From Anaerolinea sp. (GTDB taxonomy: Bacteria; Chloroflexota; Anaerolineae; SpSt-313): 36,825 nt of DNA. Under the pieces are notes generated by a model. That model did not search any database. It was not told the origin of the DNA and was given only the letters and a program-made list of their open reading frames with translations. A program made the position numbers and the translations under genes. Shown in pieces: positions 1 to 36,825 of this stretch. The stretch covers positions 1 to 36,825 of the forward strand of contig DYEI01000445.1 of the NCBI GenBank assembly GCA_020725765.1, in the 5' to 3' direction. Within the stretch, counting starts at the first letter, position 1; every line of letters starts with the position of its first letter.

Positions 1-57
1 CCACCGCGCGGCCCGCAACCCGCAATCAATGTGTGGGTCACATTAGGAGGAGAGATC

Positions 58-1161
58 GTGGCTCTGACGCAGATACAGAAACAGCGGATCCGCGAGTTCG
101 TCCCCGGTTTCAAGGAGTACCTCTCATCTGGCGGACGACAGGCCGATCTGTCGGATCGGCGGGCACGCTGCGAACTGTACGCCCAGCTCCTGTCACCTGA
201 GGGCCTCGCGCGCATGACGGAACTGGAGTTCGGTCAGGTCATCAGCTCCCTGTGGGCGAGTGAAATCTGGGGCGACAAGGGCTACCTCGTAGACAAGCTT
301 ATTGCCGATAACGGCCTGCCCAGGCTGGTGGACCAACTGAGGAACCTACTGTGGGGAAGCGACGCTCTTGCGACTCGCTACGACGCCTTCCGTGAACAGA
401 TCAGAGGGCTTGGGCCAGCCTCGACCACGGAGTTGCTCGCCTTCGTCCACCCCGACCGATGTGGCCTGTGGAACGACAAAGTGCGCAAGGCCCTGCGGGT
501 ATTGGGGTTCGGCGACAGCTTGCACATCATACGCAAGACTCGGATCAGCGGGCGGGAGTACGAGGAGTTCAACCGGCTGCTATCTGAGATAGGCAGGGAA
601 CTGGAAGATAGCGGCGTGCCTCCCCTCGATCTCCTGGGCGTCGACTACTTTCTCTTTGAGGTATGGTCTTCTGCGAAGGATGCAACACCGGGCCCCGGTA
701 ACGGGGCCAATGATTTCGATCACGAGGACATGGTTCAGCGGCTGGTAGCGATCGGTCGCTGGCTCGGGTTCGATACTGAGGTGGGGTCCCTGGTGGCCAC
801 CGCGGCGCGTGTCGACGTCATCTGGCAGGCGCGAATCGCGAACCTGGGTGTGGTGACCTATGTGTTCGAGGTCCAGCGCAGGGGCTCAGCCGATTCGCTG
901 ATTCTCAACCTGCAGCGCGCCCAGAACAACCCCAGCGTGCAGCGACTGGTGGTAGTAGCCAACGCGGACGAGATCGAGCGGGTACGGGGCGAGATCGCCA
1001 CACTGCCCGAGAGGTTCCGCAGAGCGGTGGGCTATATGGAAGTCAAAGACCTCGTTCGGGCTGGCGAACTGCTGGAGGAATTTGCTGAGATCATCGGCCG
1101 GCTCGAGCTTGTGCAGAGCCAGTTCGGGGCACGGGGGGACCGGCGCCCAGCGCAGGTCTGA
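58..1161 (+). CDS. Unrecognised protein with HhH-like and PD-(D/E)XK-like regions, partner of the downstream helicase
   Basis: A 367-residue protein that I cannot assign to a named family. GTG at 58 is preferred over the upstream in-frame GTG at 31 because AGGAGG (45-50) lies 7 nt before it. The N-terminal half is helical and includes a stretch (GLGPASTTELLAF, then WNDKVRKALRVLG, about residues 117-150) that resembles helix-hairpin-helix DNA-glycosylase-like modules. The C-terminal third reads like a restriction-endonuclease fold: an acidic residue in ARVDVIW, then a strand ending YVFEVQ, then LVVVAN. That is a D...ExQ variant of PD-(D/E)XK. No membrane segment or signal peptide is visible. 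The next gene, a PLD-SNF2 helicase, begins 43 nt downstream on the same strand, so co-expression is likely. A nuclease or DNA-recognition subunit is my inference from fold-like motifs; a non-catalytic DNA-binding partner is also possible. Confidence 0.6.
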   Translation: MALTQIQKQRIREFVPGFKEYLSSGGRQADLSDRRARCELYAQLLSPEGLARMTELEFGQVISSLWASEIWGDKGYLVDKLIADNGLPRLVDQLRNLLWGSDALATRYDAFREQIRGLGPASTTELLAFVHPDRCGLWNDKVRKALRVLGFGDSLHIIRKTRISGREYEEFNRLLSEIGRELEDSGVPPLDLLGVDYFLFEVWSSAKDATPGPGNGANDFDHEDMVQRLVAIGRWLGFDTEVGSLVATAARVDVIWQARIANLGVVTYVFEVQRRGSADSLILNLQRAQNNPSVQRLVVVANADEIERVRGEIATLPERFRRAVGYMEVKDLVRAGELLEEFAEIIGRLELVQSQFGARGDRRPAQV

Positions 1162-1204
1162 CCGGTTTGCGGCGCATGCCCCCAGGCCAGAGAGGACCTG
1201 TACC

Positions 1205-4200
1205 ATGCCCCCCTACCTCCCACCCGACTATCTGGACAACACGCCCGAGCACGGGCTTGCCGAGGCCCTGGCCGGGCTGATACTCGACTTGGGCCAGCGC
1301 CGGCTGGACGTGGCCACCGGCTTCTTCGAGCCCGGCGCCTGGCGGCTGCTCCACGAGTCCTTCCAGCATCTAGAGCGGTTCAGGCTCCTCCTCGGCAGGG
1401 AGCCAACGATCGCCGCCCCCGGTGAGGACACCTTCGACCTGCGCCAGCTCTACCGACGCCGGCTCCAGGGCGACCTGGAAGCCCTGCCCCTCGACGATGA
1501 GCACGCCACGCTGGTCAACTCGCTCCTCGCTTTCTTGCGCCGCCCCAGTGTTGAGGTGCGACTGTACCCCTCCTTCCTTCATGCCAAGGCCTACATCTTC
1601 TCGGACGTGGCCATTGTCGGCTCCAGCAACCTCACCGCGGCCGGCCTCACCCGCAAAGCCGAGCTGAACCTCGTACGCAAGGAGCACGCGGTCGCCGTGG
1701 CGCTGCGCGAGGGGTGGTTCCAGCGCTTCTGGGCCGAGGCGGACGACTACAAGGAGGAGCTGATCGCGGCGCTCGAGCAAAGCAAGTTCGGCACCGCCGC
1801 CTACAGCCCCTTCGAGGTGTTCATCAAGGCGCTCTACGAGTACTTCAAGGACCGTCTCCCCGTCATGGCACCCGAGGCGGGGATCGGCGTCGACCTGGCC
1901 TCCTTTCAGCAAGAGGGCCTGCGCGAGGCAATCCGCCTGCTGGATCGTCACCACGGCGTACTGATCGCCGACTCGGTCGGCCTCGGCAAGACCTACATCG
2001 GCATGGCCATCCTCGAGCACTATCTGCTGCGCAGGCGCCGCCGTGAACACATCCCGCGGGGCCTTGTGGTGTGCCCCGCCCAGCTCCGGGACACCGTCTG
2101 GGCGCCCAGGCTCGACGAGTTTGGCATCAAAGCTACTTTCTGCTCGATGGAGGAGATGGGGCGCCATGATTTTAACTGGCGGGCCTTTCGCGGCTACGAC
2201 CTCGTCCTGGTGGACGAGGCCCACAACTTTCGCAACCCCGGCACCCGGCGCTATGAGAACCTGAACCGTCTCATCTGCGCCGGCAGGCGCGACAAGTATG
2301 TAATACTGATGACCGCCACGCCCATCAACAACAGCATCTGGGACCTCTACCACCAGGTCATGCTCATGGCCCGCGGCTCCGAGAGCTACTACCGGGACTA
2401 TGGCATCCCCAACCTCAGGGGCTTTTTCAAGCGAGTTTCCGAGGGCTCGGCAGAGCTCTTTGACCTTCTCGAGCAGACGGCCGTGCGCCGCAGCCGCTAC
2501 GACATCAAGAAGCGCCAGGAGGGGGGCGAGCCCATTATCCTGCCCGGCAAGGGCGAGGTGCGCTTCCCCCGGCGCGAGCTGCGCACCATCCAGTACAACC
2601 TCGAAAAGACCTACCGCGGCCTCTATGAGGAGATTGCCGGCCAGATCGACAGGCTCAGCCTGGTGAGCTACAACCTCGAGCAGTTCCGCGTCGAGGCCGA
2701 CGCGGAGATCGTCGAACGCAACAACGCCCTGATCGGCATCATCAAGACCACCTTCCTCAAGCGGCTGGAGAGCTCCCTCCGCGCCTTCGAGGTCAGCGTG
2801 CAGCGCCAGGCCCGGTTCCAGCAGCGCTTCTACACCTTGCTGCAGCAAGGGCGCCTCCTCGATTCGCCCACCCATCGCCGGATCATCGCCCTCGAGGAGG
2901 CCGACGAGCCCCCAGAGGCCATCGACGAGCTGATCGCGAGCCTCCCGGAGGTCGACGCCGGCGGCTATGACCTGAAAGCCATCGGCGAGCAAGTCGCCTG
3001 CGACCTGCAGATCCTGCACGATCTGCTGGAGTGGATCGCGATCGTCCGTGACAGTGCGGGCGGCGAAGCAGGCGAGGACGCCAAGCTCGCTGCCGTCAAG
3101 GCCGAGCTGGCGGGTCCGCTCAAAGGACAGAAGGTGCTCCTCTTCACCTACTATGAGGATACGGCGAGGTATCTCTACGACGCTCTGCGGCAGGATGAGG
3201 CCTGGCTGGCCCGGGCGGGGAGGCCCACCATCGGGATCATCTCTAGCAGAAGCAACATCCGCGAGCGCGAGGAGCTCATCAAGCGCTTTGCGCCCGTCGC
3301 CAACACTGCTGGTACGGAGGAGGGCCTCGAGGAGCGGCGGCGCCTTCAGGAGACCGAGCTGCAATTGCTCATCTGCACGGACGTCCTTTCCGAAGGCCAG
3401 AACCTGCAGGACGCAGGCGTCGTCCTTAACTACGACCTGCATTGGAACCCGGTGCGGATGATCCAGCGGGCTGGGCGCATCGACCGGCTGGGCCTGCCGC
3501 CGGACCGCGATACGGTCCACATCTACAACTGCTTCCCTGAGGAAGGGCTGGAAAAGCTGCTGGGCCTGGTACAGCGCCTCCAGCAGCGCATCTTCACCAT
3601 CGACCGTACCGTCGGGCTGGACGGCTCCGTGCTGGGCGAAGCAATCCATCCCAGGTCACTCGAGGAGCTCAAGCGCATCAAGGCCGGCGAGCGTCAGGCG
3701 CTGGAAGAGCTCGAGCAGGCCGCCGAGCTCATCTCCACCGACGAGATGAAGCTCCCGCTTCTCCACTACCTGCAGATGGTCGGCGAGGAGAAGGTCAGGG
3801 AGATACCCCTCGGCATCCACAGTGGCAAGATCGGCCCAGTCCCGGGCACCTTTTTCGCCTTCCGCGCCGGTGACCGGCATTTCTGGCGCTTTTTCTCCTC
3901 CACGGGCGGCGAGCCCATCAGCGACAAGCGGCAGATCTTCCGGCTCATCAACTGCCCGCCCCATGAGCCGCGGGTCGTTCCCGAGCACGACATCTCCGAC
4001 CTGTACCACCGGGCGACCGCGGACGTCTGGCAGGAGATCACGGTGCTGCGCGCCGGGCGCAAGCTCAGGCCGCGCATGAGCGGGCTTAACAAAGAGTTCT
4101 ATGACGCACTCAACCAGTTGCAACTCTCTGATAGCGTACCCGCGGAGCTCAGGCACAGGGTGAACCGTGTGCTGCAGGCTGCCTCGCTCGCTCCCTTCCA

Positions 4201-4396
4201 GCGCGACCCAGCGCTCAAGGCCATCCGTGATGCCTTCAGGCAGACCCGTGACGTCGCCGCCCTCGCCGAGCAGCTCGACCTCTTCTTTGCCGAGAACGGC
4301 CTCTCAGCCGAGGTGAGCGAGTCCAGAATGTTAGACGAGATCCGGCAGGAAGAACTGCAGTTGGTCTGCTACGAGATTCTGGTGTCGAAGGGCTAG
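1205..4396 (+). CDS. PLD-domain SNF2-family helicase
   Basis: A 1,063-residue superfamily 2 helicase with an N-terminal phospholipase D-like domain. ATG at 1205 is chosen because AGAGAGG (1189-1195) precedes it by 9 nt. The PLD motif is HAK at residues 126-128 with GSSN at 139-142, a single HKD half-site, so a dimer would be needed for a complete active site. The helicase core follows: FQQEGL (Q-motif-like, about 234), Walker A DSVGLGKT (256-263), DEAH (337-340), TATP (370-373), a long middle insertion, then CTDVLSEGQNLQ (about 725) and QRAGRIDR (about 753). About 280 further residues lack a motif I recognise. SNF2 proteins translocate on double-stranded DNA, and PLD-like domains are often nucleases in defence and restriction systems. 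With the preceding gene it forms a candidate defence module. It is not a full DISARM, BREX or Dpd set, because no methyltransferase or other partner is present. Confidence 0.85.
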   Translation: MPPYLPPDYLDNTPEHGLAEALAGLILDLGQRRLDVATGFFEPGAWRLLHESFQHLERFRLLLGREPTIAAPGEDTFDLRQLYRRRLQGDLEALPLDDEHATLVNSLLAFLRRPSVEVRLYPSFLHAKAYIFSDVAIVGSSNLTAAGLTRKAELNLVRKEHAVAVALREGWFQRFWAEADDYKEELIAALEQSKFGTAAYSPFEVFIKALYEYFKDRLPVMAPEAGIGVDLASFQQEGLREAIRLLDRHHGVLIADSVGLGKTYIGMAILEHYLLRRRRREHIPRGLVVCPAQLRDTVWAPRLDEFGIKATFCSMEEMGRHDFNWRAFRGYDLVLVDEAHNFRNPGTRRYENLNRLICAGRRDKYVILMTATPINNSIWDLYHQVMLMARGSESYYRDYGIPNLRGFFKRVSEGSAELFDLLEQTAVRRSRYDIKKRQEGGEPIILPGKGEVRFPRRELRTIQYNLEKTYRGLYEEIAGQIDRLSLVSYNLEQFRVEADAEIVERNNALIGIIKTTFLKRLESSLRAFEVSVQRQARFQQRFYTLLQQGRLLDSPTHRRIIALEEADEPPEAIDELIASLPEVDAGGYDLKAIGEQVACDLQILHDLLEWIAIVRDSAGGEAGEDAKLAAVKAELAGPLKGQKVLLFTYYEDTARYLYDALRQDEAWLARAGRPTIGIISSRSNIREREELIKRFAPVANTAGTEEGLEERRRLQETELQLLICTDVLSEGQNLQDAGVVLNYDLHWNPVRMIQRAGRIDRLGLPPDRDTVHIYNCFPEEGLEKLLGLVQRLQQRIFTIDRTVGLDGSVLGEAIHPRSLEELKRIKAGERQALEELEQAAELISTDEMKLPLLHYLQMVGEEKVREIPLGIHSGKIGPVPGTFFAFRAGDRHFWRFFSSTGGEPISDKRQIFRLINCPPHEPRVVPEHDISDLYHRATADVWQEITVLRAGRKLRPRMSGLNKEFYDALNQLQLSDSVPAELRHRVNRVLQAASLAPFQRDPALKAIRDAFRQTRDVAALAEQLDLFFAENGLSAEVSESRMLDEIRQEELQLVCYEILVSKG

Positions 4397-4444
4397 CAGA
4401 GGCACCGATGACTGTCCCCTGCGGCACGTTCCACCCGGGGCTGT

Positions 4445-4467
4445 AGCCCAGGGTTGAAACCTGGGCT
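4445..4467. repeat. Hairpin between the helicase and the aldo/keto reductase
   Basis: AGCCCAGG (4445-4452) and CCTGGGCT (4460-4467) form a perfect 8-bp stem around a 7-nt loop, 49 nt after the helicase stop. No T-run follows, so it is a weak terminator candidate. Its form (GTAGCCCAGG, short loop, CCTGGGCT) looks like a dispersed intergenic repeat, but only one copy is in this window. Confidence 0.5.
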
Positions 4468-4509
4468 GACTGCCCTGCGCCCAAGGTCATTCGAGAGGAT
4501 CCAGTGCCT

Positions 4510-5496
4510 ATGAACACCCGCATCCTCGGCAGAGCCGGCATTGAGGTCACCCAGGTCGGGCTGGGCGGACTGTTCGTCTCCGCCTTTGGCGGGGACTATG
4601 CGCAGGGATGCGCCGCCATCCGCCGGGCCGTCGAGCTCGGCATCCGCTACATCGACACGGCCCCGACCTACGCCAACAGCGAAGAGGTCATCGGCCGCGC
4701 CCTCGAGGGCGTCGATATCCCCGTGGTGCTCTCGACCAAGCTGGGCGGCCGCCCCCAACCCTTCCGGCCGCAGGACCGCGCCTGCCTCCTCCGTTCGGTC
4801 GAGGAGAGCCTGCGGCTTCTCAGGCGCGACCATATCGACATCCTCATGATCCACGAGCCCGACCGCCCCGGTCAGTACGACTGGTGGACGGATCCCGTGG
4901 ACTATCACGGGCCGGTGCTGGAGCTGCTGGACGACCTCAAGAGGGATGGAGTCATCCGCGCCACGGGCCTCGGCGGCACAACCGCCTACGAGATCGTGCC
5001 GATCATGCGCACGGGCCGCTTTGATGTGGTGCTGACGGCGTTCAACTACAGCCTGCTCTGGCGGGAGGCCGAGATCGAGCTACTGCCGACAGCCCGCGAG
5101 CTGGGCATGGGCGTGATCATCGGCTCCCCCCTGCAACAGGGCGCCCTGGCGCGCCGCTATGACGACGAGATCCGCAGCGGCGCCCGCTGGCTGAACCCGC
5201 CGCGCCGGAAGCAGTTCCGCGCCCTGTATGACCTCCTGGACGCGGCCGGCCTGCCGATTGCCGAGGCGGCCCTGCGCTTTGTGATCTCTAATCCGGGCGT
5301 CTCCTGTGTGCTCACCGGGGCGCGCTCAGCCGAGGAGGTTGAGAGCAGCGTGGCTGCCATCGAGAAGGGCCCGCTCCCCGCGGACGTCCTGAACCGGCTG
5401 GACGAGATCGCCGCCATGGTCCCCTTCCGTCCCTTCGAGGAGCCATTTGTGCTGCCCTTTGGCCACCCCTACCGGGGGCCGGGGGAGGCGCGATGA
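4510..5496 (+). CDS. Aldo/keto reductase
   Basis: A 328-residue NAD(P)H-dependent (alpha/beta)8-barrel oxidoreductase of the aldo/keto reductase superfamily. The catalytic tetrad is visible: D49 in YIDTAPTY, Y54, K77 in LSTKLGG and H115 in MIHEPD. ATG at 4510 sits about 10 nt after GAGAGGA, better placed than the GTG at 4504. The sequence style (the opening LGRAGIEVTQVGLGG and the C-terminal SNPGVSCVLTGARSAEEV) is typical of the branch that includes L-fucose and D-threo-aldose dehydrogenases. Its stop overlaps the start of the next dehydrogenase by ATGA, so the two are translationally coupled and probably act on the same sugar or polyol. The exact substrate cannot be read from the sequence. 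Confidence 0.88.
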   Translation: MNTRILGRAGIEVTQVGLGGLFVSAFGGDYAQGCAAIRRAVELGIRYIDTAPTYANSEEVIGRALEGVDIPVVLSTKLGGRPQPFRPQDRACLLRSVEESLRLLRRDHIDILMIHEPDRPGQYDWWTDPVDYHGPVLELLDDLKRDGVIRATGLGGTTAYEIVPIMRTGRFDVVLTAFNYSLLWREAEIELLPTARELGMGVIIGSPLQQGALARRYDDEIRSGARWLNPPRRKQFRALYDLLDAAGLPIAEAALRFVISNPGVSCVLTGARSAEEVESSVAAIEKGPLPADVLNRLDEIAAMVPFRPFEEPFVLPFGHPYRGPGEAR

Positions 5497-6524
5497 AGGC
5501 TGCCGTGGTCGAGCGGCCCGGGGTGCTGGTCGTCCGCGAGGTGCCCGACCCCGAGCCCGGCGAGTACGAGGCGCTGTGTGAGCTCCTCTACGGTGCCACC
5601 TGCTCGGGGACCGATCATCACCTCCTCGCCGGCCGCTTCCCGTGGCCGGTGAGCTACCCCACGATCCTCGGCCACGAGAGCATCGGCCGGGTCATCGCCG
5701 TAGGCAGGCGCGTGCGCAGCTTTCGCGTAGGCCAGCTCCTCACCCGCGTTGGGGCCCCGCCGATGGAGGGTCTCAGCGTCAACTGGGGCGGGTTTGCCGA
5801 GCTGGGCATCGCCCGCGATCACGAGGCCATGCGCGAGGATGGCCTGCCGCCCGAGGCCTGGCAGGCCTACCGCGTCAACCAGGTGCTGCCCGAGGGGTGC
5901 GACCCCCGGGCCGCGACCATGGTCATCACCTGGCGCGAGACCTACAGCTACATCACCCGCATGGGCATTGGTGCGGGGGCAAGCGTGCTCGTCCTCGGTT
6001 CTGGGGGAAACGGTCTCGCCTTCGTGCGCCATGCAGTCAACCTTGGCGCCAGGAGCGTCGCGCAGGTCGGCAACTGCGTGCGGGAGGGCCTCGGCAGGGC
6101 AGCGGGTGCCGATCACTACCTGGACTATCGCACTCCCGATCTGTCTGGGATGCTCGCCGAACGGGTTCCGGGCGGCTTTGACTTTGTCATCGATGCGATC
6201 GGCCGGCGAGGGGAAGTCGATCGCGTCCTGCCCTGCCTGAGGGCCGGGGGAACGGTCGGCATCTATGGCATCGACGACTATGCCGACTGCGCCATCCATC
6301 CTCACCGCAGCCGGGGGAGCTTTGGCGTCTACAACGGCGGCTACGACGAAGCCGAGGCCCATGGCATGGTCGTCGCCCTCTGGCAGGAGGGCCGGCTCGA
6401 CGCCCGGCTGTGGCTGGACCTTGACCACCCCTTCCCACTAGAAGGGATCTCCGAGGCCATGGCCGCCGTTAGCGAGCGGCGGCTGGTCAAGGCGCTCGTT
6501 CGGCTTGGCAGCGAACGGCCGTAA
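5493..6524 (+). CDS. Zinc-type alcohol/sugar dehydrogenase (MDR family)
   Basis: A 343-residue medium-chain dehydrogenase/reductase. The catalytic zinc region is seen as C37 in TCSGTDHH, and H61-E62 in ILGHES. The nucleotide-binding fold has GSGGNG at residues 169-174. The four-cysteine structural-zinc lobe of classical alcohol dehydrogenases is absent, so the protein belongs to the branch without structural zinc. The start overlaps the aldo/keto reductase stop (ATGA), indicating one transcript. A likely role is oxidation of a sugar, sugar alcohol or derived hydroxy compound with NAD(P)+. A terminator-like hairpin follows about 60 nt after the stop, and the next gene is convergent. Confidence 0.85.
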   Translation: MKAAVVERPGVLVVREVPDPEPGEYEALCELLYGATCSGTDHHLLAGRFPWPVSYPTILGHESIGRVIAVGRRVRSFRVGQLLTRVGAPPMEGLSVNWGGFAELGIARDHEAMREDGLPPEAWQAYRVNQVLPEGCDPRAATMVITWRETYSYITRMGIGAGASVLVLGSGGNGLAFVRHAVNLGARSVAQVGNCVREGLGRAAGADHYLDYRTPDLSGMLAERVPGGFDFVIDAIGRRGEVDRVLPCLRAGGTVGIYGIDDYADCAIHPHRSRGSFGVYNGGYDEAEAHGMVVALWQEGRLDARLWLDLDHPFPLEGISEAMAAVSERRLVKALVRLGSERP

Positions 6525-6584
6525 GGGGTCACCCGGCCGACACAGCTGCACCTGTCTTCCCGGCCTACCTTCCTCGGGCCATCC

Positions 6585-6624
6585 GGGAGCGGGGGCCTCC
6601 GGTCTGCGTCCCGGCTCCCCTTTT
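6585..6624 (+). terminator. Probable intrinsic terminator of the aldo/keto reductase-dehydrogenase pair
   Basis: GGGAGC (6585-6590) pairs with GCTCCC (6614-6619). The inner GGGG and CCCGG runs can extend the stem with a bulge, and CTTTT (6620-6624) follows. It lies about 60 nt after the dehydrogenase stop, in the convergent intergenic region. Of the hairpins listed in this window it is the only one followed by a T-run. Confidence 0.55.
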
Positions 6625-6797
6625 CTCCATAGCGCGCAGAGAGGCCGCACCGATACTCTCCTTGCGCCCCGGTGCTCGTCGGGGCATGTGGTACGGAGCC
6701 ACGCTGCCATCAGCGCCGCCCCGACTCCAGCTACTGCCCCCTGCAACTCACTCCTGCCATCGCACGCCCGGCCCGCCGTCGATGCGACACACCGGCA

Positions 6798-7442
6798 TCA
6801 GCCGGCGCACCAGCGTATCCCCCGCGAAACCAACGTCCGGAAGATGGGATGGGCGAAGGCCTGATTGTCGTGCCCCAGCTCCAGGCAGAACACCCGTGCC
6901 TTCTTGTAGCGGCGGGTCCAGGCGAGGGTCCGCATGGAGCGGGGGTGCTCTGTGGTCAGGAGAATCTCGCTCCCCGGCCCGGCATCCTGCATGGCATAGG
7001 TCTCGTCGACCATATCCCACGAGGCGAGACCCTGTGTGATGGGGTGATCGGGGTTCGCGACCTCGACATGGATATGCTCGTCATGGTAGAAGCTGAACCG
7101 ACGGTCGGGGATGCCCACAATCTCCGACCAGAGCGGCCACTCGGGGAAAGCCAGGATCGCGTGATGCAGCACAAAGATGCCCTGCGCCGTCTCGCCGAGG
7201 GGCTCGAGCGCCGCCTTGATGGGACGGTCGTAGTAAGAACCCTCGCCGGTAGGCGTCTCGGTGTGCATATTGTAAAAGACCACCACGTCATAGCCCGCCC
7301 GCACCTCAGGAGGCGAGTAGGCGAAATCCTCCATATGCTGGATGTAGCAGTCCGCATCCGGTATGGAGCGGAACAGTGCATGGAACCCCAACACATCGAA
7401 GGGATGGCGCCCCGTCACCACGGCGACCCTGAGAGCTGACAT
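6798..7442 (-). CDS. ThuA-like domain protein
   Basis: About 214 residues, a complete ThuA (trehalose-utilisation-like) glutamine-amidotransferase-like fold. Recognisable parts are the opening LRVAVVTGRHPFD, the strand YDVVVFYNMH, GIFVLHHAILAFPEW, HVEVANPDHPITQGL, and the C-terminal LGHDNQAFAHPIFRTLVSRGIRW, close to the usual ThuA ending. GTG (7451), ATG (7445) and ATG (7442) are all possible starts. None has a strong Shine-Dalgarno site, because the heptamer array lies directly upstream; ATG at 7442 is used here. ThuA proteins are common in sugar-catabolic operons next to Gfo/Idh/MocA oxidoreductases, where they help 3-keto sugar metabolism, but the reaction here is not known. It is the last gene of the minus-strand sugar locus. 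Confidence 0.85.
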   Translation of the reverse strand: MSALRVAVVTGRHPFDVLGFHALFRSIPDADCYIQHMEDFAYSPPEVRAGYDVVVFYNMHTETPTGEGSYYDRPIKAALEPLGETAQGIFVLHHAILAFPEWPLWSEIVGIPDRRFSFYHDEHIHVEVANPDHPITQGLASWDMVDETYAMQDAGPGSEILLTTEHPRSMRTLAWTRRYKKARVFCLELGHDNQAFAHPIFRTLVSRGIRWCAG

Positions 7443-7448
7443 CATCTT

Positions 7449-7602
7449 CACGTCTCACGCCTCACGTTTCACGCATCACGCCTCACGCCTCACGTTTCAC
7501 GTTTCACGTCTCACGTCTCACGTCTCACGCCTCACGCCTCACGTTTCACGTTTCACGTCTCACGTCTCACGTCTCACGCCTCACGCCTCACGCCTCACGT
7601 AC
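7449..7602. repeat. Tandem heptamer array, CACGYYT x 22
   Basis: Twenty-two head-to-tail 7-bp units. All begin CACG; the last three bases are TCT, CCT or TTT, except one CAT unit (7470-7476) and the last unit, CACGTAC. The array has higher-order structure: 7491-7539 and 7540-7588 are identical 49-bp blocks (TTT, TTT, TCT, TCT, TCT, CCT, CCT). It fills the whole gap between the Gfo/Idh/MocA stop and the ThuA start, and enters both genes' ends. On the coding (minus) strand the units read as AGRCGTG or AAACGTG. There is no spacer structure, so it is not a CRISPR array. Confidence 0.95.
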
Positions 7603-8661
7603 ATACCTCTCCAGAAACTCCCGCACCCGCACCGGCTGGCCGCTGCGGCTGCTCTCGATCGCCGAGAAGATCAGGGCCACCGACTGCAGGTTATCCCAGA
7701 CGTTCGTGGGCATCGGCTCACCCCCATCCAGCCAGGCCAGGAACTGCTCCACCAGCCAGCCGTGCGCCCAGCGGGGTCGCTCGCGCAGGGGCACCGGCTC
7801 GCCCTGCCCCTCGCGCCGCGGCGGCCACTTGCGGGCAGGGTCATAGTCAAAGCGCTCGAGGGCACGGCTGTTCAGGATCAGCGTTGCACCCTCGCACTCG
7901 GCGCGGATGTACTCCTGCCCCCAGCAGTTCAGGCCCACGGCGTTGGTCTTGGCCCCCTCGTAGAAGGCTCTGGCGCCGTTCTGGAAGTGCATCATCACCA
8001 GGGCCTGCGCGTCCCCGGCGAACTCGCCCCAGTCGGGCTTCCAGGTCTGGGCGTAGATGGTATCGCAGAGCGCGCCGGCGAGGTCCGCGAGAATATCCAG
8101 GTGATGGACCGCTCCCTCGACCATCAGCGGATCGGGAATCTCGTGGCGGAACCTGCCCCAGCTCCCAAAGCGACGGCAGTCGCAGGTAAAGCGGCAGACC
8201 AGGTAATCGAGCGCGCCATAGCGCCCGGAGCGCAGCTCCTCGCGGAGCGTCGTCTTGTCCTGATCGAAGCGGTGGCTCATGGTTACGCCCATCTTTTTCC
8301 CGGCGCGGCGGACCTTCTTGGCGATGCGCACGGAGGCCTCCATCGTGTCGGCGATGGGCTTTTCCGACAGGATGTGCAGGTCGTGGGCGAGGGCGATATC
8401 GACGACCATCTCGTGCGCCGCCGGCGGCACCACAATCGTGCAGAAATCGGCCGGGTTCTCGTCAAAGGCCCGCTGGATATCGGTGTAGCACCGATCGGGG
8501 CTGAGCCCGAGGCCGGCCTGTGCATTCTCGAGCACGACGGGGTTGATGTCGACGGCGGCCACCACCTCGATGAGGCCGTCCTTCACAAAAGGAGGGAGGA
8601 TCATCTTGCACCATGCGGCGCCCATCCCTCCGGTACCGACCTGGATCATACGGTATGGCAT
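7588..8661 (-). CDS. Gfo/Idh/MocA family oxidoreductase
   Basis: A 357-residue NAD(P)-dependent sugar dehydrogenase of the Gfo/Idh/MocA family. The N-terminal Rossmann fold starts MIQVGTGGMG, the conserved EKP motif is in ILSEKPIADT, and the C-terminal domain has EGAVHHLDILADL with the conserved histidine. ATG at 8661 is chosen because AGGAG lies about 10 nt upstream and the glycine motif then starts near residue 8. A longer in-frame extension to 9057 would overlap the upstream gene and looks non-coding. The last five codons, including the stop, lie inside the heptamer array (TGA at 7588-7590), so the C-terminus VREA is repeat-encoded. It likely oxidises or reduces a sugar at C1 or C3, with the neighbouring ThuA-like protein as a functional partner. 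Confidence 0.9.
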   Translation of the reverse strand: MPYRMIQVGTGGMGAAWCKMILPPFVKDGLIEVVAAVDINPVVLENAQAGLGLSPDRCYTDIQRAFDENPADFCTIVVPPAAHEMVVDIALAHDLHILSEKPIADTMEASVRIAKKVRRAGKKMGVTMSHRFDQDKTTLREELRSGRYGALDYLVCRFTCDCRRFGSWGRFRHEIPDPLMVEGAVHHLDILADLAGALCDTIYAQTWKPDWGEFAGDAQALVMMHFQNGARAFYEGAKTNAVGLNCWGQEYIRAECEGATLILNSRALERFDYDPARKWPPRREGQGEPVPLRERPRWAHGWLVEQFLAWLDGGEPMPTNVWDNLQSVALIFSAIESSRSGQPVRVREFLERYVREA

Positions 8662-8674
8662 GGGGGTGAGTCTC

Positions 8675-9511
8675 CTAAGTCGTAGCAATGGCGATAGACT
8701 TGAATGCCCTGACCTGAGCTGAAATCGCCCGCTCGGTTGGCAGACGCTCGATGCTGGAGGCACCGAAGAATCCGACGACCTCCGGCATCCTGGGCAGAGC
8801 CTTGGCCACGCTCTCGGGCTCGTCGAACGGGCCGCCGTGACAGATGACGAGAATGTCCGGGCGAGCGGCGTGCGCGGCACGGGCAATGGCATTCGCCTTT
8901 TCGATTGCCTGGTCGAGCGTGAGAGCGACCGCTGCGCCAATGGTGCCCGACGTAGTGAGCCCCACGTGTGCCACCAGCTGGTCCGCACCAGCCTCCACCA
9001 TCGCCCTCGCCTGATCTTCATCGAACACGTAAGGCGAGGTGAAGAGGTCCAGTTCATGGGCCAGACGGATCATCTCGATCTCTTTGTCATAGCCCATACC
9101 TGTGGCCTCCAGGTTGGCCCTAAAGCTGCCGTCGATCAGCCCCACAGTCGGAAAGTTCTGGACTCCGGAGAAGCCAATCTCCCGCAGTTGCTTGAGGAAC
9201 ACCGGCATCAGCCGAAAAGGATCTGTGCCGCAGACGCCTGCGAGGACGGGCGTGTCCTTTACGACGGGCAGCACCTCAGAGGCCATCTCGACAACAATGC
9301 CGTTGGCATCGCCGTAGGGCATCAGGCCCGCCAGGGAGCCGCGGCCGGCCATACGATACCGGCCCGAGTTGTAGATGATGATGAGATCAGCGCCGCCTGC
9401 CTCGGCCATCTTGGCAGAAATGCCCGTACCTGCACCACAACCCACAATTGGCCTGCCAGCCTGCAATTGCGCGCGCAGGCGCCGGAGTATCTCGTTGCGT
9501 GGAATAGCCAT
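8675..9511 (-). CDS. Phosphoenolpyruvate hydrolase-family TIM-barrel protein
   Basis: 278 residues, recognised as the TIM-barrel domain that in longer proteins follows a UPF0261 (Tm-1-like) domain. Typical features are [44 protein letters not shown] split over residues 19-61, AGVCGTDPF, the FPTVGLIDG segment and the C-terminal [17 protein letters not shown] at 9511 has an excellent AGGAGGTGA (complement of 9518-9526) 6 nt upstream. The gene lies 123 nt below the UPF0261 gene and 13 nt above the Gfo/Idh/MocA gene. The family is annotated as PEP-hydrolase-like by similarity, with little biochemistry. Here it probably acts on a carboxylated or phosphorylated intermediate of the sugar pathway. 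Confidence 0.85.
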
Positions 9512-9603
9512 GGTGTGTCACCTCCTGGTATGTCATGTCCCGCTGCACGCGAGACTGGCGAACGACATGAGCAACCGGGCCCGGCCCACAGGGAAACTGG
9601 CGC

Positions 9604-9619
9604 CGCAACGGGAGTTGCG
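9604..9619 (-). other. Small hairpin between the UPF0261 and PEP-hydrolase-family genes
   Basis: CGCAAC and GTTGCG form a 6-bp stem with a GGGA loop, 16 nt after the UPF0261 stop. No T-run follows. It may be an mRNA-processing or stabilising element, or chance. Confidence 0.3.
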
Positions 9620-9634
9620 CCGCTCTCGGCCACA

Positions 9635-10876
9635 TTACGATGCCTCGCACAAAGCCCCCCCTGCACTCTCAGCCAGCATGTCCAGAAGAGTGGCGGCTGC
9701 GCGGTCCGCAAACTCGGGGTCATTGATGTTGTTGTCCATCTCGATCACCGGGATCCCCGGCCTGATGTTCCGACGGATCGCGTCATAGCAGGCCTGGTCG
9801 GCCTGTGGATCCCAGAAAGCCCCCCCGGGGCTGTCGAGCATGGACACACCCCTTAACGGTAGGAGGATAGCCACCGGTCCGCGCGCCGCATTGGCTGCTG
9901 CCGCGAGCATCTCGCCGATTCGGGTGTTCTCCTCCACGTTCGTACGTAGCAGCGTAACGTTGGGGTTCCACTGATAGAGCAGGCGGCCTCTGTAGCGCTC
10001 GGGCACGGTATCCGGGGCCCCGAAGTTGGCCATGTCCACACAGCCAGGAACCAGCACGGCCGGGATGCCCGCTCGCGAGGCAGCGAGGCACCGTTCAGGC
10101 CCGGCGCTGAACACACCACCACAGACGTGGTCCGCCAGCTCCGTCGTCGTGATGTCTAGTGATCCCGCAATGTAACCGTCCGCGATCAGGCTCTCCATCG
10201 TCCGCCCACCGGTTCCAGTAGCGTGGAAGACGAGCACTTCATAGCCAGCGGCCTCTAGAATACTCCGCGCCCTATCGACAGCCTTGGTCGTGTTGCCAAA
10301 CATGGAGGCAGTGATAAGAGGCTTATCCACAGCTGCCGGCGGCGCATCAACCTGGACCATGCCGGCGATGGCTCCCGCCGCATTCGCAAAGATCCTGCGG
10401 CTGATTCGGTTGATGCCAGCGACGTCGACGATGGAGGGAATGAAGGTAATATCCCTGGTACCAGCATAGGCACTTACGTCTCCGCCACCGACCGTCGAGA
10501 CCATGACTTTGGGCACTCCAACCGGCAGCACACGCATGCCTGACGTGGCGACAGAGGTCCCGCCGGTTCCGCCCATGCCGAGTATACCATCGAGCTTGCC
10601 CTCGTCGTAGAGCCGGCGCACGATCACCGCGAGCCCTGTGGCCATGGTCTTCATGGCCTCATCCTTGTGCTGGCCAGAACTCAGATACGACAGGTCTCCT
10701 CCCGCGGCGCGTGCTACTTCGTCGCGGGTCACGTCGGGCGGGAAGGCTGGTTCCCCGAGGACGCCAAAATCGACCACCAGCGTCTTCAGACCCTGGGCCG
10801 CGATCAAGTCCCGGACGAACGCAAACTCCTGGCCTTTTGTGTCCAGAGCCCCGACCAACACGACTGTCTTGGACAT
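9635..10876 (-). CDS. UPF0261 / Tm-1-like ATP-binding domain protein
   Basis: 413 residues. ATG at 10876 is used because the family-typical start SKTVVLVGALDTKGQE follows at once and a purine-rich AAGGGGGCAAGG precedes; the upstream 20 in-frame residues look non-coding. Family motifs are GALDTKG, GMGGTGGTSVAT (about residues 97-108), STVGGGDVSAYAGTRDITFIPS split over the next segment, HATGTGGRTME and PGCVDMANFG. The same domain forms the N-terminal half of tomato Tm-1, where the C-terminal half is the PEP-hydrolase-like barrel encoded here by the next gene. So this is the split, two-gene form of a protein that is fused elsewhere. The bacterial function is unknown; the location in a sugar operon suggests a catabolic role. 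Confidence 0.88.
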   Translation of the reverse strand: MSKTVVLVGALDTKGQEFAFVRDLIAAQGLKTLVVDFGVLGEPAFPPDVTRDEVARAAGGDLSYLSSGQHKDEAMKTMATGLAVIVRRLYDEGKLDGILGMGGTGGTSVATSGMRVLPVGVPKVMVSTVGGGDVSAYAGTRDITFIPSIVDVAGINRISRRIFANAAGAIAGMVQVDAPPAAVDKPLITASMFGNTTKAVDRARSILEAAGYEVLVFHATGTGGRTMESLIADGYIAGSLDITTTELADHVCGGVFSAGPERCLAASRAGIPAVLVPGCVDMANFGAPDTVPERYRGRLLYQWNPNVTLLRTNVEENTRIGEMLAAAANAARGPVAILLPLRGVSMLDSPGGAFWDPQADQACYDAIRRNIRPGIPVIEMDNNINDPEFADRAAATLLDMLAESAGGALCEAS

Positions 10877-11026
10877 AGCCCTTGCCCCCTTTGTGCACTC
10901 CTGCTGCGAAAGGAAACAGACAGACGAGCAGAGCACAACTCGCCCCCAGCGCTCGCCCAGTCGACGCCATTTCCTGTGCGAGCTACCTCCGCCTTTGAGC
11001 TCCTCTCTCCAGCACCCACGGCCCTT

Positions 11027-12076
11027 TCAGTCTGCAACTGGCGTCGTAAGTCGTCCTTGATAGCAGTCGTCATCCCAGGCAGTTGCCCGGAAACGAGGCT
11101 CACCGCCGTTCAGCACAGTGATAACGTCACGGCAAGCATCAGTGAAGCACCGGCGATGGCAATAGGTCGCATCGCCCGCGATGTGCGGTGTGGGGAGGAC
11201 GCACGGATGCTTTCGGAAGAAAGCGTCGGCTGGCGGCGGCTCGGGCGCGAAGACGTCTACAGCAGCCATCAGTTCCCCGGCGCGGACTCGGCGCCAAAGT
11301 GCTTCCTGCTCCACTACCGCCATGCGGGTCACGAGCACAAGCAGTGCTCCCTTCGGCAAGGCATCGATCACCGCTGCATTGATGATGCCCAGAGTTGCGG
11401 GCGTGGGAGGGATGCCGATCACCAGTATCTCGCTTGAGCTGGCCAACTCGACCAGCGAGCGCGCTGGAAGAACCCCGTAGCGCGCGAACACCTCCCGACC
11501 AACGAAGGGGTCGTAACCTCTTACCGTGCATTTGAAAGGCTCGAGGAGCTCAGCGTATCGTCGATTGATACTCCCAAGGCCCGCCAGGCCGACATTGCGC
11601 CCTGTGAGATCGCCGAAAACAAACTCTGGGTTCGCCCACGATTCGCGCTTCCACTCCCCCCTGCGCACAATCTCTATGGCCGCTGGGATGTTCCTGATCA
11701 GGTTGAGTGTCATCGCCAGGGCAAACTCGGCTACCGAGGGGGTCATGCTGCGCGAGGTATCGATGACCACGACTCCGCGCCGATCGAGCTCGGCAAAGTC
11801 CATCCATCCGGCAAAGCGGTTGTCAAACGTGCCAGCAAGAACCTTCAGGCCAGCAGCTTGGGACCATGTCTCACGAGTTGTAGGTGGGATGAACCATGGG
11901 CTGATCACGACTGCGTCACACGTGCGGACGAGTTCCCCGAAGCGCGCAATGCCTTCCGCGCGAGACTCTGCCTCCAGCGTCACTACCTGTACTCGGCCTT
12001 GGGCCTCAAGCAAGGCCAGACCCTCCTGCGTAACAACGCGTGCACCTTTGGCTGGTTCGAGCACGGCAAAACGCAT
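11027..12076 (-). CDS. D-2-hydroxyacid dehydrogenase (phosphoglycerate dehydrogenase-like)
   Basis: A 349-residue NAD-dependent D-isomer-specific 2-hydroxyacid dehydrogenase. The catalytic triad is visible as R251 (LVTRMAVVEQEAL), E279 (VFAPEPPP) and H298 (LPTPHIAGDA). The dinucleotide loop is GLGSIN (166-171), with Asn where most relatives have the third Gly. ATG at 12076 is preceded by AGGAGTGA with good spacing. It interconverts a 2-keto acid and a D-2-hydroxy acid, which suits a pathway in which an imported sugar is oxidised to an acid and then shortened. It lies below the second binding-protein gene, with a strong hairpin between them, and above the UPF0261 gene across a 150-nt gap. Confidence 0.88.
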   Translation of the reverse strand: MRFAVLEPAKGARVVTQEGLALLEAQGRVQVVTLEAESRAEGIARFGELVRTCDAVVISPWFIPPTTRETWSQAAGLKVLAGTFDNRFAGWMDFAELDRRGVVVIDTSRSMTPSVAEFALAMTLNLIRNIPAAIEIVRRGEWKRESWANPEFVFGDLTGRNVGLAGLGSINRRYAELLEPFKCTVRGYDPFVGREVFARYGVLPARSLVELASSSEILVIGIPPTPATLGIINAAVIDALPKGALLVLVTRMAVVEQEALWRRVRAGELMAAVDVFAPEPPPADAFFRKHPCVLPTPHIAGDATYCHRRCFTDACRDVITVLNGGEPRFRATAWDDDCYQGRLTTPVAD

Positions 12077-12124
12077 ACGTCACTCCTGCCGCGATGGGCT
12101 GGCGATACGAACACGCGGTTCTTG

Positions 12125-12151
12125 GGGTGGGCCGGCGTGGCCGGCCCACCC
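12125..12151 (-). terminator. Strong GC hairpin after the second binding-protein gene
   Basis: GGGTGGGCCGGC (12125-12136) and GCCGGCCCACCC (12140-12151) form a perfect 12-bp stem with a 3-nt loop, 21 nt after the binding-protein stop at 12173. There is no U-run in the transcript, so partial termination or protection of the upstream mRNA 3' end is more likely than full termination. Confidence 0.6.
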
Positions 12152-12172
12152 ATTCCCTTCCCACAGGCCGTG

Positions 12173-13516
12173 TCAATGAGTGGCCTTATAGTTCTCGATC
12201 TCCTTCTCCACCGCAGCCTGAGCATCCGCTGCAGCCTGCTCCGGTGTCTTTACGCCAGACCAGACCTCGTCGAACGCCGTGGCAAGCGGACCAAACCAGT
12301 GCGGCGCCTCCAGAACGAAAGGCAGCGATCTGGTAACCTCCATACTCTCTACGATCACCGGCCACCCCGGCACAGCTTCGAGCAGAGACGGATCTCTGGC
12401 CACGTCTTTCCGCGCCGGCATCGTGCCCGTAGCCTTGGCGATCTGGAGTTGCACTTCCTTCGAGGCCAGGTACTTGATGAACTCCCAGGCGCCATCAGGA
12501 TTCTTTGCACCGTTTGGTATTTCCAGGTCAAACCCAGCCCCCCACGAGCCAGGGGTCCGGTTGCGAGGCACGAGTGCCACGCCCCAATTCAGTTGACCCC
12601 CGTACTTTTGCAGCTCGCCAATGTAACCGCTCGTCTGGACGATCATGGCCACCTGGCCACTTATGAAGGGATCCTGCGCTCCGCCGCCGAATCCCGAGGC
12701 GAAATTCTGCAACGTCTCCTTGCCGTAGTGCTCCACCCACTTTCTGTAGAAGTACAGGGTCTCGATAACCTCGGGTTCGGTGAGATGCGGTCGGCCCTCT
12801 TCGTCGACTAGCAGCGCCCCGTTCGTGTAGAGAATTGTGAATGGCCAGCAGTTGCCCCACTGCGGGCTAAAGCCTACGCGCACGAGGTTCCCGGCAGCAT
12901 CCTTCTTGTCGAGCTTCACGGCATAGTCATACCACTCGTCCCAGGTCTTCGGCGGTTGTTCGGGATCCAGACCAGCCTCTTTGAAGAAATCCTTGTTGTA
13001 GAAGAGGACACGCGTGTCCGGCATGAAGGGGACGCCCCAGACCTGCCCTTTCCACGTTACTGCCTTCTGCTGATAGTCCCAGAATAGGGTCATGTCAAAA
13101 CTGTCCTGCTGGATGTATGCATCCAGTGGGATGATCTGCTTCGCCTCAGCCTTCTGCCCCGCGGAACCTGTCATCAACACATCCGGCGGATCCCCTGCGG
13201 CTATGGCCGCCAGGGCTTTCTGGTCATACGTCCAAAAGTCCGTGAAAACGGGCTCGACGACATAGTCGGGATTGTTTGCGTTAAAGTCGGCGATGACCTT
13301 GTCGAACACATCGCGGTACGCGCCAGACCCGAAGATATGCCAGAAGGTCACCTTGCTCCGCTCTTTCGGGACCGCCACAGTCTCTCTAACGACCGTCGTC
13401 GACTGCTTTTCCACGACGACCGTCTCCCTCACGAGCTGTGGCTTGGCCGGTGTGCACGATGCGAGGAGCGCGGCCACCAGACTCACCGCGACCAACGTAT
13501 AGAGCACGGGTTTCAT
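12173..13516 (-). CDS. Sugar ABC transporter substrate-binding lipoprotein (second copy)
   Basis: A 447-residue extracellular solute-binding protein of the family 1 (MalE-like) type. ATG at 13516 is preceded by AGGAGG 7 nt upstream. The lipoprotein signal ends LLASC, so C21 is the lipidation site. It is followed by a repetitive linker (VRETVVVEKQ...VVRETVAVPKE) that spaces the domain from the membrane. The mature part opens with KVTFWHIFGSG and contains IAAGDPPDVLM, WGVPFMPDTRVLFYNK, a PPKTWDEW segment and PDGAWEFIKYLAS, all family-typical. It is a clear paralogue of the protein at 15731-17077; the last 40 residues are nearly identical. It follows the two permease genes after a 243-nt gap with no recognised feature. 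It binds a mono- or oligosaccharide for the shared permeases. Confidence 0.92.
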   Translation of the reverse strand: MKPVLYTLVAVSLVAALLASCTPAKPQLVRETVVVEKQSTTVVRETVAVPKERSKVTFWHIFGSGAYRDVFDKVIADFNANNPDYVVEPVFTDFWTYDQKALAAIAAGDPPDVLMTGSAGQKAEAKQIIPLDAYIQQDSFDMTLFWDYQQKAVTWKGQVWGVPFMPDTRVLFYNKDFFKEAGLDPEQPPKTWDEWYDYAVKLDKKDAAGNLVRVGFSPQWGNCWPFTILYTNGALLVDEEGRPHLTEPEVIETLYFYRKWVEHYGKETLQNFASGFGGGAQDPFISGQVAMIVQTSGYIGELQKYGGQLNWGVALVPRNRTPGSWGAGFDLEIPNGAKNPDGAWEFIKYLASKEVQLQIAKATGTMPARKDVARDPSLLEAVPGWPVIVESMEVTRSLPFVLEAPHWFGPLATAFDEVWSGVKTPEQAAADAQAAVEKEIENYKATH

Positions 13517-13759
13517 CGCCTTACCTCCTGTTCTCCAGACATGAACCCAGCGAGTACGGCCGGACCCGCGCCGGCTGCCGACGCACTTTGGTACCACCGT
13601 ATGCACCTGTTCAGCAACGACTACGATGAGAACGGCTCTCTAGATCAACGCCACAACGCGCCGGTGCACCTCGCACAACGCCTATCGAGCACATGTTCCA
13701 CCGCAGCCCCCTTACCGAGGCGTTTTGCAGGAGAACGACCAGCAAGCTGGCTAGGCCGC

Positions 13760-14632
13760 CTAACCCTTCAGTCCAGTGAGCGTGATACCCTGCACAAAGA
13801 AACGTTGCCCGAGGAAGAAAATGACCAGTGTCGGCGTCAGAACGACCAGCGATGCTGCCATCAGCTCCTGCCAATCAACCCTGTACTGCATACGAAAGTA
13901 CTGCAGGCCAACCTGCAGCGTGAACATCCTTTCCTTCGTCAGGTAAAGCAGTGGCCCCATAAAGTCGTTCCAGGTGAACAGGAAGGTGAAGACGGCAACA
14001 GTCGCAAGGGCCGGCCGGGATAGGGGTAGTATGATCGACCACCAGATGCGCAAATGAGAGCAACCGTCTATGAAGGCCGCATCACTTAGCTCAGCAGGGA
14101 TGCTGGTAAAGAACTGCCGCAGCAGGAACGTGTAGAAAGCCCCGCCGAAAAACCAGGGGACGATCAGGGGCAGGAAGGTGTTCACCCAGCCTAGCCTCGA
14201 ATAAAGCACGTATACCGGGATCATTGTCACCTGGCCCGGCAGCATCATCGTGCTGATGAGTACTATGAACAGGAAATTCCGGGCCGGCCATTTGACACGC
14301 GCGAAAGAATAGGCCACTAGGGAAGCACTCAACACCGCGCCGACTACAGGGATAAACGAGGTGATGCACGAGTTGCGTAGAAACAGCAGGAAAGGCATCC
14401 TGCTCAGAGCCCTTGGATAGTTCTCCCAGGCTACCGGATTGGGGATCCAGACGGTTGGCACCCGGTACACCTGGTCATTCGTCTTCAGTGACGTCGACAG
14501 CATCCAGACAAGCGGAAGGAGAAAGAGAAAGCTGCCCCCCAGGAGCCATAGAAAGACAAGACTTCGCCAACTGTAGCTTCTGAGCTTTCGACTTTGCCAC
14601 CAGGGGCCCCGCCTTACGTACTGCCGCTGCAC
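13760..14632 (-). CDS. Sugar ABC transporter permease, MalG/UgpE type
   Basis: A 290-residue inner-membrane permease with about six hydrophobic segments. The EAA loop that docks the ATPase is DAAFIDGCSHLRIWW followed by SIILPL (about residues 195-215). The C-terminus GITLTGLKG is the usual MalG-type ending. The start is one base after the stop of the MalF-type permease gene, so the two are translationally coupled. No ATPase gene lies in the locus; a housekeeping MsmX/UgpC-type ATPase elsewhere is expected, as is common for this transporter class. Confidence 0.92.
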   Translation of the reverse strand: MQRQYVRRGPWWQSRKLRSYSWRSLVFLWLLGGSFLFLLPLVWMLSTSLKTNDQVYRVPTVWIPNPVAWENYPRALSRMPFLLFLRNSCITSFIPVVGAVLSASLVAYSFARVKWPARNFLFIVLISTMMLPGQVTMIPVYVLYSRLGWVNTFLPLIVPWFFGGAFYTFLLRQFFTSIPAELSDAAFIDGCSHLRIWWSIILPLSRPALATVAVFTFLFTWNDFMGPLLYLTKERMFTLQVGLQYFRMQYRVDWQELMAASLVVLTPTLVIFFLGQRFFVQGITLTGLKG

Positions 14633-14633
14633 G

Positions 14634-15584
14634 TCAGATGCCTCCTTCCGGCCCGCTCTCGTAATGCACCCAGTAGCGCGCGACGCGGAACTGAAGCATA
14701 GTCAGTATGAATATGATGATAAACAGAATCCAGGCCATGGCTGAGGCGTAGCCCATCTTCAGCTCTGAGAAGGCGCGCCGGAACAGGTAGAGGACGTAGA
14801 ATAGTAGCGAATCACGTGGGCCCGCTCCAGTGTCGACACCGCTGCTTTCGACCCACACGTACGCCTGGGTGAAGACCTGAAACGACCCGATGATCGTCGT
14901 GATCACGTTGAAGAAGATCGTAGGTGATAGCATGGGTATTGTGACGTGCCAGAAGCGCCGCCAGCCGTTCGCACCATCGATCTCTGCCGCCTCATAGAGA
15001 TGCTGCGGCACCCCCTGGAGACCTGCCAGATAGATGATCATGGTGCCGCCAACGCTCCACAGGCTCATGAGAACCAAAGCTGGTTTGGCCCACTCGGCGC
15101 TAGAGAGCCAGGGTGGCCCTTTGATTCCGACCCAGGAGAGCATCGTATTAACCAGGCCAAACCGCGGGTTCAGAACCCACAGCCACAACATGGCGTTGGC
15201 AACGCCGGAGACCACTGACGGAAGATAGTAGATGGTGCGGAAGATGTTCCGCCCCGGGACGGGCTGGTTCATCAGTGTGGCTAGGAAGAGCCCGTTCACC
15301 ACAGTGAGGGGCACCACCAACCCCGCATAGTAGGCAGTGTTGTAGAGGCTGATGCGGAACTTGGGGTCATCGAAGAAGAGGATGCGGTAATTCGCGAGTC
15401 CGATCCACCGCGGCGGAGTAGTGATGTTAAAGTTCGTAAAGCTATAATAGAATGAGAGCACGATGGGTCCCGCCGTGAACACCAGAAAGCCAATGAGCCA
15501 GGGCGACGCCATCAGGAAGCCAGTGCACGTCTCACGCCAAAACCGCCTGCTTCTCCCCAAAGGCTTGGCCAGACCGTACGCCAT
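14634..15584 (-). CDS. Sugar ABC transporter permease, MalF/UgpA type
   Basis: A 316-residue permease with an N-terminal FLMASPWLIGFLVFTAGPI segment, the PPRWIGLANY motif and about six membrane segments. The EAA loop is EAAEIDGANGWRRFW followed by HVTIPMLSP. It pairs with the following MalG-type permease to form the membrane channel. The gene begins 146 nt after the first binding-protein gene. That gap contains a long hairpin, which suggests a lower transcript level for the permeases than for the binding protein. Confidence 0.92.
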   Translation of the reverse strand: MAYGLAKPLGRSRRFWRETCTGFLMASPWLIGFLVFTAGPIVLSFYYSFTNFNITTPPRWIGLANYRILFFDDPKFRISLYNTAYYAGLVVPLTVVNGLFLATLMNQPVPGRNIFRTIYYLPSVVSGVANAMLWLWVLNPRFGLVNTMLSWVGIKGPPWLSSAEWAKPALVLMSLWSVGGTMIIYLAGLQGVPQHLYEAAEIDGANGWRRFWHVTIPMLSPTIFFNVITTIIGSFQVFTQAYVWVESSGVDTGAGPRDSLLFYVLYLFRRAFSELKMGYASAMAWILFIIIFILTMLQFRVARYWVHYESGPEGGI

Positions 15585-15670
15585 CTCGCCTTCTCCTGCC
15601 CCTTCCTGCCATGTCGAGCCTGTACTACGGCGGATAGCCGGCGCACCGACACCCAGAATCCGGTTCCACT

Positions 15671-15716
15671 CGAGAGCCTCGATGGGTCCGATCTCCTTGG
15701 CCCACCGAGGCTCTCG
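15671..15716 (-). terminator. Long hairpin between binding protein and permease genes
   Basis: CGAGAGCCTCG (15671-15681) pairs perfectly with CGAGGCTCTCG (15706-15716). After one A.C mismatch the stem continues with TGGG (15683-15686) and CCCA (15701-15704). It lies 14 nt past the binding-protein stop on the minus strand. There is no U-run. Placement matches stem-loops known between malE and malF that stabilise binding-protein mRNA. Confidence 0.6.
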
Positions 15717-15730
15717 TCTACCGATCTGCC

Positions 15731-17077
15731 CTACTGAGTCGCCCTAAAGTTCTCGATCTCTTTCTCAACTGCAGCCTGCGCGTCCGCAGCAGCCTGCTCC
15801 GGAGTCTTGATTCCAGACCACACTTCCTCGAATGCCGTCGCCAGGGGCCCGATCCAGCTGGGCGCTTCCAGGACGAACGGGAGCACCCTTGTCACCTTGA
15901 GGGCTTCCAGGATAACCTCCCAGCCGGGCACTGCCTCGACAAGCTCTGGAGCGGTACCGACGTCCTTGTAGGGTGGCAGGACACCCGTAACCTTCGCATA
16001 CTCGAGTGTAGCCTCCCTGGAAGTGAAGTACTTGATAAACTCCCAGGCCCCGTCCGGGTTCTTGGCACCAACCGGAATCCGCAGGTGGACGCCACCGCCT
16101 CCCCAGCTACTCGGTGTCCTGTTGTAGGGGACAAGCGCGATACCCCACTTCATTTCCGGCGCGTACTGCTGAAGCGTCCCCACGTAGCTGTTAGTCTGGA
16201 CGATCATGGACACCTGCCCGCTGATAAACGGGTCCTGCGCGCCAGTTCCGAAGCCCGCCGCGAAGGTCTCGAGGTTCTCCTTGCCGTAGTGATCCACCCA
16301 CTTCTTGTACCAGCGCAGGGTCTCCAACACCTCGGGCGTAGTGAACTGCGGTCTGCCACTCTCATCGATAAGCACCGCTCCATTCGTGTGCAGGAAGGTG
16401 AAGGGCCAGCAGTTCCCCCAGGTAGGAGAGAACCCTACTCGGACAAAGTTCCCGCTTGCATCTTTCTTGTCGAGTCTGAGAGCATACTCGAACAACTCAT
16501 CCCAGGTCTTCGGAGGGCGCTCTGGATCCAGTCCTACCTCGGCAAAATGTGCCTTGTTGTAGTAGAACAACCGGGTGTCAGGCCCCCACGGAATACCCCA
16601 GACATGCCCCTTATACACGATGTCGTCCTGGCAATAGTCCCAAAAAGCGCTGATATCGAACTTGTCTCGCTCGATGTACTCGTCCAGCGGGACGATCTGC
16701 TTGGCCTCAGCCTGCTTGCCTATCTGTCCCACCATGAAGACGTCAGGTGGGTCGCCGGCCGCGATCGCGGCGAGTGCCTTCTGCTCGGCGACCCAAAAGT
16801 CCGTGTAGAATGGTTCCACAACATAGTCTGGGTTGGTGGCATTGAAGTCAGCCACAAACCTGTCGATCAGGTCCCGCTTGGGTCCCGAGCCATAGATATG
16901 CCAGAAGGCGACTTTGGTCCGCGTTTTCGCCACGGCCACCGTCTCCTTCACGACGGTGGTCGCCTGCCTCTCCACTATGACTGTTTCCCGCACAATTTGG
17001 GGCTGGGCAGGGGTGCAGGAGGTTAGCAGGGCGAGCACAATTCCAAAAGCTAGCAGCGGGTAGTAAGTGCCTCTCAT
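15731..17077 (-). CDS. Sugar ABC transporter substrate-binding lipoprotein (first copy)
   Basis: A 448-residue family 1 extracellular solute-binding protein. ATG at 17077 has AGGAGG (complement of 17085-17090) 7 nt upstream. The lipobox is LLTSC with C21 as the lipid anchor, followed by the repetitive linker VRETVIVERQ...VVKETVAVAK. The mature domain opens KVAFWHIYGSG and keeps the motifs of the second copy: IAAGDPPDVFM, WGIPWGPDTRLFYYNK, VGFSPTWGNCWPF, SGQVSMIVQT and PDGAWEFIKYF. It is the first gene of the minus-strand sugar locus, 247 nt below the regulator gene. Having two binding proteins for one permease pair suggests two related ligands. Differences between the copies cluster around the aromatic and charged positions near WGIP, where sugar specificity would be set. 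Confidence 0.93.
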   Translation of the reverse strand: MRGTYYPLLAFGIVLALLTSCTPAQPQIVRETVIVERQATTVVKETVAVAKTRTKVAFWHIYGSGPKRDLIDRFVADFNATNPDYVVEPFYTDFWVAEQKALAAIAAGDPPDVFMVGQIGKQAEAKQIVPLDEYIERDKFDISAFWDYCQDDIVYKGHVWGIPWGPDTRLFYYNKAHFAEVGLDPERPPKTWDELFEYALRLDKKDASGNFVRVGFSPTWGNCWPFTFLHTNGAVLIDESGRPQFTTPEVLETLRWYKKWVDHYGKENLETFAAGFGTGAQDPFISGQVSMIVQTNSYVGTLQQYAPEMKWGIALVPYNRTPSSWGGGGVHLRIPVGAKNPDGAWEFIKYFTSREATLEYAKVTGVLPPYKDVGTAPELVEAVPGWEVILEALKVTRVLPFVLEAPSWIGPLATAFEEVWSGIKTPEQAAADAQAAVEKEIENFRATQ

Positions 17078-17242
17078 CGGTGTCCCTCCTCTCGGTTGAG
17101 TGCGGTTGGCGCACGCGAGCTCGCCAAGCTCCCGGCAGACAGCCACGTTACTCTGGCATGGGCCTCCTTACACCCACACTCGGAGAGGGTAGCCTCGGCC
17201 CCCCGTGGTCACAGCGCCTCGCCTGAGATGAGGCCACAACAC

Positions 17243-17266
17243 AGCTGCCATCTTCGATAGCTGCCA
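17243..17266. promoter_or_regulatory. Direct repeat upstream of the first binding-protein gene
   Basis: AGCTGCCA occurs at 17243-17250 and again at 17259-17266, a 16-bp period. This is in the 247-nt gap between the regulator stop and the binding-protein start. It could be an operator for the neighbouring regulator or chance; no good -10/-35 pair was seen nearby. Confidence 0.25.
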
Positions 17267-17324
17267 GGAACCTCGGTCGAGCATCAGGCAACGCCCGAGG
17301 GCCAGGTCGCGCGCGGACGTCTGG

Positions 17325-18479
17325 CTAGCGAGAGCTTTCGGAAGACTCTTTCACGACCAATTCCACTGGCAGAAAAGTCCTGCGCTGGACCGGCTTGCCA
17401 TCGAGCATGTCCAGCAGGATGTGCGCTGCACGAGCCCCCATCTCGTATGGGTTCTGACGCACCGTAGTCAAGGGGGGAGTTAGAATCGAGGCAATCGGAT
17501 CGTCGGAGTATCCTACCAGCGCGAGGTCTTCGGGGATACGCAGCCCCATCTCCCGGCAGACCTCTACTATGCGGACGGCTACTGTATCGTTGCAGGCAAA
17601 GACAGCGGAGGGCCGGTCCGGCCGGCTGAGGTACTCGCGAAGCGCATCCCGTTCGAACTGGGCAAGGCGAGCGGAGGCCTGCTCGTGGACGTGCATCTCA
17701 CTGATATAGGGCAGCAGACCCTGGAAGACGAGGCTGGGATCGTAGGGTACGCCCGCCCCCTCGAGCGCCTGTTTGTATCCGCGAAGTCGCTGGGCCATCG
17801 AGGAGACATACAGATTGGGCCGGGTGACAAACCCGATGCGCCGGTGGCCCAGGCCAAGGAGGTGCTCGGTCACCAGCCGGCCGCCGGTGAGATCATCGGA
17901 AGTAACACTCGGAGCATCGAGTTCCTCGAAGTACCTGTCCATGAGTACAAGCGGGATACCCTGTGCTGCCAGTTCGGTCAGCACGCGGTGGGGTTCGGGG
18001 CTGTCGGCGGGCATGATCAGGAAGCCATCGACAGCACCATCCTCCCACATGTCCCGAATCTTGGCCTGCTCAACACCGATCTCGTTGCGGCTGCTGGCCA
18101 GCACCGGTCGAAAGCCCCTCTCCGCCAGGGCATGCTCGGCACCGGTAAGGATGCGCAACACAAAGTCATCCCGAATCTCGAGGACGACAAGGCCCACGTT
18201 CCCCGTTCTTCCGGGCCGCACTCCGCCCCGTGCCTCACATACGTACGTCCCCCTCCCAACGACGCGCTCAACCAGGCCCTCGTCAATCAGCATGTCTATG
18301 GCACGCCGTACCGTAGGGCGGCTGACACCCAGAGCGGCTACCAGCTCCATCTCTGAAGGCAACATGGTCGCCGGGGGATACGTCCCATCAGCGATGCGGT
18401 CCTTGAGGTACTGCACGACCCGCCGATAGAGAGGCTCAGGGCCAGCCTTGCTCAAGAGTTCAGACACGACGTCCACCAC
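17325..18479 (-). CDS. GntR-type HTH / LacI-type ligand-binding transcriptional regulator
   Basis: 384 residues. Residues about 16-80 form a GntR-family winged helix (PLYRRVVQYLKDRI, MLPSEMELVAALGVSRPTVR, then GLVERVVGRGTYV). Residues about 93-380 form a LacI/GalR-type periplasmic-binding-like sensor domain (NVGLVVLEI, DGFLIMPADS, HRRIGFVTRP, AVFACNDTVA, LALVGYSDDP, LTTVRQNPYEMG). This is the AraR-like arrangement. The GTG start at 18479 has a weak GAGGG upstream and gives a leader of about 33 nt from the consensus promoter at 18519-18547. It most likely senses the imported sugar and controls the downstream transporter-catabolic locus and perhaps the divergent mannosidase-sulfatase genes. Confidence 0.92.
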   Translation of the reverse strand: MVDVVSELLSKAGPEPLYRRVVQYLKDRIADGTYPPATMLPSEMELVAALGVSRPTVRRAIDMLIDEGLVERVVGRGTYVCEARGGVRPGRTGNVGLVVLEIRDDFVLRILTGAEHALAERGFRPVLASSRNEIGVEQAKIRDMWEDGAVDGFLIMPADSPEPHRVLTELAAQGIPLVLMDRYFEELDAPSVTSDDLTGGRLVTEHLLGLGHRRIGFVTRPNLYVSSMAQRLRGYKQALEGAGVPYDPSLVFQGLLPYISEMHVHEQASARLAQFERDALREYLSRPDRPSAVFACNDTVAVRIVEVCREMGLRIPEDLALVGYSDDPIASILTPPLTTVRQNPYEMGARAAHILLDMLDGKPVQRRTFLPVELVVKESSESSR

Positions 18480-18518
18480 CCTCGGGAAGCGATTGGCAGC
18501 ATAGCACCGCCTGTACCG

Positions 18519-18547
18519 ATTATATCACAGCTAAGGACAGTTGTCAA
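18519..18547 (-). promoter_or_regulatory. Consensus sigma-70 promoter for the regulator gene
   Basis: On the minus strand TTGACA (complement of 18542-18547), a 17-nt spacer and TATAAT (complement of 18519-18524) match both consensus hexamers perfectly. The predicted start of transcription is about 30-35 nt before the GTG. GACA-AC-TGTC, an inverted repeat, overlaps the -35 box, and ACTACCGG lies 12 nt upstream (complement of 18560-18567). Confidence 0.85.
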
Positions 18548-18817
18548 TATCCGTCAGAGCCGGTAGTGACGTGTACTACAGCCTCCGCCCTGACGCTGGC
18601 CCCCCGCCCTACCGAATACCTGCGATGGCCCAAGACGCCCCGAAACATGCATGGCCGGCGCGCCACTCGCGCACCAATCCGCCCATCATCCCACGTACAG
18701 CCACCTCGGGTGCAACGCCGCCACGCCTTCAGCCTGTCGCAAGTACCCTGTCGGCCATTCGGTCGCCGCGCCAGTGCAGCCACTGCGGCCAATCAGCACA
18801 TCCGGATACTACCGGTA

Positions 18818-18847
18818 TTGACATCCTGTCTTCGTAAGTGGTATAAT
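18818..18847 (+). promoter_or_regulatory. Consensus sigma-70 promoter facing the mannosidase-sulfatase genes
   Basis: TTGACA (18818-18823), an 18-nt spacer and TATAAT (18842-18847), both perfect hexamers. ACTACCGG (18808-18815) lies 2 nt upstream of the -35. GACA-TCC-TGTC overlaps the -35, as in the promoter facing the other way. It is the only clear promoter upstream of the ATPase remnant and the alpha-mannosidase gene. Confidence 0.85.
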
Positions 18848-18924
18848 AGGCAAGAGAGCCTACTTGCAAAGCCAGGGAGGTCGCGCCTGTCGCCCCGGGC
18901 CAGTCGTACGAAGCAGGCCACCCG

Positions 18925-19464
18925 ATGAGCCCAACTGTGTCTCGCCGCCAGCCTCTGCGCCGTGCTGCCAACACCCTCGCAGGAGTGCAGACTGCCGCCT
19001 CCGCTACGACGTCAGTTGACGCCGGCATGAGAGCCTCTTTCCTGAGTATTCTTCTCGATTTCCGTGATCACTACGGCATTTCTACCGTCTTCATTACGCA
19101 TGACCTGTCTACCGCCGAGTACCTCGGCGATGAGATCATCGTCCTGTACCAGGGGCGGATTGCCGAGCGGGGACCCACACGTTCGGTGTTGCGAACGCCC
19201 CTGCATCCCTACACGCAACTGCTCATGAACTCCATCCCTGTGCCAGATCCGACCTGTCGTTGGGCAGACGAGCTGCCGCAAGGAGTCGACATAGGAGCAG
19301 AAGTCACAACAGAGAGAGACCGCTGCCTGTACGCACCGCGGTGTGCCATGGCCACCGTCGAATGCACGTCAAAGGCTCCCGAACTGCTCCGGGTGGAGAT
19401 CATTGCCGACGACACCCACCATGAGGTAGCCTGCTGGCACTCCGGCACCTGGCGGCAACGATAG
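18925..19464 (+). pseudogene. 5'-truncated oligopeptide-type ABC ATPase remnant
   Basis: The open frame (up to 179 codons) matches only the last part of an OppD/OppF/DppD-type ATPase. Homology appears to begin at TTSVDAGMRASFL (about 19005), which corresponds to the D-loop after Walker B. It continues through the switch histidine ISTVFITHDLSTAEYLGDE split across the H-loop, then YQGRIAERGPT, HPYTQLLMNSIP and the cysteine-rich C-terminal module (RCLYAPRCAMATVEC...ACWH). Walker A, the ABC signature and Walker B are missing, and the first about 27 residues resemble nothing in the family. It cannot hydrolyse ATP alone. No ribosome-binding site fits ATG 18925 or ATG 19027. It probably remains from a transporter operon lost by deletion or replacement upstream. 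Confidence 0.75.
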
Positions 19465-19726
19465 CTTGCAGCCACGGTTATGAGCCATCGCCCCACATGG
19501 TCCCCATCCATCCATCACATGGAGAGTATAGCCCGACGTGACAGGCAGAGCTTGGGTGGCATCCGGCATCACAGATGTAAGACACTGGTCGCCACGTCAG
19601 CAGACTTGGGCCCCAACGGCCCGTGTCAAACCACCGCGAGGGCGCCAGCCGTCCAGCAGCCCTGCCCGTGCAGGCCGCAACACCCAGGCACTCCAAATCG
19701 CACGCAGAGCGGCAAGGAGGTCACAG

Positions 19727-22700
19727 ATGACGTTCTCCGGATTGGCCGGTTTGCAGGGGATGCTCGGCGACAAAGTGGCCACCATACGCAGGAGCCTCGA
19801 AGTGAAGCGCTGGCGGTTCTTCGCCGGAGATGTCCCTGGAGCTGCGGCCCCAGACTATCCTGACGAGACCTGGATAGTGGGCGAGATTCCCATCACCTGG
19901 TCATCTGCGGCGACCTCTGCCTGGCTGAGGGCCTCCATTGTCCCCCCTGGAGAGATTGCGGGCATAGGACTCGCCGGCACGCCTGTTGTACTGGTCATCG
20001 TCCTGCCGATAGGTGCGCGCATCTTCGTTGACGGGCGTCTATCCTACCAGGATGACTGGTGGTCTGACACACGCGGCGTGCCTTTGACTCTCGCCCAACA
20101 CCTCCGGCCCGGAAACGCCATCACAGTGGCCATAAACACCGACCGTCACGACGGATTCGGGGCGCTGTTGGCCGCACACGTCCGGTACCCGCGCCTCGAG
20201 GAACACCTCTGGGAGCTGGAGCTTTTCCTGGAGCAGATGTCATTCACCCACTGGCTCGCTGAGAACAGTCATGAGAGGAGCCTTACGGCAGCGTGGCAGG
20301 CGGCCCTACAGTGCCTCTCCGCGGAAGCTCTCCTTCAGGACGACTGGGTAGAGTGGCAGCAAGGAGTCGAGCGTGCACGCTCGGCCCTCTCCCCGTTTGC
20401 ATCGCTTGCCAAGCAGTACACTTGCTACCTGGCCGGCCACTCGCACATCGACATCAACTGGCTATGGACCACCGCCGAGACCATCCGTATCTGCAAACGG
20501 GATTTCGGTTCCGTGGACGCGCTCATGGAGCGCTACCCTGACTTTCGGTTCTCCCAGAGTCAGGCAGCCGTCTACCAGTTCCTGGAGACCCAGGCCCCCG
20601 AGCTTTTCTCGCGGATCAAGCAGAGAGTGCGCGAGGATCGCTGGGAAGTCACAGCCAGCACTTGGGTCGAGGGCGATCTCAACATGGCATCGGGTGAAGC
20701 CATTGCCCACCACCTACTCTACGCGCAGCGCTACGTCCAGACGCACTTCGGGCGGCGGCCACTCATCTGCTGGCAACCCGACACCTTCGGCCACCCGGCC
20801 AGCATGCCCCAGATACTGTCCGCCGCCGGAGTAAAGTACTACTACTGTTGCCGCGGAGGCCAGGGCGAGACCCTCTTTTGGTGGGAGGGCCCTGATGGAT
20901 CCCGGGTGCTGACCCATGTCAGCCCCTACGGCTACAACGGCTACATCGCGCCCCGCAGCATGGTGCAGCCCGTGGCGGACCTGGCGTCCCGTTACGGGAT
21001 GTCGTCAGGTTTCTATGTCTTTGGTGTGGGCGATCATGGTGGCGGCCCAACGGCACGCGACATCGAAGCCGCACGCAACATGGACCACACGCCCTTTGTG
21101 CCCCGCGTTCGCCTCAGCACGACGCTAGACTTCTTCTCTCGGGCGGAGCGTGAGGCAACTCGACTGCCGGTCTTCAGGGGTGAACTGAACCCCATCTTTC
21201 AAGGGTGCTACACCACTCATGCTGATATCAAGACGGCCAACCGGCGCCTCGAAAACATGCTGACCACTGCGGAGTCGGTGGCGGCTCTCAGCCGTCTCTT
21301 CGCTGGGGACGAGAATCGCCAGCCGCGACTGGCACGAGCCTGGGAGACCCTCCTCGTTCATCAGTTTCACGACATACTCTGCGGAGCCGGCATAGGAGCG
21401 ACCTATGACGAGGCGAGAGACGCCCTTGCGAAGGCTGAGACGATGGTGGCATCCGAGACAGAAGCGGCATTGGCACGGCTCGCAGCAACCCTGGACACAG
21501 GCGAGGGAGGCGAGCCTCGCATCGTTGTGTTCAACCCCTTGGGCTGGCCGCGTACCGACGTTGCGCGAGTTCCGCTCAGGGACCTTCCGAAGCAGCTTCC
21601 GAAGAGTCTGGAAGACTCCCAGGGCAGGAGACACCCAGTACAGGTCATGGCCGACGAGCTTGTCTTCGTGGCCCGAGACGTCCCCGCATACGGGTTCCAG
21701 GTCTATCAACCCTCAGAGGAGCCGCCAACTGTTCCTCCCGAGACCCCTGCCGGCGACGATCTGACACTGGAGAATGACCTGCTGCGGCTCACGCTCCACC
21801 CAGGATCTGGTGCCATCGACTCGCTATGGGACAAGGAGAGCAACCGATGGGTCACGAGGCCGAGCCCCGGACGCGGCGCCGAGCGCCGGGTCGAGTCGGG
21901 AAGGATCGGTTCCCTGCAACTCGTCTATGAGCAGCCCCATCCGATGTCGGCCTGGAACCTGGGCGATACGAGCCGGACCGACTATCTCATCTCAGGTGCG
22001 TCTGTACGGCGCATTGCACAGGGCCCGGTCTTCAGTGTCGCCGAGATCACGCGAAGCGTCCTTAACTCCTTTGTGCGGCAGAGGCTGTACCTCTACCGGG
22101 GCATGCGCCGCATCGATGTTGAGACTGAGATTGAATGGAATGAGCGAGGCGGCCCCAGCGTGGACGCTCCGATGCTCCGGCTAAGCTGCACACCTGCGCT
22201 GAAGGACGCCCGTGCGACCTTCGAGATCCCGTTCGGCTGGATCCAACGGCCAGCTAATGGCGACGAAGTACCGGCACTGCGCTGGGCCGACATCTCCGAT
22301 GACAGTTATGGTCTCTCCCTCCTGAATAACGGCAAATATGGGCACAGCGCACTGTATCACACTCTGAGCATGACGCTGGTACGTTCCTCGTATGATCCGG
22401 ATCCCGTACCGGACATTGGCCTACACCGCTTCACCTACAGCCTATACCCACATGCAGGGACATGGCGAGACTCGCAGACCACACGACGCGCCGCTGAACT
22501 CAACCAACCGCTGCTATGCACAGTCGAATCGGCTCACTCGGGAAAGCTCCAGCCCGGCAGGCCCCTGTTGAGGTGTACAGCCGATAGCGTGCTGCCCTCT
22601 ACGCTCAAGCTTGCGGAGGAACAGCCGGCAGGAAGCACAGATCTCATCCTTCGCCTATACGAGGCGCACGGGCAGCCAGCCAACACCCTTCTGTACTTAG

Positions 22701-22834
22701 CAACGCCGTGTCGAGAGGCAGCCGAGACCACCCTGGTCGAGGAAACTACCAGCAGCCTTGATCTGGAGGACGGTTGCCGACTCTCCCTATCGTTCCGGCC
22801 CTGTCAGATCCGTTCGCTTCGCCTTCGGTACTAG
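19727..22834 (+). CDS. Alpha-mannosidase, glycoside hydrolase family 38
   Basis: A 1,035-residue GH38 alpha-mannosidase. ATG at 19727 is preceded by AAGGAGGT (19714-19721) at 5 nt; an upstream in-frame extension looks non-coding. The catalytic zinc ligands are H240 and D242 in GHSHIDINWLW and H548 in HQFHDIL. The nucleophile is D352 in WQPDTFGH. After the barrel come the helical segment and large C-terminal beta domains typical of the family, which gives normal length. No signal peptide is seen, so it is probably cytoplasmic and acts on imported mannosides. An extra N-terminal beta-rich region of about 230 residues precedes the catalytic domain, as in ManB-type bacterial enzymes. It shares a strand and a 64-nt gap with the sulfatase downstream, and is probably expressed from the promoter at 18818. 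Confidence 0.93.
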   Translation: MTFSGLAGLQGMLGDKVATIRRSLEVKRWRFFAGDVPGAAAPDYPDETWIVGEIPITWSSAATSAWLRASIVPPGEIAGIGLAGTPVVLVIVLPIGARIFVDGRLSYQDDWWSDTRGVPLTLAQHLRPGNAITVAINTDRHDGFGALLAAHVRYPRLEEHLWELELFLEQMSFTHWLAENSHERSLTAAWQAALQCLSAEALLQDDWVEWQQGVERARSALSPFASLAKQYTCYLAGHSHIDINWLWTTAETIRICKRDFGSVDALMERYPDFRFSQSQAAVYQFLETQAPELFSRIKQRVREDRWEVTASTWVEGDLNMASGEAIAHHLLYAQRYVQTHFGRRPLICWQPDTFGHPASMPQILSAAGVKYYYCCRGGQGETLFWWEGPDGSRVLTHVSPYGYNGYIAPRSMVQPVADLASRYGMSSGFYVFGVGDHGGGPTARDIEAARNMDHTPFVPRVRLSTTLDFFSRAEREATRLPVFRGELNPIFQGCYTTHADIKTANRRLENMLTTAESVAALSRLFAGDENRQPRLARAWETLLVHQFHDILCGAGIGATYDEARDALAKAETMVASETEAALARLAATLDTGEGGEPRIVVFNPLGWPRTDVARVPLRDLPKQLPKSLEDSQGRRHPVQVMADELVFVARDVPAYGFQVYQPSEEPPTVPPETPAGDDLTLENDLLRLTLHPGSGAIDSLWDKESNRWVTRPSPGRGAERRVESGRIGSLQLVYEQPHPMSAWNLGDTSRTDYLISGASVRRIAQGPVFSVAEITRSVLNSFVRQRLYLYRGMRRIDVETEIEWNERGGPSVDAPMLRLSCTPALKDARATFEIPFGWIQRPANGDEVPALRWADISDDSYGLSLLNNGKYGHSALYHTLSMTLVRSSYDPDPVPDIGLHRFTYSLYPHAGTWRDSQTTRRAAELNQPLLCTVESAHSGKLQPGRPLLRCTADSVLPSTLKLAEEQPAGSTDLILRLYEAHGQPANTLLYLATPCREAAETTLVEETTSSLDLEDGCRLSLSFRPCQIRSLRLRY

Positions 22835-22898
22835 GGCTAGGATTCGACGGAGCATACTGGGAGTTGCGGGGATTCGCCGCAGAGGACGGTGTTTCGCC

Positions 22899-24287
22899 AT
22901 GGGCACATTCGCGAACATCATACTCTGCACCTGCGACCAGTTGCGTCCCTTTGAGGTGGGCTGCTACGGGAACGGCCTGATCCGTACCCCGAATCTCGAC
23001 CGTCTCGCCAGAGAGGGCACGCGGTTCGAGGTCGCGATCACAAGCTACCCGGTATGCATGGCCGCCCGGTCATCGATGCTCTCTGGACAGTTCGCGCGTC
23101 GCTGCACTGGTGGCGTTGGCAATGCGGCGTGTATGGGGCCTCTGGGACCCGAGTTACCCGAGTATCCCGTCCCGGGCCGCCTCCATCTCAAGGAGTCCAC
23201 CCTTCCAGAGGTACTGCGCAACGCGGGCTACTACAACGCTCTGATCGGGAAGTGGCACGTTCATGTCTGGCCGCACGAGTTAGGGTTTGACTACTGCCTT
23301 ATGTGCCGCGTCTACCATCGTCATACCGGGCAGAGCTATACCGAGAATGGCGGGCCAGAGTTTGTGCCACCCGGTTACAGCGTAGATTTTGAGGCGGGGC
23401 GTGTCGAGCGTTTTCTCCACGAGAGATCCTCCTCGAGCCAGCCCTTCTTTCTCTTCTACAACATCTCGCCACCTCACTGCCCGCTCGCCGATGCCCCCGA
23501 ACGATATCTGAGGCTGTATGACCCCGAGGACATTCCTGTCCGTCCGAACGTAGACTTGAGCCGCCCGTTGCCCGAACAGGACAAGTGGCTAAAGGTATAC
23601 CTATGGGACCACCAGTATTACCGGTTCCACCTCCCCTACACCGAGCATCTGCCCGCCGGTTTCGGCTTGCGTCAGCTTATCGCGATGTACTACGGACTGA
23701 CGACTTGGGTCGACGACGCCGTCGGGAGGATGTTATCAGCTCTCGATTCGTCCGGTCTGGCCGAGAGCACGATCGTGGTCTTTACTTCTGACCATGGCGA
23801 CTACCTCGGAAGCCACGGGCGAGTTCAAAAAGGTGGCCTCCACGAGGAGTCCATTCGAATCCCGCTGTTGTTCCGCTGGCCCACGCTGCCGGGCAGCCGC
23901 GCAAGAGTCGTAAGTGGCCAGGTGGCAAGCTTGGTCGACCTTGCCCCGACCATCCTCGACCTCATCGGCCTACCTGTACCCCCTCACATGCACGGGCAGA
24001 GCCTTGCTCCCATGTTGCGCGGAGATCAGGGCAGGCTCGACCGCAACTGTGCCTTCGTAGAGACCGCATATGAGGGAGTTGGGATCCGTACCCCAAGGTA
24101 CCTGTATGCTCTTCCGTGGGCCGAGCAAGAGCGCGGCCTAGGGGAGAAGGCGCTGTACTTCTTCGACCTTGGTCGGGATCCGTATCAGCTTCGGAACCTC
24201 GCCAGCGTGGCTGGTCAGCATCCGGCTGCGCGAGAGCTTGACCAGAGACTGCGGCATTGGCACAACACCACGCCCTGGATGAGTTGA
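22899..24287 (+). CDS. Type I sulfatase
   Basis: A 462-residue arylsulfatase-type enzyme that removes sulfate esters. ATG at 22899 puts the family-typical FANIILCTCDQLRP at the N-terminus; a GAGGA about 12 nt upstream is a weak ribosome-binding site. The formylglycine motif is C53-M-A-A-R57, the C-x-A-x-R form. Other active-site pieces are GKWH (IGKWHVH), the PPH in ISPPHCPL, and FTSDHGDYLGSHG with the metal-binding Asp and His. The usual first Asp of the N-terminal metal motif is replaced by Cys (CTCDQ), leaving one Asp there. No signal peptide is visible, so a cytoplasmic role on imported sulfated sugars is likely. Pairing with an alpha-mannosidase suggests a sulfated mannose-containing glycan. 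No maturase gene is in the window. Confidence 0.92.
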   Translation: MGTFANIILCTCDQLRPFEVGCYGNGLIRTPNLDRLAREGTRFEVAITSYPVCMAARSSMLSGQFARRCTGGVGNAACMGPLGPELPEYPVPGRLHLKESTLPEVLRNAGYYNALIGKWHVHVWPHELGFDYCLMCRVYHRHTGQSYTENGGPEFVPPGYSVDFEAGRVERFLHERSSSSQPFFLFYNISPPHCPLADAPERYLRLYDPEDIPVRPNVDLSRPLPEQDKWLKVYLWDHQYYRFHLPYTEHLPAGFGLRQLIAMYYGLTTWVDDAVGRMLSALDSSGLAESTIVVFTSDHGDYLGSHGRVQKGGLHEESIRIPLLFRWPTLPGSRARVVSGQVASLVDLAPTILDLIGLPVPPHMHGQSLAPMLRGDQGRLDRNCAFVETAYEGVGIRTPRYLYALPWAEQERGLGEKALYFFDLGRDPYQLRNLASVAGQHPAARELDQRLRHWHNTTPWMS

Positions 24288-24564
24288 TACGGACAGCCAG
24301 AGAAGTTACTCCGCACAGGCCTACAGCCTGGCCGCATCAGCAGCCCATGACGACCCCAGTAGCATGGCAGCAGACCCGCTCTCCGTCGCGCTGCATCTCA
24401 CCCCACTCCCGGCTCCCGACCACCCCCACGCGATCGCTAGCCCGCCGATCCGCCTCTCCTCTGGCACGTTCAACCGTGAGGCGCAATGTGCTCGACTAGC
24501 AGCAACCTGACGCCCACGGCGCAAGCTGCGGCGTTCGGATGTCAAGAGTCTCTGAACAACTCGT
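24288..24564. other. Convergent intergenic region, nothing recognised
   Basis: The 277 nt between the sulfatase and the convergent NERD-helicase contain only one small 5-bp hairpin (CAGGC, GCCTG near 24320). No gene, long stem or T-rich terminator was recognised. Confidence 0.5.
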
Positions 24565-26241
24565 CTACGCCATCGCCTCCTCCCGCACAAAGGCCACCAG
24601 GAGCGCCTTGGCCCGCGAAGCCCCAACATAGTTCAGGAGTCGGTCGTTGTCGTCCTCTGGCTCCTCGAGGTCGATGAGCAGGACAATATCCGCCTCGAGA
24701 CCCTTGAAGCCCTGCACGGTATAGTAGTGCACGCCCCTCCCGGCGCCCGGCGGACCCTCCGGCTCCACCAGCTCACAGGTGACGCCGACCAGCCCCTCTG
24801 CCAGGCAACTGTGCTCCCTTCGGTGTGGCGAGAGGATGACCACCTGCTCCGGCCTGACGCCATTGCTCAAGAGGCGGCTCAGACGGCGCGAGACCTCGCG
24901 ACGGGCCTCAGCCGCATCCCGCCACTTCACGAACTCGACCTCGGGCCCGCTGACCCGGGCCGGGCCACAGTTGATCCCCGAAAGCCTCGTCGCGGCTTCG
25001 ACAATCTGCGCCGTGTTCCGACAGTTGATCGTAAGCCGGAACTCGGCAGGATGGGCTGCCTTGAGCCGTGCCAGGGCACTGTTCTCGAGGCCCCCAAAGA
25101 TGTTCTGATTGGGGTCCAGGAAGAACCGCCACTCGCCTCGGTCGAGGCCTCCCTTGAGGACAGCATCGAAGACCTCGAGGTAGCTGGGCCGCAGCAGGTC
25201 CTGCGCCTCGTCCACGATCAGCACGTCGGCAGTTTCGACCTCGTCCAGCTTGAGGAGCGCATCGAGGCAAAGCTGGGGGTGATGCACGAGCCAGTGATCG
25301 GGATGGTCCGGCGATGAGAGTTGGTCGGTGAGGCCGGCCCGATGTATCGCCGCATGTGTGAAGCCATGCAGGTGCCACACGCTCACCTGCCCCGATACAG
25401 CAGCGAGCACCTGTCGCAGGTACTGGCCCAGCCGCTTGTTGTAGCAGATGAAGAACACCCGCTGCCCGTCCTCGGCCCGGCGCCGCGCCTCCTCGACCGC
25501 GAGCCACGTCTTGCCGGTGCCGGCTCCTCCATAGAGGATGAGGCGCCGGTTCTCGGCCAGGCCGTCCAGCACGCGGTACTGCTCCTCCGTGAGCCGCAGA
25601 AGCTCGTCTTGGGCCTGCCCGATCTGGGCACGCAGCGAGGGACGCAAGTCAAAGTCGCCACGCAGGGCTCGGACGGCCGCCGCGCAGTCTGCGGGTGAGA
25701 GAGGTCGGGCCGCCCGACCCGATCGTGCGGCCTTCCACTGCCGCCAGTGGTCCGCCAGCCGGCCGACATACTCTCGGAAGGGGCGCTCTCGGTCCCGCTC
25801 ATCGTACACGATCTCGCGGGGCATGTCCGGACCTTTGATATCCCAGCGTACGTCGGGGAAGGCCACGCCATACCCGATGGGCACCTCGTCCATCCACTCA
25901 AGCTGCGACACCAGGTGCTCCCTCAGCGCCGCAGCCGCACCGGCCGCCTGCGCAAACGGTCCCTCATGGCGGGAATGCTCCCGACCGTCCCTGTCGGTAA
26001 AGATCCACAGGCCCTCCTCACGGCGCACACGCCCACCCTTCACCTCGAGGCAGAACACGCCTGCGGGGCCGATCAACACGAAATCCGCCTCGGCCCACGG
26101 CTTGCGGTCGTGCCCGGCAAGTCCGAGGGAGTGGAGCGCGGTCCACTCTTCTCCCAGCCCGCTGCGGATCGCTTCGAAGAGCCGGACCTCCGCTCGGCTT
26201 GGCAGGTCGGGCGGAACCCGGGGTGGCAGCATCCTGGCCAT
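24565..26241 (-). CDS. NERD-domain UvrD-like helicase
   Basis: A 558-residue fusion. Residues about 15-120 form a NERD (nuclease-related) domain with the PD-(D/E)XK pattern D53 (EADFVLIG) and E66-x-K68 (LEVKGG). Residues about 215-558 form a superfamily 1 helicase-like ATPase: EEQYRVLDGL (Q motif), Walker A GGAGTGKT (237-244), DEAQD (343-347), and late motifs YYTVQGFKGLEADIVLL and YVGASRA. ATG at 26241 has GGAGGTGA just upstream. The helicase core is short compared with UvrD and PcrA, as usual for NERD-helicases. Such proteins are thought to process DNA in repair or anti-phage settings. It is a single-gene unit with a convergent gene downstream. Confidence 0.88.
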   Translation of the reverse strand: MARMLPPRVPPDLPSRAEVRLFEAIRSGLGEEWTALHSLGLAGHDRKPWAEADFVLIGPAGVFCLEVKGGRVRREEGLWIFTDRDGREHSRHEGPFAQAAGAAAALREHLVSQLEWMDEVPIGYGVAFPDVRWDIKGPDMPREIVYDERDRERPFREYVGRLADHWRQWKAARSGRAARPLSPADCAAAVRALRGDFDLRPSLRAQIGQAQDELLRLTEEQYRVLDGLAENRRLILYGGAGTGKTWLAVEEARRRAEDGQRVFFICYNKRLGQYLRQVLAAVSGQVSVWHLHGFTHAAIHRAGLTDQLSSPDHPDHWLVHHPQLCLDALLKLDEVETADVLIVDEAQDLLRPSYLEVFDAVLKGGLDRGEWRFFLDPNQNIFGGLENSALARLKAAHPAEFRLTINCRNTAQIVEAATRLSGINCGPARVSGPEVEFVKWRDAAEARREVSRRLSRLLSNGVRPEQVVILSPHRREHSCLAEGLVGVTCELVEPEGPPGAGRGVHYYTVQGFKGLEADIVLLIDLEEPEDDNDRLLNYVGASRAKALLVAFVREEAMA

Positions 26242-26336
26242 GGGTCACCTCCGGAGTAGGCTGGCAGAGCAACACGGGCCCGGGCAGCGCCCACGTACCG
26301 GCCCAGACGGGCAACTGCGGATGGTCAGCGGAGCCG

Positions 26337-26345
26337 ATTCTAGCA
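26337..26345 (-). promoter_or_regulatory. Extended -10 promoter for the NERD-helicase gene
   Basis: On the minus strand TGCTAGAAT (complement of 26337-26345) is an extended -10 (TGn followed by TAGAAT), about 95 nt before the ATG. No good -35 is at 17 nt, which is acceptable for extended -10 promoters. Confidence 0.45.
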
Positions 26346-26524
26346 CAAGACTCTGAGAGGTGCACACCTGCGCATCTGCGCTCACTTTAGGTTCCCTTAC
26401 AATACCGACAGGCGAGGCCCCATCCCACACTCAGACGGGCGCGGGCGACGTGTGATGCGGTACTCGTCGCGACGCCGCAGTTGCGGGGCAAGCACAGAAA
26501 GATGATCCTTGCGAGCATGAAAGG

Positions 26525-26976
26525 ATGACAACACTGCGTACCTGGGTACGCGCAGGGCTGCAGCGGGGCCTGCCGTCCCGCTGCCGCTATTCAGCGTCGC
26601 TACCGCGCTTATCTACGCCTCATCGCTTATGACGGCGATCAGCGGCTGCGCGGACCAGTACTGCCTCGACACGGGAAAGTCTCAGGTCGCGCTGGCCCGA
26701 TGGGGGACGGTGCACTACACCGGTTACCCCCTGTACATGCTGTTGGGCTCTGTGACGCTCCTTCGCGCCTTCGGTGCCCCGCCTGCAATGGCAGCCTCGC
26801 TCTACTCCCTGCTGTGGGAGGTGCTGGCCGTCCTTGGACTCGCCTTATTGGCCGGGTTCCTCACGGGCGATCCATGGCTGGCAGCTGGCTCTCACCGATG
26901 GCAGATGCCAGCGAGTCACGTCCTTGCTCTCTCAGGGCGAAGCCGGCCAGGGGTGACGGGGAAAGCCCAGAGGTGA
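26525..26976 (+). pseudogene. Frameshifted, truncated membrane glycosyltransferase-like fragment
   Basis: From ATG 26525 one frame gives MTTLRTWVRAGLQRGLP and then stops. The other frame continues smoothly from about 26570 with PAVPLPLFSVATALIYASS, then CLDTGKSQVALARWG, VHYTGYPLYMLLGSV and a second hydrophobic stretch (LYSLLWEVLAVLGLALLAG). The D-T-G...TGYPLY pattern resembles the first part of DUF2723/GT39-like protein O-mannosyltransferase-type membrane proteins. Those have many more membrane segments, so this is only the N-terminal part. It loses similarity after about 26890, so the remnant has a frameshift and a 3' truncation. Family assignment is from the motif only. Confidence 0.45.
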
Positions 26977-27109
26977 TTGCTGTGGCAGTAGCGGCATTCT
27001 ATGCCGGCGGGCGCCAGAGCCTCAAATGCGCGCGGTGCAGCATCGGGTACTTCGTACTGCTCGGCCGGCGCAAGCTCGCGCAGAGGTCAGCAGGCGCGTA
27101 CACATGGCG

Positions 27110-27139
27110 GGGCCGGGCCGACGATGGTCGGCCCGGCCC
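27110..27139 (-). terminator. GC hairpin after the propeller/CBM32 gene
   Basis: GGGCCGGGCCGAC (27110-27122) and GTCGGCCCGGCCC (27127-27139) form a perfect 13-bp stem with a 4-nt loop, 28 nt past the stop at 27168 on the minus strand. There is no U-run. It is the likely 3' end of the pectin locus. Confidence 0.65.
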
Positions 27140-27167
27140 TGTGCGGTGCGCTGTCTGAGTCACGGAC

Positions 27168-29993
27168 TCACTTGACGATCTGGACCTCCACGGAACGGCT
27201 CGTGCCGTCATCCAACAGGGCCGTCAGAACCCACGTTCCCTCCGAGAAGGGTACAGTTGTGATGTCGCCAGGATTGGCATAGGCAACCTTGGTCGACAGG
27301 TTGAATACGTACTGGCCTTCCACAGGATCGTAGCGGAAGAGGTTTCCCGTGGTCGCCGCCGCCGTCGAGATCGGCTCCATCACACCTTCGCCGGGCACCG
27401 TGCTCCTTCGGGACACATAGAGCCTCACAACTGCATCAGCTATCGGCTCCTCGCCACACAGCAGCCGGAACTTGACGGGTATTGTGCTCCCGAGTTTGAA
27501 GCGGCTGGTACCATCGGGCCGGACAGGCGGCAGGAATCCGCCAAAGGCCGAGCCGTAGGTCACCGTGTACCCGACGTCCTGTTCCGTGCGATTCCCCGCG
27601 GCATCGACCGCCCATGCCCTGTACGCGTACGCGCCGGCACCAGAAGCCGCCCCGGGCGTGAGCCACAAGTCACCTTCCTCAGCGATCCCCGAGAGGGCGT
27701 CTACAGCCTCGTAGCTAGGCCGCGCGGGCCCGGAGCAGAGCTCGGCGTCCTCGGCGCCCAGGATCGTCAGAACGGGCGGGGTGGCATCGCGCTTGATGAT
27801 GATGGTCTCCGAGGCGGTGCCGCCAGCGCTCGTGGCCGTGCAGGTCAGGATGACCTCACCCGTGTCATAGTCGATCACGGCGCGGCCACAGCCTTCCGTC
27901 TGCGTGACGGGCGTGTCGGGATCACTGACCTCCCAGGTCACCTCCACGTCGCTCACGTACCACCCGTTGTTGCCAGACACGCCGTTCACTACAGGCGTGA
28001 TCACCGGAGGCGTAGGGGCATTGCCAAACACTTGGAACTCGCGGATGCCGGCGCGGGTCGTGTTCGCCGGCAGCCCGGTCACGGTGATGCGCACAAACCT
28101 TCCTGCTGCACCAAAACTATCCCGCTGAACCTGGTCTGCACTCGTGTTACCCGTCCTGTCGGCAACCAAAGTCCAGTTCTTGTTGTCGACAGAGACTTCG
28201 ACCTTGTATTTGTAGGCCCTTGCGTACTGCCACATGACCTCAGACCCCGTCAACTCATAGACAGCTCCGAGGTCAACCGCCCACCACTGATTGTTGCCTG
28301 TGGTACTGGCTTGCCAGTAAGTGTTTGTGTTCCCATCGTTGGCATACATCGCCGAATAGCTGGTCTGGGAGGTGCTCGCCGTCTTCGGCTTGCGCAGGGC
28401 GAGGTTCGTTCCAGGCTCAACAGGTGTTGCAACCCTCGGCTGTGGTGGCGCTGTAACAGGAGTCGAACCGGCGGTATACCGCGTATAGTTGTACTGCACA
28501 CGTGGCTGGGTCTGGCGGAGCGGTACCCCTGGAGGGGGCGCGTCGAGGTCGGCGCATGTGTCCAGGGAGTAGATGTAGGCCTTGTCACCTCCGAGGTAGA
28601 CGATAACCTCCTCCCTCTCATCACCGCACATGTTCCCCCGCATCATGCGGCCATCTATGGGTATGGTGGCAACTCTCTCTCCATACCCGTTGTAGATCCC
28701 AGGCAGCACCCCACACCCGCGGAACCAGGTAAGGATCTCGTCCAGGCCCGAGCCTGTATAGTTATGAATGGGTTCCGGAATGGTGCTCCAGCAACCATAC
28801 TCTCCTCTTGCATGCCTGTCCTCTTTCCACAGGAGCTGCCCGTCATAGCCGATGAGGAACAGGGCATCCTGGCCTTCCGGGCCGCTGCTACGATTGACGC
28901 GGTCCAGCCCGGCGACCTGCATTCCAGGCAGGTCATCCCGGAACCTGCCCATGAACACGTTTTGCGACTCTCGGATCCCCTCCGTCCGCCATATCTCGTA
29001 GCCATCCTTGCTGTATAGCACGACCGCGTTCGTGCCTCCGCCGATCACGATTTCCGGCTCCCCGTCGTCATTCATATCGCCGATCCACATCGAGTCGGCA
29101 TGGTCGGCCAGCCCTTGCACACTCCAGAGCCTGGTCCCATCATAGTTGAGCATGTCGAAGCCGGCCATGAGCCAGTCGCGGCCATCTCCCGTCCAGTCAT
29201 AAGGCCACGGATAGTGGCCGACATTGCCTGTCCACTTGAAAAGGAGGGTCCACGTCTCATAGTCGTAGGCCCAGAGGTTGTTGTACCTGTCCTTGAGCAC
29301 AACGTCCTGGGGGAAAGGCTTCCCCTGGAAGTTGGCGATCATGAGGGCGTCGCGCGCCGTTGCGGTCGGCAGTGGGCGGGTCGCCTTGAGCTGGCCAGTC
29401 CTGCCGTCAAAGATTCTGAGCTGCGACGGGTTGTTCATCACTGCTAGCACTTCGTTGTAGCCGTCGCCGTCTATGTCATAGATCTGTGCCGGTATGTCGG
29501 TAGCCTGGCTGCCGAACCGAGTCTCCGGCGTGCCGATGCGCCAGAGCATCTCGCCTGTGGCGATATCAAAGGCAGCCAGACACTGCACATAGTGGCCAGT
29601 GGTAGAGTCGCTGGCCATATAGTCCGCCTGCATGGTGACGATCTCCATGCGGCCGTTCCCGCTCACGTCACCCAATAGCAGCCTTGTGTAGTTGCCGCCG
29701 GCACTGATGTCGATGACCCGCACGAGGTTGGCCTCAAAGCCAGGCTCGCCATCCAGACTCAGGACACTCTGCGCCAGTGTCAGGACGCCGGCCTCGACGT
29801 CTGCCGCGGGCAGCATTGCACTCTGGGCGGCTTCCAGGTCCATGTCCATTGCCTGCAACACCAGGGATGCATCGAAGCCGTCCTCGGCGGCAACAGAGGC
29901 CGGTCCCGCCAGTCGTCCTGGCAACACGAGCAAGAGGAGGAAGGCAAGAGCGATAGCGGCCTTCCTCAACCCAGTCGATCGGCTGCGCGACAT
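27168..29993 (-). CDS. Secreted beta-propeller protein with CBM32 and PxKF modules
   Basis: A 941-residue exported protein. ATG at 29993 is preceded by AGGAGGA at 6 nt; the longer start at 30014 would place that site inside the gene. Residues 1-38 are a signal peptide (RKAAIALAFLLLLVLPG). Residues about 80-490 are FG-GAP-like propeller repeats with Asp-rich loops (GDVSGNGRMEI, YDIDGDGYNEVL, GDMNDDGEPEIV). Residues about 525-655 are an F5/8 type C (CBM32) module (NLALRKPKTAST, ANDGNTNTYWQAS, WWAVDLG). Next come HYR/Ig-like domains (about 660-800). A PxKF-type module closes the protein (FKLGSTIPVKFRL at about 830). The propeller recalls rhamnogalacturonan lyases but lacks motifs that fix a family, so it may be a lyase or a binding protein. 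It follows the regulator gene by 222 nt. Confidence 0.75.
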   Translation of the reverse strand: MSRSRSTGLRKAAIALAFLLLLVLPGRLAGPASVAAEDGFDASLVLQAMDMDLEAAQSAMLPAADVEAGVLTLAQSVLSLDGEPGFEANLVRVIDISAGGNYTRLLLGDVSGNGRMEIVTMQADYMASDSTTGHYVQCLAAFDIATGEMLWRIGTPETRFGSQATDIPAQIYDIDGDGYNEVLAVMNNPSQLRIFDGRTGQLKATRPLPTATARDALMIANFQGKPFPQDVVLKDRYNNLWAYDYETWTLLFKWTGNVGHYPWPYDWTGDGRDWLMAGFDMLNYDGTRLWSVQGLADHADSMWIGDMNDDGEPEIVIGGGTNAVVLYSKDGYEIWRTEGIRESQNVFMGRFRDDLPGMQVAGLDRVNRSSGPEGQDALFLIGYDGQLLWKEDRHARGEYGCWSTIPEPIHNYTGSGLDEILTWFRGCGVLPGIYNGYGERVATIPIDGRMMRGNMCGDEREEVIVYLGGDKAYIYSLDTCADLDAPPPGVPLRQTQPRVQYNYTRYTAGSTPVTAPPQPRVATPVEPGTNLALRKPKTASTSQTSYSAMYANDGNTNTYWQASTTGNNQWWAVDLGAVYELTGSEVMWQYARAYKYKVEVSVDNKNWTLVADRTGNTSADQVQRDSFGAAGRFVRITVTGLPANTTRAGIREFQVFGNAPTPPVITPVVNGVSGNNGWYVSDVEVTWEVSDPDTPVTQTEGCGRAVIDYDTGEVILTCTATSAGGTASETIIIKRDATPPVLTILGAEDAELCSGPARPSYEAVDALSGIAEEGDLWLTPGAASGAGAYAYRAWAVDAAGNRTEQDVGYTVTYGSAFGGFLPPVRPDGTSRFKLGSTIPVKFRLLCGEEPIADAVVRLYVSRRSTVPGEGVMEPISTAAATTGNLFRYDPVEGQYVFNLSTKVAYANPGDITTVPFSEGTWVLTALLDDGTSRSVEVQIVK

Positions 29994-30215
29994 CTGACTC
30001 TCCTCCTTCTCCATGGGGCCTCACGAGGCCGTGCCACCCTTTCACCGCTCACACCTCACCCCCGACCACGCACGGTTACCGCGATGAAGAATCGGCACCA
30101 CAATCGCCTCCCTCCAGCGAGGTTGGACCTGCGAGGTGCGCCCGGTATCCCGCACCATCTTATCATCAGCCATCCAGGCTCGTCTTGACCAGGTGTACGG
30201 CATTCTTGACGATTC

Positions 30216-31178
30216 TTACGGTTCCAGGGATGGAGCTGACACAACGCGCGCCCGCTCGCCCCTGCGGTAGGCACGGGGCGTGACACCCACCAGCCGCCTG
30301 AACACTCTGCTAAAGTGCGCACTATCGCAGAACCCGACCGCAAAGGCGATCAGCGTGATGGTCTGGTCCGTACTCTCCAAGAGCTCGCACGCGCGCAGGA
30401 CGCGGTAGCGCCGAAGGTACTCCATGGGGGACACGCCAAGCTCCCGACGAAAGCAGTTCGACAAGTGGCCCGGGCTTGCATAGACCTGCTGCGCTATCTG
30501 CTGCCGCGTGAGGGGTTCGGCATAGTGCCCATGTATGAACCCGACGGCACGCCGCACGAGCGATCGCGCAGGCGAACCCAGCACAGAGCTTCTGGCGAGG
30601 ACCCTCCTGACGCAGTCGAGCACCTCGTCCGGGCTGAAGAGGCCTTTCGCCAGGACCATCGCCGCGCTCTTGTGCAGGCGACCGATCTCACCCTCCCCGG
30701 GCATGTGCCCGGTCAGCACGATCACCGGAATGCGTTGCGTACTCTCGCGAGCACGGAGTGCCTCCAACACCGCAAAGCCATCCATCTCCGGCATCGCCAG
30801 GTCCAGCAGGATGAGGTCCGGCCTGGTGTGCTCAAGCACGTCCAGCGCTGCCCGTCCGTGACACGCCTGCAGCGCCCGAAAGCCTGCACGCTCCAAGAAG
30901 CGGGTGTACATGTGAACCAGGGATGGGTCATCGTCTACGACCAGAATGACGGGCGTGCCCCGTTCGAGGTCAGGTACGCTCTCCTCGGGGGCGGACGGCC
31001 CGCGCGAGCCATCTGGTGCTGCCTGACGACGGCCGGGCGGCGGCTCTGCCCAAGAAGCCATCGCTGAGGCGAGGTCGCGCGAGCAATGCGCAGGCAGTGC
31101 CGAAGAGGCGTCAGGCGACGTGGATGCGGTCGCCGCAGAGCCCGCAGGCGCGAGATGCACCCAAGCTGCGAACCTCAT
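30216..31178 (-). CDS. Receiver-domain AraC-type response regulator
   Basis: 320 residues from ATG 31178, chosen because GGAGG (complement of 31184-31188) lies 5 nt upstream; the frame extends to 31253 without a site. Residues 1-74 are a low-complexity Ala/Pro/Ser region. Residues 76-195 are a receiver domain: VVDDD (81-85), phospho-acceptor D126 (LLDLAMPEMDG), T156 (LTG) and K178. Residues about 215-310 are an AraC-type double helix-turn-helix (LTRQQIAQQVYASPGHLSNCFRR, GVSPMEYLRRYR, then IAFAVGFCDSAHFSRVFRR). No sensor kinase is in the window, so its kinase is remote or it responds without one. It lies between the lyase and propeller genes and is likely their activator. Confidence 0.9.
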   Translation of the reverse strand: MRFAAWVHLAPAGSAATASTSPDASSALPAHCSRDLASAMASWAEPPPGRRQAAPDGSRGPSAPEESVPDLERGTPVILVVDDDPSLVHMYTRFLERAGFRALQACHGRAALDVLEHTRPDLILLDLAMPEMDGFAVLEALRARESTQRIPVIVLTGHMPGEGEIGRLHKSAAMVLAKGLFSPDEVLDCVRRVLARSSVLGSPARSLVRRAVGFIHGHYAEPLTRQQIAQQVYASPGHLSNCFRRELGVSPMEYLRRYRVLRACELLESTDQTITLIAFAVGFCDSAHFSRVFRRLVGVTPRAYRRGERARVVSAPSLEP

Positions 31179-31264
31179 CTCTGCCTCCGTGATCGGGGTT
31201 GCAGGAAAGACCACGGACAGAGAAACCGAATGCGTCCGGCCCAGCACGGCCACATTCCGCCCGA

Positions 31265-31294
31265 GCCTCGCCGGGCCATCGGGCCCGGCGAGGC
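31265..31294 (-). terminator. GC hairpin after the rhamnogalacturonan lyase gene
   Basis: GCCTCGCCGGGCC (31265-31277) and GGCCCGGCGAGGC (31282-31294) form a perfect 13-bp stem with a 4-nt loop, 36 nt past the lyase stop. There is no U-run. It separates the lyase from the regulator gene and has the same geometry as the hairpin at 27110-27139. Confidence 0.65.
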
Positions 31295-31330
31295 CAGACG
31301 GTTGCGTGCCACCCGAGCAAGCCGTGGGAC

Positions 31331-34300
31331 CTACCGCAGGCTGATATCGACCATATGCTGCGTGCCATCGCCCGGGTCTATCAGGATGCGATAGGTGCCG
31401 GGCGTGAGGCCTCTTGTGCTCAGGTTGAAGATGTACAGGGCCTCTTCCGTGTCGTAGCGGGCCACATTCCCCTGCTGCGCCACGGTCGAGACGGCTTCGC
31501 TGAACTGCTCTGCTACTCCGTCGGACACCTTGGCAACGAAGATGCGTACTTCTGCGTCTGTGATCGAGGCGTCTCGCGCATCCACGAGCCGGAATCTCAC
31601 CGGGACTGTGCTGCCCAGCTTGAGCGCAGCGGCTCCGGCAGATTCGAGAGGAGGCAAGACGCCAGCAAACCCATATACCACGTTGACCTGCACCCGTGCC
31701 TCAAGCTCATCAGGGTTGAAGATCCTGTCCGTGAGCAAGAGCCTCCCACAGATGGTCTGGGCTGTCGCGGAGAGCGGGTCGTAGCCGGCGCTGTCCCACT
31801 CGACCCCCACCCGCCTGTAAGCCCCGGTATCGACCTTCACCAGCACCTGCCCGGGCAGACTGAGCTCCGACCACCCGGTGCCATACAGCACGGTGATCGG
31901 CTCAGGCTGAAGGACCTCTGACACTATCCCCGAGAGGGTGATCTCAATGTCGGCCCTTCTCGCCGGGAGTGGCGAGTTCGGACCCAGGAAGAAGCTGGTA
32001 TGTGGGCTCATGTTGTAGGTGCTATTCTGCAGCGCCACATCATTTCGATACAGCGGGTCATGCATGAGAGTCCGGATGCCATACTCTGTGGGAGTGACGG
32101 TCGTGAAGACCCGCAGGGCAGTGTTGCCATACCTCACGATGTACTCCTCGCGCCAGTCACCGAACAGATCCGCCTGCAGTTGTGGCATGTTCTTGCCCGC
32201 GCCCGAAGAGACGCCCGAGGGCTGGAACACGGTAACGAGAGAGTTTGTGGCTGGATTGAACTTTCTCACGACCGTCGTGTCGATCAACTCGTGAATGAGG
32301 TCACCATCCCACCAGAAGGCATGCGCGTTGGTGTTCAGCGCATAGGGCAGCGGCTGAAGTGTGGATGCATTGTACGCATTGCCCCTTCCGGTGTAGACCT
32401 CCACGCTCTCGTACCTCGGATCAAAGTTCCCGGCAGTCCCGCCGTCATAGTCATTGCCCGAATAGATGGCCACCAGAACCCTTCCAGTCAATGGGTCGTG
32501 GAGGGTCCACCCGGGCAGCCAGCCATAGTTCTTGCCATCTCTGATGTCGTTGGCTATCCACTCCTCGCGGCAAGAGTAGTAGAGGAGCCTGTTGGTTGCA
32601 TCGACCGGCAGCAAGGCGTGGCGATCGCCGTGACGCATCGGGAGCCACACACTCGTCGGAGCGTTCTCTATTTCCGGGGTGATCAGGTTCGAGTTGGCTG
32701 GAGGCTCGGCAGTGCCCCGGCCAGGCATCATGGTGCCAACGAGCAGCACTGGCCTGATCGCACCATCGATGAGCTTAAAGTTCGCGGCGGAGTAGAGGAT
32801 CTCGTCGCGACCATCGCCGTCGATGTCGTAGACCGCCAGGCTGTGGTTGCTTCGGTTCTGCCACTGGTACCAGTCTTCCTCGGCTGCAGAGTCGAAGGTA
32901 CCCTGGACAACCAGCTTTCCATCGACAATGGTAAACGCCGAGATCGTCGTCCTGTGATAGTACCCCCGCGAGATGATGGCGCTCCATCTCTGGCCATCGA
33001 GCAGTCCCACGGCTCCCAGATAGCGGTTCGCACGGTTCCCCTGATGGTCACCCCAGGGGTAGTGCCCCCACGGGTGCTCCAGCCAATAAGCCTCATTGGG
33101 GTCCAGTTGGGCGGGGTAACGCCCCTGGGGCTCAATGCGCGTGACGTATCCGCCCCTTTCCTGAACGGGGAGAGCGCCCCAAGCTTTATCCCCGTACGGG
33201 AACGGGAAGTCTGTCGTGTCGATGATCGCACCGGTCTCACCGTCGAAAGCCGTCACATACTCATTCCCAGTTCCCATCGGCCCATAGCAGTATATCTTGA
33301 CCCACGTCGGATCGTTGGGAGAGGCGTTCCCGCCCGGTTGCCTGTAGCCGATGGAGTAGGAGTTGATCACCGACCAGTACTTCTCGATCGACTCCACGTC
33401 GCCATTGGTCATATACTCCTCGAACTTCAGGAAGGTGGCATTGGGGTCACCCACGACGCCCGTAACCGTATAGTTCCCATTCTCGTCTACGGTGCCCGTC
33501 GTAGTCCCATCGGCCGTCTTGAGAATGACCTCCGCCTTGCCATCGCCGTCAAAATCGGCCACCTGGAGCTGCGTGTCATGCTGCCCGGCCCGCATGTTGT
33601 AGCCGATATTGATCCGCCACAGAACCGTACCGTCCAACTTGATGCCATCGATGATAGTGGGGCTCGATGCCGTGTTGTTGTTCACACCAGCATACACGGG
33701 GTCGGAGTACATCGAGTCCCTCTGGTTGCTTGGCTCCCACCTGACGACGAGCTCATACTCCCCGTCACCGTCGAGGTCGGCTGGAGATATGTCGTTCACC
33801 GTGTAGGTCGCCGAGGTGGTGTACAGGGTGCCATCAGCGTTGCGGCGCCACTGGAGCTTGGGACCGCGGTCGAGCTCGTCGCAGTAGCGGATAAAGGCCG
33901 CCTCCAGTTCCCTGTACAGCGCCTCGCTCAGGACGGCACCATCGGTGAACACGTTCGTCGGAGTCCACGCTGGGTCGTTGAAATAGCCCCTGAACGCGTT
34001 GACCCAACTCTCAAACTGCGCCTGTGTGACGGTGAGTGCATCAGTGTAGGCTACCCTGAACTCACGCAGCAGATTCATGTTCACCGGCTCATACTGCTTG
34101 CCGGTGACCGTGGTGGCATATGCCTGAATGGCCGGAACCCTTGCCGCGGGTGGCCGCTTCAGAGGAATGTCGAAGTAGGCACCGGGGTTCGTGCCGCTCG
34201 CCACGCTCGTGATAACCGGCCTGAAGCTTGCTTCCCGGCTGTACTCCCTACCATTGATGACGGCTCCCACTTCATAGAGGGAGCTGGGCAGACCATCAGG

Positions 34301-34600
34301 ATCGAGGTAGTTTGACTTGCCCGTGACCGTGGCGATCTTCTGCCCGTCTCTGTAGACGTTGAACGCCACATCGTCCGGCTCGTTGCCGAGGAAGCGCCAA
34401 CTCAGAAAGACGCCGCCGCTCACCTTCGCAGCAACGAGCCCTCTGCCGAGGTATTCCATTGGCCGCAAAGCCCTGGCCTCGGGCACAACTGCCGCATTCA
34501 GGTCACCTGCGACAGTGTGTGCCCTCACGGGCAGGGCAGCGGGGGCCGGCAACAAGGCAAGTGCAAGCAAGACTGCAAGTACTGTTTCCAGCGTCTTCAT
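31331..34600 (-). CDS. Secreted rhamnogalacturonan lyase, polysaccharide lyase family 11
   Basis: A 1,089-residue exported enzyme that cleaves the rhamnose-galacturonate backbone of pectin rhamnogalacturonan I by beta-elimination. ATG at 34600 has AGGAGGGAGG upstream. A signal peptide (VLAVLLALALLPAPAALPVRA) is followed by the PL11 opening MEYLGRGLVAAKVSGGVFLSWR split over residues 47-70. The eight-bladed propeller carries Ca-binding loops ADLDGDGEYELV, ADFDGDGKAEVI and YDIDGDGRDEIL, and GYNMRAGQH, RHGDRHAL and DLFGDWREEYIVR. Typical PL11 enzymes are about 600-800 residues. This one has an extra insertion of about 90 residues near 155-245 and extra C-terminal Ig-like and PxKF (LKLGSTVPVRFRL, about 990) modules. 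It is related to YesW/YesX of Bacillus. Confidence 0.92.
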   Translation of the reverse strand: MKTLETVLAVLLALALLPAPAALPVRAHTVAGDLNAAVVPEARALRPMEYLGRGLVAAKVSGGVFLSWRFLGNEPDDVAFNVYRDGQKIATVTGKSNYLDPDGLPSSLYEVGAVINGREYSREASFRPVITSVASGTNPGAYFDIPLKRPPAARVPAIQAYATTVTGKQYEPVNMNLLREFRVAYTDALTVTQAQFESWVNAFRGYFNDPAWTPTNVFTDGAVLSEALYRELEAAFIRYCDELDRGPKLQWRRNADGTLYTTSATYTVNDISPADLDGDGEYELVVRWEPSNQRDSMYSDPVYAGVNNNTASSPTIIDGIKLDGTVLWRINIGYNMRAGQHDTQLQVADFDGDGKAEVILKTADGTTTGTVDENGNYTVTGVVGDPNATFLKFEEYMTNGDVESIEKYWSVINSYSIGYRQPGGNASPNDPTWVKIYCYGPMGTGNEYVTAFDGETGAIIDTTDFPFPYGDKAWGALPVQERGGYVTRIEPQGRYPAQLDPNEAYWLEHPWGHYPWGDHQGNRANRYLGAVGLLDGQRWSAIISRGYYHRTTISAFTIVDGKLVVQGTFDSAAEEDWYQWQNRSNHSLAVYDIDGDGRDEILYSAANFKLIDGAIRPVLLVGTMMPGRGTAEPPANSNLITPEIENAPTSVWLPMRHGDRHALLPVDATNRLLYYSCREEWIANDIRDGKNYGWLPGWTLHDPLTGRVLVAIYSGNDYDGGTAGNFDPRYESVEVYTGRGNAYNASTLQPLPYALNTNAHAFWWDGDLIHELIDTTVVRKFNPATNSLVTVFQPSGVSSGAGKNMPQLQADLFGDWREEYIVRYGNTALRVFTTVTPTEYGIRTLMHDPLYRNDVALQNSTYNMSPHTSFFLGPNSPLPARRADIEITLSGIVSEVLQPEPITVLYGTGWSELSLPGQVLVKVDTGAYRRVGVEWDSAGYDPLSATAQTICGRLLLTDRIFNPDELEARVQVNVVYGFAGVLPPLESAGAAALKLGSTVPVRFRLVDARDASITDAEVRIFVAKVSDGVAEQFSEAVSTVAQQGNVARYDTEEALYIFNLSTRGLTPGTYRILIDPGDGTQHMVDISLR

Positions 34601-34738
34601 GGCGGTCCTCCCTCCTGTCGGCGTCGGCCACAGTTTTCGCAGAGACGTGAACACTGTCTCCCACGTGTCCATAGGAGCCCTCCTTTCCTGTTGCGCAGCT
34701 CTCGCAGGACGGGCTGCGCTGTCGCTCCGGGGTCCCGC

Positions 34739-35626
34739 CTACCCCTTCAGCCCCGTGGTGCTGATTCCCTGGACCAGGTACCTCTGGAAGCTGACAAAGA
34801 TGGCGAACACCGGCACGAGGGACAGGGTCGACATGGCAAAGATGGCGCCCCAGTTGGTGCCGGCTGAGGGGTCGGAGAAGGCCCTGATCGCCAGGGAGAC
34901 GGTGTACAGCCGAGGATTCTGGAGGTAGATGAGGGGCCCCATAAAGTCTTCCCATGTCCAGTAGAAGGAAAAGATCGCTGCGGTGATGAGCGCCGGCTGA
35001 ATCAGCGGCAGAATGATCCGAAAGAATATGCCTACCTTGCCACACCCATCGATCTCGGCTGCCTCATCGAGCTCGGCGGGCAACCCCCTCATGAACTGGA
35101 CGATCAGAAAGATGAAGAAGGCGCCTCCGAAGAAGCGGGGAATGAGCAGCGGCAGAAAGGTGTTGATCCAGCCCAGCTTGCTGAAGAGGATGTACTGCGG
35201 GATCATCAGCACCTGTGCCGGAAGCATGAGGGTGAGCAGCATGACCGAGAACCAAAAGTCCCGCCCCACAAAGCGCAGCTTGGCGAAGGCGTAGGCCACG
35301 CAGGCGGATGATGCGACCGTTGCGACGGTGCCAACGCCGGCAACGATGAACGAGTTCCGGAAAAAGAGGTCGAAGGACAGGCCGCCAAATCCCGCCCAGC
35401 CGGCCACATAGTGATCCAGCGTGGGCCGCGAGGGGATTAGCGAAGCGGTCTTGGTCCAGATTTCCGAGGTCTCCTTCAGCGAGCTCGCGACCATCCACAG
35501 GATGGGGTAGAGCATCACAAAGCAGGATGATGCCACGATGAGATGGTACAGGCAGGCCTTGAGGGCCTCACGCGTCCTCTTGCTCATGCCCCGGCCCCTC
35601 GGCCTCGCGACCTCTGTGGTGCTCAT
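34739..35626 (-). CDS. Sugar ABC transporter permease, MalG/UgpE type (pectin locus)
   Basis: A 295-residue inner-membrane permease. ATG at 35626 overlaps the stop of the previous permease gene by ATGA, which favours it over the longer start at 35659. About six membrane segments are visible, with the EAA loop DEAAEIDGCGKVGIFF followed by RIILPL, and the usual ending GISTTGLKG. It works with the MalF-type partner to import oligosaccharides. The rhamnogalacturonan lyase gene begins 138 nt downstream, so the transporter probably takes up its unsaturated products. It is similar in layout, but not close in sequence, to the permease at 13760-14632. Confidence 0.92.
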   Translation of the reverse strand: MSTTEVARPRGRGMSKRTREALKACLYHLIVASSCFVMLYPILWMVASSLKETSEIWTKTASLIPSRPTLDHYVAGWAGFGGLSFDLFFRNSFIVAGVGTVATVASSACVAYAFAKLRFVGRDFWFSVMLLTLMLPAQVLMIPQYILFSKLGWINTFLPLLIPRFFGGAFFIFLIVQFMRGLPAELDEAAEIDGCGKVGIFFRIILPLIQPALITAAIFSFYWTWEDFMGPLIYLQNPRLYTVSLAIRAFSDPSAGTNWGAIFAMSTLSLVPVFAIFVSFQRYLVQGISTTGLKG

Positions 35627-36606
35627 GCCCGGCCCCCTGCCGACTCGTAGTAGACCCATCCGGTTGACGATCGGAAGACGAGCGCTGTGAAGAAGGCAAT
35701 GATCAGAAGCAGCACCCAGGCCATCGCCGACCCGTACCCCATCTCATGGACCTCGAAGGCCCGCAGATACAGGTAGAGGGCGTAGAACAGGGTCGAGTCC
35801 AGCGGACGGCCGCCGGTGACCAGGTACGCCTGTGTGAAGACCAGAAAGCCGGAAATCATCTGCATAACCAGGTTGAAGAGTATGACGGGCGTCAGGAGAG
35901 GCAGCGTGATGCTGGAAAACCTGGCCCACGCCCCGGCTCCGTCTATCGACGCCGCCTCGTAGTACTCGATCGGTATCTGTTTCAGCCCCGCCAGAAAGAT
36001 CAGCATGGGCGAGCCGAACTGCCAGGCTGCCAGAATGACCAGCGTCCAGATCGCGGTTGCCGGGTTGGCGAGCCAGTTGACGTAGGGGAGGCCCAGCGCC
36101 TGCAGCACATAGTTGACCAGCCCCTGGTTCTGGCCCCCCCAGACCTGCCGCCACATGACGGCGACCGCCACGCTCCCCCCCACGATCGAGGGCGCATAGT
36201 AGGCGGCGCGGTACAGGCTGATGAACCGGCGCCCCCGATTGAGGAGCATGGCAATACCCAGGGCCACCACCAGCCGCAGCGGTACGGCTGTCAGCACATA
36301 CTGGAACGTCGCCTTGACCGATCGCCAGTACCGACGGTCGGCAAAGAACATCCGCTCAAAGTTCGCCAGCCCTGTCCACCGGGGCGTCGAGAAGAGGTTA
36401 TAGTCGGTGAAGGCCAGGACAAGCGACGCGAGGATCGGAAGCAAGGTGAAGAGGAAGAACCCTATCAGCCAGGGGGAGAGAAAGAGGTACCCAATGAGGT
36501 TCTCCTGCCTCTCCCTTTGGCCCTTCCGCGCCTTTCGCCGGGAGAGCACCTGTGCCTCAGCGCCTTTTCCGGCTTTTCCCACCGGGACAATCCGGGTCTG
36601 TGCCAT
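35623..36606 (-). CDS. Sugar ABC transporter permease, MalF/UgpA type (pectin locus)
   Basis: A 327-residue permease. A charged N-terminal tail (KARKGQRERQE) precedes LIGYLFLSPWLIGFFLFTLLP split across the first membrane segment. TPRWTGLANFERMF and the EAA loop EAASIDGAGAWARF with SITLPLLTP are family motifs. ATG at 36606 has only a weak GTGAGG upstream. It resembles the permeases used for rhamnogalacturonan disaccharides (YteP/LplB-type) in location, but specificity cannot be read from permeases. The binding-protein gene expected before it would lie beyond the right edge of the window. Confidence 0.92.
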   Translation of the reverse strand: MAQTRIVPVGKAGKGAEAQVLSRRKARKGQRERQENLIGYLFLSPWLIGFFLFTLLPILASLVLAFTDYNLFSTPRWTGLANFERMFFADRRYWRSVKATFQYVLTAVPLRLVVALGIAMLLNRGRRFISLYRAAYYAPSIVGGSVAVAVMWRQVWGGQNQGLVNYVLQALGLPYVNWLANPATAIWTLVILAAWQFGSPMLIFLAGLKQIPIEYYEAASIDGAGAWARFSSITLPLLTPVILFNLVMQMISGFLVFTQAYLVTGGRPLDSTLFYALYLYLRAFEVHEMGYGSAMAWVLLLIIAFFTALVFRSSTGWVYYESAGGRA

Positions 36607-36647
36607 GTCCGCTCACGCCCTCACATAGTAGCCTGACGACTGGATAG

Positions 36648-36685
36648 CCGTCGGGGCGCGACTCTCGCCGGCCGCGCCCCGACGG
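36648..36685. repeat. Hairpin upstream of the pectin-locus permeases
   Basis: CCGTCGGGGCGCG (36648-36660) and CGCGCCCCGACGG (36673-36685) form a perfect 13-bp stem with a 12-nt loop, 41 nt before the permease ATG on the minus strand. It may be a leader structure of the permease transcript. Confidence 0.6.
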
Positions 36686-36786
36686 TAGAGCTCCGTCCGC
36701 CCCGGGCGCTAATGTGACGCATGGATATTCTGCGGAATGCGGCGCAGAGGGCGCATGCAATCCACCGAATGAATTCGGGGCTACGG

Positions 36787-36820
36787 GGCCTTCGGGCTGC
36801 CCGCGGGCAGCCCGAAGGCC
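36787..36820. repeat. Perfect 34-bp palindrome at the window edge
   Basis: GGCCTTCGGGCTGCCCG (36787-36803) is followed immediately by its exact reverse complement (36804-36820). It can form a 15-16-bp hairpin. With the smaller CCGAA-TGAA-TTCGG hairpin at about 36765-36778 it probably marks the 3' end of a minus-strand gene just outside the window. Confidence 0.65.
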
Positions 36821-36825
36821 AACCG

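Follow-up and report, generated by a model that had tools for sequence, protein, structure and literature searches.

The two genes and their surroundings on the contig

The window analysed here is the entire contig C428 with a length of 36825 bp, from a source genome assembled in 570 contigs, and carries two adjacent genes on the plus strand close to its left end. The first gene, P1 (58-1161, plus strand), encodes a protein of 367 amino acids; it starts with a GTG codon at 58, ends with its stop codon at 1161 and is preceded by a Shine-Dalgarno-like AGGAGG motif seven bases upstream of the start (45-50, plus strand), which was read directly from the sequence. The second gene, P2 (1205-4396, plus strand), codes for 1063 amino acids from an ATG at 1205 to a stop at 4396, and is separated from P1 by 43 bp. 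P1 is recognized by its open reading frame, Pfam and structural data and about 85 homologous loci, and P2 by its open reading frame, Pfam and PADLOC matches and a tree of 45 homologues. The first-pass annotation had already described two adjacent plus-strand genes at 58-4396, and both the open frames and the coordinates were confirmed.

The contig begins only 57 bp before P1, inside a dispersed repeat whose 3' end occupies positions 1-47 (plus strand) and abuts the ribosome-binding site of P1. This repeat has 34 other matches in the genome, many of which are located at contig ends, and the contig-internal copies reach further upstream than the copy in the window. The right end of the window (36708-36825) is likewise a dispersed repeat, matched 61 times in the genome, and dispersed repeats terminate many contigs of this assembly. 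As judged from their translations, the open reading frames downstream of P2 look like genes for metabolic enzymes, and no operon partner of P2 was seen among them. An aldo/keto reductase-like and an alcohol dehydrogenase-like gene follow after P2 (4504-6524) and are found in the same order in a genome of the same genus (G001, locus L131, 3806-5871), whose contig likewise breaks just within P2. The open reading frame at 7363-8685 codes for a short repeated peptide close to its N-terminus (SRLTxHVSRLT..., at about 7440-7620 of the window), suggesting that the underlying DNA is a simple tandem repeat.

Predicted domains and conserved residues of P1 and P2

The N-terminal part of P1 matches the OGG-like Pfam family PF21790 (amino acids 60-184; 235-609, plus strand) with 30.4 bits at a cut-off of 27, which places it with the OGG-related HhH fold of the HhH-GPD glycosylases. 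Beyond PF21790, no other confident Pfam family and no confident NCBIfam or PADLOC model were found for P1; a search for PF22175 (Ogg-HhH) in the P1 relatives gave no match, and a sequence search of the PDB with either P1 or the P1 profile as query returned nothing convincing. With Foldseek, a partial structural match of the N-terminal part to the 8-oxoguanine glycosylase 3n0u was obtained (TM-score of 0.53 by target). The hairpin of the HhH domain reads GLGPA (amino acids 117-121), and N139 is invariant across the family. Sequence-profile alignment with MutY-like proteins places the hairpin in the expected register in a match that is not significant, and N139 aligns with the catalytic Asp of HhH-GPD enzymes and an Ala with the catalytic Lys in a register that is taken from profile alignment and is not significant alone. 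The HhH domain of P1 appears to have lost the catalytic Lys and Asp of the glycosylases, and the corresponding activity is probably gone.

The C-terminal domain of P1 (amino acids 216-358; 703-1131, plus strand) is predicted as PD-(D/E)XK-like from its conservation and predicted structure, with D253 and E271-x-Q273 as candidate active-site residues. The AlphaFold model of P1, obtained with an alignment of 49 homologues, shows a mean pLDDT of 91.7, and the C-terminal domain modelled alone exhibits the alpha-beta-beta-beta-alpha-beta topology of the PD-(D/E)XK core. Among 50 P1 homologues, D253 is kept in 98% and E271 in 100%, and the third residue of the nuclease motif in the family is Q or H in place of K, yielding ExQ or ExH rather than ExK. 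The best Foldseek matches of this domain are mostly nucleases of the PD-(D/E)XK class (NucS, EcoT38I, BamHI, Can2/Cdn1 and the R2 retrotransposon protein), and the named top matches to P1 in a viral structure library are RecB-family, PD-(D/E)XK and restriction endonucleases. The Foldseek matches of both domains fit the expected folds, yet all their E-values are larger than 1e-3. As far as the structural model goes, P1 possesses a DNA-nuclease fold and represents a predicted PD-(D/E)XK enzyme. The copy of P1 encoded in the window carries a Gly instead of E243 and an Ala instead of G249 (codons at about 784-804), and 98% of the relatives keep the Glu and Gly residues. Because these two near-invariant residues beside the predicted nuclease site are replaced, the P1 protein of the window may be impaired or weakened.

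P2 matches the Pfam families PLDc_2, SNF2-rel_dom and Helicase_C, each above the respective cut-off, and the Pfam scan yielded neither an SRA nor a B3 match. The PLD active-site stretch consists of H126-x-K128 and G139-S-x-N142 (1580-1630, plus strand), and H126, K128, G139, S140 and N142 are present in all of the 60 homologues compared. The SNF2 core shows motifs I (GLGKT, residue 259), II (DEAH, 337) and III (TATP, 370) at 1979-2323 and motif VI (QRAGRIDR, 754-761) at 3464-3487, all on the plus strand. The GxGK, DEAH, ATP and QRxGR sequences are among the motifs conserved to 90-100% in the 60 homologues; these motifs are therefore not due to chance. Homologues that are 45-47% identical to P2 along their full length are encoded on cyanobacterial and Deinococcus plasmids. 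The first-pass annotation had assigned HhH-like and nuclease-like regions to P1 and an HxK/GSxN PLD domain with a complete SNF2 core to P2, i.e., one motor of the translocase type combined with two different nuclease folds. This assignment is borne out by the Pfam domains of both proteins, the topology of the P1 model and the near-invariant motifs of P2, and every motif position it named was correct, including the numbering of H126 and K128.

Genomic context of the two families

Relatives of P1 are encoded in Chloroflexota, several archaeal groups, Bacteroidota, Bacillota, Lentisphaerota and others, as well as on plasmids, and a close search of viral contigs for P1 relatives found none. The family is distributed broadly over archaea and bacteria and apparently has no name so far. 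Most of its genes are solitary and most occur without P2, and restriction-modification (R-M) genes are frequent neighbours. Among 41 tight same-strand upstream neighbours scanned with Pfam, there were nine matches to Methylase_S, five to Eco57I, five to N6_Mtase, three to HsdR and two to D12 methylase, and among 37 downstream neighbours eight to N6_Mtase, six to Eco57I, three to Fic and two to RhuM, the counts not being additive because the Pfam families overlap within one protein. The closest relatives in Chloroflexota adjoin housekeeping genes instead of R-M genes; those that we could recognize from their sequences include queA, dnaN and an RNase HII-like gene. A locus of Thermoflexus (L036) consists of genes for a DpdE/DrmD-like SNF2 protein and a DrmMI/IIG-like methyltransferase, followed by P1 and then by a gene for a DruE-like helicase. 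In this locus and in L250, P1 is followed by a DUF262-like gene within the same set of SNF2, methyltransferase and helicase genes, an arrangement that resembles the ARMADA group of YprA systems.

A different type of association is observed for P2. An Eco57I/TaqI_C-type adenine methyltransferase is encoded upstream on the same strand in 32 of 63 P2 loci and only downstream in ten of the 63, showing that two arrangements exist; many of the remaining loci are cut off by contig ends. In each annotated plasmid locus read, P2 is preceded by a large gene that is either annotated as a methyltransferase or left unnamed, and a profile search assigned the unnamed ones to the methyltransferase family, with weak matches for those of haloarchaea and actinobacteria. 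The methyltransferases of P2 loci show their best PADLOC matches to Type IIG models and match Eco57I, MmeI and TaqI_C in Pfam. As judged from these sequences, the methyltransferase and P2 look like an ATP-dependent R-M pair. In Microcystis and Planktothrix, the intact methyltransferase gene is followed by a second, short C-terminal tail (L126, 6307-6498, and L127, 4851-5045), and Planktothrix contains a further methyltransferase-like copy of 519 amino acids upstream of P2; these tails and copies look like scars of recognition-domain exchange.

No methyltransferase is visible on the window contig, which breaks so close upstream of P1 that the R-M context was hidden from the first-pass annotation. 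The source genome harbours exactly one methyltransferase of the P2-partner family, encoded on the separate contig C113. Beyond the methyltransferase gene, C113 runs out in a repeat that matches 61 places in the genome, including the right end of the window. Joining the two contigs via shared repeats was rejected, because the repeat at the end of C113 is this frequent and has nothing in common with those copies of the window's left-end repeat that were inspected. The operon of the window may include the methyltransferase gene of C113, but both contigs end in repeats common to dozens of other contigs.

The distance between the methyltransferase gene and P2 amounts to -208 to 56 bp in ten of the 32 loci, leaving the slot between them empty in about ten (Planktothrix counts among these only through the second methyltransferase fragment adjoining P2), whereas the remaining 22 loci have 314 to 4827 bp between the two genes. 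Since the program used for picking open reading frames favours antisense frames in GC-rich loci, only the P2 strand was considered for the slot contents, and those named were verified with Pfam. The contents comprise SMODS and SLATT_4, a CBASS pair, in Microcystis; DUF262 (a name taken from the annotation of the record) with a weak RelA/SpoT match in Deinococcus; AAA_21 and DUF4276, a PARIS-like pair, in two genomes (G398 and G112); an OLD protein with TOPRIM domain in G506; HicAB in G373; an IrrE-like peptidase with DUF4411/PIN in G541 and G422; AbiEii in Thermococcus; and ParE with RelB in G426. A further genome (G011) encodes an OLD and a UvrD protein (Gabija-like) directly upstream of P2 on a contig that ends before any methyltransferase gene. 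The slot holds unrelated defence or toxin modules in the different loci, and P1 appears to be one exchangeable payload among them. A relic of a P2 N-terminus located between the methyltransferase gene and the payload in G541 (L204, 7100-7456) is a remnant of the recombination by which the payload was inserted.

Among the P1 loci checked, P2 adjoins P1 in only one other case, L042, with the identical gene order. There, P1 lies 5 bp downstream of the C-terminal tail of a methyltransferase gene and is joined by P2 with a spacing of 0 bp; the tail is a 95-amino-acid open reading frame matching positions 1106-1149 of the 1152 residues of the Planktothrix methyltransferase (E-value of 5e-8), the remainder of which is missing, and the gene beside it presumably codes for a transposase. 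A survey of the class revealed P1 in nine, P2 in 54 and both in two of 396 genomes, a co-occurrence about equal to chance, and one of these two genomes (G422) carries P1 and P2 on different contigs. In quick trees with some long branches, a sister relationship of the window and L042 proteins was rejected both for P1 (p-AU 6e-70) and for P2 (p-AU 3e-5; 45 homologues), and the P2 protein of L042 groups with those from loci containing the PARIS-like pair, that of the window with those from loci containing OLD or OLD plus UvrD. Because a single origin of the pairing is rejected in both trees, the simplest reading of these sequences is that P1 entered the slot at least twice independently. A compact two-gene defence system, as proposed by the first-pass annotation, is not supported, given the rarity of the pair, whereas a likely role in defence against foreign DNA is retained; the conserved partner of P2 is the adenine methyltransferase, and P1 occupies the variable slot.

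Interpretation and relation to known systems

Based on domain content, conservation, operon association and the payload exchange seen in relatives, the window probably holds the 3' portion of an operon for an ATP-dependent R-M system with the order methyltransferase, variable payload slot and PLD-SNF2 protein, in which P1 is an exchangeable nuclease payload. Points against this reading are the location of the methyltransferase gene on another contig, the single further P1-P2 locus, the housekeeping neighbours of the closest Chloroflexota relatives of P1, the two residues replaced in the P1 protein of the window, the weak Foldseek E-values and the chance-level co-occurrence of P1 and P2 in the class. 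For the biochemistry, we infer a scheme in which P2 would be the restriction subunit and a separate adenine methyltransferase would carry the target-recognition domain and mark self DNA. At an unmarked site, the methyltransferase would recruit or activate P2, whose SNF2 motor would move along the DNA before its PLD domains, expected to form a dimer, cut in a manner comparable to SauUSI or Type ISP enzymes. The methyltransferase is regarded as the likely source of specificity because P2 lacks an SRA recognition domain. P1 would contribute a DNA-binding HhH domain joined to a PD-(D/E)XK nuclease and would most likely act as an independent second-line DNA nuclease, e.g., on DNA escaping P2 via modification or an anti-restriction protein, and it would spread by being carried within R-M operons. 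As a guess, P1 might be triggered when its HhH domain senses DNA that is modified or damaged.

The PLD-ATPase mechanism is proposed for P2 because of the precedent in the Type IV enzyme SauUSI, a dimer in which the ATPase drives movement along DNA before cleavage, and which shares with P2 the domain order and motifs of an N-terminal PLD domain with HxK and an SF2 motor (PMC7913695). However, SauUSI recognizes modified DNA by its own SRA domain, whereas P2 pairs with a methyltransferase. A methyltransferase, a PLD nuclease and a helicase-type ATPase also act together in the CglI and NgoAVII R-M systems (PMC4267653, PMC5737866), but there the PLD and ATPase modules are separate proteins and a B3 recognition domain is present, whereas they are fused in P2, which shows no B3 match. 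The methyltransferases of the P2 loci resemble Type IIG enzymes, yet nuclease and methyltransferase (in Type ISP also the motor) form one chain in those systems, whereas they are split in the P2 loci and the nuclease is of the PLD type. Anticodon nucleases of the PrrC/RloC type are carried in Type I R-M operons and cut tRNA. Like P1, they represent independent back-up effectors within an R-M operon, but P1 has a DNA-nuclease fold and resides in a different operon.

The best PADLOC match of P2 (1.4e-61) and of its Microcystis orthologue (3.3e-65) is C3a139, "HKD+Snf2" (PDLC01075), which shares the PLD and SNF2 architecture and is a protein model only. The Type-2 BREX-Related systems contain an N6-methyltransferase and an HKD-SNF2 helicase, and auxiliary effectors, OLD/TOPRIM among them, are embedded in their loci (Rakesh and Krishnan 2026, PMC12839542); this core and embedding are also seen in the P2 loci, and P2 qualifies as an HKD-SNF2 helicase in this sense. 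The P2 loci differ in their Eco57I/TaqI_C methyltransferase, and the defining component of BREX-Related systems is a DUF499 ATPase, to which Type 2 adds DUF3780 (PMC12839542). In ten genomes tested, DUF499 was absent or unlinked to P2, being located about 157 kb away in G012 and on other contigs or missing in the others, and this missing linkage rules out membership of the window operon in Type-2 BREX-Related systems. The source genome encodes DUF499 on contig C225 (2093-3058; L156), with a second, different SNF2 helicase a few kb away, which is a probable BREX-related system. As the first-pass annotation had stated, partners of DISARM, Dpd and Mokosh are absent from the contig: P2 scores 148 against the NCBIfam cut-off of 610 for DrmD, 68 and 17 bits against cut-offs of 500 (DpdE) and 100 (DpdK), and 109 bits against 1100 for phospholipD_antiphage, taken as the nearest model to Mokosh/PLD_Helicase, and no operon partner such as DrmA, DrmB or DrmC was seen downstream of P2.

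Other roles of P1 were considered. It seems unlikely that P1 is a specificity or accessory subunit of R-M systems, with the HhH domain aiding the methyltransferase or P2 on DNA and the PD-(D/E)XK domain being structural or regulatory. The frequent position beside HsdS, HsdM/Eco57I and HsdR genes, the ExQ/ExH motif and the altered E243 of the window protein would fit such a function, but the R-M partners are of unrelated types (I, IIG and D12), many P1 genes including plasmid copies have no R-M neighbour, and nearly all homologues keep D253 and E271. Quite unlikely appears a dedicated two-gene defence system, in which P1 would recognize and nick DNA and P2 would translocate and complete its degradation. 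The two genes are codirectional and closely spaced, both products are nuclease-like, there is a second adjacent pair in L042, and the two independent pairings could reflect a functional fit; as a general rule, this system is ruled out by the lack of conservation of the pair, P1 occurring mostly without P2, P2 with a methyltransferase and other payloads, and even the L042 pair following a methyltransferase tail. A DNA-repair enzyme combining glycosylase and nuclease and located upstream of P2 by chance is very unlikely: the OGG-like Pfam match, the partial Foldseek matches to 8-oxoguanine glycosylases and NucS and the housekeeping genes near some relatives are set against the Ala and invariant Asn at the catalytic positions (in a register not significant alone), the patchy distribution in nine of 396 genomes of the class and the R-M neighbours.

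With regard to an exchangeable payload in an R-M operon, the embedding of effectors in such loci is already known from Type-2 BREX-Related systems (PMC12839542), and back-up effectors occur in BREX and BREX-related loci; the same logic is found here in a simpler two-gene core. In the openly searchable literature, neither the simple core nor the fixed slot nor the P1 family seems to have been described. More tentatively, the operon might serve as a general docking platform, with R-M loci of Chloroflexota, Cyanobacteria, Deinococcus and Archaea swapping whole defence modules (CBASS, PARIS-like, OLD, AbiE, toxin-antitoxins and P1) in one fixed intra-operon position; each payload would then guard the R-M core as a back-up or dead-man switch, and P1 would found an undescribed family of R-M-guarding DNA nucleases. 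With the same payload captured independently in this simpler core, the dependence of individual payloads on the R-M core becomes open to testing, and the P1 family offers a high-confidence model with clear residues for mutation. If the payloads fire upon inhibition of the R-M core, these operons would provide a compact model for the assembly of defence layers.
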